This document shows, piece after piece, positions 1 through 64,000 of a stretch of DNA of 64,000 bases. The position numbers were made by a program, and so were the translations under genes. Each line of letters opens with the position of its first letter. Positions within the stretch are counted from its first letter, which is position 1. Below the pieces are notes generated by a model. It worked only from the letters and a program-made list of their open reading frames with translations, ran no database searches and was not told the DNA's origin. This DNA comes from Chloroflexus aggregans DSM 9485 (GTDB taxonomy: Bacteria; Chloroflexota; Chloroflexia; Chloroflexales; Chloroflexaceae), in contig NC_011831.1 in the NCBI RefSeq assembly GCF_000021945.1, positions 1,150,001-1,214,000 on the forward strand. The letters run 5' to 3'.

Positions 1-534
1 AACCGATTCCACGCCCGTGATGGGGCATGCCCACAACATACCACCGCACCGGACGGATGGGTGTCGGGGCGACGCGGTGCGTCGCCCCAACGTCGTCGTC
101 GTCATCCACAATCCCAATGATGCGTCGTACCTGTCGCCCCACCCCGCCGCATCGCCCCGACATCATCATTCCCAAATCCAACCGATTCCACGCCCGTGAT
201 GGGGCATGCCCACAACATACCACCGCACCGGACGGATGGGTGTCGGGGCGACGCGGTGCGTCGCCCCAACGTCGTCGTCATCCACAATCCCAATGATGCG
301 TCGTACCTGTCGCCCCACCCCGCCGCATCGCCCCGACATCATCATTCCCAAATCCAACCGATTCCACGCCCGTGATGGGGCATGCCCACAACATACCACC
401 GCACCGGACGGATGGGTGTCGGGGCGACGCGGTGCGTCGTCCCTACGTCGTCGTCATCATCCACAATCCAACCGATTCCACGCCCGTGATGGGGCATGCC
501 CACAACATACCACCGCACCGGACGGATGTGCGTC
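1..534. repeat. Tandem repeat, unit about 176-179 bases
   Basis: The string AACCGATTCCACGCCCGTGA starts at 1, 180, 356 and 470, so the region holds three units (about 179, 176 and a shortened 114 bases) plus a partial fourth. The units share the block from the CCGTGATGGGGCATGCC core through the GTCGGGGCGACGCGGTG stretch. The third unit lacks the segment around TCGTACCTGTCGCCCC. The array continues beyond the left edge. Open frames crossing it repeat the same peptide in several frames and look non-coding. Confidence 0.9.
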
Positions 535-555
535 GGGGCACGGCATGCCGTGCCC
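535..555. repeat. Palindromic GC-rich element
   Basis: GGGCACGGCATGCCGTGCCC (536-555) is a perfect 20-base palindrome. It closes the tandem array and is followed by an abrupt change to AT-rich sequence (556-747). The same GGGGCACGG...CCGTGCCCC core recurs at about 15307, 29037, 29138 and 56510-56560, so it belongs to a dispersed repeat family. It could also stop transcription entering from the left. Confidence 0.7.
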
Positions 556-747
556 TATTGTTGTAATATTTTCACAAAGTATATCACTATACCAAAAATT
601 AACTTAAACCCACATTTCTTCTTTTTAAAGAACCTATTCTTATCTTCTTTTCACTTAGGCGTAATGTTATTATCAGAAGGATGTAGGAACTTTTCTATTC
701 TCTATATCGTATCTTACATGTGAGTAGTAGACACAAAGGAAAAACCC

Positions 748-2604
748 ATGAACCGTCTACGTATGCTTTGGAGTACGATCGGTTTGGTGATGGTGTTGAT
801 CGTGGGCGCAACCCCACTTACCGCCGCACCCTTCTCTGGTCGCACCACCTTTGCCGACCCGCGCTTTGCGTCAGTCTGGACCCGCACCGACGACGAGGCG
901 GTGCGGGGCGGGCGCACGTGGTATTGGGGGCCGGGACCGTGGTTCGATTACGGTGAATTTTACCGGCAAAGCCCCAATAGCGCGCGCACTGTGCAGTATT
1001 TCGACAAGGCGCGGATGGAGATCAACAATCCGGCTGAAGGTATTGTCACGAATGGCTTGCTGGTGAAAGAACTTATTAGCGGTCGTATGCAGCTTGGTGA
1101 CGATCCCTTCGATGTGAGCTATCGCGAAGGATCGGATGTGCCAGTGGCCGGCAATCCGCGCGTAGCGAACACGATTGCTCCCGGCTATCGTGACTTCGCC
1201 GGCATTGCCACGATCGATAACGGCTACCGCGATCCGTCGCGCCTCAACCAGCGAGTGAATACCGTCATCTCGCGTAGCGGCAACCTTAGCGTGCGCGATG
1301 ACCTCGCCAAACCCGAAACGACAATTGTCCAGTATAACAGCGTCACCGGCCACAACATTCCGAAGGTCTTCTGGGACTTCATGAATCAACGTGGGCGGGT
1401 CATTGAGAATGGCCGCGTCGTGACGGCGCCGATCGTTGATTGGCTCTTTGCAATGGGCTATCCGATCACCGATCCCTACTGGGTCCGGGCCGTCATCGGT
1501 GATACCGAACGTGATGTACTGGTGCAACTCTTTGAGCGGCGCGTGCTGACCTACACTCCTGATAACCCCGCCGGCTATCAGGTCGAGATGGGTAACGTCG
1601 GCCAGCACTACTTCCAGTGGCGCTACCCGCACCTCGGTATGCCGTGGGCCGCACCTGATCCGGTTACTCCGCTTATCTATGCCTCAAATATTGACACCGG
1701 CAGCTACTGGGAACTCTACCGGGCTAATTTCAACGGCGGCGGCCAACGGCTGACCTTTAACAATGGCGAGACGGTGGCCTTCTCGTGGCGGCGCAGTTGG
1801 GAACCAGCCCAACAATACCTGATCGTTGACTCGCGGCGCAATAGCCCCAACTATCGCCAGATCTACGCTCTCAACGCGATTGCCGCCGATTCGGGCGAAC
1901 GCGCGCCGGGAGCTGGCGCTCTCCGCATTAGCTACAGCAACAACGATGGCACCTTCCCGCCGCCGGATAATGATTTCTCAACCATCCCCGGCAGTGAATA
2001 CAACGCGATGGTTTCGCCTGACGGCAATCTGATGGTATTCGTCTCAGAACGAACCGGCGCGCCGCAACTCTACCTCCGCCGGCTGAATATCCCGCTGCGC
2101 GGCTTTGCCCAGCAGATCACCTCCTATGATCCAGCCTGCAACGTCGAAACGCCGACATGGTCGCCCGATGGTCGCAGCCTGTTCTGGGTAACGAACTGCG
2201 AGGGTAACTTCGAGATCTACCGGGCTGATGTTCGCTATTACTACATTGATACACTCTATGCCGGGGTTGAGCTGGTGAACCTCCTCAACCTGACCAACAA
2301 CGCGGCCAACGACCGCTTCGCCCGCGTTTCGCCCGACGGTAAGCAGATCGCCTTCGCCAGCGACCGCGACGGGAATTGGGAGATTTATGTGATGAACAGC
2401 GACGGTAGCAATGTGCGTCGCCTCACCAACAACCCCGCCACCGACGATGCACCGACCTGGTCGCCCGATGGCCGCCAATTGGCCTTCGCCAGCGACCGCG
2501 ACGGCGATTTCGAGATTTATATCCTGAACGTCAATGACGGTACGGTGACGACCCAGGTGACCCAAAACACCGCCCAAGACCGCTGGCCATTGTGGGCCCA
2601 GTAG
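748..2604 (+). CDS. Secreted PD40/TolB-type beta-propeller protein (paralog 1)
   Basis: 618 aa, exported. Residues 1-27 form a signal peptide (basic start, hydrophobic core, LTAA end). The middle holds a repeated extracellular module with the pattern YPIT...LVQLFER...Y.VEMGNVG (about 235-295), also seen in the genes at 2958 and 55171. The C-terminal half has PD40/TolB-like propeller blades with the signature [18 protein letters not shown], twice between about 520 and 600. Such blades usually bind ligand or surface polymer; no catalytic site is visible. AAAGG lies about 9 bases before the ATG. The gene stands alone after an AT-rich leader. Its last 95 residues are nearly identical to those of the next gene, which suggests recent duplication or gene conversion. 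The substrate is unknown. Confidence 0.85.
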
Positions 2605-2880
2605 GGCCGCACGGCCGTGCGGCCCCGTGCGGCCCCGTGCGGCCCCGTGCGGCCCCGTGCGGCCCCGTGCGGCCCCCGTGCGGCCCCGTGCGGCCCCGTG
2701 CGGCCCCGTGCGGCCCCGTGCGGCCCCGTGCGGCCCCGTGCGGCCCCGTGCGGCCCCGTGCGGCCCCGTGCGGCCCCCGTGCGGCCCCGTGCGGCCCCCG
2801 TGCGGCCCCGTGCGGCCCCGTGCGGCCCCCGCGCGGCCCCCGTGCGGCCCCGTGCGGCCCCGTGCGGCCCCTCACCCGGC
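2604..2880. repeat. Decamer GC-rich satellite after the stop codon
   Basis: About 26 head-to-tail copies of CGGCCCCGTG, with occasional 11-base CGGCCCCCGTG variants. It begins with a perfect 22-base palindrome at 2604-2625 whose first base is the last base of the TAG stop. The phase shifts by one base at the 11-mers, typical of replication slippage. Frames through it encode only [10 protein letters not shown]-type peptide and are not genes. The leading palindrome could act as a strong RNA hairpin ending the upstream transcript. From 2881 to 2957 ordinary leader sequence with a ribosome-binding site follows. Confidence 0.92.
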
Positions 2881-2957
2881 AGTACGTCCCCCCCGCACGG
2901 CAGTGCGGCTCACCCTGCGGCTCCCCGGGACCGGTATCCTACAACGGAGGTACTGCG

Positions 2958-4847
2958 ATGAAACATCTTCAACGAATGATGCTCATCATCATCCTGCTCC
3001 CGCTCATGCTGCCCACTGCTCGTCCCCTCGCTGCCGCACCCTTCTCCGGTCGCACCGGCTTTGCCGACCCGCGCTTTGAGACTATCTGGACCCGTACCGA
3101 CAGCGAAGCAGTACGCGGTGGGCGCACGTGGTATTGGGGGCCGGGACCGTGGTTTGATTACGCTGAGTTCTACGCCGACAGCCCCAACGGTCTCCGTACC
3201 GTACAATATTTTGATAAGGCACGGATGGAGATAAACCGGCCTGCCGATGGGATTGTCACCAATGGCTTATTAGTGGTCGAAATGGTGAGTGGCCGCATCC
3301 AGTTGGGTGATATTCCTACCAATGCACGCCAGTATCGTTGTTCAGACGTACCGGTCGCCGGTAATCCGCGCAGCGCCAACCCAGCTTCACCCGGCTATTG
3401 CCAATTTACCGATCGCGCAACTTTCCCTGACCTGTACCGGCCTGCCTACCGTGATCCCGAACGGCTGAAACAACGGGTCAGCACCACAATCGATATCAAC
3501 GGCAACCTCGGCGAACGACCCGATCTCGCCCGCCCTGAAACTACGATTGTGCAATACAGCACCATTACCGGTCACAACATTCCCCAAGTCTTTTGGGACT
3601 TTATGAATCGGCGCGGCAAGGTGTTTGAGAACGGCCGCGTCACAACCGGCCCAATTGTCGATTGGCTCTTTGCAATGGGCTATCCGATCACCGATCCCTA
3701 CTGGGTCCGGGCCGTCGTCGGTGATACCGAACGTGATGTACTGGTGCAACTCTTTGAGCGTCGTGTGCTGACCTACACTCCCGATAACCCCGCCGGCTAT
3801 CAGGTTGAGATGGGCAACGTCGGGCAACACTACTTCCAATGGCGCTATCCACACCTCGGTACGCCGTGGGCCGCACCCGACCCGGTCGCACCGCTAATCT
3901 ACGCCTCGAACATCGATACCGGTAGCTACTGGGAACTCTACCGGGCCAATTTTAACGGTGGTGGTCAGCGTATAACCTTCAACAATAACGAAACCGTCGC
4001 CTATTCGTGGTTACGTAGTTGGAACCCCAATCGTCAGATGTTGGCAGTTGATTCACGCCGCGAACAACCCGTATACCGGCAGGTATACTTACTCAACAGT
4101 GTGGCAGCATCGGACGGTGAGCAGGCATCGGCAGCAACAGCTACACGCATCAGTTCAGTCGATATGCGCGACCTGTGGTATTACCCAGGGGGACCGGACG
4201 AGCTTATTTCAAAGACTGTCAATGAATTCAACCCGATGGTATCACCTGATGGGACACGTCTCCTTGTTATTTCCGAACGAGTTGATCGTCCAGACCTTAT
4301 GCTATGGTCGATCGCTGATACGAATAGCCTGACGATACCATCTCGCCTCACCCGTGACCAACCGGCTTGTCACTACGAAACACCGGCCTGGTCACCGGAT
4401 GGACGCCGCATCTATTGGGTTAGCGATTGTGATGGGTATTTTGCCATCTATAGCGCGGAACCATCATATCGACCATACTCTTTGCGTAATAACCTTGTCG
4501 GCTTCATAGCTGAACTCAGCAACATTCGTAAGCTCAGTAACCAGAATGCCAACGACCGCTTCGCCCGCGTCTCACCCGACGGCAAACAAATTGCCTTCGC
4601 CAGCGACCGCGACGGCAATTGGGAGATTTACGTGATGAACAGCGACGGCAGCAATGTCCGCCGCCTGACCAACAACCCCGCCACCGATGACGCACCGACG
4701 TGGTCGCCCGATGGCCGGCAATTGGCCTTCGCCAGCGACCGCGACGGTGACTTCGAGATCTATATCCTGAACGTCAGCGATGGTACGATAACCCAACAAG
4801 TCACCCAAAACACCGCCCAAGACCGCTGGCCGTTATGGACCCAGTAG
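2958..4847 (+). CDS. Secreted PD40/TolB-type beta-propeller protein (paralog 2)
   Basis: 629 aa, the paralog of the gene at 748. The ATG at 2958 follows ACGGAGG at good spacing. The frame is open much further upstream but only through satellite repeat, so I reject the longer start. Residues 1-26 are a signal peptide (MKHLQRMM, then a long hydrophobic run ending LAAA). The order of parts matches paralog 1: the [14 protein letters not shown] block, the YPIT...LVQLFER module, then propeller blades with [15 protein letters not shown] near the C-terminus. Similarity is patchy: near identity at the start, at the YPIT module and over the last 95 residues, and weaker between. No catalytic residues are recognised. 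Likely a surface or periplasmic binding protein. Confidence 0.85.
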
Positions 4848-5030
4848 GGACGCACAGCAGTAGGGCCGCACGGCAGTGCGCCCCCCCCCGCACGGCAGTA
4901 GGGCCGCACGGCAGTGCGGCCCCCCGCACGGCAGTGCGGCCCCCCGCACGGCAGTAGGGCCGCACGGCAGTGCGGCCCCCCGCACGGCAGTGCGGCCCCC
5001 CCCCCGCACGGCAGTAGGGCCGCATCACGA
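4848..5030. repeat. GC-rich satellite after the stop codon of paralog 2
   Basis: Degenerate tandem copies built from CAGTAGGGCCGCACGG and CAGTGCGGCCCCCCGCACGG, with runs of up to nine C. CAGTAG is also the last codon plus stop of the preceding gene, so the array looks like a slippage expansion of the gene's own 3' end. It is a different unit from the satellite after paralog 1 but built from the same GGCCGCACGGC core. No gene is credible here. Confidence 0.88.
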
Positions 5031-5036
5031 TACACC

Positions 5037-6362
5037 CTACCGCGAAGGGGATGTCGATGGATGATTCGTGGTTGAATCGCGCGCGATCAACACTTTATCA
5101 ACGCGCAACCCGTCCATATCGACCACTTCAAACCGCCATCCGCTCCACCGCACGACATCACCGGCAGTTGGGATATGACCGATCAGACTGATCACCAGCC
5201 CGGCCAACGTCTCGTAACGAAATGTGTCTTCGTCGGGTAGCTCATCGACTTCAAGCAACGCGCGTACCTCATCAACCGGTAATGAACCTTCAACGAGGTA
5301 TGAACCATCTTCGCGACGAACGATTGGTGGTGGAGTAGCATCGTCGTATTCGTCATCAATCTCGCCCACGATCTCTTCCAATACATCTTCTAGCGTCACG
5401 ACACCCTCGATCCCACCTAGCTCACCCACCACCAACGCCATATGGCGACGGCTGCGACGAAATGTGGTCAGCAGCGCCGATGCCCGACTATTTTCCGGTA
5501 CGTAGAGCGGTGGCGAGACGGCTTCCCGTACTAACGCTTGCTCCCCCTTTTTTCGGTAGAGTAGGAGCAAATCACGCACATGGACAATCCCGACAATCTG
5601 ATCTGGTGTCTCTTCATACACCGGAAAGCGCGAGTAGCCACTCGCCAACAACTCATCGATCACTTCTCCGAGCGTGCGGTTGGCTTCTACCATCTCAACT
5701 TCATGGCGCGGGGTCATAATGTGGCGCACTGCCCGGTCGCTGAACCTAAAGACACGATCGATGAATTGCTGCTCTTGCGGTTCGACCTCACCGGTCTCGG
5801 CACCTTCCCGAACGAGCGCCCGAATATCTTCTTCGGTGACCCGCTCTTCCTCGACATTCGCACGCCCGATCAGGGTAAGAATCAAACGAGTGGAAGCACT
5901 GAGTAACGCAATGAACGGTGTACTGATCCGCGCCAGCCCTAACATTGGCCGAGCCATCAGCGTCGCAATAGTCTCGGCGCTTTGCAAAGCGATGCGCTTC
6001 GGTACCAACTCGCCCAACACTAGCGACAGGTACGTAACCAGCAGCACGACCAAAAATTGGGCCAACTGGTCGGCATACGGTCGTAGCCACTCATTGCGGG
6101 CTAGCCATGGTGCGAGTTGACCGGTCAGGGTTGCGCCGGCAAAGACACCGTTCAGTGTTCCGATCAGGGTAATACCGATCTGCACTGCGGCTAAAAAGCG
6201 ATCGGGATCTTCTTGCAATTGGAGGGCAACCGCCGCCCCGCGACTTCCCTCTTCAGCGCGCTGTTCGAGCCGGCCTCGGCGGGCAGAAACAACTGCCAGC
6301 TCGGTGGCGGCAAACATTCCATTCGCCAATGCCAGCGCAACAATGATTAATAATTCTTGCAT
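5037..6362 (-). CDS. CorC/HlyC-family membrane protein (DUF21, CBS pair)
   Basis: 441 aa, the usual length for the CNNM/CorC (hemolysin C-like) family, linked to magnesium or cobalt export and membrane stress. The N-terminal DUF21 part (about 1-190) has four hydrophobic segments and the family opening ALANGMFAATELA. Two CBS domains follow (about 210-340; HIMTPR and VRDLL are visible) and then a CorC_HlyC domain to the end. The ATG has no clear Shine-Dalgarno; a TATATT element lies only 9 bases upstream, so the mRNA may be nearly leaderless. Its stop abuts the satellite of paralog 2. The transported ion cannot be told from sequence. Confidence 0.9.
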   Translation of the reverse strand: MQELLIIVALALANGMFAATELAVVSARRGRLEQRAEEGSRGAAVALQLQEDPDRFLAAVQIGITLIGTLNGVFAGATLTGQLAPWLARNEWLRPYADQLAQFLVVLLVTYLSLVLGELVPKRIALQSAETIATLMARPMLGLARISTPFIALLSASTRLILTLIGRANVEEERVTEEDIRALVREGAETGEVEPQEQQFIDRVFRFSDRAVRHIMTPRHEVEMVEANRTLGEVIDELLASGYSRFPVYEETPDQIVGIVHVRDLLLLYRKKGEQALVREAVSPPLYVPENSRASALLTTFRRSRRHMALVVGELGGIEGVVTLEDVLEEIVGEIDDEYDDATPPPIVRREDGSYLVEGSLPVDEVRALLEVDELPDEDTFRYETLAGLVISLIGHIPTAGDVVRWSGWRFEVVDMDGLRVDKVLIARDSTTNHPSTSPSR

Positions 6363-6420
6363 AGCTAAGCGAATATAATCATCTGTACTCGAAACCGGTG
6401 TGTACTATTTTGAAGCACAA

Positions 6421-6449
6421 ATGGCGACGGTTGATCCAACCGTCGCCTC
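6421..6449 (-). terminator. Hairpin after tpiA
   Basis: GGCGACGGTTG (6423-6433) pairs with CAACCGTCGCC (6437-6447) across a 3-base loop, 35 bases after the tpiA stop on the minus strand. The T-tract is weak, so it may end transcripts from both sides only partly. Confidence 0.7.
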
Positions 6450-6484
6450 GTGCCAATTTGTCTGAAACTACGTTCAGATTCCAT

Positions 6485-7237
6485 TTACCGGTACTGAATA
6501 ATGCGGAGAAAACTGGCCGCCTGCAACGAAGCACCACCCACAAGGGCGCCATCGATGTCAGGTTGTGCCATGAGTTCATCGATATTGTCGGGTTTGACGC
6601 TGCCACCATACTGAATACGCACCGCGGTGGCAATCTCAGAGCCGTAGAGTTCGGCTAGTGTAGCTCGGATCGCCGCATGCATCGCTTGGGCATCAGCCGG
6701 TGTTGCCGTATCACCGGTACCGATAGCCCAAATCGGTTCATACGCGATCACAACATCCGACATCCGATCCGGTGGTACCTCGACCAACGCCGCCCGCACC
6801 TGCGCCGTCACAATCGGCTCGGCTTGCCCGGCATCACGCTGCGGCTTGCTCTCGCCGACGCAGACAATCGGGCGTAGGCCGTGGGCTAAGGCGGCCCGCA
6901 GTTTGCGATTCACCAGCGCATCACTCTCGCCAAAATATTGCCGGCGCTCACTGTGACCGACGATCACATACCGGCAACCAACATCGGCCAACATCACCGG
7001 TGAAACCTCACCGGTAAATGCCCCTTGTGCCTCGTGGTAGAGATTCTGTGCCCCCAACCCCAAGGGGCTATCGACTAACAACGGCGCCACCGCCGCCAAC
7101 GCTGTAAACGGCGGGCAGACAATTGCTTCGCGATCGGTGAGTGGACCAAGCTCGGCAAGGAGATCACGTACCAGCGCTGTCGCTTCACCAATCGTCTTGT
7201 ACATCTTCCAGTTACCGGCGATTAACGGAGTTCGCAT
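6485..7237 (-). CDS. tpiA: Triosephosphate isomerase
   Basis: 250 aa, full length. It interconverts dihydroxyacetone phosphate and glyceraldehyde 3-phosphate in cytoplasmic glycolysis and gluconeogenesis. Visible signatures: the N-terminal GNWKMYK with the substrate-binding Asn and Lys, the catalytic His in VIVGHSERR (about 95), the catalytic Glu in AYEPIWAIGTG (about 166) and the phosphate-binding QYGGSVKPDN near the C-terminus. It starts 11 bases after the site-2 protease stop, so the two are probably co-transcribed, and it is followed by a hairpin at 6421. Confidence 0.98.
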   Translation of the reverse strand: MRTPLIAGNWKMYKTIGEATALVRDLLAELGPLTDREAIVCPPFTALAAVAPLLVDSPLGLGAQNLYHEAQGAFTGEVSPVMLADVGCRYVIVGHSERRQYFGESDALVNRKLRAALAHGLRPIVCVGESKPQRDAGQAEPIVTAQVRAALVEVPPDRMSDVVIAYEPIWAIGTGDTATPADAQAMHAAIRATLAELYGSEIATAVRIQYGGSVKPDNIDELMAQPDIDGALVGGASLQAASFLRIIQYR

Positions 7238-7248
7238 TGCATCCTCAT

Positions 7249-7932
7249 TTACAACATCTGGACCAGCGCCTGCAAGACGCTAAAGATCATGCTATCACTC
7301 AGCAAGAAGGTCAAGCCAATACCAACGGCCACAGTGACGGCAAAGACTCGCCAATCCCACGCCAACACCTTCGCACCGTCAAACGGGCCAGCCGGGATCA
7401 TATTGAACAGGCCAATCCAGGCGTTAAAGCGAAATCCAACATAACAAACTGTTATCCACAGATCGAAGAATGGTGGACGCAACACTATGATCGGTACAAA
7501 CAGTAGAAGAAACAGGATTGACAACACGAGATTGGTAACCGGGCCGGCTAAAGCGATCAGCCCACTCTGCCGCACGGTTAACAGACCACGATGCCAGACT
7601 GCTCCCGGCGCGGCAATGAAAATACCTAACAAGCTGATCAAAATCGAGAGCAGTAGCCAGCGATCGTTGGCAATAAAGTGTGCCTCTGCCCCATACCCAC
7701 GCGCGACAATGCGATGGGCAAGTTCGTGTAGAACAAACCCAACCCCGGCCACAATCGCCGCCACGACCAGATTCAATACAAACGCGCCACTGATCAGGTT
7801 CGAGGCACCGGTTTGCATAATGGCAAATGCCAACGTCGTGCCGGCCCATGCCTTGAGCAGCTCGATAGTATCATCGCGGGGTCGATCGAAGATCGTATCA
7901 AATGAGGTTAGGTTTCGCACAGCACATCCCAC
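7249..7932 (-). CDS. Site-2 protease (M50) family membrane metalloprotease
   Basis: 227 aa from a GTG start (an in-frame GTG 4 codons later is an alternative). An intramembrane zinc protease-like protein: HELAH (HExxH, about residue 69) is the zinc motif, and a later NMIPAGPFDGAK segment gives the NPDG-type third ligand region (P-F-D-G). Several hydrophobic segments surround these motifs. No PDZ domain is present, so this is the compact bacterial/archaeal form. A TATAAT hexamer (minus strand, 7960-7965) sits about 28 bases before the start. It leads tpiA as a two-gene operon. The substrate is unknown. Confidence 0.88.
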   Translation of the reverse strand: MGCAVRNLTSFDTIFDRPRDDTIELLKAWAGTTLAFAIMQTGASNLISGAFVLNLVVAAIVAGVGFVLHELAHRIVARGYGAEAHFIANDRWLLLSILISLLGIFIAAPGAVWHRGLLTVRQSGLIALAGPVTNLVLSILFLLLFVPIIVLRPPFFDLWITVCYVGFRFNAWIGLFNMIPAGPFDGAKVLAWDWRVFAVTVAVGIGLTFLLSDSMIFSVLQALVQML

Positions 7933-8019
7933 AATAGGTTGACAAATATCTGTAATTCCATTATAGCATATTGCCCTTGCCGACTATCCCGCCGGTGCGA
8001 TTGCACGCATCTAACTACA

Positions 8020-8050
8020 AAGAGGGGTGAGATAGGATCTCACCCCTCTT
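8020..8050. terminator. Perfect 13-bp hairpin, probably bidirectional
   Basis: AGAGGGGTGAGAT (8021-8033) and its exact complement (8037-8049) flank a 3-base loop. It lies between the divergent M50 gene start and the 3' end of the minus-strand DHH-like gene (stop 8087), so its main job is probably to end the DHH-like transcript. No long T-tract follows on either strand. Confidence 0.7.
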
Positions 8051-8086
8051 CGGTGTGCCACCAACCGAACCTATCGGCCTAAACCG

Positions 8087-8890
8087 CTACCCGCGACGAA
8101 TAATCTCGACCAATTCTTCGAGCGACAGTTGCGAAAACCGGCGTGGTGGCGCTTTCGGCGTCCCGCAGAGCAAGAGCCGATGACTTGGGTGCAGATACCA
8201 ATCCGCCTGACTGTCGCGCTGACGTAACGTCTCGTACACCGGTTGCAGATCGACATTCGAGCGACGTTGGGCCGTCACTCCCATGTACCCCCGTCGATCG
8301 CGATACGCAAACACCACCGCGCCGTAGCTGTAGGCTAAGCGCGATGAACCACCATCCACGCTCTGTACGGCAATTCCCAACCCCCACGGCGTCTCAAACT
8401 CTAGTCGGTTTTGAAACGCTTGCTCAAAACGTAACTGGCGTACCTCGTGTTCGTACCAAGCATCGAGATTCGCCAGCATCGCTTGCGCTACATGGTGGGG
8501 GTGGTTGGGATAAAGTGCGTTGTAACCGGCAATGAGGTCATTGATATTGAAAAAGACATGACCCGGCCGATAATTGGCATGATCGATCCGCGTTACTTGA
8601 TCAACCAGACGGCGTAACGCTTCGTCGTTGGGCGCAACCTCCCGCCGCACCAGCTCGGCTGCGCTGAGCGTCGGGTCGTTGGTCTGATGGTGGTCGAACC
8701 GTCCACCACCGGTGTCAACGTGGATAATCCGTGGGTCGGCATCGACCGGTTGATCCTGCCATGTTCGCCCGGCAGGCACGAATCGTAAATCGGCATCTTT
8801 CGCCGGGCCAAACCGCATTAATATCCAGATCGCGGTGAGGCAGTCGAGATCAGGGGCCAGGTGACCCACAATCATCAACGGCGGTTCCAC
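8087..8890 (-). CDS. DHH-like predicted phosphoesterase/hydrolase
   Basis: 267 aa from GTG at 8890; an ATG at 8875 with GGAA upstream would give 262 aa and is a real alternative. The N-terminus GHLAPDLDCLTAIWIL resembles motif I of DHH-family phosphoesterases (H..PD.D), and HVDTGGGRFDHHQ (about 56-68) resembles the D and DHH metal-binding motifs. Conserved HAN and acidic residues follow near 110. The C-terminal part (from about 180) matches no domain I recognise. The fold class is inferred from motifs, and the substrate is unknown. A single gene ended by the hairpin at 8020. Confidence 0.6.
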   Translation of the reverse strand: MEPPLMIVGHLAPDLDCLTAIWILMRFGPAKDADLRFVPAGRTWQDQPVDADPRIIHVDTGGGRFDHHQTNDPTLSAAELVRREVAPNDEALRRLVDQVTRIDHANYRPGHVFFNINDLIAGYNALYPNHPHHVAQAMLANLDAWYEHEVRQLRFEQAFQNRLEFETPWGLGIAVQSVDGGSSRLAYSYGAVVFAYRDRRGYMGVTAQRRSNVDLQPVYETLRQRDSQADWYLHPSHRLLLCGTPKAPPRRFSQLSLEELVEIIRRG

Positions 8891-9381
8891 TCGTTATAAC
8901 ATTTCTAGAGTACCCTATCGGTTGTTTTCGGGTAGACGACGACCGATAAAGCGGTACTATCTTTTCTTTAAATGTCAAATCTTGTGCATAATATAGCACA
9001 GTGGGCACGGTTTCTCAAGTGGGTAGTGCCCGTTATGCAAACCTTATAATACACGATCTGCGACTGCCTTGCTTTGTGATGATTCGCACCGTTATGGGGC
9101 TGACGAACACCAATCGCGGAGCAATTTGTTGGTGAATCCGGATGAATCGAACCATTGCGCTCCCTCACCTTCCGCTCGGAAGATGAGTATGGCGCCCACC
9201 CAGCTCTCGTGGCGACGGCTACTCGCACATTGGAACGAACTCCACCGCCAACAGCACCAACGCGAACCGAGTATCCGAGCGGGCACGGCAGTGATACTGT
9301 TGCACAGAGCCGGTCACTACGGTTGATCCAGCGCGAGCTTCGTCGCGCACTTACAGCACCGGCAGAGAGGTAGTAAACCGG
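8891..9381 (+). other. Gene-poor stretch with a possible short or broken ORF
   Basis: An AT-rich start (8891-9060) holds TATAAT-like hexamers (for example at 9046-9051 on the plus strand). From 9183 a frame opens with MSMAPTQLSWRRLLAHWNEL and stops at 9326. In another frame the sequence just after it encodes a plausible helical end (SRSLRLIQRELRRALTAPAE, stop at 9373). A single frameshift near 9290-9300 would join them into a protein of about 63 aa, so this may be a decayed or sequencing-shifted small gene. No family recognised. Confidence 0.25.
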
Positions 9382-9753
9382 TTACGCACATCCCTCTTCA
9401 CCGATTGCCGCCATCACGTGATCGGTAACGACCAATCGGTTTCCTACAACGGTCAGCGCGATTACGTCGATCCGCCATGGGGTTGTTTCGGGCACGTCGT
9501 GTTCTGCCAGATAGTGGTAAGCGAGGGTGACCAAGCGCTGTCGTTTGTGCATCAGCAGCGATTCAAGCGCATATTCGTCTCGGCGCGTGCGCACTTCGAC
9601 AAACACAAGGTAGTCGCCATCACGAGCGACCATATCAATCTCACCATTCCGACAACGCCAGTTGCGCGCAATGATGGTATAGCCACACCGTTCGAGATAG
9701 ACCGCCGCTACCTGTTCACCCCGATCTCCGAGCTGCCGCTTAGGTGTAGGCAT
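9382..9753 (-). CDS. YraN/UPF0102-family endonuclease-like protein
   Basis: 123 aa from the ATG at 9753 ([13 protein letters not shown]), which is the family's usual start; the longer frame only overlaps the upstream gene. Signatures: [18 protein letters not shown], then the nuclease-like core [25 protein letters not shown] with E, D and EVR positions like those of Holliday-junction resolvase folds. The biochemical role of UPF0102 is unsettled. The start overlaps the end of the HNH gene by 14 bases, so translation is probably coupled. Confidence 0.9.
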
Positions 9754-10246
9754 ATTTGCGCCAGACATCATGCCGCTCAAGCTCGCCGAGTAGGGCAAAG
9801 GCCAGATACTGCGGTTGGCGCGGCGTTGAGAGGAGCACCATATTCGCCTGTTCGGGCGTTCGCCCACCTTTACGGTGGTTGCAATCACGACAAGCCGTTA
9901 CGACATTCTCCCATGTGGTTTGCCCACCTTGTGAGCGCGGGATGACGTGATCCATCGTCAAATACGCTCGCCCCGGCTGTTTGCCACAATATTGGCATGT
10001 CTCACGATCGCGGGCAAACACACCACGCCGCGAGCAGGGTAAGCGCAGTTGGCGCGGAATCCGGATGTAGCGTACCAAACGGATCACCAGAGGTACACTG
10101 TACGTCACCGATTGAGCACGTAGCTGCTGCATGGCAGCTTCGACTAACTCGGCCTTTTCCTGCAGGAGGAGGATGAGCGCACGCCGTACCGAAATCAGTT
10201 GCAGTGGCTCGTAACTTGCGTTAAGAACGAGGACTCGCTGTGCCAA
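9740..10246 (-). CDS. HNH endonuclease family protein
   Basis: 168 aa from a TTG at 10246, which has AAGGGGGTG 6 bases upstream and gives the family N-terminus [15 protein letters not shown]. An ATG at 10264 without a ribosome-binding site would add 6 residues. HNH core near the middle: CQYCGK (zinc knuckle), [26 protein letters not shown] (second CxxC and the final His). These stand-alone HNH proteins are widespread in bacteria and their cellular role is unclear. A palindrome GTTATCACGATAAC (10274-10287) lies just upstream and could be an operator. Operon with the YraN-like gene. Confidence 0.9.
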
Positions 10247-10320
10247 GTGACACCCCCTTAACATGAACCGATGTTATCACGATAACAAAGGCTCTTGCCC
10301 GGGGGCGTCATGGCCCCGCG

Positions 10321-10491
10321 CTAGAGCGGCCTGATGCGGTTCGCGGAGGATACAGCCCGAATCGCGCGCAACGCCGCACTGTCACCGCCCATTGTGCGCT
10401 GAATGCGGTATCGCGACGCACAATAGCAGGCGTTTTGCCCGACCGGTGCCGAGCATTGACGGTAGCGATGTTGCAACGGCGAATAATCCAT
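10321..10491 (-). CDS. Possible small protein, 56 aa
   Basis: An ATG at 10491 opens a 56-codon frame ending at TAG 10321, with AAGG about 9 bases before the start. The peptide is basic (many Arg), has three Cys (two as CYC near the middle) and no hydrophobic segment. It fills most of the 300-base gap between the spermidine-synthase-like gene and the HNH gene, all minus strand. No family recognised. Support is a plausible start, plausible codon use and location only; the region could instead be untranslated. Confidence 0.3.
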   Translation of the reverse strand: MDYSPLQHRYRQCSAPVGQNACYCASRYRIQRTMGGDSAALRAIRAVSSANRIRPL

Positions 10492-10566
10492 GTAATTTAA
10501 CCTTATTTGAACTAGCCTAACAGGCCACTATAAAAGTAACATACGTTGCGTTTTGTTGTCAACCCA

Positions 10567-12222
10567 TTAACGCACCATTTTATTTGCTTCGCTGAAGATA
10601 ATACCGTCGATCAATTGCTCAACCGGGGCATGATCATCGGTAAACGGACGGAACTGGGCCATCTCCGGCGTGAATTCGCGCAGTGGCCCAAACCGACCTT
10701 CATAGAGCGACCAGGCCATCACCAATTGCAGCGCCGGTATATCAATGCGCGCGGCATTTTCGATGAAATGAACAATACCATCGCCGACCGGTTGATTGAC
10801 CCCAATGATGATCGCGTTGTTGAAGCGTGTATCGATGATATACACTTGGGGGAAGACCGCTAACATCGTTGATGCTAAGGCATTCACCAACCGATCATCG
10901 CCACTCGCCGGTCGACCGGCATTGACGACTGCAACGCCACGCGGATTGAGTTTGGCTTTGACCTCACGAAAAAACTCGACGGTGGTCAAGTGAAACGGGA
11001 TATAGGGCTGGTGGTAGGCATCCATCCCGATCACGTCGTAACGCCGGTCAGTCGTTGCCAGCCAATACCGCGCATCTTCGTTGTAGGTGGTGAAGTAAGG
11101 TGCTTGTGGGCTGCCATCGGCCATATCAAAATAACGTCGCCCAACTTCGCTGATTGTGCGGTCGATTTCTACAGCATCAATGATCGTATCCGGACCGTAA
11201 ATCGCTAAGAACTGCTGGGCGATACTACCGGCAGCGGCACCGAGAAGGGCCAGCGAACGAACATCTGCCGGATCGGTATCGGGATAGAGGTAGGGCGCAA
11301 CGGTGAAATAGTCCCACGGCCCACCATCGGTGAGGAGATCGAGCGGATCACCGGTTTCGCGATACTTAAGCCGGTAGATCGAATGGAACGCTAAGCCCTC
11401 GTTGAGGATCAACACACGCCGCCGATCGACCACGCCATTACTGTACGTGATCTCTTGCTCGGCAACTTGGATATAGTTGTAATCCGACTCGAATTCGGCA
11501 ATGAGGCGACAATTACGACAATCGGCTGCTTTGATGACACCGGTTGTAAGTTGGTACGCGCCGGCCAATACAACCACCGTTATCACCAACAGTAGCCCAC
11601 GCGGATCGCGCAACCCGATGAGGCTGAGCACAACCAAGAACCCGGCAAAGAGGAACAGCGTGCTGGCAACACCGATAGCCGGAATCAGCACCAAGACGGT
11701 GAGGAAGGTGCCAACAATCGACCCAATTGTTGAGAGTGCCGAAATCGTACCGGCAGTGCGACCGGCTCGCGCAATATCCGCGGCGTAGCGCAGTTGCAAC
11801 CGAATGGCAAAGGGACTAACCATCGCCATTAACGTCACCGGTATTGCGAACAGTAAGATGACCCCGATGAGCGCGGCCAGAAACCCTCCGGCAGCGACAT
11901 TGCGCAACGCGCCTTGGGCCGTGCTCAAGATTGGACGGGCGATAAACGGGATAACCGCACAGCTCAGCCCGGCCCAACCGATCAATTGAAACAGCAACCG
12001 CCAATCGGGACGACGGTCGGCAACGAGACCACCTAACCGGTACCCAATTGCCAAATAGACGAGCGTCATACCAATGACGACTGCCCAGATCGGCTGTGAG
12101 GTACCAAAAAACGGGGCCAGCATACGCGGCATCACCATCTCGATCCCGAGTGTGCCGATCCCGGCAAGAAAGACGACGGCGAGTAACAATCGCTCACCGA
12201 CCGCAAATTGTTTTGCTGTCAT
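10567..12222 (-). CDS. Membrane-anchored spermidine synthase-like protein
   Basis: 551 aa. The N-terminal half (about 1-225) has around seven hydrophobic segments typical of the membrane part fused to bacterial SpeE-like proteins. The C-terminal half is a Rossmann methyltransferase-like domain of the polyamine synthase type: LALLGAAAGSIAQQF (motif I, degenerate), VDAVEIDRTISEVGRRYF (acidic motif II), EDARYWL, YDVIGMDAYHQPYIPFHL (post-motif with the D..YH gate). The motif I glycines are irregular, so activity as a true aminopropyltransferase is uncertain. Stand-alone gene with its own upstream gap. Confidence 0.82.
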   Translation of the reverse strand: MTAKQFAVGERLLLAVVFLAGIGTLGIEMVMPRMLAPFFGTSQPIWAVVIGMTLVYLAIGYRLGGLVADRRPDWRLLFQLIGWAGLSCAVIPFIARPILSTAQGALRNVAAGGFLAALIGVILLFAIPVTLMAMVSPFAIRLQLRYAADIARAGRTAGTISALSTIGSIVGTFLTVLVLIPAIGVASTLFLFAGFLVVLSLIGLRDPRGLLLVITVVVLAGAYQLTTGVIKAADCRNCRLIAEFESDYNYIQVAEQEITYSNGVVDRRRVLILNEGLAFHSIYRLKYRETGDPLDLLTDGGPWDYFTVAPYLYPDTDPADVRSLALLGAAAGSIAQQFLAIYGPDTIIDAVEIDRTISEVGRRYFDMADGSPQAPYFTTYNEDARYWLATTDRRYDVIGMDAYHQPYIPFHLTTVEFFREVKAKLNPRGVAVVNAGRPASGDDRLVNALASTMLAVFPQVYIIDTRFNNAIIIGVNQPVGDGIVHFIENAARIDIPALQLVMAWSLYEGRFGPLREFTPEMAQFRPFTDDHAPVEQLIDGIIFSEANKMVR

Positions 12223-12348
12223 GCGTCTATCTCATCAATCACACGATGGTTGGTATAATCACCTCTAGCGACGGAAAACACCGACACATCTCACGATGAA
12301 CGGTCCCGTAATCTCTACAGATGGGCTAGATGATAGTACCGCTACCCC

Positions 12349-12606
12349 TTATCTGATGGCACTAATAATTAATCGTTCAAGAAGTTGCAATACCAACATT
12401 GCCACAATCGGCGAAAAATCGAACATGCCAATATTCGGCATAATGCTACGAATCGGGCCTAAAATCGGTTCGGTAATCTCATGCAAAAAACGAGTTACCG
12501 GAAAGTTCGCTTGTGGATCGATCCACGAAGCTAATACTCTGCCTAAGATGGCATAAAACAGCACAGTAAATAGAATGCTAACAAAGCTTACCAAAAAGCC
12601 TGACAT
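12349..12606 (-). CDS. YggT-family membrane protein
   Basis: 85 aa from the ATG at 12606, which has GGGAGGGAGT upstream. A longer frame exists but overlaps hisD. Two hydrophobic segments (about 1-22 and 60-83) flank the conserved SWIDPQANFPVTRFLHEITEPILGPIR region, which is the YggT signature. It is linked in other bacteria to osmotic tolerance and cell-division neighbourhoods. It begins two bases after the hisD stop, so the genes are co-transcribed. Confidence 0.9.
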   Translation of the reverse strand: MSGFLVSFVSILFTVLFYAILGRVLASWIDPQANFPVTRFLHEITEPILGPIRSIMPNIGMFDFSPIVAMLVLQLLERLIISAIR

Positions 12607-12607
12607 G

Positions 12608-13915
12608 TTACTCCCTCCCGTCGTTGTCGAGCGATTCCAGCCGAGTCCGCACCGCCGCCGCGTGCGCAAAGAGACCTTCAGCTTCGGCAATCCGAATTGC
12701 CGCCGGACCAATCCGCTTCACACCGGCCCGATTGAGGCCAACGAGTGAGATCACTTTCCGAAAACTATCAACGTTGACCGGCGAGGCATAACGAGCCGTA
12801 CCTTCGGTCGGCATAATGTGTGACGGACCGGCCACGTAGTCACCGAGAACTTCAAACGAATCTTCACCTAAAAAAACACCACCGGCATTACGTACTTCAC
12901 CAACGTAAGCCCATGGTTCGGCGATCAGTAAACAGAGATGTTCAGGGCCGTATTCGTTGGCCAAGGCGAATGCCGTTGTCAGATCGGGCACCATGACAAT
13001 CCCACCACGCCGCGTCACCGCATCGCGGGCAGCCTGCGCATTCACCGCCGGCAACGCTGCTAATTGCCGTTCCACTTCGCGCTGCACTTGCTCGGCCAAC
13101 CCCCAATCGGGCGTGAGCAAGATTGCGCTGGCCTCGCGATGCTCGGCCTGCGCCAACAGATCGGCTGCTACTGAGCGGGGATTTGCCGTCTGATCGGCGA
13201 TGACGAGGGTCTCTGTTGGTCCTGGCAAACTCACCACTCCAACCGTCCCATAGACCATCCGCATCGCTTGGATCACGTAACGATTGCCCGGCCCGGCTAC
13301 TGCGTCAACGCGCGGCACACTTTCCGTTCCGTAAGCAAGGGCAGCTATCGCTTGCGCACCACCGACGGCGAAGAAGCGGTCAACCCCGGCCAGGTGCGCC
13401 GCCGCGAGGACCGCCATTGCCGGTTCACCGGTTGAGCGTTGCGGTGGTGAACAGACCACAATCTCACGCACACCGGCGACCCGAGCCGGCACTGCCGCGT
13501 GGATCAGCGACGATGGTAAGGGCGCGGCACCACCGGGCACGTATATTCCGACCCGATCGAGCGGTCGCACAATCTGCCCTAATGCTCCTTCGACGCTAAA
13601 TTCCACCCACGAGTTGCGCAGTTGCCGCTCGTGAAAGCGACGAATCCCGTTGATCGCTAACAACAATGCTTGCCGCAATGATTGATCGATATCGGCCGCT
13701 GCCGCTGCCAGTCGTTCGCGTGGGATCTCGATAACCTCGCAGTCGACACCGTCGAAACGATGGGTATACTCGCGCAACGCAGCATCACCACGCTGCCGGA
13801 CGTTGGTAATAATCTCGGCAACCGTCGTCACCGTAGCAGTATCGTCATCGAGGAACGCACGACGTAAGATCCCGGCACGGGCAACAGCAAGATCGGTAAT
13901 AATCGGAATGGTCAT
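12608..13915 (-). CDS. hisD: Histidinol dehydrogenase
   Basis: 435 aa from the ATG at 13915 (MTIPIITDL). It catalyses the last two NAD-dependent oxidations of histidine synthesis, histidinol to histidine. Signatures: GIYVPGGAAPLPSS, AVGGAQAIAALAYGTESVP, AGPGNRYV, LLAQAEHREAS (zinc His), EYGPEHLCLL (catalytic Glu-His pair) and GDYVAGPSHIMPT. Full length for the family. No other his genes are nearby, so the pathway is dispersed in this genome. YggT follows directly. Confidence 0.97.
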   Translation of the reverse strand: MTIPIITDLAVARAGILRRAFLDDDTATVTTVAEIITNVRQRGDAALREYTHRFDGVDCEVIEIPRERLAAAAADIDQSLRQALLLAINGIRRFHERQLRNSWVEFSVEGALGQIVRPLDRVGIYVPGGAAPLPSSLIHAAVPARVAGVREIVVCSPPQRSTGEPAMAVLAAAHLAGVDRFFAVGGAQAIAALAYGTESVPRVDAVAGPGNRYVIQAMRMVYGTVGVVSLPGPTETLVIADQTANPRSVAADLLAQAEHREASAILLTPDWGLAEQVQREVERQLAALPAVNAQAARDAVTRRGGIVMVPDLTTAFALANEYGPEHLCLLIAEPWAYVGEVRNAGGVFLGEDSFEVLGDYVAGPSHIMPTEGTARYASPVNVDSFRKVISLVGLNRAGVKRIGPAAIRIAEAEGLFAHAAAVRTRLESLDNDGRE

Positions 13916-14044
13916 GGTTTTACTCGTTACACCTCTCGCTCGTGACCGACCACCTACCGCGGAGCAGGGTTTAGCCACCAAGCGTACAGCCTATGCAAAA
14001 CCCCAGCTTACCAATGGTATTGTCATTGTACCGCACCTTATCGA

Positions 14045-15247
14045 TTATGGGCGCGCTGCTAAGGTAACGGTCACTTGCATTTGCTCGCCGTCACGTTGAA
14101 TGGTGAGTACCACCTGATCACCAACTTGATACTGGTCGAGCAGACCTATCAGTTGGTCGCTGGAGAAGATCGGCACGTCATCACACGCCAAAATGATGTC
14201 ACCACCGAGCAAAACCGGCAAACCACGATAGGTCGCTTCTCTCGTTCCTCCACGCAAGCCGACCACGCCGGCCGGACTATCGGCTTGCACCACACCGATC
14301 AGCACCCCACGATTAACCGGTAACCCAAAGCGATTGGCAAATAACGTGTCGATGGTGGTCATACTGATGCCAAGCCATGGATGGTCATAACGCCCATACA
14401 TGATCAGTGCCGGAACAACACGCGCCACCGTCTGCGCCGATACCGCATAACCAACCCCCTCAAAACTGCTCCCGCCTAAACTTACGCTAATTGCGGTATT
14501 GACACCGATCACCTCACCACGGAGATTCAGCAGCGGGCCACCAGAGTTACCGGGATTAATCGCAGCATCGGTTTGGATCACATTGGGAAGACTAAACGAC
14601 CCAAAACTACGGCTCGGCCCACGGAGAGTACGCCCTAACCCACTAATCACGCCAACGGTCAACGTATTCGGCTGACCAAACGGGCTACCGATCGCCACCG
14701 CCGTCTGCCCTACTTGTACCAACCGGCTATCGGCAAGTGGAAGTGGTCGCATCCCTTCAGGCAGGCTGGTCACCTTAATGACGGCTAAATCGCTATCGGG
14801 ATCACTCCCGATCAGATCGGCCACAACCGTCGCCCCATTGGCAAAACGGACTTGGATTTGTGATGCTCCATCAATGACGTGATGATTCGTAACGATATGC
14901 CCCTGTGTATCAAACAAAAAGCCAGAACCTTGTCCGGTCGGGCCATCGGGTGAAATCGGCGGGTGACCCGGTGGCAGATTCGCGCTCTGATCAACCACCA
15001 CATCAATACTGACGACGGCTTGGCTAGCTTGTTGATAGAGCATAATCAACTGCTGCTCATATTCGGTAAACGCTACCTCGGTATTTGTCGTTGGCATAGG
15101 CGCCTGAATAGGTGGCAACGGAGCATCGGTTGGGCGCACCGGTGGTGCGGTTGGTGTCGGTGCCTGGGCGATAGGTGAAGCAGGAATATCGGGGCGCGTA
15201 CAACTCATAAGCACGGCCAACAGCAAGAGAGACATAATACGGCGCAT
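14045..15247 (-). CDS. HtrA/DegP-type serine protease lipoprotein
   Basis: 400 aa from the ATG at 15247 (GGAG 8 bases upstream; a TTG two codons earlier is less likely). The N-terminus RRIMSLLLLAVLMSC is a lipoprotein signal with the acylated Cys at about 16, followed by a Pro-rich linker to about 60. The trypsin-like domain shows the triad: His in IVTNHHVIDG, Asp in DSDLAVIKV, Ser in INPGNSGGPL. A single PDZ domain follows (about 300-395; GGDIILACDDVPI). It probably degrades or refolds damaged exported proteins at the outer face of the membrane. Confidence 0.93.
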   Translation of the reverse strand: MRRIMSLLLLAVLMSCTRPDIPASPIAQAPTPTAPPVRPTDAPLPPIQAPMPTTNTEVAFTEYEQQLIMLYQQASQAVVSIDVVVDQSANLPPGHPPISPDGPTGQGSGFLFDTQGHIVTNHHVIDGASQIQVRFANGATVVADLIGSDPDSDLAVIKVTSLPEGMRPLPLADSRLVQVGQTAVAIGSPFGQPNTLTVGVISGLGRTLRGPSRSFGSFSLPNVIQTDAAINPGNSGGPLLNLRGEVIGVNTAISVSLGGSSFEGVGYAVSAQTVARVVPALIMYGRYDHPWLGISMTTIDTLFANRFGLPVNRGVLIGVVQADSPAGVVGLRGGTREATYRGLPVLLGGDIILACDDVPIFSSDQLIGLLDQYQVGDQVVLTIQRDGEQMQVTVTLAARP

Positions 15248-15306
15248 GGACAATCTCCGATGTATGAAGTGAAAACTGTTGCCAACCTTGATCCGACACT
15301 TAAATA

Positions 15307-15332
15307 TAGGGGCACGGCAGACCGTGCCCCTA
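15307..15332. repeat. GGGGCACGG palindromic element, possible terminator
   Basis: TAGGGGCACGG pairs with CCGTGCCCCTA around a short loop. It is the same core as the elements at 535, 29037, 29138 and 56510. It lies between the HtrA gene (starting leftward) and the DUF2085 gene's 3' end, both minus strand, so it can stop the DUF2085 transcript. The rest of 15248-15466 holds no credible gene. Confidence 0.65.
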
Positions 15333-15466
15333 CATTACCAAATTTCTATCCACCCTGGCAAAAATGCGCTATCGTCTCCAGGATAGGCAGAGCGGCGCTT
15401 CTACCTGCGTATCGCGGACGCAGCCGCCCCCTCTCCAGATCCTGAGCCAAACGTCCACAAGACCGT

Positions 15467-15994
15467 TCACGCCCGCATTGTGTGAGGTTGCGGCCAGAAA
15501 CCGGGCCAAACTGAGGCAAAAAAGAGGCCGGCGGCAAATCCGGCTTGCATACCGTTGAGTAGTAAGAGCCACAGCGGAGCAAACCACCAACCACTGTAAT
15601 GGCCAATAATTTCAAGCGGCCAGAGCAAGAAGGGAAGCGCTGCCAAGACCAAACGCCATGGCCATGCTAATGTGCGATACCATACCAACAGCGATGGCGC
15701 ACGTTCACCGACCCTCAGCCGTGCGCACCACAGCCCAATGGTCGCTCCCCAGCATCGTGCGCAAACGGCCATCGGCCAACCGAATAGGAAGAAAGCACGC
15801 TCCGGCGTCGGACAGATGAACGTTGCCAGCACATCACGGGCTAAGGTGCCGGTATCGCTCACCAGTGGTAAACCGGTAGCGCGGAACAGAGGCGAGGCAA
15901 GCGGGCCGAGGAATAAAATCCACAGCAATAGATCGAATGCCCAACGTGGCCATGAACGGATCGGCAGTTGCGTGGCAAGCACTTGTGCAGTCAT
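15467..15994 (-). CDS. DUF2085 membrane protein
   Basis: 175 aa. The signature CPTPERAFFLFGWPMAVCARCWGATIGLW (about 66-94), with C.. PERAFF and CARC, is characteristic of DUF2085. About four hydrophobic segments are seen (20-40, 80-95, 113-130, 138-160). Function unknown in the family; the paired Cys suggest metal or heme contact, which is inference. Single gene on the minus strand upstream of nothing obviously related; crtB ends 86 bases to its right. Confidence 0.75.
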   Translation of the reverse strand: MTAQVLATQLPIRSWPRWAFDLLLWILFLGPLASPLFRATGLPLVSDTGTLARDVLATFICPTPERAFFLFGWPMAVCARCWGATIGLWCARLRVGERAPSLLVWYRTLAWPWRLVLAALPFLLWPLEIIGHYSGWWFAPLWLLLLNGMQAGFAAGLFFASVWPGFWPQPHTMRA

Positions 15995-16080
15995 AGTGGT
16001 ATCTCAATCACAACGATAAACAGGAACGAGGCAACGAATCTCAATCAGCCCATGGTACCGACAAACCGGGAGCCTCACCT

Positions 16081-17076
16081 CTACCTACCCAAGCGATGAA
16101 CATCCCACCAAATACCGGGCAAACGTGCCACCTTCTCGCGCAGCGACAGATACGCACGGTGGTTGTATGAATCATACCGGTTAGCAACGATTTTATCAAG
16201 GATGCCGCGGTAGACGCGCGCTGCGGCCGCTACGGCCAATCGCACTTCAGGTGGCAAGAGCGCGATACCGGGCCAACTCTCATCGTACAAACGATGGGTA
16301 CGTTCGATTTGAAACTTCATCAATGCAATGAAGCGCTCATCGTAGACCCGGGCCAGAATATCATCGGCAGTCAAACCAAAGCGAGCCAGTTCATCGATCG
16401 GCAGATACACCCGCCCACGATTGGCATCCTCGCCAACATCGCGCAGGATATTAGTCAACTGCAAGGCCACTCCTAGCTTAATCGCGTATGGTGTCGCTCC
16501 GGGCGCAGCACCGGTAATCCCAATCACCAACATCCCCACCACCGATGCGACCCGGTAGCAATAGAGCCACAGATCGGCAAACGTGGCATAGCGCGAGATC
16601 GTCAGATCCATCGCTACTCCGGCCAACAACTCATCGATGAGGTGCGGTGAAAGGTTATACCGTTGGCAAGTATCGGCCCATGCCAAAAGGACCGGGTGCG
16701 CCGTATCGAGGCACGGACGACGAGCCACGCGCACCCATTCGGCTAATGCCCTGGCCGGGTCAGTCCTCGCCATATCAACCGTATCATCGGTTGTGCGACA
16801 GAACGCATACAACGCTCGCACGGCTCGTCGTTGTGGTGGCGGCAAAAACTGGGTACTAAAGAAAAAGCTCTTGGAGTGACGGCGGATCACCTCATCACAG
16901 AAGGCATATGCCTCTGCCAGCGAACGAACACGCGGCGGTGGCAGTTGGTCGGCACTTGACGAGGAAGGTACATCGCTGAGATGAAAGAGCTGAGCAAGCT
17001 GCTCGTCTGCCGGAAGTGCCTGGCTAACCGGCAATCCGTTCCCGCGCGTGATAACCGAGATCGAATTCAGCGACAC
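16081..17076 (-). CDS. crtB: Phytoene synthase
   Basis: 331 aa from a GTG at 17076 preceded by AAAAGGAG. It condenses two geranylgeranyl diphosphates to phytoene, the first step of carotenoid synthesis. Aspartate-rich motif 1 is RTTDDTVD (about 94-101) and motif 2 is DVGEDANRGRVYLP (about 220-233). The first 50 residues are a low-complexity Ser/Pro extension before the family core begins at RSLAEAYAFCDE; no start nearer the core has a ribosome-binding site. Squalene synthase is the alternative reading, but a phototroph and the adjacent light regulator favour phytoene. It has its own promoter (17114-17142). Confidence 0.9.
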   Translation of the reverse strand: MSLNSISVITRGNGLPVSQALPADEQLAQLFHLSDVPSSSSADQLPPPRVRSLAEAYAFCDEVIRRHSKSFFFSTQFLPPPQRRAVRALYAFCRTTDDTVDMARTDPARALAEWVRVARRPCLDTAHPVLLAWADTCQRYNLSPHLIDELLAGVAMDLTISRYATFADLWLYCYRVASVVGMLVIGITGAAPGATPYAIKLGVALQLTNILRDVGEDANRGRVYLPIDELARFGLTADDILARVYDERFIALMKFQIERTHRLYDESWPGIALLPPEVRLAVAAAARVYRGILDKIVANRYDSYNHRAYLSLREKVARLPGIWWDVHRLGR

Positions 17077-17090
17077 ACCGCACTCCTTTT

Positions 17091-17142
17091 GTCACATAGT
17101 CACACTTACTTTTACTATACGCAATTTTACTCATGCAGACAA
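17091..17142 (-). promoter_or_regulatory. crtB promoter with tandem TGTGAC repeats
   Basis: On the minus strand TTGTCT (17137-17142), a 17-base spacer and TATAGT (17114-17119) make a good sigma-70-type promoter ending about 38 bases before the GTG start. Between the start of transcription and the ribosome-binding site is a direct repeat TGTGAC-TA-TGTGAC (within 17091-17105), placed where a repressor could block transcription. Confidence 0.6.
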
Positions 17143-17150
17143 GGGGAAGG

Positions 17151-17184
17151 CAAGCGTTATTGTCTTAGCAGACAATAACGCTTG
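17151..17184 (-). terminator. Perfect 15-bp hairpin between carH-like gene and crtB
   Basis: CAAGCGTTATTGTCT (17151-17165) and its exact complement (17170-17184) flank a 4-base loop, 17 bases after the regulator's stop. There is no strong T-tract. It separates the regulator transcript from crtB, so the two genes appear to be independent units. Confidence 0.7.
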
Positions 17185-17200
17185 GATAACGACAGCTTAA

Positions 17201-18148
17201 TTAGCGACTACGACTCAGAAGTGATGCAACGTTTTCGACGGCTTCCTGCGCATCACGACCTAAAAACGTTCCCGGCATCTTGTGGGTCAGCACGGGGTTG
17301 AGGTTAAACGCACGGCCGCCGTATCCAAACAGAGGTGTAGGTGGTGGTAGTTGTTGCAGAGCACGACCAATCTCAAGAAGTTGCGTAGCGGTTTCTGTGG
17401 TCGAAGCCGAGAGGCACACCAGATCGGGTTGAATGTGGCGTACCGCATCGAGCAAATCCCTGACCGGTATTTCAGGACCGAGATAAACAACCTGCCAGCC
17501 GTGGCGCACGAGAAAGACGGCCAGCATCAATGCACCCAGATCATGTTGTTCGCTCGGCGCACACCCCACAACCACCAACCCACGACCTTCGGTCACGTTA
17601 TAGGTATTAAACAGACTCGATAGTTTGCGCCGAATAAACTGGGTTGCAAAATGCTCGGCCGTAACCGAGATACGGCCGGCATGCCACTGTTCCCCGATCT
17701 CGATCATCACCGGCTGAATCAGCTTCAAAAAGACATCTTCAAGCGGATAAAGCGCGAACGCTTCACCCAATATCTGCTCGGCGCGCGTTGCATCGAAATC
17801 GGTCAGCGCGTTAATCATCCGCGCTTGCATCCGCTCCCACGTGTGCGGCTCGGTATCAACAGCCGTGTTGAGCCACGAAAGCCCCGTCTCGCTCCCATCG
17901 TTCATGAGCGCGATCGCCTGGCTGATGGTTAATCCTTCGGCGGTACGATCCCGCAGCCAGCGAATCGTGGCAATGTCGCGCTCGGAGTAGAGGCGATGGC
18001 CGCCTTCTGTGCGCTGCGGACGCGGTATGCCGTAACGGCGTTCCCATGCGCGGAAAGTGTCGGCCGGCACGCCCGTCTCCTGTGCGACAGCCTTGGTATT
18101 GTAACGAGGCTTGTCTGAAAATTGGGAGAGAAAGTGTTGCGGTGCCAT
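17201..18148 (-). CDS. carH: CarH-like MerR regulator with B12-binding photoreceptor domain
   Basis: 315 aa from the ATG at 18148 (AAGGG 10 bases upstream; an in-frame TTG nine codons earlier is less likely). Domains: MerR-type winged helix (about 15-85; YNTKAVAQETG, RAWERRYG), a four-helix cap (100-180) and a Rossmann cobalamin domain (188-313). Two diagnostic motifs are present: W155-x9-E165-H166 in the cap, the CarH light-sensing signature, and E200-x-H202-x-x-G205, the lower-ligand motif for base-off B12 binding. In known CarH proteins the adenosylcobalamin-bound tetramer represses carotenoid genes in the dark and light releases it. Next to crtB this fits well. Binding of cobalamin itself is inferred. 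Confidence 0.9.
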   Translation of the reverse strand: MAPQHFLSQFSDKPRYNTKAVAQETGVPADTFRAWERRYGIPRPQRTEGGHRLYSERDIATIRWLRDRTAEGLTISQAIALMNDGSETGLSWLNTAVDTEPHTWERMQARMINALTDFDATRAEQILGEAFALYPLEDVFLKLIQPVMIEIGEQWHAGRISVTAEHFATQFIRRKLSSLFNTYNVTEGRGLVVVGCAPSEQHDLGALMLAVFLVRHGWQVVYLGPEIPVRDLLDAVRHIQPDLVCLSASTTETATQLLEIGRALQQLPPPTPLFGYGGRAFNLNPVLTHKMPGTFLGRDAQEAVENVASLLSRSR

Positions 18149-18299
18149 CGTTGTACGACCCTTCCCAGCGCTCAAACGGTGATGTAGCGATGGCGCATAA
18201 TTTTTTACACCTAACCCCTATCGTACCACGATGATCGCCTACATAGACGTTGCCGGGTAAAGGCTTCATGACTGCACAGATAGACCGGCAGGCGTGGTA

Positions 18300-18341
18300 C
18301 AATGTTGTGAATATTGTAGCATGTTGCACAATCACTGTCAA
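18300..18341 (-). promoter_or_regulatory. carH promoter with candidate operator
   Basis: Minus-strand TTGACA (18336-18341), 17-base spacer and TACAAT (18313-18318). CAACAT-NN-TAC occurs twice, 19 bases apart, once in the spacer and once just after the -10. TACAAT and ATTGTA also form an inverted repeat over the start of transcription. This arrangement suits autorepression. The leader to the ATG is about 155 bases. Confidence 0.65.
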
Positions 18342-18404
18342 TAAAATGCACATACAAACGCGACGTAATTCCTGCTTCCACCTTGGTAGTATGCGAGAAC
18401 ACCT

Positions 18405-19379
18405 ATGCGGGCACTGATTACTGGGATCAACGGCTTTGTCGGTGGTCATCTTGCCGAATATTTGCTAGCAGATGGACGCTGGGAAGTGTGGGGATTGTCT
18501 CGTTCGGCAACGATTACCCTCCCGGAACTAGCCGGCAAAGTGCCGGTGGTGCAGGCCGACCTGTCTGATCCCGAAGCGACGATGCGGGCTATCGTACAGG
18601 TGCGACCCAACGTGATTTTTCATTTAGCCGGCCAGCCCTTCGTCCCCGAATCGTTTCGTGATCCGGCCGGAACATTAGCCACCAATACCCTCGGTGCATT
18701 ACACATCTTTCTCACCCTGATCGAGTATCGGATGGCGACTCGTGTATTGGTAATCGGTACGAATGAAGAGTATGGGAAGATCGATCCTGCCGATTTACCA
18801 ATCGATGAAGATACCCCTTTACGCCCAACCAGCCCGTATGGTGTCAGCAAAGCCGCGCAGAGCCTCTTAGCCTTGCAGTATCATTACAGTCATGGCCTCG
18901 ATCTGGTACGAGTACGGCCATTTACCCATATCGGGCCACGCCAAAACGAACGATTCGTCACGGCTGCCTTTGCCCGCCAAATCGCTCGCATCGAGCTTGG
19001 CCTGCAACCTCCGGTTGTGCAAGTCGGTAATTTGGCCGCCCAACGCGATTTTTCCGATGTGCGTGATGTCGTCGCGGCCTATGCGCTCTTGGCCGAACAC
19101 GGCGAGAGCGGCGCAGTCTATAATGTCGGTTCGGGCAGAGCGGTGATGATCCGCGAGTTGCTCGATATGCTGCTGGCCGAATGCTCTGTACCGGTCGAAG
19201 TACGCCTCAATCCCGAATTAATGCGCCCTATCGATATTCCCGTTGTCGTGTGTGATGCGAGCCGTCTTCGCGCCCGTACCGGCTGGGAACCACGCTACAC
19301 GCTGGCCGAAACGTTGCACGATATCCTGACCTACTGGCGACAACGGGTTCGCGCCGAAGCACTGGCTACTACTGATTAA
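18405..19379 (+). CDS. NAD-dependent epimerase/dehydratase (GDP-mannose dehydratase-like)
   Basis: 324 aa short-chain dehydrogenase of the extended type. The N-terminal GINGFVGGHL is the NAD(P)-binding glycine motif. The catalytic part shows TNEEYG and YGVSKAAQ (Tyr-x3-Lys). FSDVRDVVAAY and YNVGSG are typical of GDP-mannose 4,6-dehydratase and GDP-6-deoxy-lyxo-4-hexulose reductase (RMD) families. Next to a mannose-1-phosphate guanylyltransferase-like gene, it probably makes GDP-rhamnose or a related deoxysugar for surface glycans. Which of the two steps it catalyses is not clear. It is transcribed divergently from carH; the ribosome-binding site is weak. Confidence 0.85.
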   Translation: MRALITGINGFVGGHLAEYLLADGRWEVWGLSRSATITLPELAGKVPVVQADLSDPEATMRAIVQVRPNVIFHLAGQPFVPESFRDPAGTLATNTLGALHIFLTLIEYRMATRVLVIGTNEEYGKIDPADLPIDEDTPLRPTSPYGVSKAAQSLLALQYHYSHGLDLVRVRPFTHIGPRQNERFVTAAFARQIARIELGLQPPVVQVGNLAAQRDFSDVRDVVAAYALLAEHGESGAVYNVGSGRAVMIRELLDMLLAECSVPVEVRLNPELMRPIDIPVVVCDASRLRARTGWEPRYTLAETLHDILTYWRQRVRAEALATTD

Positions 19380-19492
19380 GAAAATCGTCACTCTACAGGC
19401 GCTGTCTCGTAAGCTGTTTGTGGTATAGTGGCGCTATATTGTGCCCATCCTTAACTGATAGTGGCGTTGTTGTTTCACGAGAAGTGTGAGCT

Positions 19493-20605
19493 ATGAAAGC
19501 AGTAATCCTCGTTGGCGGCCAGGGTACACGTTTGCGTCCGCTCACCTGCCGCACACCCAAACCAATGCTACCACTGGTCAATCAGCCGTTTATCGAATGG
19601 ATGTTGCTCCGACTGCGCGATTACGGCATCCGCGAAGTGATCCTGGCCGTCCAGTATCTGGCCGACCGCTTCCGTACCGCCCTCGGTGATGGTTCGCATC
19701 TCGATATGCGGCTCCACATCGTGGAAGAGCCTGAACCGCGTGGTACTGCCGGCGCTGTCAAGCACGTCGAACATTTACTCGATGGAACGACGTTCATTTT
19801 TAACGGCGATGTGATGACCGATCTCGACCTGAAGGCAATGCTCGATTTTCACCGTGAACGGGGCAGTAAAGTAACCATCTCGCTCACGCCGGTTGATGAT
19901 CCGACCCAATTCGGTTTGGTTGAGACCGATCGCGACGGACGTGTGCGCCGGTTTCTGGAAAAACCGCGTCTTGAGGATATTACGACCAATTTTGTCAATG
20001 CCGGAACGTATCTGATCGAACCTGAGATCTTTCGCTACGTACCGCCCAATCAGTTCTATATGTTTGAACGTGGCCTCTTCCCGGTTGTGCTTCAGACCGG
20101 TGACCCAATGTACGGTTTTCCATCGCGCGCCTACTGGACCGATATCGGCAAGCCTCAGACATATCTCGATGTGCATCACGATATTTTGATCGGCAAAGTT
20201 CAGTATCATTTTCGCGGCCAACAAGTAGGTGAACGTATCTGGGTAGAAGGGGAAGTGGATATTCATGCAAGTGCTCAAATTGTTGGTCCGGTTGTTATCG
20301 GTCACGGCACCCGGATTGGTCGCGGGACACGCATTATTGGCCCAACGGTGATCGGCGAACGGTGTGAAATTGGTCCTGAGTGTCAAATCGAGGGCGTTGT
20401 GATGTGGGAACGCAACGTGATCGAAGAAGGCGTGACCCTGCGCAATTGTGTATTGGGTTCCGGCAACCGGATCGGTGAGCGATCGCACATCATCGATGGC
20501 ACGATTATCAGCGACGAGTGCCACATTGGACAAGAAAACCGCCTTGAACGCGGTATTCGTATCTGGCCTGGTACGACTCTCGGTGATCGAGCCATCTCGT
20601 TTTAG
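19493..20605 (+). CDS. Sugar-nucleotidyltransferase with left-handed beta-helix
   Basis: 370 aa. The N-terminal nucleotidyltransferase domain (about 1-235) has VGGQGTRLRPLTCRTPKPMLP, FNGDVMTD (metal Asp) and FLEKP. The C-terminal part (about 250-365) has hexapeptide repeats (IVGPVVIGHGTRIG, IIGPTVIGERCEIG) of a left-handed beta-helix. This arrangement is typical of GDP-mannose pyrophosphorylase of the GMPPB type; glucose-1-phosphate thymidylyltransferase is the alternative. It provides activated sugar for the epimerase at 18405. It is followed by a bidirectional terminator. Confidence 0.88.
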   Translation: MKAVILVGGQGTRLRPLTCRTPKPMLPLVNQPFIEWMLLRLRDYGIREVILAVQYLADRFRTALGDGSHLDMRLHIVEEPEPRGTAGAVKHVEHLLDGTTFIFNGDVMTDLDLKAMLDFHRERGSKVTISLTPVDDPTQFGLVETDRDGRVRRFLEKPRLEDITTNFVNAGTYLIEPEIFRYVPPNQFYMFERGLFPVVLQTGDPMYGFPSRAYWTDIGKPQTYLDVHHDILIGKVQYHFRGQQVGERIWVEGEVDIHASAQIVGPVVIGHGTRIGRGTRIIGPTVIGERCEIGPECQIEGVVMWERNVIEEGVTLRNCVLGSGNRIGERSHIIDGTIISDECHIGQENRLERGIRIWPGTTLGDRAISF

Positions 20606-20615
20606 GAGTCTTGCC

Positions 20616-20655
20616 ACGGGATGATAAACATCACGCTGTTTGTCATCCCGTTTTG
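20616..20655. terminator. Bidirectional terminator between the nucleotidyltransferase and mscL
   Basis: ACGGGATGA (20616-20624) pairs with TCATCCCGT (20643-20651), with a further AAACA/TGTTT pairing inside. TTTTGTTGTT follows on the plus strand. The two genes converge here. Confidence 0.8.
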
Positions 20656-20659
20656 TTGT

Positions 20660-21073
20660 TCAACGCTGCGCCAAGAGATCGCGAATCTCGGCCAATAACC
20701 GCTCACTTGGGGTTGGTTGAGGCAAAGCAGGTGGCTCCGCCGGTTTCGGATTGAACCGGTTGGCAGTTCGCACGATCAGAAAAATCACGAAAGCTACTAA
20801 GAGAAAATTGATTACTGCATTGAGAAATGACCCATACGCCAATACCGGACCGGCAGCCCGCGCCTCGGCCAGCGTTGTTGCCGTCTGACCGGCAAGTGGC
20901 AAGAAATAGTTGCTCATATCGGTGCGCCCGCCCACGAGTAAGCCAAGTAGCGGATTGATAATATCGTTGACGAGCGAATTGATAATCGCGGTAAATGCTG
21001 CACCGATAATCACACCCACCGCTAGGTCAAGGACATTTCCCCGATTAATAAAGGTCCGAAATTCGTTGAGCAC
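20660..21073 (-). CDS. mscL: Large-conductance mechanosensitive channel
   Basis: 137 aa from the GTG at 21073, which has a strong AGGAGG 7 bases upstream; this gives the family N-terminus NEFRTFINRGNVLDLAVGVIIG. Two transmembrane segments (about 15-45 and 80-103) are visible, with the constriction helix VIIGAAFTAIINSLVND and the cytoplasmic end helix LLAEIRDLL. It opens under membrane tension to release solutes on osmotic downshock. Confidence 0.97.
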   Translation of the reverse strand: MLNEFRTFINRGNVLDLAVGVIIGAAFTAIINSLVNDIINPLLGLLVGGRTDMSNYFLPLAGQTATTLAEARAAGPVLAYGSFLNAVINFLLVAFVIFLIVRTANRFNPKPAEPPALPQPTPSERLLAEIRDLLAQR

Positions 21074-21338
21074 GGAATTGCCTCCTTTCGCTACTACTGA
21101 GTACGCCAACCACAACGACGGCGAAATAGCTGCACGTAGGATAACGTCTCACGACAGTACGATTGCAGTCTATCAGCATGTGTCTTTACCGGCAAAAGTT
21201 GATCTGTTAACTATTGAGCATTAGTCTAAAAATCTTCACAGACGGTTGTGAGGTATGATCCTTATCCGCGCTGAATTTGTGATAACGTGTACATAGTATC
21301 ACCGATTGCCTTTGATTCTCGCGGGGAAGGACTGGGAC

Positions 21339-21668
21339 ATGGCAAGACCGAAACGACCGCCGCATCCGATGATTGCACGGGCACGCGCATATCTACGTAC
21401 CATTGCGCCCGATTTACAATATGCACCATTAATTCTACGGACCCTCGATGGGCCGCCGGGTAGTCCGCGTTATGCCGTCTCGGTGGCACGTTGCCAAAAT
21501 GTTGGCGAATGTCCGTATGCTATGGCAGATCCGTCTGTCTGCACAATCCCGAGCTGCGATTTGCGCCGTTCACTCCGGCTCTTGCTTAATGCCGACGGCA
21601 GCTTAGCTCAGGTTATTGAAGGCCACCGACGTTGGAACCCTCGTCCACTCGACGATCCCGGCTCGTAA
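21339..21668 (+). CDS. Small four-cysteine protein of unknown function
   Basis: 109 aa from the ATG at 21339 (GGAAGG upstream); a TTG 11 codons earlier is less likely. The centre has four Cys in the spacing C-x5-C-x10-C-x4-C (CQNVGECPYAMADPSVCTIPSC), which could bind zinc or an Fe-S cluster. The rest is basic, with Arg-rich ends and no membrane segment. I recognise no family. It is 24 bases before the universal stress gene on the same strand, so the two are likely co-transcribed. Confidence 0.65.
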   Translation: MARPKRPPHPMIARARAYLRTIAPDLQYAPLILRTLDGPPGSPRYAVSVARCQNVGECPYAMADPSVCTIPSCDLRRSLRLLLNADGSLAQVIEGHRRWNPRPLDDPGS

Positions 21669-21692
21669 TGAGATAGCAACAAGGAGGTTGCG

Positions 21693-22148
21693 ATGTACCG
21701 CCACATTCTCGTCCCACTTGATGGCTCAGCGCTTGCCGAACAGGTATTGCCACACGTTCATGCACTTGCCGCTAATGAAGGTACGAAGCAGATTACCCTG
21801 CTCCGTGCAGTACCACCGATCTTCACTACTAGTGTTGATTACAGCGGCATGTTGGCGACCACAGCCGATGCGATCACCACAATGGAGCAGGAAGCGCTCG
21901 AATACCTACAGCATATCGCTAAACAGTTCCAAGGTGAGGGTTATCAGGTTCACATTGAGATTAGCGCACTGCCTCCTGCCGAAGCGATTATCGAATACGC
22001 CGAAAACCACGATGTTGATCTGATCGTGATCGCCACGCATGGCCGTAGCGGGCTGAGCCGGTGGGTGTTTGGCAGCGTTACGCAGAAGGTCGTGCAAGTC
22101 GCACCAACACCGGTGCTGGTGATCCGTCCGAAGGAGGTGAAAGCGTAA
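21693..22148 (+). CDS. Universal stress protein (UspA family)
   Basis: 151 aa, a single Usp domain. The start RHILVPLDGSALAEQVLPH and the C-terminal ATHGRSGLSRWVFGSVTQKV give the ATP-binding G-x2-G-x9-G(S) motif, so this is probably the nucleotide-binding branch. AAGGAGG precedes the ATG at ideal spacing. It follows the Cys4 protein closely, which may share its stress role. Confidence 0.95.
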   Translation: MYRHILVPLDGSALAEQVLPHVHALAANEGTKQITLLRAVPPIFTTSVDYSGMLATTADAITTMEQEALEYLQHIAKQFQGEGYQVHIEISALPPAEAIIEYAENHDVDLIVIATHGRSGLSRWVFGSVTQKVVQVAPTPVLVIRPKEVKA

Positions 22149-22218
22149 GTCGCAGCGCTTGGGACAAAAGTTCACCCTGTGAATTGGGTGTGCAAAGGCT
22201 GTGTTGTGCTGTCACCTA

Positions 22219-22246
22219 TTGACGCAACCGTCACCACTCTGATAAT
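22219..22246 (+). promoter_or_regulatory. Promoter of the EF-G-like gene
   Basis: TTGACG (22219-22224), 16-base spacer and GATAAT (22241-22246), about 75 bases before the ATG. A pyrimidine tract (TTTTTTCCTTTCC, near 22263) and AAGGAGG follow in the leader. Confidence 0.6.
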
Positions 22247-22319
22247 CTGTTCTTAACAATACTTTTTTCCTTTCCAGCACACGCCCATCGGGCGCGGGCT
22301 TGCGTCAAGGAGGACAGCC

Positions 22320-24431
22320 ATGCGAGCGTTCGAATCGGAAAGGATTCACAACATCGGCATATTCGGTCACCTCGGCAGCGGGAAGACAACGCTGGCCGAG
22401 GCAATGCTGATGACCGCCCACGCCATCCCGCGGATGGGGCGCGTCGAGGACGGGTCAACTACCAGTGACTACGACCCCGACGAGCACCGACGCGGGATGT
22501 CTATTTCGCTGAGCGTGCTCCCGTTGGAGTGGAATGGTGACAAGATCAACCTAATCGACGTGCCCGGTGCGGCCGATTTTGCCGGTGAGGCAGCGGCAGC
22601 GATGCGTGTGATCGATGGCGCGTTGATCGTCATCGACGCTAGCGCCGGTGTTGAGGTAGGAACGGAACTGTTCTGGGAGATGGCCGTTCAGCAACGCATC
22701 CCCCGCATCTTGTTCGTCAATAAGCTCGACCGCGATAATGCGAATTTCTACCGCGTGATCGAGCAGGCGCGTGAGATCCTCGATGCTGCGGTTATTCCGT
22801 TGCAAATCCCTATCGGCAGCGGTAAAGACTTCAAAGGTATTATCTCGCTGCGCCAACAACGGGCATGGCTGACTAGCCCGAAGCATGACGGTGGCTATAT
22901 CGAGGCCGATGTGCCCGCTGAACTTGACACGCTAATGCACGAGTGGCGCACGGCCCTGATTGATAAAATTGCCGCAACCAACGATCATCTGATCGAACGC
23001 TACCTCGAAGGTGGTGAAGATGCACTTACCCGCGAGGAGCTGCTGCTCGGTCTCCGCACCGGCATCGCTGACGGTACGATTGTACCGGTCTTCTGTGGTT
23101 CGGCTACCGAGGTCGTTGGTATTGCCCAATTGCTCAACGGGATTATCGACTCTATCCCCTCGGCCGGGCGCAAGACGACGACGGCGACCGATCTGACCGG
23201 TGAAACTGAGATCGAACTGCGTCCCGATCGCAGTGAGCCGCTCGCAGCACTGGTCTTTAAGACAGTCGCCGATACGTATGGTAAGTTGAGCTATTTCCGT
23301 GTCTTCGCCGGTGAAGTGCGAGCCGGTATGACGCTGATCAATGCACGAACTCGGAAAGAAGAACGGATCGGACACGTCTACATTGTTCGAGGCAAAGAGC
23401 AGATCGAGGTTGAAGCGGTTGGCCCCGGTGACATCGGTTTACTGACCAAGCTCGGTGATACCCAAACGAACGACACCCTCTGTCTGCCATCACGTCCGCT
23501 GGCCCTCCAACCAATCGAGTTCCCGGCACCGGCGTTTATTGCTACGGTTAAGCCGCAGAGTCGCTCCGATCTCGATAAGCTGAGTTCGGCTCTGAGCCGC
23601 ATGATTGAAGAGGATCCCTCGCTACACGTCTCGCGTGATGCGCGCACCGGCGAAGCGCTCCTCAGCGGCCTGAGCGAAACCCATTTGCAGATCGTCGCCG
23701 AACGGATGAAGCGTAAGTTCGACGTGAATATCGACCTTGAGCTGCCGCGCATTCCGTACCGCGAAACGATTCGCTCGATTGCGACAGGCCAATACCGCCA
23801 CAAGAAACAGACCGGTGGTGCCGGCCAGTTTGCCGATGTGTCGCTGCGCGTTGAACCGCTCCCACCCGATCCTAACCGCGAAGATCCGCTTGAGTTTGTG
23901 AACGAGATCGTGGGTGGTGTCATTTCACGTGGCTTCATGCCGGCCATCGAGAAGGGTATTCGTGAGGCGATGGAAGAAGGGATTATTTCGGGCAACCCGG
24001 TCGTCGATGTTCGAGCTGCTGTCTTCGATGGCAAAGAACATCCGGTTGACTCGAAGGAAATCGCCTTTAAGACAGCGGCGAAAGAGGCATTCCGTATTGC
24101 CGCACAAAAAGCCGGGGTGATCATCCTCGAACCGATCTACAACATGGAGATCATCGTTCCTGATCAGTACGCCGGCGACGTGATGAGCGATATGAGTACG
24201 CGCCGTGGCCGCGTGCAAGGGATGATGCCGCACGGCAACGGTAAGACGGTCATTCACGCGCAGGCACCACTCGCCGAGATTCAGCGCTACGCCACCGATT
24301 TACGGGGCATGACGCAGGGACGCGGCCGCTTCTCGATTAGCTTTGCCGGTTATGAAGAGGTACCACCGCATCTGGTGAACCAGATCGTCGAAGCGTACAA
24401 GAAGGAACTAGAGGCGGCCCACAGCCATTAG
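22320..24431 (+). CDS. Elongation factor G-like GTPase
   Basis: 703 aa, the size of EF-G. GTPase motifs: GHLGSGKTT (G1, about 16-24), RRGMSIS (G2; canonical EF-G has RGITI), DVPGAADF (G3; canonical DTPGHVDF, so the catalytic His is replaced by Ala), NKLDRDN (G4). Domains II to V follow, with the domain IV segment YRETIRS and RHKKQTGGAGQFADV. The altered G2/G3 motifs place it in the EF-G2/FusA2-like group, not the main translocase, so it may have a stress, ribosome-recycling or accessory role; that is inference. Own promoter at 22219 and a terminator at 24449. Confidence 0.85.
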   Translation: MRAFESERIHNIGIFGHLGSGKTTLAEAMLMTAHAIPRMGRVEDGSTTSDYDPDEHRRGMSISLSVLPLEWNGDKINLIDVPGAADFAGEAAAAMRVIDGALIVIDASAGVEVGTELFWEMAVQQRIPRILFVNKLDRDNANFYRVIEQAREILDAAVIPLQIPIGSGKDFKGIISLRQQRAWLTSPKHDGGYIEADVPAELDTLMHEWRTALIDKIAATNDHLIERYLEGGEDALTREELLLGLRTGIADGTIVPVFCGSATEVVGIAQLLNGIIDSIPSAGRKTTTATDLTGETEIELRPDRSEPLAALVFKTVADTYGKLSYFRVFAGEVRAGMTLINARTRKEERIGHVYIVRGKEQIEVEAVGPGDIGLLTKLGDTQTNDTLCLPSRPLALQPIEFPAPAFIATVKPQSRSDLDKLSSALSRMIEEDPSLHVSRDARTGEALLSGLSETHLQIVAERMKRKFDVNIDLELPRIPYRETIRSIATGQYRHKKQTGGAGQFADVSLRVEPLPPDPNREDPLEFVNEIVGGVISRGFMPAIEKGIREAMEEGIISGNPVVDVRAAVFDGKEHPVDSKEIAFKTAAKEAFRIAAQKAGVIILEPIYNMEIIVPDQYAGDVMSDMSTRRGRVQGMMPHGNGKTVIHAQAPLAEIQRYATDLRGMTQGRGRFSISFAGYEEVPPHLVNQIVEAYKKELEAAHSH

Positions 24432-24448
24432 CGATTTATAACGTAAAC

Positions 24449-24476
24449 GGGGCGGTTGTACCAACCGCCCCATTCT
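24449..24476 (+). terminator. Terminator of the EF-G-like gene
   Basis: GGGGCGGTTG and CAACCGCCCC pair across a TAC loop (24449-24471), followed by ATTCTT, 18 bases after the stop. Confidence 0.8.
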
Positions 24477-24504
24477 TGGATGGCGATAGGTATCTGCCAT
24501 CACA

Positions 24505-24870
24505 TCACTCTGGCCGGATAAGCCTATTTTGCACCGCTTCATGCAACATCGTTAACGCATCAACCCCACCCTGCCGGTAAGCCAGCCACGGCAGCGCAGG
24601 TTTTGGTTGCTTCTGCACATTGGCCAAGCCCTGCTGCCACTGTTGTAATTCATCAACGAGCAACTGTTCCCATGCCGCCGGATCGCTGGTACGCCAACGA
24701 TGCCGGATTGCCATCAAAGCAGCTAACCGCCCTTCGTCGTACTTAACCCCGCCTGTTACCCGGCCGTCACGCTGTAACTGACACCACGCCGCGCCGCCGG
24801 TGCTCGCCATCACCGCTTGCTCGGCGGCAGCCAGTTGCTCGTCAAGGATCGCCATAAGAGATGTCGTCAT
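24505..24870 (-). CDS. Uncharacterised protein coupled to an ArsR regulator
   Basis: 121 aa from the ATG at 24870, which forms an ATGA overlap with the ArsR stop, so translation is coupled. The protein is helical, with many Gln, Ala and Trp, no signal peptide, no membrane segment and a single Cys. Segments such as YDEGRLAALMAIRHRW and DPAAWEQLLVDELQQW suggest a helical bundle. I recognise no family. Coupling suggests it works with or modulates the regulator. Confidence 0.7.
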   Translation of the reverse strand: MTTSLMAILDEQLAAAEQAVMASTGGAAWCQLQRDGRVTGGVKYDEGRLAALMAIRHRWRTSDPAAWEQLLVDELQQWQQGLANVQKQPKPALPWLAYRQGGVDALTMLHEAVQNRLIRPE

Positions 24871-25178
24871 ACCAGTTGTTCTAGATAGGTGCGCAACCAC
24901 ACGAGATTGTCAGGATTCACATAGTGGCAGACCGCTGCGCCGTCATCGTAGGCTTCGATGAGGCCGGCGTCGCGGAGAACACGTAAATGCTGGGAAATCG
25001 TGGACTGCGCGTGAGGGCCGTTGTCGGGCATGTGCAGTAAAATTTGGTTGCCAATACAGCCGGGGTGGCGCATCACGTAGCGAAGGATTTGTACACGCGC
25101 AGGATGGCTGAGCGCTTTGCAAAGCAGCGCCAACCGTCGATCATTTTGTTCGAGCATACGTTGGTGTGCTGTCGCCAT
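24867..25178 (-). CDS. ArsR/SmtB-family transcriptional regulator
   Basis: 103 aa winged helix. LCKALSHPARVQILRYV is the family opening; STISQHLRVLRDAGLIEA is the recognition helix region. There are Cys in LLCKAL, HPGCIGNQ and AVCHYV, but not the ELCVCDL metal box of classical ArsR, so the ligand may be another metal, thiol stress or none. GGAGG precedes the ATG. It heads a two-gene operon. Confidence 0.93.
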   Translation of the reverse strand: MATAHQRMLEQNDRRLALLCKALSHPARVQILRYVMRHPGCIGNQILLHMPDNGPHAQSTISQHLRVLRDAGLIEAYDDGAAVCHYVNPDNLVWLRTYLEQLV

Positions 25179-25391
25179 CGTCGGCCTCCTTTCCGCGTGT
25201 ACCTACTGTACGACGGCGCAGGGGCGATTGTCAAGAGGGGAATATGTTTCATAGCCCGACCGCAATCAAAGACACCGCCACTGCCCTTCTCCAACAATCA
25301 GGCGAGCGTGAGCCAACGCGACCCTCAACAGGAAACAACATCCGACCCCGCTCCCCATGCATGGGAAGCGGGGCCAGCGGTACGAGGCAGA

Positions 25392-27443
25392 TTACCGTTG
25401 GAGCATCGGGATGAAGACCTGCAACGACGACGGCCCAGTTTCAAAATCCGAGGCAAGGTAGTCCAGACCATCGATCAGCGGTTGTTCATCGGCCATCAAC
25501 GCGCCATCGCTCACCCGCACGATCTGGGTGACGACCCGGTACGGCCCATTCACCCCAGTCGACGCGATCTCACCGCCGTTGAACTCAACCAGCAGCGGAT
25601 TCGCACCGGCAGCCCACTCAACCGTCGTCCGCGTGATCATCATCGCGCGCCCATCGGCGTCTTGCAGGGTCGCCATCACCGCATACTGGTCAGCAGCAGC
25701 GACTTGGTATGTCGCGTGGATCTGCAACCGCTCGTACTTGCCGTTCCTATCCCAATCAGGAGTGTTCGTCGCCGTACTACCATGCCGTTCGAGACCGGGA
25801 GTACGCACCGTGAGCAGCGCTTCGAGTTGGCGGCTAAACGTGGCGCCGCTCGCGCTCACCGAGATCACATACGGCCCTGCCGCAGCGGGTGCAATCAGTT
25901 GGCCGCGATACTCGCCGGCAGCCATGCGCACTAGGTCAACCGTCTGCACGCCCTGCGGCGTCAGCAGGCTCGCTGAAACGGCGGTCGCCTCAGCCAGCGT
26001 CGCCGCTTGGACCAGCCGCGCCGTGAGAGTGAACGGTTCACCGATCGCGACTGACGATGGCAGATCAAGGAAGAGTTGCAACGGTGACTGCATCGCAGCC
26101 ACGAGCGTAACCTCAGCGGTCGTTGTCGCCGGCCCAGCCGTTACCACCGCCGTCCATTCACCAGCCGGCGGATTGGTCAGCCGGTACGTGATCAGACCAT
26201 TCACCGGATCGATCAGATACACCGAACCGGGCAGTTCTTGGGCGAGATTGGCCGGCGTGATCGCACGGCCATCGGGCGCGATCAGGGTCAGCGCCAGATC
26301 GCCATCGTTCCAGCCGAGCAAGATTTCGCCGGCATTGCCATCGAGCACGATCGGCGCGGTAAAGGTCTCACCAGCCGCAAGTGTTGTGGCAACCACTGGC
26401 GTGAAACTGACCGGCGACTGCTCGGCAGCCAAGAGTGACGGAGGCCGAGAGTGCGAGAGGCAGGTGTTCCGATAGGCGGTTGTGCCGCTCTCGATCCCGG
26501 CAACGAAGCCTTCCACACAGCTCTTGGTGGCGGGATCGGCGAAGAACCAACGTTTCGTGCCGGTTTCAAAGAACGAGACGTGGGCCGCGTTGGTGAAGCG
26601 GCGGGTAATATCGCCGCCACTGACGATCAGCGTATCATTGCGCAACGGTCGCCCGATGAACGGTATATCTGACACCGGATTGTACAGATAGCCGACTCCG
26701 CTCCGATAACCGACAATCCCGTCGTTACGGCCTTCGGTGAAGTTGAGGAAGGCCATGTAGACGGGGCCGCCATAGCCGCCAACAAACAGGTACGGCACGC
26801 CGGTCGGGTGATAGACGGTGTTAAACAGCAACATCTGGTCACTGCCCAATTGGCAGAGACCGGGGTCGCTGGCGCAGAGCTGCTCGACCAACAGTCTCGT
26901 ACCGGGGTTGAGAAGGAGAATGACTTTGATCAACGAGGCAAAGTTGACACCAACGTGAGGTGTACCCAAAGTAATCAACGCCTCAACCGGCGGATTTTGC
27001 GTATCTTCAATGTACGCTCGGCTAACGACGCCACCCATTGAGTGGGCAACCAGCAGTACCTTCCCATCCCGATCACCTCCGGCGACTGCCGCAATTTGGG
27101 GCGCTAGACATTTGGCGGCAGCCTCTTCGGCCCGCATTGTGTAGCCGGGACGTGTCTCCCAACTGGCTAGGTAGACCTCGTAGCCGGCATCGACTAGATA
27201 CGCGCCAATATCGGCAAACTCTTGTTGGGCGAGGTTGCGATCAGCGCGGATGGGGCTCTCCCCGCACGAACGTCCACTAGGGTTGAGCAGATTCCACCCT
27301 TGCCAGCCATGTACAAGGATAGCAACCTCTTTGGCCGGCGGCGTCGCCAACGCGTTTGAGACCAGCGCAGGCGAGGCCAGTGTGCCGATCAACAACACGA
27401 CTGTCGCCAGACCAAAGAGCGAACCAACCGTTATGCGCTTCAT
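25392..27443 (-). CDS. Secreted alpha/beta-hydrolase (lipase-like) with C-terminal beta domains
   Basis: 683 aa. A signal peptide spans about 1-34 (KRITVGSLFGLATVVLLIGTL...). The catalytic part (about 38-310) has the oxyanion HGW motif (VAILVHGWQGW), the nucleophile elbow AHSMGG and LGTPHVG, as in triacylglycerol lipases and PGAP1-like esterases. The C-terminal half (about 350-680) is beta-rich: a pre-peptidase-like segment (DLALTLIAPDG, GLITYRLTNPPAGEWTAVV) then Ig-like modules, probably for binding cell wall or substrate. It has its own consensus promoter and a 200-base leader. Substrate unknown. Confidence 0.88.
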   Translation of the reverse strand: MKRITVGSLFGLATVVLLIGTLASPALVSNALATPPAKEVAILVHGWQGWNLLNPSGRSCGESPIRADRNLAQQEFADIGAYLVDAGYEVYLASWETRPGYTMRAEEAAAKCLAPQIAAVAGGDRDGKVLLVAHSMGGVVSRAYIEDTQNPPVEALITLGTPHVGVNFASLIKVILLLNPGTRLLVEQLCASDPGLCQLGSDQMLLFNTVYHPTGVPYLFVGGYGGPVYMAFLNFTEGRNDGIVGYRSGVGYLYNPVSDIPFIGRPLRNDTLIVSGGDITRRFTNAAHVSFFETGTKRWFFADPATKSCVEGFVAGIESGTTAYRNTCLSHSRPPSLLAAEQSPVSFTPVVATTLAAGETFTAPIVLDGNAGEILLGWNDGDLALTLIAPDGRAITPANLAQELPGSVYLIDPVNGLITYRLTNPPAGEWTAVVTAGPATTTAEVTLVAAMQSPLQLFLDLPSSVAIGEPFTLTARLVQAATLAEATAVSASLLTPQGVQTVDLVRMAAGEYRGQLIAPAAAGPYVISVSASGATFSRQLEALLTVRTPGLERHGSTATNTPDWDRNGKYERLQIHATYQVAAADQYAVMATLQDADGRAMMITRTTVEWAAGANPLLVEFNGGEIASTGVNGPYRVVTQIVRVSDGALMADEQPLIDGLDYLASDFETGPSSLQVFIPMLQR

Positions 27444-27650
27444 CCGTTGCCTCCTTTACCGTCACCTTTGTATCGATAACGGAAGCCTGCCTGCATAACA
27501 CCGTGGTTTCCCCCCTCACTACGCGCAGGTGCAATGCTCGCTGCGGATGAACGCGCGAACCGGGTTGTGGTTTCACCTCCTTATCTTTTCTTTCAAGCGT
27601 GATTGTTGCAACAATGACTGTTATATTCGATGACTAATTATAATTTACCG
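27444..27650 (-). other. Long leader of the lipase-like gene with an isolated full Shine-Dalgarno
   Basis: About 205 bases of untranslated leader separate the promoter from the ATG. It contains the palindrome TTGTTGCAACAA (27603-27614) and AAGGAGGTGA (around 27570-27579), a full-length complement of the 16S rRNA 3' end with no ATG, GTG or TTG at normal spacing behind it. The frame opening at the GTG inside this motif runs into the lipase gene in another phase and looks non-coding. Confidence 0.5.
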
Positions 27651-27656
27651 ATCATA

Positions 27657-27685
27657 ATTATAATGATTTGAAATATTTTTGTCAA
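27657..27685 (-). promoter_or_regulatory. Perfect consensus promoter of the lipase-like gene
   Basis: Minus-strand TTGACA (27680-27685), exactly 17 bases, then TATAAT (27657-27662), set in AT-rich DNA (27600-27840) with a further TTGACA upstream near 27770. This is the strongest promoter match in the window. Confidence 0.8.
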
Positions 27686-27840
27686 TAAAAAAATCGTAAA
27701 AATAGATAACGAAGATTAGTCATTATTTAATAAATAAACACGTGATAAAACAAACAAAAACACCAATATTTGTCAAGAAAACCATTTTACCAGAGAGTTT
27801 ACCTCGACTTCCACAATAAAAAAAAAATTCACCGCACATA

Positions 27841-27866
27841 AACGCGAGGGTCACACACCCTCGCGT
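27841..27866 (-). terminator. Terminator of the Gfo/Idh/MocA gene
   Basis: AACGCGAGGGT and ACCCTCGCGTT pair across a short CAC loop, 31 bases after the stop on the minus strand. A run of A on the plus strand (27822-27831) gives the minus-strand transcript a T-tract about 10 bases beyond the stem. Confidence 0.8.
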
Positions 27867-27897
27867 TACCAGACTGCACAATCGTGACCGATTGCGT

Positions 27898-28920
27898 TCA
27901 GCTCGCTACACCCCGGATCGCATCGAGCGCCTGCTGGATCGCCAACCCATCAGCAAACGTTGCTGCCGGAGTGATCGCCTCACGCTGACCGGCCAACGCT
28001 ACGCGCAAAGCATGACCGAGATAGACGGTGCCCTGCGGAAACTCACCGATCAGCGAGGCCGGCAGATCGACCGTATGCGGTGGGGTGATGTCATGGAAGG
28101 CATCACCGGTACTGATAAACAACCGACCATCGCTGAAGCGCAACGTACCAGCACTGCCGTATACCGTGACGATCAGCGGCTCGTTGGTACGAGCAACGAC
28201 CGTCGCGGTCAGTGTCGCCGTTGTGTCACGGCTTAAACGAAGTATCGCAGTCGTATAATCATCACTCGTCACCGCATGCAACACACCGACGGCATCGGGG
28301 CGCTGCTTGATGAACGTATGCACCAATCCTTGTGCCTCCTTCACCTCATCGGCGAGGATGAAACGTAACAGATCGATCTGATGCGATCCAATTGCTCCCA
28401 ACACGCCACCACCGGCAGCACGATCACTCCACCAATCCCACTGACGCTGCGGATCGGCCCGGCTACTGGCGATGAACCGCACCTCAGCGGCACGCACCTC
28501 GCCAATGTCACCGGCAGCAACCCGCTCCCGCGCTGCTTGCACGGCCGGCAAGAAGCGCAGTTCGTGATCGATGAGGGCTAATTGGGAGGGATGCGCTTGG
28601 GCTGCCGCCATCATCGCTTCTGCTTCAGCGGTGTTCAATGCCGTTGGCTTTTCACATAACACATGCTTACCAGCAGCTAATGCCGCTTCTGCCATTTCAC
28701 GGTGCAAGTACGGTGGAGTAACAATACTCACTAACCGTACATCGTCTCGTTCCAATACTTCACGCCAGTTGGCAGTCGCAAAGGGAACTTCCAGCTCTTG
28801 GGCGATCCGTGCGGTCTTAGCCGAATTACTACCGGCCAACGCCGTCACGGTCAGCCCGGCTGCGCGAAATGCCGGCACTTGTACACGTGTACCCCAACCG
28901 GTACCGATAATTCCGATCAT
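27898..28920 (-). CDS. Gfo/Idh/MocA-family oxidoreductase
   Basis: 340 aa from the ATG at 28920 (GGAG upstream). The frame extends further upstream only through repeat DNA, which I exclude. The N-terminus GIIGTGWGTRVQVPAF is the NAD(P)-binding motif; CEKPTA (about 95) holds the conserved Lys, and the C-terminal beta-sheet domain has AIGSHQIDLLRF with the active-site-type His. The family oxidises or reduces sugars and cyclitols, and the substrate cannot be assigned. Single gene between two intergenic arrays. Confidence 0.9.
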   Translation of the reverse strand: MIGIIGTGWGTRVQVPAFRAAGLTVTALAGSNSAKTARIAQELEVPFATANWREVLERDDVRLVSIVTPPYLHREMAEAALAAGKHVLCEKPTALNTAEAEAMMAAAQAHPSQLALIDHELRFLPAVQAARERVAAGDIGEVRAAEVRFIASSRADPQRQWDWWSDRAAGGGVLGAIGSHQIDLLRFILADEVKEAQGLVHTFIKQRPDAVGVLHAVTSDDYTTAILRLSRDTTATLTATVVARTNEPLIVTVYGSAGTLRFSDGRLFISTGDAFHDITPPHTVDLPASLIGEFPQGTVYLGHALRVALAGQREAITPAATFADGLAIQQALDAIRGVAS

Positions 28921-28927
28921 AAGTCTA

Positions 28928-29215
28928 CTCCGTAACACAATTAACGCAAAGGGCGGTAACGCAAAGGCGGTTAACGCAAAGGCGCAGAGGGCGCAAAGAC
29001 GCGGAGGGGGCTGACGCAAAAAGCGCCACCCGTAGGGGCACGGCACGCCGTTCCCCACGAAGGGCAAAGGACGGTAACGCAAAGGACGTAACGCAAAGGC
29101 GCAAAGGGCGCTGACGCACAGAGCGCCACCTGTAGGCGCACGGCGTGCCGTGCCCCACGAAGGGCAAAGGGCGGTAACGCAAAGGCGCAAAGGGCGCAAA
29201 GGCGCAAAGGGCGTA
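28928..29215. repeat. GCAAAGG repeat cluster with palindromes
   Basis: Short degenerate tandem copies of GTAACGCAAAGG and GCGCAAAGGGCG, broken by two palindromic cores (GGGGCACGGCACGCCG near 29037 and GCACGGCGTGCCGTGCCCC near 29138), each flanked by a CCACCYGTAGG...CGAAGGGCAAAGG context. The same material is found on the other strand at 56446-56605. Reading frames through it encode only Leu/Arg/Cys-rich repeats. It is non-coding and looks like a REP-type intergenic element. Confidence 0.85.
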
Positions 29216-29308
29216 GAGTACGCGAAGTTGTTGGAGATATATGAGATTGTGATCGGAGCGATCCTGACCCAACGCAAAACAATGCTCGCGCTCTCTACGC
29301 CTTTGCAC

Positions 29309-30460
29309 TTAATACTTCGGCAAAGATGGATCCACTTCGTCGGCCCAGCGTAGAATACCGCCAACCAGATTCTTCACCTTGCGGAACCCCACGCTCTTGA
29401 GCAATTCGACTGCGCGGCCACTGCGCGCGCCACTGCGGCAGTAGACCACCATCTCACGCGCCGAGTCGAGTTCGTTGATCCGCTCGGGCAACTGATCAAT
29501 CGGGATCAGCTTATCGGTGCCGGGGATCGAGGCAATCGCCACCTCATAGGGGTTACGGACATCGAGCAAGAAGGGGCGGTCGGGCCGCTCCAGCCATTCC
29601 GCCAGTTCGCGGGGCGTGATCTCAAATTGGTTCGACAACGTAGGCTCCTCTACAAGACCACAAAACTGCTCATAGTCGATCAGCTCAGTGATCGTTGGAT
29701 GATCACCGCAGACCGGGCATGACGGGTTGCGGCGCAGCTTGAGCTCGCGGAAGCGCATTGCCAGCGCATCGTAGAGCAACAGCCGGCCAATCAACGGCTC
29801 GCCGATGCCTATGAGCAATTTTATCACTTCTGTGGCTTGAATAGTACCGATCACGCCGGGCAGCACCCCTAACACGCCACCCTCAGCGCAGCTCGGCACC
29901 AACCCCGGCGGCGGCGGTTCGGGGTAGAGGCAGCGGTAGCACGGCCCGCCATCCCGCGCCGAAAAGACCGTGACTTGCCCCTCAAAGCGGAAGATGCTGC
30001 CATAGACGTTTGGTTTGCCCAGTAGCACACAGGCATCGTTCGTCAGGTAACGGGTCGGAAAATTGTCGGTACCGTCTACGATTACGTCGTAGGGACGCAT
30101 CAACTCCAACGCATTCTCCGAAGTAATCCGTGTCTCATGTGTCGTAATCTCGATATACGGATTAAGGTCTTGCAGACGACGCTTGGCCGATTCGGTCTTC
30201 GCGATCCCGACGGTACCGGTGCCATGCACTATCTGACGCTGCAAATTTGAAGCATCAACCACGTCAAAATCGACCAGCCCAATATGACCAACACCTGCGG
30301 CGGCCAGATAGAGAGCTAACGGCGAACCAAGCCCACCGGTACCGATGAGCAGGACACTGCCTTGTTTGAGTCGGCGTTGACCGGCCATCCCAACTTCAGG
30401 CATTATCAGATGGCGCGAATATCGGGCAATTTCTTCGTTTGAAAGGGTTACCTCGCTCAT
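29309..30460 (-). CDS. moeZ: MoeZ-type E1 adenylyltransferase with rhodanese domain
   Basis: 383 aa. The N-terminal ThiF/MoeB-type adenylation domain (about 1-250) has IGTGGLGSP (ATP loop), DFDVVDASNLQRQ, and the zinc Cys pairs CYRC and CPVCG. A rhodanese domain (about 280-380) carries YCRSGARSGRA with the active Cys. Such proteins adenylate the C-terminal glycine of a ThiS/MoaD-like carrier and load sulfur onto it. The start overlaps the carrier gene's stop (ATGA), so E1 and carrier are translated together. In Mycobacterium MoeZ feeds the CysO cysteine pathway, which matches the neighbours here. Confidence 0.92.
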   Translation of the reverse strand: MSEVTLSNEEIARYSRHLIMPEVGMAGQRRLKQGSVLLIGTGGLGSPLALYLAAAGVGHIGLVDFDVVDASNLQRQIVHGTGTVGIAKTESAKRRLQDLNPYIEITTHETRITSENALELMRPYDVIVDGTDNFPTRYLTNDACVLLGKPNVYGSIFRFEGQVTVFSARDGGPCYRCLYPEPPPPGLVPSCAEGGVLGVLPGVIGTIQATEVIKLLIGIGEPLIGRLLLYDALAMRFRELKLRRNPSCPVCGDHPTITELIDYEQFCGLVEEPTLSNQFEITPRELAEWLERPDRPFLLDVRNPYEVAIASIPGTDKLIPIDQLPERINELDSAREMVVYCRSGARSGRAVELLKSVGFRKVKNLVGGILRWADEVDPSLPKY

Positions 30461-30741
30461 CGCCGTCCTCCACCGGCAATTGCCGGAATAATGCTCACCG
30501 TATCGCCATCACGCAACGGTGTTGCTTCACCATCGAGGTAGCGAATATCTTCATCGCCAACGTAGAGATTGACGAAACTGCGCAACCGACCCTGATCGTC
30601 GAGCAAATGGCGACCTAACGCCGGATACAGCTCGACAAGGCCGCGAATTAATCCACCAACATCACTCGCGTCGAGCGTAACACTGGCATTACCACCGGCA
30701 TATTGGCGCAGTGCTGTGGGAATTGTTACCGTTACTGCCAT
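30457..30741 (-). CDS. ThiS/MoaD/CysO-like sulfur carrier with masked di-glycine
   Basis: 94 aa beta-grasp protein. The VTVTIPTALRQYAGG start and the DGDTVSIIPAIAGG end fit MoaD/CysO. The chain does not end in Gly-Gly: GGGRR follows, so one glycine and two arginines (or the two Arg alone) must be removed before the E1 can activate it. A JAMM protease gene lies just upstream. AAAAGGAG precedes the ATG. Likely route: the JAMM protein trims the carrier, MoeZ thiocarboxylates it and CysM transfers the sulfur. Order in the operon: cysM, JAMM, carrier, moeZ. Confidence 0.9.
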   Translation of the reverse strand: MAVTVTIPTALRQYAGGNASVTLDASDVGGLIRGLVELYPALGRHLLDDQGRLRSFVNLYVGDEDIRYLDGEATPLRDGDTVSIIPAIAGGGRR

Positions 30742-30820
30742 CGTCTATGCTCCTTTTTTTCTTATTGCACACTTGTCAACTGCGGGATGCAAAGATATTA
30801 CCGATACCAAAACCACAGTC

Positions 30821-31297
30821 TCATTCGGCAGTGGCAACTTCCACCGGCTCAGCAATAAAGCGTGTACCTTCGTTCACGAGTAACCATGAGGTCAGCTCGG
30901 CGGCAACACCGTTACGCACAGATTGAATAACAAACGAAAAGCCTGAACCACTGATCGCCTGTGCGCCAATCCGATCGCGCTCGGAGGGAATGGCAGCCGC
31001 ATCCGGGTGTGAATGGTAACAACCAATGATTTCATAGCCCGCAGCACGCGCCGAGCGTTCAACGCGCAAATAATCGCGTGGGTCGAGGTAGAAGCGATCG
31101 CGCCGCGAAGTCGGATCATCGGTGATGGCCAGTTGTAGCTGCCCACTCCATCGATTTTCGAGCGTTACCACTTCTAACACCGTCTTGTGTTCACCGTTCA
31201 ACGTACCGACCAGCAATCCAACACATTCATCGGGATAGGTTGTTTCGGCATGAGCAACAATCGTTGCTAGCGCCTTCGCCGGAAGAATCAGTGCCAT
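30821..31297 (-). CDS. JAMM/MPN+ metalloprotease (Mec-like)
   Basis: 158 aa from the ATG at 31297 (GGGGG upstream); a longer frame only enters cysM in another phase. All metal and catalytic residues of the JAMM motif are present: Glu24, then His95-x-His97-Pro-x7-Ser105-x2-Asp108 in CYHSHPDAAAIPSERD. In Mycobacterium the homologous Mec releases cysteine from the CysO-cysteine adduct; other family members (QbsD, HcyD) trim carrier tails. The neighbouring carrier's GGGRR tail means this enzyme may do both jobs, which is inference. Confidence 0.92.
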   Translation of the reverse strand: MALILPAKALATIVAHAETTYPDECVGLLVGTLNGEHKTVLEVVTLENRWSGQLQLAITDDPTSRRDRFYLDPRDYLRVERSARAAGYEIIGCYHSHPDAAAIPSERDRIGAQAISGSGFSFVIQSVRNGVAAELTSWLLVNEGTRFIAEPVEVATAE

Positions 31298-31379
31298 AGC
31301 CCCCTTAGTTCGTTTACCGTGTTTGATATTGTTCACCACGCAACCTATCTTTCTGTGTACTCGGCAATGTCCATCACGA

Positions 31380-32309
31380 TCAAATGCCAGCCCCTTCAGC
31401 AAACCCCGGATCTTCCCAGAACCGTTCGCTGAGGTAACGATTAGCGCTATCGCACAGGATGGTGACCACCACCCCACTGCCGGCCTCCCGAGCCACTCGA
31501 GCCGCAGCCACTACATTCGCCGCTGCTGAAATCCCGACCAACAGACCGATTCGTCGCGCTAACCATCGCGCCATCGCAAACGCCTCTTCGCTCCGCACTT
31601 CAATCACTTCATCGGCCTGTTCGGGACGGTAAATTGCCGGCACAAATTTGGTTGAAGCCATGTGCTTCACACCTTCGAGAGCGTGGTACGGACTATCAGG
31701 CTGAACGGCAATCATGCGGATCGCCGGATTGTACTCACGCAATCGCCGGCTGGTACCCATAAAGGTACCACTTGTACCAAGGGCAGCCACAAAATGCGTA
31801 AGCCGACCATCAGTCTGTTGCCAGATTTCGGGGCCGGTGGTCTCGTAGTGGGCTTGGGGGTTGGCCGGATTGCTATACTGGTCAGGATAAAAGTAACGAT
31901 CGGGATATTCGGCGACCAAGGCACGAATAGCAGCGATTGCGGCATCCATACCTTCAGCCGGATCGGTCAAGATAAGTTCGGCGCCAAGCGCACGTAAGAT
32001 GCGGCGTCGTTCAAGGCTAGCGTTCGCCGGCATCGCCAGCGTCACTCCGTAGCCCAGTACCGCGCCGATGGTGGCATAGGCAATACCGGTATTACCGCTG
32101 GTAGCGTCGGCAATTCGCATTCCCGGTCGCAGCGCGCCGCGTTGCTCGCCATCACGGATCATCCAGAGCGCAGGACGATCCTTCACCGAACCGCCGAGAT
32201 TGTACCATTCGGCTTTTCCGTAAAGCTCAACGCCATCCGGTAAATCGAGAGCATGATGCAGCGGTAGAAGAGGGGTATGACCGATCAGATTGAGGAGTTC
32301 GGGTATCAT
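31380..32309 (-). CDS. cysM: Cysteine synthase, CysM type
   Basis: 309 aa PLP enzyme of fold type II. The PLP lysine is Lys43 in GGSVKDRPA. ATSGNTGIA (substrate loop) and ALGTSGTFMG (phosphate loop) follow. It makes cysteine from an activated serine. Its place at the head of a JAMM-carrier-MoeZ operon suggests it accepts thiocarboxylated carrier protein, as mycobacterial CysM does with O-phosphoserine, and not only free sulfide. Donor and acceptor cannot be proven from sequence. Confidence 0.9.
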   Translation of the reverse strand: MIPELLNLIGHTPLLPLHHALDLPDGVELYGKAEWYNLGGSVKDRPALWMIRDGEQRGALRPGMRIADATSGNTGIAYATIGAVLGYGVTLAMPANASLERRRILRALGAELILTDPAEGMDAAIAAIRALVAEYPDRYFYPDQYSNPANPQAHYETTGPEIWQQTDGRLTHFVAALGTSGTFMGTSRRLREYNPAIRMIAVQPDSPYHALEGVKHMASTKFVPAIYRPEQADEVIEVRSEEAFAMARWLARRIGLLVGISAAANVVAAARVAREAGSGVVVTILCDSANRYLSERFWEDPGFAEGAGI

Positions 32310-32343
32310 TTTGGCTCACTCATAACCGGCACAATACGTAGGA

Positions 32344-32730
32344 CTACGCTTGGCGCATCGCCATCTGGGCCGCCGCCTTGAGCACACGGTATGCTAATGT
32401 TGCACACTGTGGCCGCGCTTGCAGAATATCGGGGCCAACCACCTCAATGGCGGTCACCTCATCGAGTGCAGCCAGATCGGCCAGGGTCGCACCCTGTAAC
32501 CGTTCAATCAGGATTGATGCGGTGCCAAGACTCACGCTACAACCCTGCCCCGTAAATTGAAGGGCTGTTAAGCGACCATCGGACGCCACACGCAGATAGA
32601 CGGTCAACGTATCGCCACAATCAGGAACACCGCCACTGTACGTTAATGCATCGGCGAGTTCGCCATAGTAGCGGGGGCGACGGTAATGATCGAGCAAGCG
32701 TTCGATAGCATCTTGGTGCGAAGTAGTCAT
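32344..32730 (-). CDS. SufU/IscU-like scaffold, second copy
   Basis: 128 aa from the ATG at 32730. Cluster/zinc ligands: Cys38 and Asp40 (PDCGD), Cys64 (GQGCSVS), Cys109 (RPQCA), the same set as SufU. It is divergent from the SufU inside the suf operon and lies 34 bases before cysM. It may be a sulfur-relay or zinc protein dedicated to the cysteine pathway instead of a general scaffold. Function inferred from fold and context only. Confidence 0.85.
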   Translation of the reverse strand: MTTSHQDAIERLLDHYRRPRYYGELADALTYSGGVPDCGDTLTVYLRVASDGRLTALQFTGQGCSVSLGTASILIERLQGATLADLAALDEVTAIEVVGPDILQARPQCATLAYRVLKAAAQMAMRQA

Positions 32731-32753
32731 GGGCGTGCAACCTGGATATTGGT

Positions 32754-32855
32754 TAGCGAGACGGCGTCGCGTAGCGAGACGGTTGTTTACCCACAACGCG
32801 ATGCTATCCGGTCAACGGATAAACGAAGCATACCGCCTCTCGCTTATCCGTTGAC
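32754..32855 (-). terminator. Long-loop hairpin and short direct repeat after the rhodanese gene
   Basis: GTCAACGGATAA (32811-32822) and its exact complement (32844-32855) form a 12-bp stem with a 21-base loop, 20 bases after the rhodanese stop. Beside it TAGCGAGACGG is repeated at 32754 and 32772. The hairpin may end the rhodanese transcript or regulate the cysM operon that follows. Confidence 0.55.
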
Positions 32856-32874
32856 GAATGAACAATCGTCTCAG

Positions 32875-33726
32875 CTAGACATTCTTCTCAATTGGCAAGC
32901 CAACACTGTTGCCCCACTCGGTCCAGCTACCGTCATAGTTACGCACGTGCGGATAACCGAGCAGGTAGGTGAGAACAAACCAAGTGTGGCTGCTGCGCTC
33001 ACCGATACGGCAGTAAGCAATCACCTCTTTGTCTGGGGTTACGCCATGGGTAGCGTACAGCTCACGCAACTCTTCAACACTCTTGAAGGTGCTGTCTTCA
33101 TTCACAGCCCTCGCCCACGGGATATTGACCGCCGTCGGAATATGGCCACCGCGCAGCGTCCCCTCTTGTGGATAGTCAGGCATATGGGTCCGCTCACCGG
33201 TGTACTCTTGCGGACTACGTACATCGACAAGAACACCCTTGCGCTGGCGGACAAACTCGAGCACTTGATCGCGGAAAGCCCGGATCGTCGAATCATCACG
33301 CGGTGGCGCCACATACGAACCGGGAGGATACACCGGCACCTCGCGGGTGAGCGGGCGACCTTCCGCAATCCATTTCGCCCGACCGCCGTTCATAATCCGC
33401 ACGTCGCGATGACCGAACAATTTAAAGACCCAAAATGCGTAAGTCGCCCACCAATTGTGCTTATCGCCGTAAAGAACGACGGTAGTATCGTTGCTGATAC
33501 CTTTAGCCCGCATCAGTGCCGCAAATCGCTCGGAATCGAGATAGTCGCGGATCACCGGATCGTTCAAATCCTGCACCCAGTCAATTTTCACCGCACCGGG
33601 AATATGACCGGTATCGTACAGCAACAAGTCCTCATCGCTCTCAACGATGCGAACGTGAGGGTCGTTCAGGTGGTCGGCAACCCACTGGGTTTCGACCAGC
33701 GCTTCAGGATGGGCATAACCGCTCAT
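32875..33726 (-). CDS. Thiosulfate/mercaptopyruvate sulfurtransferase
   Basis: 283 aa from the ATG at 33726 (GGAGG upstream). Two rhodanese domains. The second has the active-site loop AYCRIGERS with catalytic Cys, and the first has the inactive counterpart [18 protein letters not shown] resembles thiosulfate-type actinobacterial and Chloroflexi enzymes more than the CGSGVTA loop of mercaptopyruvate enzymes. It would supply persulfide sulfur to the adjacent Suf and CysO-like systems. Confidence 0.93.
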
Positions 33727-33778
33727 TGCAACCTCCACTTGACCCACAAATCAGCTTCGCAGCCATTGTAGCGCGTTT

Positions 33779-34117
33779 TCAACAATTAGTCAAGTTCTTA
33801 CTCAGAAACTCAACAAATATTCGATCGTCGCGTATTTCACAACGATACGTAGCGACCGGAGCGAATGCCGGCAATGTACGAGGCTTACCGGTGCGCAGTT
33901 CAAAGAGCGAACCGTGCATTGGGCACTCGACACACAACTCTGTGGTATCAAGCTCACCTTCGCTCAACGAGGCCTCATCGTGGGAACAGAGATCGTCGAG
34001 GACATACACTTCACGCTCAGCAACGCGGAAAACGGCAATCCGGTGCCCATGAATAGTAAAGGCCCGCCCACTACCAACCGGTACGTCATCCAGCGAACAG
34101 ACCTCAACCAACGACAT
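33779..34117 (-). CDS. Rieske [2Fe-2S] ferredoxin-like protein
   Basis: 112 aa from the ATG at 34117 (GGAG upstream). Both cluster-binding boxes are intact: C-x-H in DLCSHDEASL and C-x2-H in CPMHGSLF, spaced as in NirD/biphenyl-dioxygenase-type ferredoxins. Soluble, no membrane segment. Stand-alone Rieske ferredoxins of this kind often lie next to suf operons in Gram-positive and Chloroflexi genomes. The electron partner is unknown. Confidence 0.93.
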   Translation of the reverse strand: MSLVEVCSLDDVPVGSGRAFTIHGHRIAVFRVAEREVYVLDDLCSHDEASLSEGELDTTELCVECPMHGSLFELRTGKPRTLPAFAPVATYRCEIRDDRIFVEFLSKNLTNC

Positions 34118-34190
34118 AGATTGCTCCTTCATCTGACGACTACACAAACCGACACGCGACCGTTTACCCACAATCACGCCATACATAACA

Positions 34191-34218
34191 CGAGCGCTCC
34201 CTTTGTTGGGAGCGCTCG
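34191..34218 (-). terminator. Terminator after sufB
   Basis: CGAGCGCTCCC (34191-34201) and GGGAGCGCTCG (34208-34218) pair perfectly across 6 bases, 26 bases after the sufB stop. It separates the suf operon from the Rieske gene. The T-tract is weak, so read-through is possible. Confidence 0.75.
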
Positions 34219-34243
34219 CCATTCCCGCATCCCGCACTGCGGT

Positions 34244-35659
34244 CTAACCCACCGAACCTTCCATCTCAAGCTGGATGAGACGGTTCAATTCAACCGCATA
34301 TTCCATCGGCAGCTCACGGGTGAACGGCTCCATAAAGCCGAGCACGATCATCGATAGCGCGTCCGACTCAGAGATACCGCGGCTCATCAGGTAGAAGAGC
34401 TGCTCAGCACCGATGCGGCCAACCGTTGCTTCGTGGGCCAACGTGCAGCGATCTTCCTCGATCTCGATATACGGGATCGTATCCGACGCCGAATTCTCAT
34501 CGAGGATCAGAGCATCGCAGTTGACATTGATCTTCGCGCCATAGGCACCCGGCGCCACCTTAGCTAAACCGCGGTAGGTTGTCTTACCACCATCCTTGCT
34601 CACCGACTTGTTGGTGATGCGCGAGGTCGTTTCGGGAGCGAGATGCACCATCTTGGCACCGGCATCTTGGTGCTGACCACGCCCGGCATACGCTACCGAG
34701 AGCACCTCACCACGCGCCTTGCGGCCCATCAGATATACCGACGGGTACTTCATGGTCAGCTTCGAGCCGATGTTGCCGTCCACCCACTCCATACTGGCCT
34801 CTTCGTAGGCCACCGCTCGCTTGGTAACGAGATTGAAGATGTTGTTGGCCCAATTCTGGATGGTGGTGTAACGGAACTTACCACCTTTCTTGACGATAAC
34901 TTCGACCACCGCCGAGTGCAGCGAGTTAGTGCTGTAGATCGGCGCCGTGCAACCCTCGATGTAGTGGGCCTCAGCCCCTTCATCGATAATGATCAAGGTG
35001 CGCTCAAACTGACCCATCCGCTCGGCGTTGATGCGGAAGTAAGCTTGCAGCGGAATATCAACCTTCACACCCTTCGGCACGTAGACAAACGAGCCGCCTG
35101 ACCAGACCGCGGTGTTGAGCGCAGCGTACTTGTTGTCAGCCGCCGGCACAATGGTACCGAAGTACTCCTTGAAGAACTCAGGGTACTCTTTCAGCGCGGT
35201 ATCGGTATCAAGGAAGATCACACCTTGCTTTGCCCACTCTTCGCGCAGCGAGTGGTAGACAACTTCCGACTCGTACTGAGCACCGACACCGGCAAGGAAT
35301 TTACGCTCAGCCTCAGGAATACCCAGCCGCTCGAAGGTATTCTTAATCTCCGGCGGCACCGCATCCCAGTCGGTCTGTGGGCGTTCGTTGGCCCGCACAA
35401 AGTAGTGGATGTCGTCGTAGTTCAACTCGGCCAGTTCGGGATTGGCCCACATCCCGACGAGCGGCGTTGGCTTCTTATTGAAAATCTCCAACGCGCGCAG
35501 CCGTCGCTTCAACATCCACTCCGGCTCACCCTTCATGCCGGAAAGTTCGCGCACAATGCGCTCATTCAGGCCCTTGGGTGCTTTATAGACATAGCGCTCT
35601 TCCTGTCGGAAGCCATAGCGCGAGTAGTCGAACTGCAAATTGACTGCTTCAGCGACCAC
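34244..35659 (-). CDS. sufB: Fe-S cluster assembly protein SufB
   Basis: 471 aa from a GTG at 35659 (GGAG upstream). Forms the SufBC2D scaffold, with SufB carrying the nascent cluster. Signatures: [16 protein letters not shown], the beta-helix core [20 protein letters not shown] (with the conserved Cys), [16 protein letters not shown] and the C-terminal [19 protein letters not shown]. Last gene of the suf operon here, whereas sufB is often first in other genomes. Confidence 0.97.
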
Positions 35660-35694
35660 TGTTTCACTCCTTTACTAGTATCGTGCAACGCCTC

Positions 35695-36087
35695 TTATAT
35701 ATCTTCATCCTCCTGCCCCACCCCATACAGACCGGCTTTGAGCGCCTTCAACGAGAGCAACGCGCACTTGAGCCGGGTAGGGTTGTGGGCCAGCGGTATC
35801 CCAATGATCTCAAGCAAGTCATCCTTACTAAACTGCTTGGCCTCGGCGACCGGCTTGCCCTTAATCGCTTCGGTCAGCAGCGAAGCACTGGCCTGACTGA
35901 TCGCACAACCACGACCGGTAAAACGCACATCAGCAATGACGTCGTCGACAATCGCCAGTTCGAGCCGGATCTGGTCGCCACACAACGGATTACGCTCCTC
36001 GCGAATCACCGTCGGTGCCGGCAGATGGCCGTAGTTGCGTGGATGACGGGCATGTTCGAGGATCTGTTCACGATAGATGTCATCCAT
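35695..36087 (-). CDS. sufU: Fe-S assembly sulfur-acceptor SufU
   Basis: 130 aa. Zinc/sulfur ligands: Cys36 and Asp38 (PLCGD), Cys61 (GRGCAIS), Cys108 (LKCAL), plus the SufU-specific insertion KPVAEAKQFSKDDLLEII between the second and third Cys. In Bacillus SufU accepts persulfide from SufS. It sits 14 bases after sufS, so it is co-translated with its partner. Confidence 0.96.
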   Translation of the reverse strand: MDDIYREQILEHARHPRNYGHLPAPTVIREERNPLCGDQIRLELAIVDDVIADVRFTGRGCAISQASASLLTEAIKGKPVAEAKQFSKDDLLEIIGIPLAHNPTRLKCALLSLKALKAGLYGVGQEDEDI

Positions 36088-36101
36088 AGCTGCCTCACGT
36101 A

Positions 36102-37340
36102 CTAGGCAAAGATGTGACGTGCCTTATGCAATGCCGCCACCAACCGATCGATCTCTTCGGGCAAATTGTAGAGATAGAAGCTAGCCCGGGTCGTTGCCGG
36201 TACGCCAAGCACCCGATGGAGTGGCTGCGTACAATGATGGCCGGCCCGCACCGCCACCCCTTCTTGATCGAGGATAGCGGCTACGTCGTGCGGATGCACT
36301 CCTTCGAGCGAGAAACTCACTGCACCACCCCGATCCGCCCCTGCCGGTGGCCCATAGACGGTCAGGCCCGGTACCTCGGCCAAACGTTCGAGGGCATATG
36401 CCGTCAATTCTTGCTCGTAGTGGTGGATCGCCGTCAAACCGACCTCTTGCAGGTAATCGGCTGCTTCACCGAGCGCAATTGCCTCACCAATCGCCGGCGT
36501 GCCCGCCTCAAACCGAGTCGGCGCGGCGGCAAACGTGCTGTGATCCAGTTCAACCAGGTCGATCATCGAGCCACCACCGAGAAACGGCGGCATCGCGTTG
36601 AGCAGCTCACGCCGCCCCCATAGCACGCCGCTTCCGGTCGGACCACACATCTTATGTCCACTAAAGGCAAGAAAATCGACCCCTAACGCCTGCACGTCTA
36701 CCGGCATATGTGGTACACTCTGCGCAGCATCGAGCAGTACCCGTGCGCCAACCGTGCGGGCCCGCGCCACAATCGGTTCAACCGGGTTAATCGTCCCGAA
36801 GACGTTCGATTGGTGCGTAAACGCAACCAACTTCACCCGTTCATCGAGCAAACGGTCGAGGTCATCGAGTACCAACCGCCCCTGACCGTCAAACGGCAAA
36901 TAGACCAACTCAGCACCGGTGCGTTGCGCCAACAACTGCCACGGCACGATATTGGAATGGTGTTCCATCATCGTGAGCAAGATGCGGTCACCGGCCCGAA
37001 CATTGGCACTCCCCCACGAATACGCAACCAGATTGATCGCCTCGGTGGTATTCCGCACAAAGATCACTTCGCGCTGACTTGGTGCATTGATCAGACGGGC
37101 CAGCTTACCACGTGCTCGCTCGTAGGCAAACGTCGCCTCCTCGCTCAGCCGGTAAATCCCACGATGCACGTTGGCATTATAGCGCCGGTAGTAATCTTCC
37201 AGCGTCTCGATAACGCGCTGTGGCTTTTGAGATGAAGCCGCACTATCGAGAAACGCCAGCGGCTTGCCATTCACCTGCTGATGCAAAATCGGAAACTCGC
37301 GCCGCAAAGCGATCACATCAAATTGAGACAAAGTCGCCAT
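36102..37340 (-). CDS. sufS: Cysteine desulfurase SufS
   Basis: 412 aa from the ATG at 37340. A group II PLP desulfurase that mobilises sulfur from cysteine. The PLP lysine is Lys230 (FSGHKMCGPTG), the MMEHHSN motif is upstream, and the catalytic Cys370 is in RAGHHCTQP on the short group II loop. It passes sulfur to SufU. Confidence 0.97.
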   Translation of the reverse strand: MATLSQFDVIALRREFPILHQQVNGKPLAFLDSAASSQKPQRVIETLEDYYRRYNANVHRGIYRLSEEATFAYERARGKLARLINAPSQREVIFVRNTTEAINLVAYSWGSANVRAGDRILLTMMEHHSNIVPWQLLAQRTGAELVYLPFDGQGRLVLDDLDRLLDERVKLVAFTHQSNVFGTINPVEPIVARARTVGARVLLDAAQSVPHMPVDVQALGVDFLAFSGHKMCGPTGSGVLWGRRELLNAMPPFLGGGSMIDLVELDHSTFAAAPTRFEAGTPAIGEAIALGEAADYLQEVGLTAIHHYEQELTAYALERLAEVPGLTVYGPPAGADRGGAVSFSLEGVHPHDVAAILDQEGVAVRAGHHCTQPLHRVLGVPATTRASFYLYNLPEEIDRLVAALHKARHIFA

Positions 37341-37440
37341 AGCTGTACCTTCATCTGACGCCGGTGTGATACCGGCGCCAGACCGGCCGTCGAAGTGCAT
37401 GAGTGATGCACTTCACGGTAAGCCACCTCAACGGCAGCAA

Positions 37441-38655
37441 TTAGATCTTTGCTGCGATTTCAGCGATCAACTCGGCACGCAACTCTTCAAGCGGGATCGT
37501 ATCGAGCGCCGGCTCAAAGAAGCCCATCACGATCATCCGTTGCGCTTCGGCACGCGGAATACCGCGAGTTTGCATATAGAAGAGCTGCTCTTGATCGATA
37601 TCGCCGCTGGTTGAAGCATGCCCGCCTTTCAGCACATCGTTCGTGCTAATCATCAGACCGGGAATACTATCGTTACGCGCCTTGGGGCTAAGGTGCAAGG
37701 CATGCTCTTCCAGCCGCGTACTGGTAGCCGCCGACTCGTGCTCGATCTTGATCATACCATCGAAGACACTGTAGGCCGTGTCGTTGACTACCGTCTTAAA
37801 TTGCATGAAACTCTCGCAATTATGACCGACGTGGCGCATCCACGGCGCGATCACCAAGTTCTGGCTATCGGCAGCAAACGTCGCACCGAGCCAATTGAGG
37901 CGTGAACCGTTACCAACCAGTGTCGCCTCAGCTTCGATATGCTGCACTTGACCACCAAGCTGGATCGACGTCCATTCTAGATTGGCATCGCGATTCAGGA
38001 TGGCGCGCTGACCGGCCAGATGGTAGACACCGCGCCCCCAATGTTGAATGCTGATGAAGCGGACACTTGCTCCATCGCCAACGAAGATCTCGGTGATTGG
38101 ACCGGCAAAGGAACCGGCACGCAGATCGGGCGAGGTAAACTCCTCGATCAGCGTAACGCTCGCCTGTGGTTCAACGATGACTAAGGTGCGTGGAAAAATC
38201 GCCACACCATCGGTACCGAGCGTATAGATCAGGCGGAGCGGCACCTCGATAGCGACACCCTTCGGCACGTACAGGAACGCACCGTCTTGCCAGAGGGCAG
38301 CCCGCAGCGCGCTAAACTTATGCTTCAACGGCTCAACTGCCGTATCCATATATTTCTGGATCAGTGCTTCGTGCGAGCGTAATGCCGCCGCCAGCGTCGT
38401 AAAGACGACACCTTGCGCAGCCAACGCCGGATCCCACTGGATCGCCGTCGCATGCGCACTATCTGAGGGAGCAATCGTCGTCGGATCAAGCTTGCTAAGA
38501 TCGGTCCGCCGCCACTCGGGCGGATTCATCTGGGCAAAGGCAGCCCATGCTTCCCGCCGACGATCGGTGAGCCATGCCGGCTCGCCGGCAGCTTGCGAAC
38601 GCGCCACGACGAACTCGGCGCTGATCTCGTTCAAAGTAGGCAACGTCGTTGTCAT
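37441..38655 (-). CDS. sufD: Fe-S cluster assembly protein SufD
   Basis: 404 aa from the ATG at 38655 (GGGAG 6 bases upstream; an in-frame ATG two codons earlier overlaps the ribosome-binding site). Beta-helix protein paralogous to SufB: YVPKGVAIEVPLRLIYTL, LVIVEPQASVTLIEEF, the C-terminal GIPRAEAQRMIVMGFFEP. The conserved His in the core, LHLSPKARNDSIPGL, contacts the cluster site. A gap of about 100 bases separates it from sufS. Confidence 0.96.
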   Translation of the reverse strand: MTTTLPTLNEISAEFVVARSQAAGEPAWLTDRRREAWAAFAQMNPPEWRRTDLSKLDPTTIAPSDSAHATAIQWDPALAAQGVVFTTLAAALRSHEALIQKYMDTAVEPLKHKFSALRAALWQDGAFLYVPKGVAIEVPLRLIYTLGTDGVAIFPRTLVIVEPQASVTLIEEFTSPDLRAGSFAGPITEIFVGDGASVRFISIQHWGRGVYHLAGQRAILNRDANLEWTSIQLGGQVQHIEAEATLVGNGSRLNWLGATFAADSQNLVIAPWMRHVGHNCESFMQFKTVVNDTAYSVFDGMIKIEHESAATSTRLEEHALHLSPKARNDSIPGLMISTNDVLKGGHASTSGDIDQEQLFYMQTRGIPRAEAQRMIVMGFFEPALDTIPLEELRAELIAEIAAKI

Positions 38656-38666
38656 GGGCATCTCCC

Positions 38667-39446
38667 TTAGGCGGCACCGGCCAGCTCCTCACGGAGCCAA
38701 TCGTAACCCTTCTCCTCCAATTCAAGGGCCAGTTCAGGACCACCCTCGCGCACAATGCGACCGTCCATCATTACCGACACGACATTGGGTTTGATATAGT
38801 TGAGCAGGCGCTGATAGTGGGTAATGACCAACACACCCATGTGTGGGCCGGCCATCCGATTCACGCCATTGGCCACAATCCGCAGCGCATCAATATCTAA
38901 CCCAGAGTCGGTTTCGTCGAGAACGGCCATCGACGGCTTGAGCAACATCATCTGTAAAATCTCAAGGCGCTTCTTTTCACCGCCGCTAAAACCGTCATTG
39001 AGATAGCGACGGGCAAAGCTCTCGTCCATCTCTAACAAGTTCAAGCCTTCACGGAGCAACTTGCGAAACTCAGCCGCTGGAATTGCCGTCTCCTTCGGAT
39101 CTTTGCCCTCTTCTGCCCGGTGTGCATTAATCGCCGAACGCAAAAAGTTTGCCACCGTAACGCCCGGCACTGCGACCGGATACTGGAAAGCGAGAAACAC
39201 GCCCAGCCGGCTACGCTCATCAGGTTCAAGCTCCAGCAGATTATGGCCTTTGTACCAAATCTCGCCACTCGTTACCTCATACGCAGGGTGGCCGGCGATA
39301 ATGTACGACAGCGTGCTCTTGCCACTGCCGTTCGGCCCCATAATTGCGTGGATCGTACCCTGACGTACCGTCAGATTCACACCGCGCAGAATCTCCTTGT
39401 CACCGATCCGCGCATAGAGATCCTTGATGATCAAATCGTTGCTCAT
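38667..39446 (-). CDS. sufC: Fe-S assembly ATPase SufC
   Basis: 259 aa ABC-type ATPase. Walker [10 protein letters not shown], signature FSGGEKKR, Walker [13 protein letters not shown] and the H-loop VITHYQR are all intact. LDETDSGLD is the SufC-specific variant. GAGG precedes the ATG. First structural gene after the regulator. Confidence 0.97.
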
Positions 39447-39479
39447 GAACTCCTCACCACATCATACAAATAGACAACC

Positions 39480-40157
39480 TTACCTATCAGGATTAACATC
39501 AGCAGCCGGTGGCGTCAATGTCAGTGGAATATCCTGCGGGCGCAGCACGAAGCGACAGTTGTGTGCGCCGGATCGGATCGTATCCTCGAGTACGAGCTTT
39601 TCGCCCAGTACATACTCGATCATACGTCGCTCCATCGAACAGACCTCAGGATGATCGGCTGCCACATCGTAGAACGGACAGGCGAACAAGCGCAACACAT
39701 CGCCTTCAGGCTCGATCTCGGCCGGTACACCACGCTGCTCGAGCAAAGCTCGCAGCTCATTGAGCCGAGCAGCCACATCGGTACCGGCCATTCGATCGGC
39801 GTACTCGCTCGCCAAACGCCTGCTTACTCGGTCGAGCAATTGCTCAACCTTCCCTTCCCCTTCTAGTTCGATCAGCTCGCGCAGTAAGGTACTGATCAAG
39901 CGATCGTACTGTTTGGGGAAGGACTTCTGCGCTTTTTCCGACAAGGTATAAACCAGCCGTGGCCGACCCGGCCCGTTGCGCTCACTGGTCACTTCGACCA
40001 TATCTTCTGCTTGCAGATGCACCAAATGATCGCGCACTGCCGTCGTGCTGACGCCGAGTAAATCGGCCAGCTCTTTGACGGTTGCTCGCGCATGGCGCTG
40101 CAAGTAGCACAAGATCATACCGGCCGGACTATCAGGTGGGTACCGAGTGTGTTCCAT
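39480..40157 (-). CDS. sufR: SufR-like Fe-S-sensing repressor
   Basis: 225 aa from the ATG at 40157 (GGAG 10 bases upstream; a longer start lies upstream of the predicted transcription start and is rejected). An N-terminal winged helix (about 10-75; TVKELADLLGVSTTAVRDHL, GRPRLVY wing) is followed by a helical part and three Cys: 160, 173 and 201 (C-x12-C-x27-C). In cyanobacterial SufR a fourth Cys falls inside the x27 stretch; here the corresponding residue is not Cys, so the cluster would be held by three Cys plus another ligand, as reported for the actinobacterial type. It controls the suf operon it heads. Confidence 0.92.
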   Translation of the reverse strand: MEHTRYPPDSPAGMILCYLQRHARATVKELADLLGVSTTAVRDHLVHLQAEDMVEVTSERNGPGRPRLVYTLSEKAQKSFPKQYDRLISTLLRELIELEGEGKVEQLLDRVSRRLASEYADRMAGTDVAARLNELRALLEQRGVPAEIEPEGDVLRLFACPFYDVAADHPEVCSMERRMIEYVLGEKLVLEDTIRSGAHNCRFVLRPQDIPLTLTPPAADVNPDR

Positions 40158-40186
40158 AGTCGCACTACTCCGAACTACTACTGGAT

Positions 40187-40235
40187 AGTCTACCAGCATT
40201 TTGAGCTATTGTCAATAAAAAAGCTAAAAACTTTT
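40187..40235 (-). promoter_or_regulatory. suf operon promoter
   Basis: Minus-strand TTGACA (40210-40215), exactly 17 bases, then TAGACT (40187-40192). Transcription would start near 40180, about 22 bases before the sufR ATG. Upstream of the -35 is an AT inverted repeat (AATAAAAAAG/CTTTTTTTATT, 40213-40241) that could serve as an UP element or operator. The cyanobacterial SufR site CAAC-N6-GTTG is not present. Confidence 0.75.
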
Positions 40236-40272
40236 TTTATTCGAGTGTATGGGATGAACCGATACCTATTAG

Positions 40273-40314
40273 TGTAATTCTGTAATTGACATTACACAAG
40301 ATCAGGATTACACT
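40273..40314 (+). promoter_or_regulatory. Promoter with nested TGTAAT/ATTACA palindromes
   Basis: TTGACA (40286-40291), 17 bases, TACACT (40309-40314). The -35 lies inside a perfect palindrome TGTAATTGACATTACA (40281-40296). A further TGTAAT (40273) and ATTACA (40307-40312) flank it. Such an array over a core promoter is the layout of a repressor operator. The cognate regulator is not obvious; it could be the SufR-like gene transcribed divergently from the other side. Confidence 0.7.
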
Positions 40315-40319
40315 ACATC

Positions 40320-40381
40320 ATGTGCCCGACAGACCGGGGGCACACCGGCAACAGCGGGTGGCCGGCGCCACGGTCACCCGC
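40320..40381 (+). promoter_or_regulatory. Leader with two stable hairpins
   Basis: Just after the predicted start of transcription, TGTGCCC (40321-40327) pairs with GGGCACA (40338-40344) and GCGGGTG (40354-40360) pairs with CACCCGC (40375-40381). The ribosome-binding site AAGGAG follows. It does not match a riboswitch class I know. Confidence 0.45.
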
Positions 40382-40401
40382 CCGATCACAAGGAGTTTCG
40401 T

Positions 40402-40665
40402 ATGCGCTGGGAGTACAAAGTTGTGTTTGTTGAAGCATGGCATCGTGTCTCGGTTGAGGGCCACGAGAGCTATCCCGAAACCGGTGAACGTAACACCGGG
40501 TTTGCCCGCCGCTTTCTCAACGGACTAGGCGCCGAAGGCTGGGAAGTGTGTGGTGTACAACCGATTATGCCGGGGCGAAGCTATCTGCTCCTCAAACGGC
40601 CATTGGCCGACGGTGCCGAACCCGATCTGTCGGTAGCACGCCGACCTAATCCAAACGCGCCGTAG
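40402..40665 (+). CDS. DUF4177-like small protein
   Basis: 87 aa. The pattern WEYKVVFVE...FLNGLGAEGWEVCGVQP...YLLLKRP is that of the DUF4177 family, small soluble beta proteins of unknown function. The C-terminal 17 residues are a disordered Pro/Arg tail. AAGGAG precedes the ATG. It is divergent from the suf operon with about 240 bases between, and has a strikingly regulated promoter. It ends at a strong terminator. Confidence 0.75.
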   Translation: MRWEYKVVFVEAWHRVSVEGHESYPETGERNTGFARRFLNGLGAEGWEVCGVQPIMPGRSYLLLKRPLADGAEPDLSVARRPNPNAP

Positions 40666-40671
40666 TAAACC

Positions 40672-40728
40672 AAAAGCGCAAAGGCGCTCAGGTCTTGCCA
40701 GGAAGACACTTTGCGCCTTTGCGCTTTT
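40672..40728. terminator. Strong bidirectional terminator
   Basis: AAAAGCGCAAAGGCGC (40672-40687) and its exact complement (40713-40728) form a 16-bp stem ending in TTTT on one side and AAAA on the other. It ends both the DUF4177-like gene and the convergent AAA+ gene, whose stop lies inside the right arm. The GCGCAAAGG core is the same as in the repeat clusters at 28928 and 56446, so the element may have been recruited from that family. Confidence 0.9.
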
Positions 40729-41938
40729 ACCTTCCACCATCCCGCGGATCGCGGCGAGGAGCGATCCGTGGACCGCGGGTCGTGAAAATACCACCTTCAG
40801 CAGCATTACTCCGCTCGTGGGTCAGGCTAATGCTGGGCGGCTGTGGCCCGTCACTCTGACCAACGGCCAACCGTTGCAATTCTTGCTGGCGTAATTCCTC
40901 TGCAAGCTCGAGGAGTTCCGGTTTTTCGCAATAGTAAAACTGTAGCGCTTTCCCGTGCTCATCAATCCCGGTGTAACGAACCTCTACCAGACTGCCGTGG
41001 GGAATAGCACCGGAGGCCATCAGATCGGCAAGCTGCGCATCAATATCTTTTAAAATACGCTGCCGTAACGGACGAGCACCAAATCGTGAGTCAAACCCTT
41101 TGGTGAGTAAGTACTCTTTGGCTGCCGGCGTCACCTGCACTTGAACCGCGTAGCGCAAGTATTGCTGATTACACTCGGCGATCATGCGGTCAAATACATG
41201 GCTTAGGGTTTCAGCAGAGAGTGGTCGAAAAGCGATAATTTCATCAAGCCGATTAATCCATTCCGGCTGAAAGACTTTCTGGAGTGCTTCAAACCCGATC
41301 TGATAAATATCGCGCCCTGTCGCCTCGACATCGATATGGGGTGTGCGAAAGCCAATCGTGCGTCGGTCGAGAAAATCGACCATCTCTTTTGCGCCGACAT
41401 TCGTCGTAAAGATAACGATACTATTGTGAAAACTGACTCGTCGCCCACCGTTGAGCAAGAGGATCTCGCCATCCTCCATCACCTGCAAGAGCAAGTTCCA
41501 CAACTCCGGCGTCCCCTTTTCGATCTCATCAAACAAGACCACACTACCCTCTTGTTCGATAATATCGGGGTTAAGCAGTGGCTTCTGGTCGCGGCCCACA
41601 TAGCTCGGCGGTGCCCCAACCAACGCGCTCACTTCATGCCCTTGACTAAAGAGTGAGCAATCGATCTTGAGAAAGGCACTACCATCAGGTCGCAGCAGTT
41701 CGGCCAACGCCCGGGCTGTCGCCGTTTTGCCAACACCGGTGGGACCGAGAAACAAGAGAGTGGCTCGAGGACGGCGGTTATTACCGGCAGAAAAACCATA
41801 TCGTGACCGATTCAACACGCGAATGATGCTCTCGATCGCGCGCTCTTGACCGAAAATTTGGGCACGTAGCCGACGTTCAATCTCATCGAGTGGATTTTGC
41901 TGACCGCGCACGGCCAACCTCATGTCACCATCACTCAT
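40727..41938 (-). CDS. Single-ring Clp-type AAA+ ATPase (D2-like)
   Basis: 403 aa from the ATG at 41938 (GGGAGG upstream). It corresponds to the second AAA+ ring plus C-terminal domain of ClpA/B/C: FGQERAIESIIRVLNRSR, Walker A GPTGVGKTATA, GAPPSYVG pore-loop region, Walker B SVVLFDEIEK, TTNVGA sensor 1, RFGARPLRQRI sensor 2. It lacks the N-domain and D1 ring, has no zinc finger unlike ClpX, and no IGF loop for ClpP is seen. The last 60 residues are a charged tail. Probably a protein-remodelling machine with an unknown client. Confidence 0.85.
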   Translation of the reverse strand: MSDGDMRLAVRGQQNPLDEIERRLRAQIFGQERAIESIIRVLNRSRYGFSAGNNRRPRATLLFLGPTGVGKTATARALAELLRPDGSAFLKIDCSLFSQGHEVSALVGAPPSYVGRDQKPLLNPDIIEQEGSVVLFDEIEKGTPELWNLLLQVMEDGEILLLNGGRRVSFHNSIVIFTTNVGAKEMVDFLDRRTIGFRTPHIDVEATGRDIYQIGFEALQKVFQPEWINRLDEIIAFRPLSAETLSHVFDRMIAECNQQYLRYAVQVQVTPAAKEYLLTKGFDSRFGARPLRQRILKDIDAQLADLMASGAIPHGSLVEVRYTGIDEHGKALQFYYCEKPELLELAEELRQQELQRLAVGQSDGPQPPSISLTHERSNAAEGGIFTTRGPRIAPRRDPRDGGR

Positions 41939-42151
41939 AACGCCTCCCTTGCCGACCACCGGCTGTCCCGCCCCACTACACCAGTTTGGACAAAGCGCGC
42001 CTGTCATGATGGTGTCGGAATTGGCGCTGCCCATCTACACCGCACGTTACCTTGTTGTGGTGGTTCGTTCATATCGCTCAAACGAACGATCTACTTAAAT
42101 TGTCAATTATTGTAGCACGTATTGTTATGTTTATCATTTGCTACATTGTCA

Positions 42152-42997
42152 TCAGCGTAGCCATGCTAACGCGGTAGTCACGACAATAATCGAGAAAAAC
42201 AGCAGCGCCAACGGAAAACCGCCTAACAGAATGATGAAGCCAATGTAAGGTAATGAACCACAGGCATACGCCACACTCACAACGATCATCAACATCCGAC
42301 CTCGTTTGCGTCCGGTAGCCCAATCGATCAAACGAGATAGCGCATTGCCGGTCATCGGGCCGAGCAAGAAGGCAACGATAAATCCAAAAAAGCCGGCCCA
42401 GCCGATGACCACGCCCGCGACGAGCGTGACCAACAGTGCGTAGATCAGGGCGACGACCCCGGCTACCAGCAGTTGGGTCGGCCCAACCTGATAGTTCACC
42501 GGTGTTCGCTCACGGGCACACTCTGGACAAATTTGACCAACCGGTGTGGCCCGCGCACATTCCGTACAAATCGGACGCCCACAACTGATACAGCGCAGGC
42601 CCGTCTCACGTTGCGGATGGCGGTAGCAGACGAGTGTCTCCGATGCCGGCGTGACCGGTGCTGCCGGTGGTTCCTCTACCGCGGCTTCTTCCCGTTCGCG
42701 CACCTGCACTCCGGTCGGCGCCAACAATTCACCCGCCGCAAGGCGTGCTTCGACTTGCTCGAGCGTTGCTCGGGCCTCACTATTTTCGGGATCAACGGCC
42801 AGGGCACGCAGCAGATATTCTCGCTTGTCACGGTACGGGCGTAGCGCTGTTGCCATGCCGAGCAACGCATCGACAGAGTGCGGATCAATCTCAAGCGCCT
42901 CGCGAAAGCGCAATCGCGCTGTTACGGTATCGCCGGCGATCAAGGCTGCTCGTCCGGCCGCGACCAATTCAGCGGCTGTGATTGTCGATTCAGTCAT
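42152..42997 (-). CDS. TPR, B-box zinc-finger and membrane protein
   Basis: 281 aa from the ATG at 42997 (GGAG upstream). The N-terminus has TPR-like repeats (about 10-90; LIAGDTVTARLRFREALEIDP). Residues about 120-165 hold a B-box-type zinc finger: CYRHPQRETGLRCISCGRPIC, CTECAR, CPECAR. The C-terminal part (from about 180) has four hydrophobic segments. Such proteins are common in Chloroflexi and uncharacterised. It overlaps the methyltransferase stop by 8 bases and is co-translated with it. Confidence 0.8.
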   Translation of the reverse strand: MTESTITAAELVAAGRAALIAGDTVTARLRFREALEIDPHSVDALLGMATALRPYRDKREYLLRALAVDPENSEARATLEQVEARLAAGELLAPTGVQVREREEAAVEEPPAAPVTPASETLVCYRHPQRETGLRCISCGRPICTECARATPVGQICPECARERTPVNYQVGPTQLLVAGVVALIYALLVTLVAGVVIGWAGFFGFIVAFLLGPMTGNALSRLIDWATGRKRGRMLMIVVSVAYACGSLPYIGFIILLGGFPLALLFFSIIVVTTALAWLR

Positions 42998-43775
42998 AGC
43001 TTCTCCGCAGTACGAAAAAATAATATGCACCATCGGGTGGTGCCGGTGCTTCGTAGATTCGACGCAATATCGGCTCCCACAATAAGTTGGGCGTGAACGG
43101 CGGTGCCAACAACCAACGCCCGGTCAGTGCGCGGGTCAATAAACTTGGCGCACCGTAATAATGACTAATATCGAAGAGCTTGAGAGCGGCATCGCTGATG
43201 TACGGCCGACACGCCTCGACGGTAAAACCGGCTTGGGTAAACCGCGCTTCCCACTCGGCTCGGCTCAGCGTGTTGTAGTGGTACGATATCTGATTAAACC
43301 AACGTCCGTACCGACTACCGTCGAAACCAAGTCGATTGAGAAGCCATGTCCCAAAGAGAGCCTGCGGGAAGCGTTCCCCTACTACCGAGGCAATAAACGG
43401 CCCGCCCGGTCGCACCACGCGCGCTATTTCACGGAGGGTTTGGTCGAGTGGTTTGACATGCTCGAGGACGCAGTTGGAGATCGCTGCGGCGAACGTGCCA
43501 TCGGCAAAGGGAAGTGCCTCACCGGTTGCCACAGCGAGACCGGTATACACTCCACGACGCGCAGCTTCGTGCGTATCGTTGATGCGTGGGTCGATACCGA
43601 CAATCTGCTTGCCGGGAAGCGCAATCTGCACGAAAGTCCCATCGCCCGACCCGATATCAATAATTGGCTCGGGCAGATCGGGGGCTAACTCGGCAAACAA
43701 CCGCGCTTCTACCGACCGAATCATCGCGCGGTGGATCGGCAACGTTACCAAATGTGGACGTAAATAATCAGGCAT
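42990..43775 (-). CDS. SAM-dependent methyltransferase
   Basis: 261 aa class I methyltransferase. IIDIGSGDGTFVQIAL is motif I (SAM binding), VGIDP is the acidic post-I residue, and LPFADGTFAAAISNCVLEHV is the Ubie/type 11-like region. The C-terminal half (about 130-260) is aromatic-rich and fits a lipid or isoprenoid substrate, which is inference. It follows a glycosyltransferase on the same strand, so the pair may modify a membrane glycolipid. Confidence 0.85.
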   Translation of the reverse strand: MPDYLRPHLVTLPIHRAMIRSVEARLFAELAPDLPEPIIDIGSGDGTFVQIALPGKQIVGIDPRINDTHEAARRGVYTGLAVATGEALPFADGTFAAAISNCVLEHVKPLDQTLREIARVVRPGGPFIASVVGERFPQALFGTWLLNRLGFDGSRYGRWFNQISYHYNTLSRAEWEARFTQAGFTVEACRPYISDAALKLFDISHYYGAPSLLTRALTGRWLLAPPFTPNLLWEPILRRIYEAPAPPDGAYYFFVLRRSYD

Positions 43776-43862
43776 ACTTATCTTTCGGCCTGCCTATGGT
43801 GGGTAAAAATACTCACCACAAGCGTTTTGCTACCACTATGAAATATTGTACCGCGTTCACCC

Positions 43863-45011
43863 TCAATCGGCGACACCGAGTGAGCGAAAGAGTTGCTCGT
43901 ACATCTCTGCCGTGCGTTCGGTGCTAAACAAAGCTGCTACCGTTTCACGGGGACGTACATACTGCGACCGATGGGCAATTATTTCGAGGATCGCTTCGGC
44001 CAATGCGTTCGCATCACCGATCGGCACCACCTTCCCCATGCCGGTCATCAACGGTGGTTGACGCACACCGGGCAAATTACTGGCGACCGTCGGTGTCCCG
44101 CACAGCATTGCTTCGACTTGCACCAATCCAAACGTCTCGGTCGAATTGAGTGACGGTACCACCAGCACGTCAAGATTGGGAAAGAATGCCGCCATCTCGC
44201 GCGGATTCAGCGTACCAAGGAACGTCCAATGGTCACGAAACTGCTCCAACAGCGGGGCCAGGCGGCGTGCATAGGCCTCTTCGCCCAAGACATTCTCATG
44301 CTGGCCGGCAAAGAGTACCCGAGCCGTGGGATAGATGGCAAGGATGCGCGGTAGCGCAGCTAAGAGTACCTCGACCCCTTTTTCGGCAGCAAGCCGAGCA
44401 GCCATACCGATCACCGGTCCTTGCAAATTCCAGCGCCGTCGAAACGCTGCAATTTCATCGTCCGATACCTGTGCCACTTCGACCGGTGGTGGAATGATTG
44501 TCACCTTCCGACGCCACTGCCGGAGATAGGGTGAATGGTCGGCAAAATCTTGAGTATAGGCGACGATTCGGGTTGCCAATGCTGCTGCTGCCTGGTTAGC
44601 AATCGCGACAACCTGATTCGCCACCCGATTGAGCAAGCCCGGTGGAAGCTTGAGATCGCTATGGTACGTCAACACAACCGGTTGTTTGAGCACCTTGCCA
44701 CGCAGCGCCAGCCCTGGTGCATCAAATTGCGGAAGGTGCAAGCTCATTGCGTCGTGTTCAAGTGAAAGGCGGGTCGCTAACCAACCGAACGTCGGCATAA
44801 TCACCCCTTTGCTCACCCGAGCGACTACCGGTGCCCGCACGATCCGTACTCCATCAAGAAACTCGATCTTTGGCAAACTCGGATCGTACTGTGAGGTGAG
44901 TACGGTGACGGTATGCCCCCGCCGAACAAGCCCACGAGTCAGCCGTTCGACATAGATCGTTAAGCCGCTCGTATAGGGACGATAGTACGTTAAGGCACAC
45001 AAAATTCGCAT
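43863..45011 (-). CDS. Glycosyltransferase family 4
   Basis: 382 aa GT-B enzyme. The N-terminal LTYYRPYTSGLTIYVERL loop, a Rossmann middle region (VIGMAARLAAEKGVEVLLAAL) and the C-terminal TETFGLVQVEAMLCGTPTVAS with E-x7-E identify GT4 (retaining, nucleotide-sugar dependent). Its acceptor may be lipid or glycan. No clear ribosome-binding site precedes the ATG. First gene of a GT, methyltransferase, TPR protein set. Confidence 0.9.
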   Translation of the reverse strand: MRILCALTYYRPYTSGLTIYVERLTRGLVRRGHTVTVLTSQYDPSLPKIEFLDGVRIVRAPVVARVSKGVIMPTFGWLATRLSLEHDAMSLHLPQFDAPGLALRGKVLKQPVVLTYHSDLKLPPGLLNRVANQVVAIANQAAAALATRIVAYTQDFADHSPYLRQWRRKVTIIPPPVEVAQVSDDEIAAFRRRWNLQGPVIGMAARLAAEKGVEVLLAALPRILAIYPTARVLFAGQHENVLGEEAYARRLAPLLEQFRDHWTFLGTLNPREMAAFFPNLDVLVVPSLNSTETFGLVQVEAMLCGTPTVASNLPGVRQPPLMTGMGKVVPIGDANALAEAILEIIAHRSQYVRPRETVAALFSTERTAEMYEQLFRSLGVAD

Positions 45012-45065
45012 ATAGTGGATGAAACAAAGAACGAGAGGTAGTAACCTCTCGTTAACGGATACTTC

Positions 45066-45140
45066 TGGAGGCGACGGCGGGAATCGAACCCGCGAATGGC
45101 GGTTTTGCAGACCGCTGCATTACCACTTTGCTACGTCGCC
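45066..45140 (-). tRNA. tRNA-Cys (GCA)
   Basis: 75 bases including an encoded CCA. The acceptor stem is GGCGACG/CGTCGCC with discriminator U73, the hallmark of tRNA-Cys. The anticodon loop reads CUGCAAA with anticodon GCA, flanked by GCGGT/ACCGC. The T arm GCGGG-TTCGATT-CCCGC is canonical and the D loop AAAGTGGTAAT is present. Confidence 0.97.
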
Positions 45141-45150
45141 ATCGGCCTTT

Positions 45151-45179
45151 ATTGTAGCACAAACTAACCCGTGGTGCAA
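45151..45179 (-). promoter_or_regulatory. tRNA-Cys promoter
   Basis: Minus-strand TTGCAC (45174-45179), 17 bases, TACAAT (45151-45156), ending 10 bases before the tRNA 5' end. Confidence 0.7.
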
Positions 45180-45583
45180 ATCATCATGGCACCTAGCATG
45201 AGCATAGCTTGACAGGGATTCGGTGATATATGAAATCCTCTAAACGATGTTATATTATGATCTTGCCCATATTATTGTGTTTCGCTCACGCCTTAACCAC
45301 ACGACCTGACTAGTACGTGTAGACGTATAATGGCACCTGTTTCAACTTTTGCGCACTACGCTTGCTAGCCATAATGCAGATGGGAATAACTCCCACCAAT
45401 GATGGCGATACCTCATACGTGCAATGGTTCATTCTGACCGCAAGGTACTGGCCTTAATGTAGGTGGGTATACAAGATTTACGCATACAGATGTCGCCTTG
45501 TATACTTACAGGAGTACGATTGTCAGACCTAGACTGCTGCCAACTTCGACACGGGGGCTTTCTCTATGAAAGAGCGTGCAACG
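45180..45583. other. Gene-free region with an inverted repeat
   Basis: About 400 bases without a credible reading frame between tRNA-Cys and the YbaK gene. It contains one clear inverted repeat, GTATACAAG (45467-45475) and CTTGTATAC (45497-45505), 21 bases apart. Isolated TATAAT and TTGACA hexamers occur (for example TTGACA near 45209 and TATAAT near 45327 on the plus strand) but no complete unit can be assigned. Confidence 0.5.
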
Positions 45584-46069
45584 TCATGATGACGACGGTG
45601 ATACACAAGCCGTAATCGCTCCCACCGTTGCACCGACCACCCGCACCAAATCAGACGGTGCGATCCCGATCATCACCCCCCGCTGCCCGGCATTGACGTA
45701 GATCTTCGACGGCACCAGCGCCGATTCATCGAGATACGACGGCCAGCGTTTCGCGATGAGCGCTAAAGCGCCAATACCACCAACCCGTAATCCGGTCAAC
45801 CGCTCAGCTTCGACATGAGGAGCCATCTCGACGCGCTTCACGCCGGCAAGTACAGCCAATCGCTTGAGATCGAGTTGGCAATGAGCCGGTACCATCGCTA
45901 ACAATGGTCGATCACTCTTGGCGACCAGTGTCTTGAACACGTGCGCGGCCGGTATACCAATTGCCTCGGCAACTGCCACCGCATCAGGTAGCGTTGGATC
46001 ATAATCATGCACAGTGTAGGGGATCTGCTGCCGTTCAAGCACACGCATTGAGTTGAGTTTGCCGCTCAT
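45584..46069 (-). CDS. ybaK: Cys-tRNA(Pro)/Cys-tRNA(Cys) deacylase, YbaK type
   Basis: 161 aa. The INS domain shows YDPTLPDAVAVAEAIGIPAAHVFKTLVAK (with the conserved Lys), MVPAHCQLDLKRLA and RVGGIGAL. It hydrolyses mischarged Cys-tRNA(Pro) after prolyl-tRNA synthetase errors. It lies in the same orientation as tRNA-Cys, about 440 bases upstream of it. The histidine kinase gene ends 14 bases before it. Confidence 0.93.
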   Translation of the reverse strand: MSGKLNSMRVLERQQIPYTVHDYDPTLPDAVAVAEAIGIPAAHVFKTLVAKSDRPLLAMVPAHCQLDLKRLAVLAGVKRVEMAPHVEAERLTGLRVGGIGALALIAKRWPSYLDESALVPSKIYVNAGQRGVMIGIAPSDLVRVVGATVGAITACVSPSSS

Positions 46070-46082
46070 CGCAAGACCTCAC

Positions 46083-47087
46083 TCATCGTTCCACCGACGT
46101 CGAGACTGACACCGGTGTAACCGGGATCGAGACGAAAAAGGTCGTTCCTTTGCCGGGCTGACTGGTCACAGCGATTGAACCACCAATGGCTAAACATAAC
46201 CGTTGGGCAAGCGCCAGACCGATCCCAACACCATCGTATCGCGGGGTAAGCACCTCATCGAAGCGGGTAAACGGCTCAAAGAGCAGATCAAGCTGATCGT
46301 CGCTCATGCCGATACCACTGTCGCTGACCGTCAGATTCAACAGGGCCGACCCCTCGGTGCTCGACTTCAGACTAACCCGCAAGGTGATCGTACCATCTTG
46401 GGTAAACTTCGTTGCATTATGCAAGAGCTGGAGTAGGATCTGACGAATTTTCGCCCGATCACCTTCAATAATTATGGCAGGATCAACTTCAAGATCAATG
46501 GCGAACCGATTATGACGCTGCTGTGCAAGTGGAAGGATAGTCTTTTCGAGTTCATCGAGCAAGAGACCGAGTGACCAGCGATCGTGATACACCTCAATGT
46601 CACCCACCTCCAGCCGAGCTAACACAATCATGTTGTCGATCAATTCCAATAACTGTTTGCCCGAATCGTAGATGCGTTGTAACCAGGTAATCGTTTGGTC
46701 TGTTTGTGCTGTGCCGTTCTGTACATCTTCCAGCAGCAATTCACTGTAGCCGAGAATCGTCATCAGCGGGGAGTGCAATTCGTGACTAACATGAGCAAGA
46801 AACGCACTTTTCGCTTTAGCGGCAACGGCTGCTTCCTGTTGCGCGACGGCCAACTCACGTTCAAGCTCGGCCAGACGGCTCCGCATGTGCGACGATGGCA
46901 TGACCCTCGACGTGGCGACGAGCCACCCACCACCAAATGCTGCTAAGATCGCCGGCCACCACCAACCCGCCCATACGAACACGGCTATCGCCGTTCCTAG
47001 CGCCACAATGGCAAGGAACAGTAACCACCCCTGCCGCAAACTCGACAGCCTCCACAAGCGCCAGATCAGTAGCCAGAAGCGCTTCAA
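46083..47087 (-). CDS. Membrane sensor histidine kinase
   Basis: 334 aa from a TTG at 47087 preceded by GAGGAG. Two closely spaced membrane segments (about 20-60), a coiled-coil linker (SRLAELERELAVAQQEAAVAAKAK), HisKA with the phosphorylated His in AHVSHELHSPL (about 100) and HATPase_c with N (LLHNATKF), G1 (DSGIGM), F and G2 (DGVGIGLALA) boxes. There is almost no extracytoplasmic sensor. No response regulator is adjacent, so it is an orphan kinase. Confidence 0.92.
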   Translation of the reverse strand: MKRFWLLIWRLWRLSSLRQGWLLFLAIVALGTAIAVFVWAGWWWPAILAAFGGGWLVATSRVMPSSHMRSRLAELERELAVAQQEAAVAAKAKSAFLAHVSHELHSPLMTILGYSELLLEDVQNGTAQTDQTITWLQRIYDSGKQLLELIDNMIVLARLEVGDIEVYHDRWSLGLLLDELEKTILPLAQQRHNRFAIDLEVDPAIIIEGDRAKIRQILLQLLHNATKFTQDGTITLRVSLKSSTEGSALLNLTVSDSGIGMSDDQLDLLFEPFTRFDEVLTPRYDGVGIGLALAQRLCLAIGGSIAVTSQPGKGTTFFVSIPVTPVSVSTSVER

Positions 47088-47230
47088 TGGTCTCCTCGCA
47101 CCGAATACGCCAATAGCATCTTCATATAGATGTAGATACTATCTTACCGCAAATCGGTGACGAGGCGAACAAGACATTTTTAATAAAAATGATATATCTA
47201 GTATCTCATACACCAGGCCAAATGTCACTC

Positions 47231-48367
47231 CTATTCCGACCCTAACCGATCCAAAAATTCCCGAATGACAACACTCTGGGCAGCTATATCGGTCAGAAAC
47301 GCATCGTGGCCGGCGTCAGTCATGATCAGATGCGTTGTAAACGACCGCCCGGCAGCCTGTGCCGCTACTGCCATGTGATACGTCTCGCTCGGTGGATAGA
47401 GCCAATCGCTGCTGTAGGCCAACGCCAAAAACCGTGCTCGTGCCAGATCAAACGCCGCTGTTAAGGAGCCGTAGCGCGCCGCAAGATCCCAACTGTCCAT
47501 AGCGCGCGTGATCGTCAAATAAGAATTGGCATCAAACCGTTCGTTGAAACGTGCCGCCTGATGCTCAAGATAGTGTTCAATCGCAAAATGTGGCCCAAGG
47601 TCAAGCGGTCCGGGATCACCGCGCCGCCCAAACCGCTGCTCCAACTTTGGCTCACAGAGATACGTAATATGACCGAGCATGCGTGCTACCGCCAAACCAT
47701 CACGTGGCGGCTCACCATCGTAGTAGTCGCCACCACGCCAACGCGGATCGGCCATAATTGCACGCCGGCCGATATAATTCCACGCTACCGTCTGCGGACT
47801 CGAACGCGCACTCGTCGCCAACAAGATCGCACCACGCACACGCTGCGGATACTCGACCGCCCATGCCAATGCCTGAAATCCACCCATCGAACCACCGGCT
47901 ACGGCCAACAAGGTATCAATCCCAAGGGCATCAATCAGGCGTTGTTGGGCGTGTACCATATCCTCAATGGTAATGATCGGAAACCGTGAACCGTAGGGCT
48001 TCCCATCAACCGGATGTGGACTCGACGGGCCGGTCGAACCGCGGCAGCCACCGATCACATTCGAGCAGATCACAAAGTAGCGGTTGGTATCAAATGCGCG
48101 GCCCGGCCCGATCATTCCATCCCACCAGCCCGGTTTGCGATCAGTAGGACTATGATAACCGGCTGCGTGTGCATCACCCGACAAAGCGTGCAGAATCAGA
48201 ATGGCATTCGAGCGGTCGGGCGCTAGTTCACCGTAAGTCTCGTAGGCAATCGTCAGCGGCCCCAATGTCACGCCGCTCGTCAGGGTCAGCGGTGTCGTCC
48301 AATGCATGCGCTGGGTACGCACGAAGCCAACCCCTTCGGAGGTTGGCGCCGGAGCAATTGCTTCCAT
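47231..48367 (-). CDS. metX: Homoserine O-acetyltransferase
   Basis: 378 aa alpha/beta hydrolase-fold enzyme. It makes O-acetylhomoserine, the substrate of MetY. Signatures: [14 protein letters not shown], the nucleophile elbow [14 protein letters not shown] with catalytic Ser, [19 protein letters not shown], and the Asp and His of YSSDWLYP and TDAGHDAFL. It follows metY by 79 bases and shares its SAM riboswitch. Confidence 0.96.
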
Positions 48368-48446
48368 ATCGATCTTCTCCCTGTCAGCAAGGAACGAGAA
48401 CGAGCTGCGGCGGCAACGCCATTGTTACCGCCACATCGGTCAGAAA

Positions 48447-49957
<1,511 letters not shown>

Positions 49958-50010
49958 GTGTGTGTTGTTGAGGTACGTTTTGGTGTCGCCTTCACCAATG
50001 TGGTGTCGTA

Positions 50011-50040
50011 AATATAAACTATACGACGTGTATTTGTCAA
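50011..50040 (-). promoter_or_regulatory. metY-metX promoter
   Basis: Minus-strand TTGACA (50035-50040), 18 bases, TATATT (50011-50016), about 45 bases before the aptamer. Confidence 0.7.
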
Positions 50041-50298
50041 GTTCAATCGAAACCAACGACGGCTCGCCATAACTTCACGTCTCCCAGGTCATTGTGTCTT
50101 GACAAAGCACATGCTCTTGGGTAGGATGAATATGGAACCCATATCTGAATCTGCATAATTTCATTGCATGCGTGTGTAACAGACTGTCAACACCACTGTT
50201 GCCTCATCAAGGCATTACGTGTTGGCAATGACCATTGTTCTAGTACAGAGGCTGTCTGGTTTATTCCTCATTTTCAAACGAGACAGCAAGGAGCTCTT

Positions 50299-51108
50299 GT
50301 GAAGATCGCCGGCAATTACACCTTTGCTGCCAGTCGTGAGGAAGTGTGGGCAGCGTTGAATGATCCAGAAGTCTTGGCCCGCACTATTCCCGGTTGCCAG
50401 CGCCTTGAGCAAGTTGGCGAAAATGAGTACGAAAGTACGCTAAAGATTGGCCTGCAAGCAGTGCGCGGTGTATATAGTGGGCGGGTAAAGATCGATAACA
50501 TCAATCCGCCCGCATCGTATGATATTCATGTTGATGGCAAAGGAAATAACGGTTTTCTCAAGGGATCGGGCAGAATCCAGCTCCGCGAAGAGAACGGTCA
50601 AACCATTCTCGATTATGGTGGTGAAGCACACGTCGGCGGCACAATTGCAAGTGTCGGTCAGCGCTTACTCGATGGTGCTGCTAAGACGTTAATCTCTCAG
50701 AGTCTCAAAGCCTTAGCCGCCCAGATCGAAGCACGCCGCACCGGGGCTGCTTCGCCATCACCTGAAACAACACCATCAGTGGCGGGGGAACCTACATCGG
50801 CGGCTCCAGCCGAACCAACGCCGACTGTGGCAGCTTCGGCGGCTCCAGCCGAACCAACATCGCCCGCGTCGGCTTCTGACACAACCTCTATCCCGTCACC
50901 AACGGCAGAACCGACACAATCCGCTCCGCCCAACCCCACAACGGAACAACCTGCGTACCGACGAACAATCCATGTTCCTGCCGGTGAAGGGTTAAGTGAA
51001 GTCGATGTCGCACTCGGCGTGATCGAAGATTTCTTGAAGGAACGTCCGTGGGTGCCGTGGGTCATTATTGCGTTCTTGCTTGGGTATCTTCTCGGCCAGC
51101 GTCGCTAA
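50299..51108 (+). CDS. coxG: CoxG-like SRPBCC protein with C-terminal membrane anchor
   Basis: 269 aa from a GTG at 50299 (AAGGAG 5 bases upstream). Residues 1-150 are an SRPBCC/CoxG domain (KIAGNYTFAASREEVWAALNDPEVLARTIPGCQ is the signature opening). A Pro/Ala/Thr-rich linker (about 155-235) leads to a terminal membrane helix (PWVPWVIIAFLLGYLLGQRR). CoxG tethers molybdenum CO dehydrogenase to the membrane in Oligotropha and delivers electrons to quinone. It opens the cox cluster. Confidence 0.92.
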   Translation: MKIAGNYTFAASREEVWAALNDPEVLARTIPGCQRLEQVGENEYESTLKIGLQAVRGVYSGRVKIDNINPPASYDIHVDGKGNNGFLKGSGRIQLREENGQTILDYGGEAHVGGTIASVGQRLLDGAAKTLISQSLKALAAQIEARRTGAASPSPETTPSVAGEPTSAAPAEPTPTVAASAAPAEPTSPASASDTTSIPSPTAEPTQSAPPNPTTEQPAYRRTIHVPAGEGLSEVDVALGVIEDFLKERPWVPWVIIAFLLGYLLGQRR

Positions 51109-51210
51109 CCGACGCAGCCGCCGGTTGTCGTATATTCGGTTCAGTCAGCTTACGTCCATCATCTATCGCCCGTCAGTAGTTCGCTTCGCAATCAACGAGG
51201 AGGTTGGAGA

Positions 51211-51693
51211 GTGACAACGATAACGGTCACAGTCAACGGCGTTCGCTACACCAGCGATGTCGAGCCCCGCTTACTGCTGGTTCACTACCTGCGCGAACAT
51301 CTTAACTTGACCGGGACCCACATTGGGTGTGATACCAGCCAGTGCGGTGCATGTGTCGTTCACGTCAACGGCGTCAGCGTTAAGTCGTGTACGATGCTCG
51401 CCGTCCAATGTGATGGAGCCGAAATTACCACCATCGAGGGATTGGCGTCAGATGGTCAGCTCCATCCGCTGCAAGAGGGTTTCTGGGAGAAGCACGGTCT
51501 TCAGTGTGGTTTCTGCACCCCCGGTATGATCATGGCCGCCGCCGATCTGCTCAAGCGTAACCCCAATCCAACTGAAGACGAAATTCGCCACGGCCTCGAA
51601 GGTAATCTTTGCCGTTGCACCGGCTACGAGAATATCGTCCGCGCCGTGCGCTATGCTGCTGAGAAAATGGCAGCAACGCAGGCGGCTGATTAG
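51211..51693 (+). CDS. coxS: CoxS-like [2Fe-2S] subunit
   Basis: 160 aa from a GTG at 51211 (GGAGG upstream). All eight cluster Cys are present: 40, 45, 48 and 60 (plant-type ferredoxin domain) and 99, 102, 134 and 136 (helical domain, GFCTPGM and CRCTGY). Small subunit of xanthine dehydrogenase-family molybdenum hydroxylases. Expected to relay electrons from CoxL to CoxM. Confidence 0.97.
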
Positions 51694-51737
51694 TCCGTTC
51701 GGTAACCGTTCACAGCGAACCTAGTGAGGAGTCAAGG

Positions 51738-54101
51738 ATGACCGTTACTGAGATGAAGGAGCGACTAGTCGGACGGGCGCTAAAGCGCCGGGAAGATCCG
51801 AAGCTGATTACCGGACACGGCAATTATCTCGATGACATCAAGTTGCCGGGTATGCTGCATATTGCTTTGGTGCGTAGCCCCTACGCCCACGCCAAGATCG
51901 TCTCAATTGATGCAAGTAAAGCCCTGGCGATGCCCGGCGTGGTTGCCGTCTTTACCGGCAAAGATATGCTCGATATTAACCCGATGCCGGCTGCATGGCA
52001 AGCCTCTGGGGTGAAGAATTACCCGGTACCACCACGTGCGCTGGCCGTTGATAAAGTGGCTCTGGTCGGCGATCCGGTGGCGATGGTCGTGGCCGAGAAT
52101 CGCTATATCGCACGCGATGCTGCCGATGCGGTTGAAGTAGAGTACGAGCCGTTGCCGGCAGTGGTCGATGCCCGTAAAGCTGTCGAACCCGGCGCACCCC
52201 AAATCCACGAGGCGGCCCCGAACAATATCGTGTTTGAGTGGGAATGCGGTAATAAAGCAGCCGCCGATGCTGCTATTGCCGGCGCCGAAGTGGTGGTGAA
52301 AGAGGAGATTATTAACCAGCGTCTGATTCCTACGCCGATGGAGACGCGCGGCTCCATCGCCCGCTATGATGCAACAACCGGTGAATGGACGGTCTGGATG
52401 ACCTCACAGGCGCCCCACGTTCATCGCCTCCTCTTGACGGCTTTCGTCTTCGGTGTGCCGGAAACGAAGCTGCGCTGTATCGCCCCCAATGTCGGCGGTG
52501 GTTTCGGCCAGAAGATCTTCTGCTACAACGATATGGCCTTCACGATGTGGGCGTCACGCAAGCTGGGCCGTCCGGTGAAGTTTGTCGAGGATCGCTCCGA
52601 GAATTATAAGTACTCGACCCATGGCCGTGATCACATCACCGAGGCTGAGCTGGCCGGTACCCGCGATGGGAAGATTACCGGTCTCCGCGTGAAGACATGG
52701 GCGAATATCGGTGCATACTTCTCGACCGTCGCCGCCGGTATCCCAACCACGCTGTACGGTCGGATTATCACCGGTGTGTACAAGATTCCGGCAGCTTATG
52801 TCCACGTTACCGGCGTGTACACGAATACGGCCATGGTTGATGCTTACCGTGGTGCCGGTCGCCCCGAAGCAAGCTATCTGATCGAGCGCATGGTTGACCG
52901 TTTCGCCGCCGAGATCGGGATGGATCCGGCTGAGGTGCGCCGCAAGAATTTCATCCAACCCGAAGACTTCCCTTACGATAACGGGCTTGGTCTACTGCCC
53001 TACGATAGTGGCAATTACGAACCGGCTTTGAATAAGGCCCTCGAAATTGCCGGCTACACTGAGTTCCGTAAGCAGCAAGCAGAACTGCGCAAGCAGGGAC
53101 GCTACCTCGGCATTGGTATCTCGTCGTATGTCGAGATTTGTGGTATCGCGCCGAGCGCGTGGATGGGTGGTCAAGGCTGGGGCGCCGGTCTCTGGGAAAG
53201 CGCCAACGTGCGCGTTCACCTCACCGGTAAAGTGGTAGTGACAACCGGTTCGCTACCGCACGGGCAGGGCCTCGAAACGACCTTTGCTCAAATTGTGGCC
53301 GACGAGCTGGGCGTGCCCTACGAAGATGTCGAGATTCAGTGGGGTGATACACAGGGTACGCCATTCGGTTACGGCACCTACGGCTCACGCTCGCTCGCCG
53401 TCGGTGGGGTAGCCATCAAGCGCAGCGTCGATAAGATTAAGGAAAAGGCTCGTAAATTGGCTGCCCACCTGCTTGAAGCCAATGAAGCCGATATTGTCTT
53501 TGAGAATGGCCGCGCGTATGTCAAAGGATCGCCCGATAAAGCGAAGACCATCGGTGAATTGGCTGCCGCTGCTGCCGTCGCGTATAACTTGCCGCCCGGT
53601 ATGGAACCCTTCCTCGATGAGACGAGCTACTACGATCCGCCGAACTGCACCTTCCCATTCGGCACGCACGTTAGCATTGTCGAGGTCGATCCAGAAACCG
53701 GTCATGTCAAACTGTTGCGCTACATCGCCGTTGACGACTGCGGCAACCAGATCAACCCGCTGATTGTTGAGGGTCAGATCCACGGCGGCATTGCCCAAGG
53801 ATTGGCGCAGGCTCTCTATGAAGGCGCCGTGTATAACGAAGATGGCCAGTTGCTGACCGGTACGTTGATGGACTATGCGGTACCGACGGCAGCGATGGTG
53901 CCCCATATCGAGACCGACCATACCGTTACGCCGTCGCCGGTGAACCCGCTTGGCGTGAAGGGAGCCGGTGAGGCGGGCACGATTGCCTCGGCGCAATGTG
54001 TGATGAACGCGATCATCGACGCGCTCGCGCCGTTCGGTGTCAAGTATTTACAGATGCCGGCCACACCGGAGCGGATCTGGAAGGCTATTCACGGGAAGTA
54101 G
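51738..54101 (+). CDS. coxL: Aerobic-type CO dehydrogenase-like large subunit, form II
   Basis: 787 aa molybdopterin subunit. VGRALKRREDPKLITGHGNYLDDI is the typical start. The active-site loop reads AYRGAGRPEA, which is the form II (BMS-type) loop; true CO dehydrogenases of form I have AYRCSFR with the Cys that binds copper. GVKGAGEAGTIAS near the C-terminus holds the catalytic Glu. Ligands for the cytosine-dinucleotide cofactor are conserved. So the complex belongs to the family, but CO as the physiological substrate is doubtful. Confidence 0.93.
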   Translation: MTVTEMKERLVGRALKRREDPKLITGHGNYLDDIKLPGMLHIALVRSPYAHAKIVSIDASKALAMPGVVAVFTGKDMLDINPMPAAWQASGVKNYPVPPRALAVDKVALVGDPVAMVVAENRYIARDAADAVEVEYEPLPAVVDARKAVEPGAPQIHEAAPNNIVFEWECGNKAAADAAIAGAEVVVKEEIINQRLIPTPMETRGSIARYDATTGEWTVWMTSQAPHVHRLLLTAFVFGVPETKLRCIAPNVGGGFGQKIFCYNDMAFTMWASRKLGRPVKFVEDRSENYKYSTHGRDHITEAELAGTRDGKITGLRVKTWANIGAYFSTVAAGIPTTLYGRIITGVYKIPAAYVHVTGVYTNTAMVDAYRGAGRPEASYLIERMVDRFAAEIGMDPAEVRRKNFIQPEDFPYDNGLGLLPYDSGNYEPALNKALEIAGYTEFRKQQAELRKQGRYLGIGISSYVEICGIAPSAWMGGQGWGAGLWESANVRVHLTGKVVVTTGSLPHGQGLETTFAQIVADELGVPYEDVEIQWGDTQGTPFGYGTYGSRSLAVGGVAIKRSVDKIKEKARKLAAHLLEANEADIVFENGRAYVKGSPDKAKTIGELAAAAAVAYNLPPGMEPFLDETSYYDPPNCTFPFGTHVSIVEVDPETGHVKLLRYIAVDDCGNQINPLIVEGQIHGGIAQGLAQALYEGAVYNEDGQLLTGTLMDYAVPTAAMVPHIETDHTVTPSPVNPLGVKGAGEAGTIASAQCVMNAIIDALAPFGVKYLQMPATPERIWKAIHGK

Positions 54102-54166
54102 CGAAGTTTTGAGCAGGCGCAGGCTAGATATGGCTGGCGCCTGCCACAATGGATAAGGGAGCAGCT

Positions 54167-55027
54167 ATGATTCCAGCCCCATTCGATTATCATGCACCGG
54201 CCAGCCTTGCCGAGGCGCTCACTCTCTTACAGAAATACGGTGATGACGCCAAGATTTTGGCCGGTGGACATTCACTTCTACCGGCGATGAAGCTACGACT
54301 CGCTTCACCGAGTGTCCTGATCGATATCAACAAAGTAGCCGAGTTACGTGGGATCAAGGTGAACGGTACGGTTGAGATCGGCGCAATGACGACGTGGAGC
54401 GCGATTGAGCATGATGCGGCATTGGCCAAGGCCTGCCCGGTTATGGCCGAAGCCGTAGCCCTGATCGGCGATATTCAGGTGCGTAACCGTGGTACCATCG
54501 GTGGTTCGCTCGCCCACGCCGATCCTGCTGCCGATATGCCGGCAGTCGTATTGGCTCTTGATGCGCACATTCACGTTGAAGGCCCGAACGGCCCACGCGC
54601 CATCGCCGCTGCCGATTTCTTTACCGACATGCTGAGCACGGCGCTTGAGCCGGGTGAAATCATCACCTCGATCACATTCAACAGTCTTGGTCCCGGTGAG
54701 GGCGCAGCGTATGCCAAGTTCCCTCACCCTGCCAGCCGCTACGCGATTGTAGGCGCAGCAGCGTATGTCAAAATGGAAAACGGGCAAATCACGGCCTGCC
54801 GGGTCGCGATTACGGGCGCCGGTCCCAAAGCCGAACGTCAGCCTGCCGTCGAACAAGCCCTGATCGGCACCGACGGTAGTGCCGATGCGGTAGCCGCAGC
54901 CGCAGCCCACGCCGGCGAAGGCATGGATATGCTCGGTGACATCCACGCCAGCGAAGAGTATCGGCGAGCGATGTGCAAGGTGTACACCAAACGCGCGCTG
55001 CTGAAGGCGATTGAACGAGCCCGGTAG
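54167..55027 (+). CDS. coxM: CoxM-like FAD subunit
   Basis: 286 aa from the ATG at 54167 (GGGAG upstream; an in-frame ATG six codons earlier is less favoured). FAD-binding loops AGGHSLLPAMKLRLASP and TIGGSLAHADPAADMP are intact, and a C-terminal CO_deh_flav_C domain follows. Third subunit of the complex; passes electrons from the Fe-S clusters to the acceptor. Confidence 0.97.
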   Translation: MIPAPFDYHAPASLAEALTLLQKYGDDAKILAGGHSLLPAMKLRLASPSVLIDINKVAELRGIKVNGTVEIGAMTTWSAIEHDAALAKACPVMAEAVALIGDIQVRNRGTIGGSLAHADPAADMPAVVLALDAHIHVEGPNGPRAIAAADFFTDMLSTALEPGEIITSITFNSLGPGEGAAYAKFPHPASRYAIVGAAAYVKMENGQITACRVAITGAGPKAERQPAVEQALIGTDGSADAVAAAAAHAGEGMDMLGDIHASEEYRRAMCKVYTKRALLKAIERAR

Positions 55028-55044
55028 TCCGCTATCCGTCAAGG

Positions 55045-55077
55045 TAAAGGGCGGGGGTTGGTCAACCCGCCCTTTAT
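55045..55077 (+). terminator. Terminator of the cox cluster
   Basis: TAAAGGGCGGG and CCCGCCCTTTA pair perfectly across 10 bases, 18 bases after the coxM stop. Confidence 0.85.
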
Positions 55078-55170
55078 GGATACGGTTCGTAACCGGTTGC
55101 ATAGTAGCACACGTAGGAACTATAATTAGGCACCCTAACGCCCTCACAGCGTGCGCAGCAGCGGATACCA

Positions 55171-56193
55171 TCACCTAATAACTTTGAAATACACGATAGC
55201 TTTGTTGCCTGACTGCACACCCTCCATCGTAATGGCGTACAAGCCCGACGGGTTCGAGGAACTGCCTGTGATGCCAACGCGATAGCGACCTTCTGCATCA
55301 GCAGTACTGTCACCGGTGTTGTCGATTGGAATCACCGCGCCGGTTGCGAGGTATGTCACATACAGCCCGATTCGTTCGCCCGGTGTGAAGCCGAACCCGG
55401 AAACTTCGAGAAAAAAGGGTTCGTTGTTGATAACCCGAACACAGTTCGGTACGACAACACCATTCACCGATGGCGGAATGCCGCTACACGGATCGGCAGG
55501 ACTAGGGGTTGGTTGGGGTTGTGGCGGTGGTTGTGACCCAAACGCTTCACGACCGAGCAAACCAAGGAGTACGACATCTGGACCGAGGTTGGTATGTAAC
55601 TCGAGACGAGCCCGCTCGAACCACTGCGTCAATACGGTATCCCCAGAAGAGTTTGTTTCGACCCGTGCTTCGGTCAAGGGTAAACCGAACAGCGCCAAGC
55701 TCTCGGCTTCACTAAATCCACGTCTACCGTCAAAATCAAGCCCATGCGACTGCCAGTAACGTAAAAACGCATCACAAACGAGATGTTGGGTTTGAGCAAA
55801 ATAACGGCAACTGGACTGCTGCGTCGTTGGTGCCTTTGGTTCGTTCTGCCAAGGTGTACCACGCCGCTGCAACAAATCATCTCCCAACCTTCCGAGCAGA
55901 ACATCGTAGGGATGTGCATTCTCTGCGTGCAGTTCAAATCGATTGCGCTCGAAGATTTGCACTAGCCGCACCTTGCCTTCTACCTCTTGCTGGAACGCAG
56001 GCGTGATCGGGAAGCCAAACACCGGCAAACCACCGTTCTGCCGCCAGTATTCGGCAAACCGGCCTTCGATGCAATCCGGCACTTCATTGAAGCAGATCCG
56101 GTTCTGCGCTTGCACCGACTCTGCTGGTACAAGCGCTACCAACAGCGCTACCACCACGGCTATTGTGCATCGGTACATCTGGTGTGAATTCAT
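55171..56193 (-). CDS. Secreted protein with two YPIT/FER-type repeat modules
   Basis: 340 aa. Signal peptide about 1-29 (MYRCTIAVVVALLVALVPAESVQA). Two copies of an extracellular module: about 42-110 (FAEYWRQNGGLPVFGFPIT...LVQIFERNRFELH...YDVLLGRLG) and about 140-220 (FLRYWQSHGLDF...FGLPLT...LTQWFERARLELH...DVVLLGLLG). A Pro/Gln linker and a beta domain follow (about 255-340). The same module occurs in the two PD40 proteins at the left end. Role unknown, perhaps surface binding. GGAG precedes the ATG. Confidence 0.8.
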   Translation of the reverse strand: MNSHQMYRCTIAVVVALLVALVPAESVQAQNRICFNEVPDCIEGRFAEYWRQNGGLPVFGFPITPAFQQEVEGKVRLVQIFERNRFELHAENAHPYDVLLGRLGDDLLQRRGTPWQNEPKAPTTQQSSCRYFAQTQHLVCDAFLRYWQSHGLDFDGRRGFSEAESLALFGLPLTEARVETNSSGDTVLTQWFERARLELHTNLGPDVVLLGLLGREAFGSQPPPQPQPTPSPADPCSGIPPSVNGVVVPNCVRVINNEPFFLEVSGFGFTPGERIGLYVTYLATGAVIPIDNTGDSTADAEGRYRVGITGSSSNPSGLYAITMEGVQSGNKAIVYFKVIR

Positions 56194-56445
56194 AGAAAAT
56201 CTCCTTAATATTCACTAATCAAATACAGAAAGTAGAGATAATTAAAATTGTACAAATTACGATGTTAGCAGGCAATATTTAATTTAAAAATTTTACGTTA
56301 ATAATATTTTACTGGATTATTTGTGAAATTGGTTATTTTAATTATTTATTAACTCATGCCACATCACAAAGTAAATCTATCAAGAGATTAATTCTTTAAT
56401 ATCATCACAAGATCACACATACGAACTCTACCCAAAACCCTTCGC
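56194..56445 (-). promoter_or_regulatory. AT-rich upstream region and promoter of the repeat-module protein
   Basis: Minus-strand TTGCCT (56270-56275), 17 bases, TACAAT (56247-56252), about 55 bases before the ATG. The region to 56400 is very AT-rich, unlike the surrounding DNA, and holds no reading frame. Confidence 0.6.
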
Positions 56446-56605
56446 GCTTTGTGTTACAAACTCCTCTGCGTCTCTACACCCTTTTGCCCTTTGTGGGGGC
56501 ACGGCGTGCTTTGTGGGGGCACGGCGTGCTTTGTGGGGGCACGGCATCGCCGTGCCCCTACGGGTGGCGCTCGTTGCGTAAGCGCCCTTTGCGTCTCTGC
56601 GTTAG
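56446..56605. repeat. Palindrome and GCAAAGG repeat cluster
   Basis: Three tandem copies of GGGGGCACGGCGTGCTTTGT-type units end in a full GGGGCACGGCATCGCCGTGC palindrome. Flanks read CCCTTTGCGTCTCTGCG on one side. It is the reverse-oriented equivalent of the cluster at 28928. Non-coding; frames through it give only repeat peptide. Confidence 0.85.
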
Positions 56606-56778
56606 TTGCAATTGGCATTTTCGAGCACCAATTTCTTAACCACAATTTATTTAGTCATGGGCTTGATTACTACCTACTGCTGCTCCTCAGCACACCGTGG
56701 GGACGCAACAAACCGATGCAGCCGGCACCGGCAGCCGTATAACGCAAGTCGGTGATTATCGTAGGTTATAAGAAATCG

Positions 56779-56806
56779 GAGGGGCAGTGTCGTACACTGC
56801 CCCTCT
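56779..56806 (-). terminator. Terminator of metG
   Basis: GAGGGGCAGTGT and ACACTGCCCCTC pair perfectly across 3 bases, 46 bases after the metG stop on the minus strand. Confidence 0.85.
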
Positions 56807-56851
56807 GCCATTACCCTAGGACACTCGGTTCACCATCCCACCACTCACCGG

Positions 56852-58654
56852 CTACCCAAGCCGACTTTGCATCCGCGCTAACTCCTCTTCGATCACCTTT
56901 TCATCGAGCTTCTTGAAGAGCGGCTGCGGCTGGCGTAATACCTGCCCCACCGGTAACACCGATGGCTCCCACCGACCAACCCACCGATCGTAGTCACCGG
57001 TCAAGACCCGATGGGTACGCCCGTTTGCTTCGGTCACCTCACGGAAGGTAAGCGGCCCGGCGATATAGCCGTTATAGCCCAAGTACTCGTGCAGGCGCTG
57101 GCTGGAGAACGGCAAGAACGGCGTAAAGATGATCTTGAGCGTATCAACACACCGTAGCGCGACGTACCAGATCGTCGCCGCGCGCTCATGATCGCTTTTG
57201 ATCACCTTCCACGGCTCTTGTTCGCTCAGGTAGATATTGACTTGCGCTGCCAATCGCATTGCCTCAGCCAAGGCAGCCTTGAACCGCGCCGCCGCCAGCA
57301 ATTCGCCCACCGTCTCGATCCCACCGGTCACTTCGGCCAACACCTGCTCATCGACCGGAGTGAGCGGGCCGGGTTGCGGCACGCTGCCAAAGTTTTTGTA
57401 AACGTTGCTGAGCGTGCGGTTGACGAGATTGCCCCACGTCGCCACCAATTCATCGTTGTTGCGCCGCACGAACTCGGCCCATGTGAAATCGGTGTCTTGA
57501 TTTTCCGGCCCGGCGATGGTCAAGAAGTAGCGCAGCGCATCGGCGTCGTAGCGGCTAAGAAAATCGTTAACATAGATCACAATCCCGCGTGAGCTAGAGA
57601 ACTTCTTGCCCTCCATCGTCAAAAACTCACTCGAGACGACGTTGTACGGTAATTGCAGTGGGATGCCATCGTACTTACCACCCGGGTCAGCTCCAAACTG
57701 GCCACCGGCTCCATAGCCGAGTAACATCGCCGGCCAGATGACGGTATGGAAAACAATGTTGTCTTTGCCCATGAAGTAAAAGTGACGCGCATCAGGATTC
57801 TGCCACCATTCCCGCCATGCATCAGGCTGACCACTATTCTGCGCCCACTCGATACTGGCCGAGAGATAACCGATGACTGCATCAAACCAGACGTAGATTT
57901 TTTTGTCGTCGCGGTTGGCGTATTCCGGCAACGGTATTGGCACGCCCCACTCTAGATCACGGGTAATCGCACGTGGTTTGAGATCTTTGAGAAAGTTGAG
58001 CGAAAAGTTGCGCACGTTGGGCCGCCAATGGTCTTGCCGGTTGATCCAGTCATGCAACTGTTCGGCAAACGCCGGTAGATCAAGGAAGAAGTGCTCGGTC
58101 GGCTTGAAGACCGGTGGTTGGCCGTCAACTTTCGAGCGTGGATTGATCAAGTCGGTCGGATCAAGCTGACTGCCGCAGTTATCGCACTGATCGCCACGAG
58201 CTTCATCGTACCCGCAGAGCGGGCAAGTCCCCTCGATATAGCGATCCGGCAACGTGCGCCCGGTCGTCGCCGAGAACGCGCCTAACGTTTCTTGGCGAAT
58301 GATGTAGCCGCGTTCGTACAGAGTGCGGAAGATGTCTTGTGTCACCGCATAATGATTAGCCGTTGTCGTGCGGGTAAAGGTATCGTAGCTAAGGCCAAGA
58401 TTATACAGATCATCGCCGATAATCTTATTGTAGCGGTCGGCAATCGCTTGCGGCGTCGTCCCCTCTTTGTCAGCAACCAACGTGATCGGCGTCCCATGCT
58501 CATCAGTACCGGATACCATCAGCACGCGATTCCCTCGCAAGCGATGATAACGGGCAAAAATATCTGCCGGTACCCCAAAACCGGCCACATGACCGATGTG
58601 GCGTGGACCGTTCGCATACGGCCATGCAACAGCAACCAGAATATGTTCAGGCAT
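56852..58654 (-). CDS. metG: Methionyl-tRNA synthetase
   Basis: 600 aa class I synthetase. [20 protein letters not shown] gives the HIGH motif, KKFSSSRGI the KMSKS motif, and CPLCGY...CDNCG (about 143-160) the zinc knuckle of the MetG1 type. There is an anticodon-binding helical domain and no C-terminal dimerisation domain, which is the short form. TTGAGGG precedes the ATG. No T-box motif is seen in its leader. Confidence 0.97.
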
Positions 58655-58788
58655 ATCAATCCCTCAATTATTACGTCATCAATGATGCTCTACTCCTACG
58701 GAGACACTCTGCCGAATGCAGCACCGTCTACACCGTGCAACTCCAATTGCACACTATATAAAGCAGATGGGGATATCCATGATGGCGG

Positions 58789-58884
58789 TTAGACCGCCAT
58801 AAAACCGCGTGCCGTTAGCCGAAGGCCACGCCAGTGGGCAGGTAAAAAGAGATACGTAATCACATTGGCCGAACTGCGTTTCAT
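58789..58884 (-). CDS. Possible 31-residue peptide upstream of metG
   Basis: An ATG at 58884 has GGAG at 5-base spacing, and TATACT lies about 30 bases upstream, giving a complete small unit. The peptide is basic with an aromatic middle (RSSANVITYLFLPAHWRGLR). Its stop overlaps the hairpin ATGGCGG/CCGCCAT (58781-58799). It could be a leader peptide, a small protein or chance. The rest of 58655-59030 holds no other gene. Confidence 0.3.
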   Translation of the reverse strand: MKRSSANVITYLFLPAHWRGLRLTARGFMAV

Positions 58885-59030
58885 GCTTGCTCCGCACATA
58901 CGATGGTGCTCATTTAGTATAACACAGACCCAGACTTCACGTGAATACGCAAATGTAAGCCGTCTAGTTGCGCACAATGACGGATTCGCATATCATAAGC
59001 ATCTGAAGCTGTTGTGAATCGGGGTTGTTC

Positions 59031-60272
59031 ATGCAAACGATACTCAATCAGATCTCACCACCAATAGCAATCGGTCTCATCATTGTTGGTCTGATCATCA
59101 TTTTGTTGGTTGTGATCCTCATTCGTCGGCGGCGAGCTGCTCAACCAGGCATACAGCTCCCCCCAGCACTACCGGCGACATCGATTGACTACACAGCCGT
59201 CCCTCTTGAAGAACCGCAGAGTTGGCAAGATCGTCTGCGCAATCTATCGCTGGCCGCTAAGATCCTGTTTGTCCTTGTGCCTATTTTGCTCTGTATGAGC
59301 GTTGGGGTATTGGTCTTAAGCCTAACCAACAGGAGCACGGCAGCACCACCTCCTACGCCCACACCATCACCAATCCCGATTAGCTTGACAATAGAAAATG
59401 CAACCGTTGTCCGTGCCGAACCACCAACGATCAATGTGCGTGTACACACTACCGGCCTACTCGATGATACCGAACTCGTCGTGACATTGTACGCCGATAA
59501 TCAACCGATCAAATGGATCGATCCAGAACAGACTATTCGTATTCGTAACAATCGTGGCGAAGTACGCGCCCCCAAGCTCGCCGACGGCGATCCCACCCCG
59601 GAAGGGCCGCGCTACACTGTTGTCGTTAGTCTTCCCGACGGCTCACTCAGTGCTGAAGCCGAATTGCAGATTCCGTCACGTTTCGCGGCTGCGTTCTACG
59701 GAACCGTTGCCGAAAACCCGACAGCGACCTCGCAACCGACAGCGACGAATACGCCGGTAGCTCAGGCTACTCCTGCGCCTACTCCCACTCCGACCATCGC
59801 ACCAACACCTACTTTAGTCGCCGTCCAGCAAGTCGCTGTTACCAATGGCGGCAATGTGCGCAAATTACCCTTCACCGGTGTCTATAATGTGATCGGTGGT
59901 GTCAATGCCGGTGAACAGGTGCAAATCATTGCGCGCACACCCAACGCACTCTGGTACTACGTGCGCACGGTGCGCGATGAGGTAGGCTGGGTAAGTGCCT
60001 CTTTGCTCGCAGTGACCGATCTGATCGCTGCCGAGACACCGGTTGCCAACATGGTGACGGTGTTTGTCAGCGGACCCATCTATCTAGCGGCTGACCCGGC
60101 GAGTACGCAGATCGATCGTGTTGAACGGAATGAAGTGGTCGAATTGCTAGAACGCACTGCCGACGGTATGTGGTATAAAGTGCTAAACGTGCGTGAGCGC
60201 GAGGGATGGGTCCAGGCCAGCTTGCTCGGTATTCCCGATGATGTAGCAGCCCAAGTACCGGTAGCACGATGA
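59031..60272 (+). CDS. Membrane-anchored SH3-like domain protein
   Basis: 413 aa from the ATG at 59031 (a TTG two codons earlier is less likely). Membrane segments at about 10-32 and 80-103, then a Pro/Thr-rich linker, a beta domain (about 120-225), another Pro/Thr linker and two bacterial SH3-like modules (about 270-330 and 335-405; NVRKLPFTGVYNVIGGVNAGEQVQII, WYYVRTVRDEVGWVSASLL). Outward-facing; may bind peptidoglycan or protein. It overlaps the exonuclease gene by 4 bases (ATGA). Confidence 0.85.
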   Translation: MQTILNQISPPIAIGLIIVGLIIILLVVILIRRRRAAQPGIQLPPALPATSIDYTAVPLEEPQSWQDRLRNLSLAAKILFVLVPILLCMSVGVLVLSLTNRSTAAPPPTPTPSPIPISLTIENATVVRAEPPTINVRVHTTGLLDDTELVVTLYADNQPIKWIDPEQTIRIRNNRGEVRAPKLADGDPTPEGPRYTVVVSLPDGSLSAEAELQIPSRFAAAFYGTVAENPTATSQPTATNTPVAQATPAPTPTPTIAPTPTLVAVQQVAVTNGGNVRKLPFTGVYNVIGGVNAGEQVQIIARTPNALWYYVRTVRDEVGWVSASLLAVTDLIAAETPVANMVTVFVSGPIYLAADPASTQIDRVERNEVVELLERTADGMWYKVLNVREREGWVQASLLGIPDDVAAQVPVAR

Positions 60273-61111
60273 CAACTATTGACGATACGCAACCACTGAT
60301 CGACCTGCCGCTGGTGTTTTTCGATGTCGAAACCACCGGTCTCGACTTGCAAAACGGCCATCGTATCTGCGAGCTAGCTATGCTACGGCGTGAACACCGG
60401 CAGATCACCGGTCAGATCAATACATTGATCAATCCCGAACGTGAGCTTGATCCACAAGCAAGCCAGGTTAACGGGATTCGAGCCGAAGATCTGCAGAGCG
60501 CTCCACGCTTCGCCGAGTTGACCGTACAGGTAGTGCAATTAAGTCAACAGGCGGTACGGGTCGCTCATAATTTACCATTCGATGAAAGCTTTCTCAATAT
60601 GGAACTGGCTCGGGCCGGTTATCCACCGCTGACCGGACCCGCACTCGATACCCTCGAATTAGCCCGCCGCCTCGGTATACGCCGTGGATCACTCAGCCTT
60701 GGTGCCCTCGCAACATCGTTCGGTCTCCCAACACCTACTCACCGCGCAATGGATGATGTGCTAACGTTGCATGCCCTCTTCGACCGGTTGGTGGCGAAAT
60801 TGGCCGATTACGGTGTGACGACACTCTACGATGCGCTACGTTTCACCCGTGGCCTACTCCCCGGTCAACCCGAACCAGAAGCACCCCCACCACTCGCCGC
60901 CGCATTGGCAAGCGGTACGACATTACGCATTATCTACACCTCAAATAGTAACCCACAGCCAATTGAACGCCGGATTCGCCCCATCGAATTGGTGGTCGAG
61001 CCAAACGGCCTCAGCGTGCGGGCCTTTTGCTATCTGCGTAACGATATTCGCAATTTCCTCCTTGCTAAAATTAGTGCCTACCTTCCCGATTTTTCTGATA
61101 AATCAGACTAA
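60269..61111 (+). CDS. DEDDh exonuclease fused to a WYL domain
   Basis: 280 aa. Residues about 15-175 are a DnaQ-like 3'-5' exonuclease: Asp19-x-Glu21 (FFDVETTGL), AHNLPFDESFL (second Asp) and HRAMDDV (His and last Asp). From about 205 to 270 a WYL-type module follows (LRIIYTSNSNPQPIERRIRPIELV, FCYLRNDIRNFLLAKISAY), known to bind ligand or nucleic acid in defence and DNA-damage regulators. The fusion suggests an exonuclease whose action is gated by a nucleic-acid signal, which is inference. Coupled to the SH3-like gene by an ATGA overlap. Confidence 0.88.
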   Translation: MTTIDDTQPLIDLPLVFFDVETTGLDLQNGHRICELAMLRREHRQITGQINTLINPERELDPQASQVNGIRAEDLQSAPRFAELTVQVVQLSQQAVRVAHNLPFDESFLNMELARAGYPPLTGPALDTLELARRLGIRRGSLSLGALATSFGLPTPTHRAMDDVLTLHALFDRLVAKLADYGVTTLYDALRFTRGLLPGQPEPEAPPPLAAALASGTTLRIIYTSNSNPQPIERRIRPIELVVEPNGLSVRAFCYLRNDIRNFLLAKISAYLPDFSDKSD

Positions 61112-61119
61112 AGAGGGGG

Positions 61120-61148
61120 TTGACTCCGGTATCTAAAACGTGTATAGT
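61120..61148 (+). promoter_or_regulatory. sigA promoter
   Basis: TTGACT (61120-61125), exactly 17 bases, TATAGT (61143-61148), giving a predicted start near 61155 and a leader of about 267 bases. Confidence 0.8.
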
Positions 61149-61154
61149 AGCTTT

Positions 61155-61421
61155 AGTTACGTCTAATGGGGTGCCACGTCTGCGTCCCTCCATCGCAATG
61201 ACAGCTTGGGGTTTGAGGGCTTTCTCTCAACCCCATCTCTTTGCCAAAGCACTTCGGAGAACGCGACGTGAAAGGCCCGGCGTTTTAGAGCAGTCGCTGC
61301 GGCCTTTCAACATTCCTGGCGGACGGAAGCAATCATCAAGTGCAGCAGCCCGCCGTCGCTACGATGGCCTAGTGATGGTTGTCACCCGGTCTGACGCCAT
61401 CAACAGAGTATTGGTTGAACG
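61155..61421 (+). ncRNA. Structured leader of sigA
   Basis: A long stem starts with CACGTC (61175-61180) pairing with GACGTG (61265-61270) and continues through GCG/CGC and CTCC/GGAG. Inside it is GGGGTTTGAG/CTCAACCCC (61208-61217/61226-61234). Then come GAAAGGCC/GGCCTTTC (61270-61277/61301-61308) and GATGG/CCATC (61374-61378/61397-61401) close to the start codon. There is no known riboswitch match. The sigA ATG lacks a clear Shine-Dalgarno, so structure could set translation. An open frame from 61120 lies across this but starts inside the promoter, so I reject it. Confidence 0.55.
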
Positions 61422-62600
61422 ATGTTGAGCAAAGCTACACCGGAGTCAGAGGCGATGATCGAGCAACTGCTCGCCGCAGCACGGGTGCGCGGGTACATTA
61501 CCCACGCCGACATTCTTGCTACCTTCCCTAATCCTGAGCACGACATTGCCGAGATCGATCAGTTGTACGCCATGCTGCAAGCTGAGGGCATTAGGGTTGT
61601 CGAGTCAAGTGATGAACTAGACGGTCCGACTGATTTTGAACCAGAAACCGATCACGATTTGACTGTTGATTTGCCCGATCTGGGTGAAATTGCGTTTGAC
61701 GATCCGGTACGTATGTATTTGCAAGAGATCGGGCAAGTTCCTCTATTGACTGCCGAGCAAGAGGTTGAATTAGCTAAAGCAATGGAGGCCGGCGCTATTG
61801 CCCGTCAACGTCTTGACCGTGAAGAGTACGCATCAGCACGTGAACGGTTTGAGTTGGAGCGCGCCGTCCAACAAGGTCAAGATGCCCGCCACCATCTGAT
61901 TCAGGCTAATTTGCGATTGGTTGTGAGTATTGCAAAGAAATATACCTCTTATGGCCTGACCATGATGGATTTGGTGCAGGAAGGTAATATTGGCCTGATG
62001 CGAGCAGTTGAAAAGTTTGATTATAAGAAGGGCCATAAGTTCAGTACTTACGCAACGTGGTGGATCCGACAGGCCATTACCCGTGCCATTGCCGACCAGA
62101 GCCGCACGATCCGCTTGCCGGTTCATATGGGTGAAGCGATCAGCCAGGTGAAACGTACTTCCCATCGCCTCCAGCAGACGATGCAGCGTGAACCAACACC
62201 TGAAGAGATCGCCGATGCAATGGGCATTTCGGCGGGTAAAGTACGCCGCACGCTCGAGGCAAGCATGCACCCGCTCTCACTTGAGATGCCGGTCGGTCAA
62301 GAGGGCGAAGGGCGCATGGGTGATTTCATCGAGGATGATCGCATCTCGACACCGGCCGAGGCCGCAGCAGCTTCATTGCTGCGCGAACAACTCGAAGAGG
62401 TGTTGATGAAATTGCCTGAGCGCGAACGGAAGATTATTCAGTTGCGCTATGGTTTGAAAGATGGCCGCTACCGCACCCTCGAAGAGGTGGGGATTGAGTT
62501 TGGGATTACCCGCGAACGGATTCGCCAAATCGAAGCAGTCGCGCTGCGGAAGCTGCGTCATCCCCATTTGGGGAAGAAGCTGCGCGGTTATCTCGATTAA
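61422..62600 (+). CDS. sigA: Principal RNA polymerase sigma factor
   Basis: 392 aa sigma-70. Short acidic N-terminus (about 60-85, region 1.1-like), region 1.2 ([22 protein letters not shown]), region 2 ([58 protein letters not shown]), region 3 and region 4.2 ([32 protein letters not shown]). The RpoD signature at the -10-binding helix is complete. ATG at 61455 with GGAG upstream is an alternative start, 11 codons shorter. Confidence 0.96.
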
Positions 62601-62617
62601 CTGCTACCTCCGTTACC

Positions 62618-62642
62618 AGGGGCGGGTTCGTATCCCGCCCCT
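62618..62642. terminator. Terminator between sigA and the histidine kinase
   Basis: AGGGGCGGG and CCCGCCCCT pair across a short loop, 17 bases after the sigA stop. The convergent kinase gene stops inside its right edge, so it serves both. Confidence 0.8.
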
Positions 62643-63999
62643 ACTCTTCAAGCGCCCCCTCAACCCGCTGTACCGTCCAGATTGGTAACGTAAACGAAAA
62701 ACTACTCCCCACCCCAACCGTACTCTGCACCCAAATTCGACCTCCGTGCAATTCCACCAATAAACGGGTGATGTATAACCCTAGCCCAACCCCACTCTTT
62801 TGGCGAGTATTGCTGTTGTCCACGCGGTGAAACCGCTCAAACAGACGTGCCTGATCTTCCGGCTCGATCCCAATACCTTGGTCTTGCACGGTAATCAACA
62901 TCCATTGACCGGCTGGATGACCGGCTGGAAGATCGCTCGCTTCGGCCTGGCGAACGATTAACTGGATTTCGGTCCCTTCGGGACTGTACTTTATCGCGTT
63001 ACTCAATAGATTGACAATAATCTGCTTGACTTTGTCGCGATCGGCGAAGACCGGTGGCAACGGTGTGCGCATATCGATCAGGAGCTTATGCTGTACGAGT
63101 TGCGTATGGAGCTGAAGGGTTAGCTCTTCGATGACCTGCCACAACCCCACCGCCCAGCGGTTGAGTTTGACAACACCGGCCTCCAATCGCGAGACATCAA
63201 GCAGATCTTTGACCATTTTATGCAAGCGATCGGCCTCGTTCGAGACCGTCAGGAGAAATTCGCGCTGGCTCTCGCTATCCAAATCTTGCCGATTGAGCAG
63301 AATCTCGGTATAACCGAGAATAGAGGTGAGCGGTGTACGTAATTCGTGCGAGACAATCCCGATAAACTCGTCTTTCAAACGGTCAGACTCACGCTCACGG
63401 GTGCGATCACTCACCACCCACAGCCGCCCCGTCAGTTGGTGATGACTATCGCGCGTTGGTACCGAGAGCACGTGCAATTCTTGGTAGGGTTGGCGCAGTT
63501 GCAAATTGATTTCAAAGACTTGGTCGGGTGAACGCTGACCGAGATCGCAAAATTCGCTGAGCCGAAATGGATCGCTGAGTCGGGTGAGGAGATGCTCGAC
63601 TAGGTCGATCCCAACGTAAAACGACGATCGTTGCGGTTGTTCGGGTAAACGCCATACCTGATGCCACGCCGGATTGGCTCGGATCACTCGCCCGTTCAGA
63701 TCAAGCAGGGCTAATCCGATCGGCAAGCTACTAAACACCTGCCCCAAATGGTACGAGGTTTCATAGGCAACCTGGTAGGCCATTGCCCGGGCCAATGGCA
63801 ATCCGGCGCGCTCACGAAGGGCATCGATAAATGCCAATACCTCTTCGGTGAAGGTATTGGCCCGCCGACTGTGCAGGATGAGCACGGCTAGCACTCGCTC
63901 ATCAGTACTAATCGGCGCAGCCAGCTCGGCAAGAAACGGCATCCCGTTGGGAAGGCCCGGTTCACGGCCGGCATCACGCACTAACAGCGGCCGACGCAC
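62641..63999 (-). CDS. Sensor histidine kinase, 5' end outside window
   Basis: At least 452 aa; the start lies beyond 64000. A partial GAF-like domain (1-90 here; LVRDAGREPGLPNGMPFLAELAAPI, AVLILHSRRANTFTEEVLAFIDALRERAGLPL), a PAS domain (about 90-205; GLALLDLNGRVIRANPAWHQVW), HisKA with the phospho-His in IGIVSHELRTPLTSILGYTEI, and HATPase_c (NLLSNAIKYS, DQGIGIEPED, GLGLYITRLL). Soluble as far as seen. It converges on sigA. The partner regulator is not visible. Confidence 0.93.
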   Translation of the reverse strand: MRRPLLVRDAGREPGLPNGMPFLAELAAPISTDERVLAVLILHSRRANTFTEEVLAFIDALRERAGLPLARAMAYQVAYETSYHLGQVFSSLPIGLALLDLNGRVIRANPAWHQVWRLPEQPQRSSFYVGIDLVEHLLTRLSDPFRLSEFCDLGQRSPDQVFEINLQLRQPYQELHVLSVPTRDSHHQLTGRLWVVSDRTRERESDRLKDEFIGIVSHELRTPLTSILGYTEILLNRQDLDSESQREFLLTVSNEADRLHKMVKDLLDVSRLEAGVVKLNRWAVGLWQVIEELTLQLHTQLVQHKLLIDMRTPLPPVFADRDKVKQIIVNLLSNAIKYSPEGTEIQLIVRQAEASDLPAGHPAGQWMLITVQDQGIGIEPEDQARLFERFHRVDNSNTRQKSGVGLGLYITRLLVELHGGRIWVQSTVGVGSSFSFTLPIWTVQRVEGALEE

Positions 64000-64000
64000 C

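Follow-up and report, generated by a model that had tools for sequence, protein, structure and literature searches.

Gene content of the locus

Chloroflexus aggregans DSM 9485 is a green non-sulfur bacterium. In the window (the whole stretch of 64,000 nucleotides analysed here), reading of the open reading frames (ORFs) and family searches identified a single minus-strand run of four genes at 29309–32309. From its upstream end, this run encodes a CysM-like cysteine synthase of 309 aa (31380–32309; TIGR01138 342.4 bits, under its cut-off of 394.2), a JAMM/Prok-JAB metalloprotease of 158 aa with a complete active-site motif (30821–31297; Pfam Prok-JAB 85.5 bits), a CysO-like sulfur carrier of 94 aa (30457–30741; Pfam ThiS), and an E1-like adenylyltransferase of 383 aa with a C-terminal rhodanese domain of the MoeZ/MoeBR type (29309–30460; Pfam ThiF 279.5 bits, Rhodanese 57.8 bits). 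The four-gene operon proposed in an earlier note on this DNA was thus found where it had been placed.

The run is the continuation of a SUF operon on the same strand. A SufU-like gene lies 34 bases upstream of cysM (32344–32730 from an ATG start, 32344–32796 from TTG; Pfam NifU_N). Further upstream are genes for a two-domain rhodanese/mercaptopyruvate sulfurtransferase-like protein (32875–33747; family searches), a Rieske-type [2Fe-2S] protein (33779–34237; Pfam search), SufB (34244–35659; TIGR01980 703.9 bits), canonical SufU (35695–36087), a SufS-like cysteine desulfurase (36102–37400), SufD (37441–38661), SufC (38667–39446) and a possible regulator; canonical sufU was named by reading the sequence of its ORF, as were sufS, sufD and sufC. 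The SufU-like protein had been described as divergent and as encoded just upstream of cysM. Its position was correct, but the divergence concerns the sequence only, as it retains three Cys residues that line up with Cys residues of the canonical SufU in this operon. The SufU-like gene, suggested earlier as a possible sulfur relay, was found again near this gene set in several relatives.

The JAMM protein contains E24, H95, H97, S105 and D108, which were 98%–100% conserved in 173 aligned survey sequences, so that the metal-site motif (E, HxH, S-x2-D) is complete, as had been claimed. Its predicted structure (model pLDDT 90.1) shares the fold of JAMM/MPN+ metalloproteases and matched Pyrococcus furiosus JAMM1 with SAMP2 closely (Z 20.0, rmsd 1.5 over 129 residues). 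A genome search found one JAMM above the family cut-off. The E1 was likewise the sole ThiF-family match over the cut-off in the genome. It contains CXXC motifs at 174 (CYRC) and 248 (CPVC) and the rhodanese loop CRSGAR. In MoeZR-type proteins, the first CXXC is replaced by NYRD and the second is mostly missing; by this criterion, the E1 is MoeBR-like.

In CysM, alignment mapped Tyr145 to the position reported to separate users of O-phosphoserine from those of O-acetylserine, a sequence marker that would fit O-phosphoserine use. The same position is Phe in the CysK of this genome and Tyr in 93/98 CysM proteins of cysM-JAMM-carrier loci. CysE and CysK are encoded elsewhere in the genome, and a carrier-dependent route to cysteine may therefore be minor.

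The carrier tail and the overlapping E1 gene

Translation gave IIPAIAGGGRR as the C-terminus of the carrier, which is homologous to Mycobacterium tuberculosis CysO (3dwg_C; E 9.4e-21). Whereas CysO has a plain Gly-Gly end (PAVAGG), the aligned carrier domain stops at Gly91 (PAIAGG) and is followed by a GRR tail. All eight members of the genus that were compared have a three-residue tail in the same frame (GRR, GQP, GRQ, GRS in two and GRL in three). A sequencing or frame artefact is therefore ruled out as the origin of the tail, and the GGGRR end on which the earlier note was built is real. With residues past Gly-Gly and an adjoining JAMM gene, the protein belongs with the capped sulfur carriers. 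It should need trimming before activation, and the adjoining JAMM most likely removes the three extra residues.

The tail codons GGA CGG CGA and the stop codon TGA occupy 30457–30468 on the minus strand, where their final bases overlap the start of the E1 gene (four shared bases, ATGA). A GGAGG sequence within the Gly codons (30467–30471, minus strand), six bases ahead of the E1 ATG, is a candidate ribosome-binding site, so the Gly codons may double as a signal for the overlapping gene. In the survey described below, every one of the 22 loci in which the E1 start overlapped or abutted the carrier gene had a tail of two or three residues. Because the length was always that which coupling would set, the tail need not be a purposeful mask, and its length looks like a by-product of translational coupling. 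The tail as a coupling spacer only, with trimming unneeded, was rejected as a general account: among 61 loci without such an E1 start (as chosen by a script rule, not by annotation), tail length ranged from 0 to 39 and 58 were tailed too.

Relation to known systems

In the homocysteine pathway, the residues after Gly-Gly of the carrier HcyS are removed by the JAMM protein HcyD. The same is described for QbsE and QbsD in a siderophore pathway (cited in PMC6006322). Cutting after Gly-Gly is also needed for the function of MoaD-MoaE fusions, which are cut by DRJAMM (PMC8832034), and of the fused carrier MoaX (PMC4326299). These fusions and MoaX serve Moco synthesis in the accounts given there, whereas the fusions in our survey are to E1 or a CysM-like enzyme.

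The gene set itself is not new, and neither is a capped carrier. A ThiS/MoaD-like protein, an E1 with rhodanese, a stand-alone JAB and a cysteine synthase in one neighbourhood constitute operon type 4c of Iyer, Burroughs and Aravind (2006), for which Chloroflexus aurantiacus is listed; the locus in C. aggregans has the same four gene kinds in the same genus. The passages on type 4c do not mention short carrier tails, and the substrates proposed there for JAB processing are ThiS or MoaD joined to other proteins. Capped carriers have been published from Streptomyces platensis, where the PtmS1/PtmS2/PtmS3 system resembles the present one: a single genome encodes carriers with the caps MV and C, two open-ended carriers, one E1 and one JAMM (PMC6006322). 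Deletion of the single JAMM gene abolished thioacid production, which its authors took to show use of the capped carriers (PMC6006322). The sulfur goes to a natural product there, and the passages on this system do not treat cysteine release (PMC6006322).

The Mec/CysO/CysM/MoeZR system of M. tuberculosis likewise combines a homologous carrier, a JAMM and CysM, but differs in gene order. MoeZR was, of two E1s tested there, the one acting on CysO; the Chloroflexus E1, unlike MoeZR, has both CXXC motifs, which counts against the explanation preferred below. The JAMM motif is HSHP in C. aggregans, compared with HSHT in 25 and HTHT in four of 35 surveyed Actinomycetota JAMM proteins. JAMM-carrier-cysM operons of Actinomycetota also have carriers with tails (MA, HR, C and others). 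A plain Gly-Gly end is therefore not defining of the wider CysO group, and the earlier division of known JAMM enzymes into those releasing cysteine and those trimming a tail was too sharp.

Proposed pathway

Our preferred explanation, which we consider probable, is a CysO-type protein-thiocarboxylate cysteine module in which the carrier is first synthesized in a short precursor form and the JAMM both trims it and releases cysteine. First, the JAMM would cleave after Gly91, with loss of GRR. The E1 would then adenylate the bared Gly-Gly, and its rhodanese domain would supply sulfur to form the thiocarboxylate. CysM would couple this thiocarboxylate to aminoacrylate derived from O-phosphoserine, yielding carrier-Gly-Gly-Cys, from which the same JAMM, acting on the same kind of bond, would free cysteine and the carrier. 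The first and last steps would be one reaction, differing only in the group after the second Gly. In Chloroflexus, tail length would be set by translation, through the GGAGG six bases before an E1 ATG that overlaps the carrier stop, and the trimming enzyme would render this overlap harmless. The sequence data support the module suggested earlier and its need for trimming, a task that would fall to the single over-cut-off JAMM in the genome.

Survey of relatives and alternative explanations

The tailed-carrier arrangement is common, as close and distant relatives show. Of 179 carriers whose sequence stretch also contained a JAMM, 156 were masked, 121 by a tail and 35 by in-frame fusion (32 to E1, two to a CysM-like enzyme and one to another sequence); in a fused carrier, Gly-Gly becomes exposed only after cleavage. 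The other 23 ended in plain Gly-Gly, so a JAMM can occur with an untailed carrier. Sixteen of these 23 came from Actinomycetota, in which 35 carriers in all had a JAMM in their stretch; JAMM presence alone is thus insufficient as the cause of tails. CysM was found in most of the surveyed operons. A further 63 tailed and nine fused carriers had no JAMM in the fetched stretch. Subsequent searches found a JAMM over the cut-off in 43/45 genomes; in the other two, G064 (tail QR) gave no match in the genome search for JAMM and G771 (tail K) gave a single match under the cut-off.

In Chloroflexales, 40/43 operon carriers (window left out) were tailed, compared with 1/17 Gly-Gly-bearing paralogs, although the paralogs were fetched with about 0.9–1.5 kb in all, which barely excludes a nearby JAMM outside the window's own genome. 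Over 292 distinct carriers (310 plus the window, minus six without Gly-Gly and 13 duplicates), 189/214 were masked when a JAMM or cysM lay in the stretch and 29/78 otherwise (Fisher p 2e-17, treating relatives as independent). In a phylogeny-aware test of linkage versus masking, seven supported independent pairs were available and on average 2.2 showed the same direction (median p 0.5). The co-variation check suggested earlier therefore gave a strong raw association but not phylogenetically independent support. Loci labelled as cysM-carrier without a JAMM were rejected as cysM loci, as blastp placed their enzyme closer to another PALP protein, and the four examples checked were threonine synthase; their carriers, plain Gly-Gly in 30/37, were used as a control.

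These distributions bear on a second explanation, in which the tail is a regulatory mask that withholds the cysteine carrier from a shared single E1 until the JAMM acts, so that JAMM level or activity sets how much sulfur goes to cysteine. We regard it as unlikely but as the strongest competitor. The genome has one E1 and three carriers, two with plain Gly-Gly ends and only the JAMM-adjacent one tailed, and among 82 unfused cysM-JAMM-carrier loci, plain Gly-Gly (3) was rarer than tails of one, two or three residues (16, 21 and 19, respectively). Against a mask, 83 different tails were counted among the 121 tailed carriers whose stretch contained a JAMM; there seems to be no tail sequence to keep, and it looks unconstrained. 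In addition, tail length in overlapping loci fits translational coupling, three relatives (L019, L145 and L148) lack the tail, and nothing pointing to regulation of the JAMM was seen.

Five genomes without a close cysM retain the JAMM, the tailed carrier and the E1, so cysteine release is probably not the only reason for keeping the JAMM. This pattern would also fit a carrier that serves mainly in protein modification or other thiolation, with the JAMM as a SAMP/HvJAMM1-like deconjugating isopeptidase and cysteine as a side product or lineage-specific use. The close structural match to JAMM1 bound to SAMP2 points the same way, as do the best NCBIfam matches, SAMP1 (50.8 bits against a cut-off of 60) and desampylase (also under its cut-off). 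The prevalence of cysM in these operons and the conservation of its O-phosphoserine Tyr argue against this role, which appears improbable. Least credible is trimming by another protease, with the JAMM only freeing cysteine as Mec does: M. tuberculosis MoaX is cut after Gly-Gly by a protease reported as unidentified (PMC4326299), but genomes lacking a close CysM still pair a JAMM with a tailed carrier, and QbsD and PtmS1 are precedents for JAMM trimming (PMC6006322).

The preferred explanation, trimming and release by one JAMM, draws a further hint from the shortest tails. A one-residue Cys tail gives the carrier, as encoded, the same covalent terminus as the CysO-cysteine adduct, and trimming and release can therefore be one reaction. 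Such tails made up 15/68 one-residue tails, ten of them from one related group; outside that group they were 5/41 (binomial p 0.011 versus 2 of 61 codons), and the enrichment is suggestive only.

Implications

A broader reading, offered tentatively and with rather more doubt than conviction, is that one JAMM reaction on Gly-Gly-X serves both trimming and cysteine release, and that, because this reaction is so general, the 3' end of the carrier gene is released from constraint in many bacterial phyla. Gly codons could then become the ribosome-binding site of the next gene, the end could drift through scores of tails (among them a single encoded Cys that reproduces the biosynthetic adduct), or the carrier could fuse to its own E1 or to CysM; the JAMM would be kept after loss of CysM because an untrimmed carrier could not work. 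Two known JAMM roles, cysteine release and carrier unmasking, would thereby be joined in one small module that could be rebuilt in vitro, with carrier-E1 fusions and CysM-less genomes as ready substrates and controls. The arrangement may also shed light on the origin of the mutual dependence of ubiquitin-like precursors and their proteases.

The operon and its enzymes

In the 4.68-Mb, single-contig genome of C. aggregans, the carrier gene (30457–30741, minus strand) lies near the downstream end of a minus-strand run of genes in one direction: sufC, sufD, sufS, sufU, sufB, genes for a Rieske protein and a two-domain rhodanese, a second SufU-like gene, cysM, JAMM, carrier and E1-rhodanese. With TTG as the start of the second SufU-like gene, no gap between sufC and E1 in the ORF tables exceeds 82 bases; with its ATG as the start, the preceding gap is 144 bases. 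The sufC, sufD, sufS and sufU genes were named by reading the sequence and the remaining genes by family search. M. tuberculosis CysO aligned along the entire carrier, stopping at the Gly-Gly after which the window carrier adds GRR; the earlier note was right in placing a tailed carrier in a cysM/JAMM/E1 operon. In the named scan, no carrier came closer than that of Chloroflexus islandicus (97% identity). Among the papers listed by searches that covered few subscription journals, no title or abstract opening concerned the Chloroflexus tail, which is weak evidence of absence.

The genome encodes three ThiS-family carriers, and the two outside the operon end in SGG and AGG with no residue beyond. 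Only one full E1 was found (second match 23.5 bits, cut-off 28.1), which presumably serves all three carriers, and only one JAMM exceeded the cut-off (second match 24.4, cut-off 25). Because CysE and a CysK (456 bits) are encoded elsewhere, the operon is probably a second route to cysteine. A repeat about 100 bases long, which includes the palindrome GGGCACGG...CCGTGCCC, is dispersed in the window: it occurs at 28961–29213, with further palindrome copies at 536–555 and 15310–15329. Over its four places it gives 8 strand matches, versus 0.02 expected; a similar translated repeat adjoins cysK (locus L163).

The window CysM (31380–32309, minus strand) has Tyr where, in the accessible text of PMC12800425, O-acetylserine users have Phe, the position being mapped via our own alignment. 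Tyr occupied this position in 93 of 98 CysM from cysM–JAMM–carrier loci; Phe occupied it in all 30 Mariprofundus-like CysM, and the Tyr marker is therefore not universal among tailed carriers. The predicted structure of the JAMM (30821–31297, minus strand; mean pLDDT 90.1) matched P. furiosus JAMM1 with its bound ubiquitin-like protein (Z 20.0, rmsd 1.5, 129 residues). The E1 (29309–30460, minus strand) retains both CXXC motifs and is thus MoeBR-like by the criterion in the accessible part of PMC3227635, whereas M. tuberculosis CysO is, according to the same text, charged by MoeZR only.

Masked carriers across relatives

Of the 61 genomes closest to the window, 45 gave a match to the carrier, in some cases to paralogs only. 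Carrier ends were read from 297 loci with 310 carriers, counting neither the locus in the window nor second fetches; some Chloroflexales loci were present in two sets, and duplicates were removed for the tree-based test. A JAMM was scored when the stretch retrieved, roughly 0.9 to 13 kb, contained a match at any position on the same strand as the carrier. With a JAMM, 156 of 179 carriers were masked, that is, tailed (121) or fused in frame past Gly-Gly (35), and 23 ended in plain GG. Masked carriers accounted for 40/43 in Chloroflexales, 65/65 in named-scan loci (by title mostly Acidobacteriota), 32/36 in other Chloroflexota and 19/35 in Actinomycetota. Carriers without a JAMM in the stretch comprised 63 tails, 9 fusions, 53 plain ends and 6 without GG, and Chloroflexales paralogs, from short stretches, 16 plain, 1 tailed and 6 without GG.

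Forty of these 63 tailed carriers had cysM in the stretch, and 29 came from a Mariprofundus-like group in which 29 of 30 genomes held a JAMM over the cut-off somewhere (G771 had a match below it). The same was true of 15 of 16 genomes picked from named-scan loci; the genome search of G064 (tail QR) gave no JAMM match. Pooling both searches, which share one genome, a JAMM exceeded the cut-off in 43 of 45.

Masking state changed at least 32 times on the carrier tree, and a sign test on seven well-supported independent pairs differing in linkage was not significant. Actinomycetota are the home of Mec, and 16 of their 35 carriers with a JAMM end in plain GG. These two results indicate that the JAMM permits tails; the data give no demonstration that it causes them.

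Other arrangements were also observed. Six genomes of one related family (L118–L122, L129) have a second CysO-like carrier that has lost its Gly-Gly end (termini such as VPEGDL, VPSGDL and VPEGSM). 'CYSM CAR' loci without a JAMM, including L203, L306, L098 and L324, carry threonine synthase genes (four checked), paired mostly with plain GG carriers. SUF genes are joined to this module in a second way in L335–L337, from other Chloroflexota, where sufS and a SufU-like gene lie as a pair ahead of E1, carrier, cysM and JAMM.

Forty-four carriers ran on for > 60 residues, 41 into E1, 2 into a cysM-like enzyme (L218, L314) and 1 into another sequence (L334); 35 of the 44 had a JAMM in the stretch, and the tree requires 15 or more changes between fused and unfused. 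The carrier of L334, a locus with JAMM and cysM, runs in frame past GG into a stretch hydrophobic by eye. When a carrier is fused in front of an E1, its Gly-Gly is not a free end, so such a carrier must at some point be cleaved after Gly-Gly if it is to carry sulfur. MoaD–MoaE fusions are cleaved after Gly-Gly according to the accessible parts of PMC8832034 and PMC4326299, and JAB cleavage of fused ThiS/MoaD was predicted in 2006 (PMC1779556, accessible part). No carrier–E1 fusion appeared by title or abstract opening among the matches listed.

Tail length and single-cysteine tails

In the window, the carrier stop and E1 start overlap as ATGA, with GGAGG within the Gly codons 6 bases ahead of the E1 start, a spacing found in 8/8 genus members. 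At the 22 loci with a JAMM whose carrier stop is overlapped or abutted by the E1 start, no tail is shorter than 2 or longer than 3 residues, against 0 to 39 at the other 61 loci with a JAMM. Among Chloroflexales operon carriers ending in ATGA, 13 of 15 have GGAGG inside the segment made of the Gly codons and the codon after them, as do 8 of 28 other operon carriers and 6 of 17 paralogs. Since plain GG with the same overlap would put GGAGG against the start codon, we infer from these sequences that coupling to E1 through this candidate ribosome-binding site probably sets the length of GRR.

Cys is the residue in 15 of 68 one-residue tails, a statistically modest case given that 10 of the 15 belong to a single group. 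A Gly-Gly-Cys end is the covalent end of the M. tuberculosis CysO–cysteine adduct, and in such species the pathway intermediate and the translated precursor would be one molecule, so that tail removal and cysteine release could be the same JAMM cleavage. The accessible part of PMC6006322 provides a published example, PtmS3 of the Streptomyces platensis capped-carrier system.

Genomes without a close CysM

Five genomes (G034, G618, G008, G045 and G049; completeness 100, 94, 99, 100 and 100%) have no closer match to the window CysM than one of 42–43% identity. Second CysM-like copies in G003, G042 and G030 are at a similar level (42–44%), in genomes that also hold a 76–91% match. At L028, L143 and L235, a SufU-like gene immediately precedes the JAMM, a layout that looks as if cysM had been excised. 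In G573 (C46:56389–57274), the cysM match is split into two pieces on one strand, perhaps the remains of a gene in decay; two relatives from the same genus are without a close cysM.

All five genomes retain the JAMM HxH...SxxD motif, E1 and a tailed carrier (SYV, RK, R, SC and K). CysK could have taken over from the lost CysM in these genomes. On the simplest reading, the JAMM would be retained there for carrier trimming, and the idea that the JAMM trims the tailed carrier is probably correct. The operon type and capped carriers are of known kinds; new here are the wide range of tails and fusions, the genomes that lack a close CysM, and the proposal that coupling accounts for the tail.
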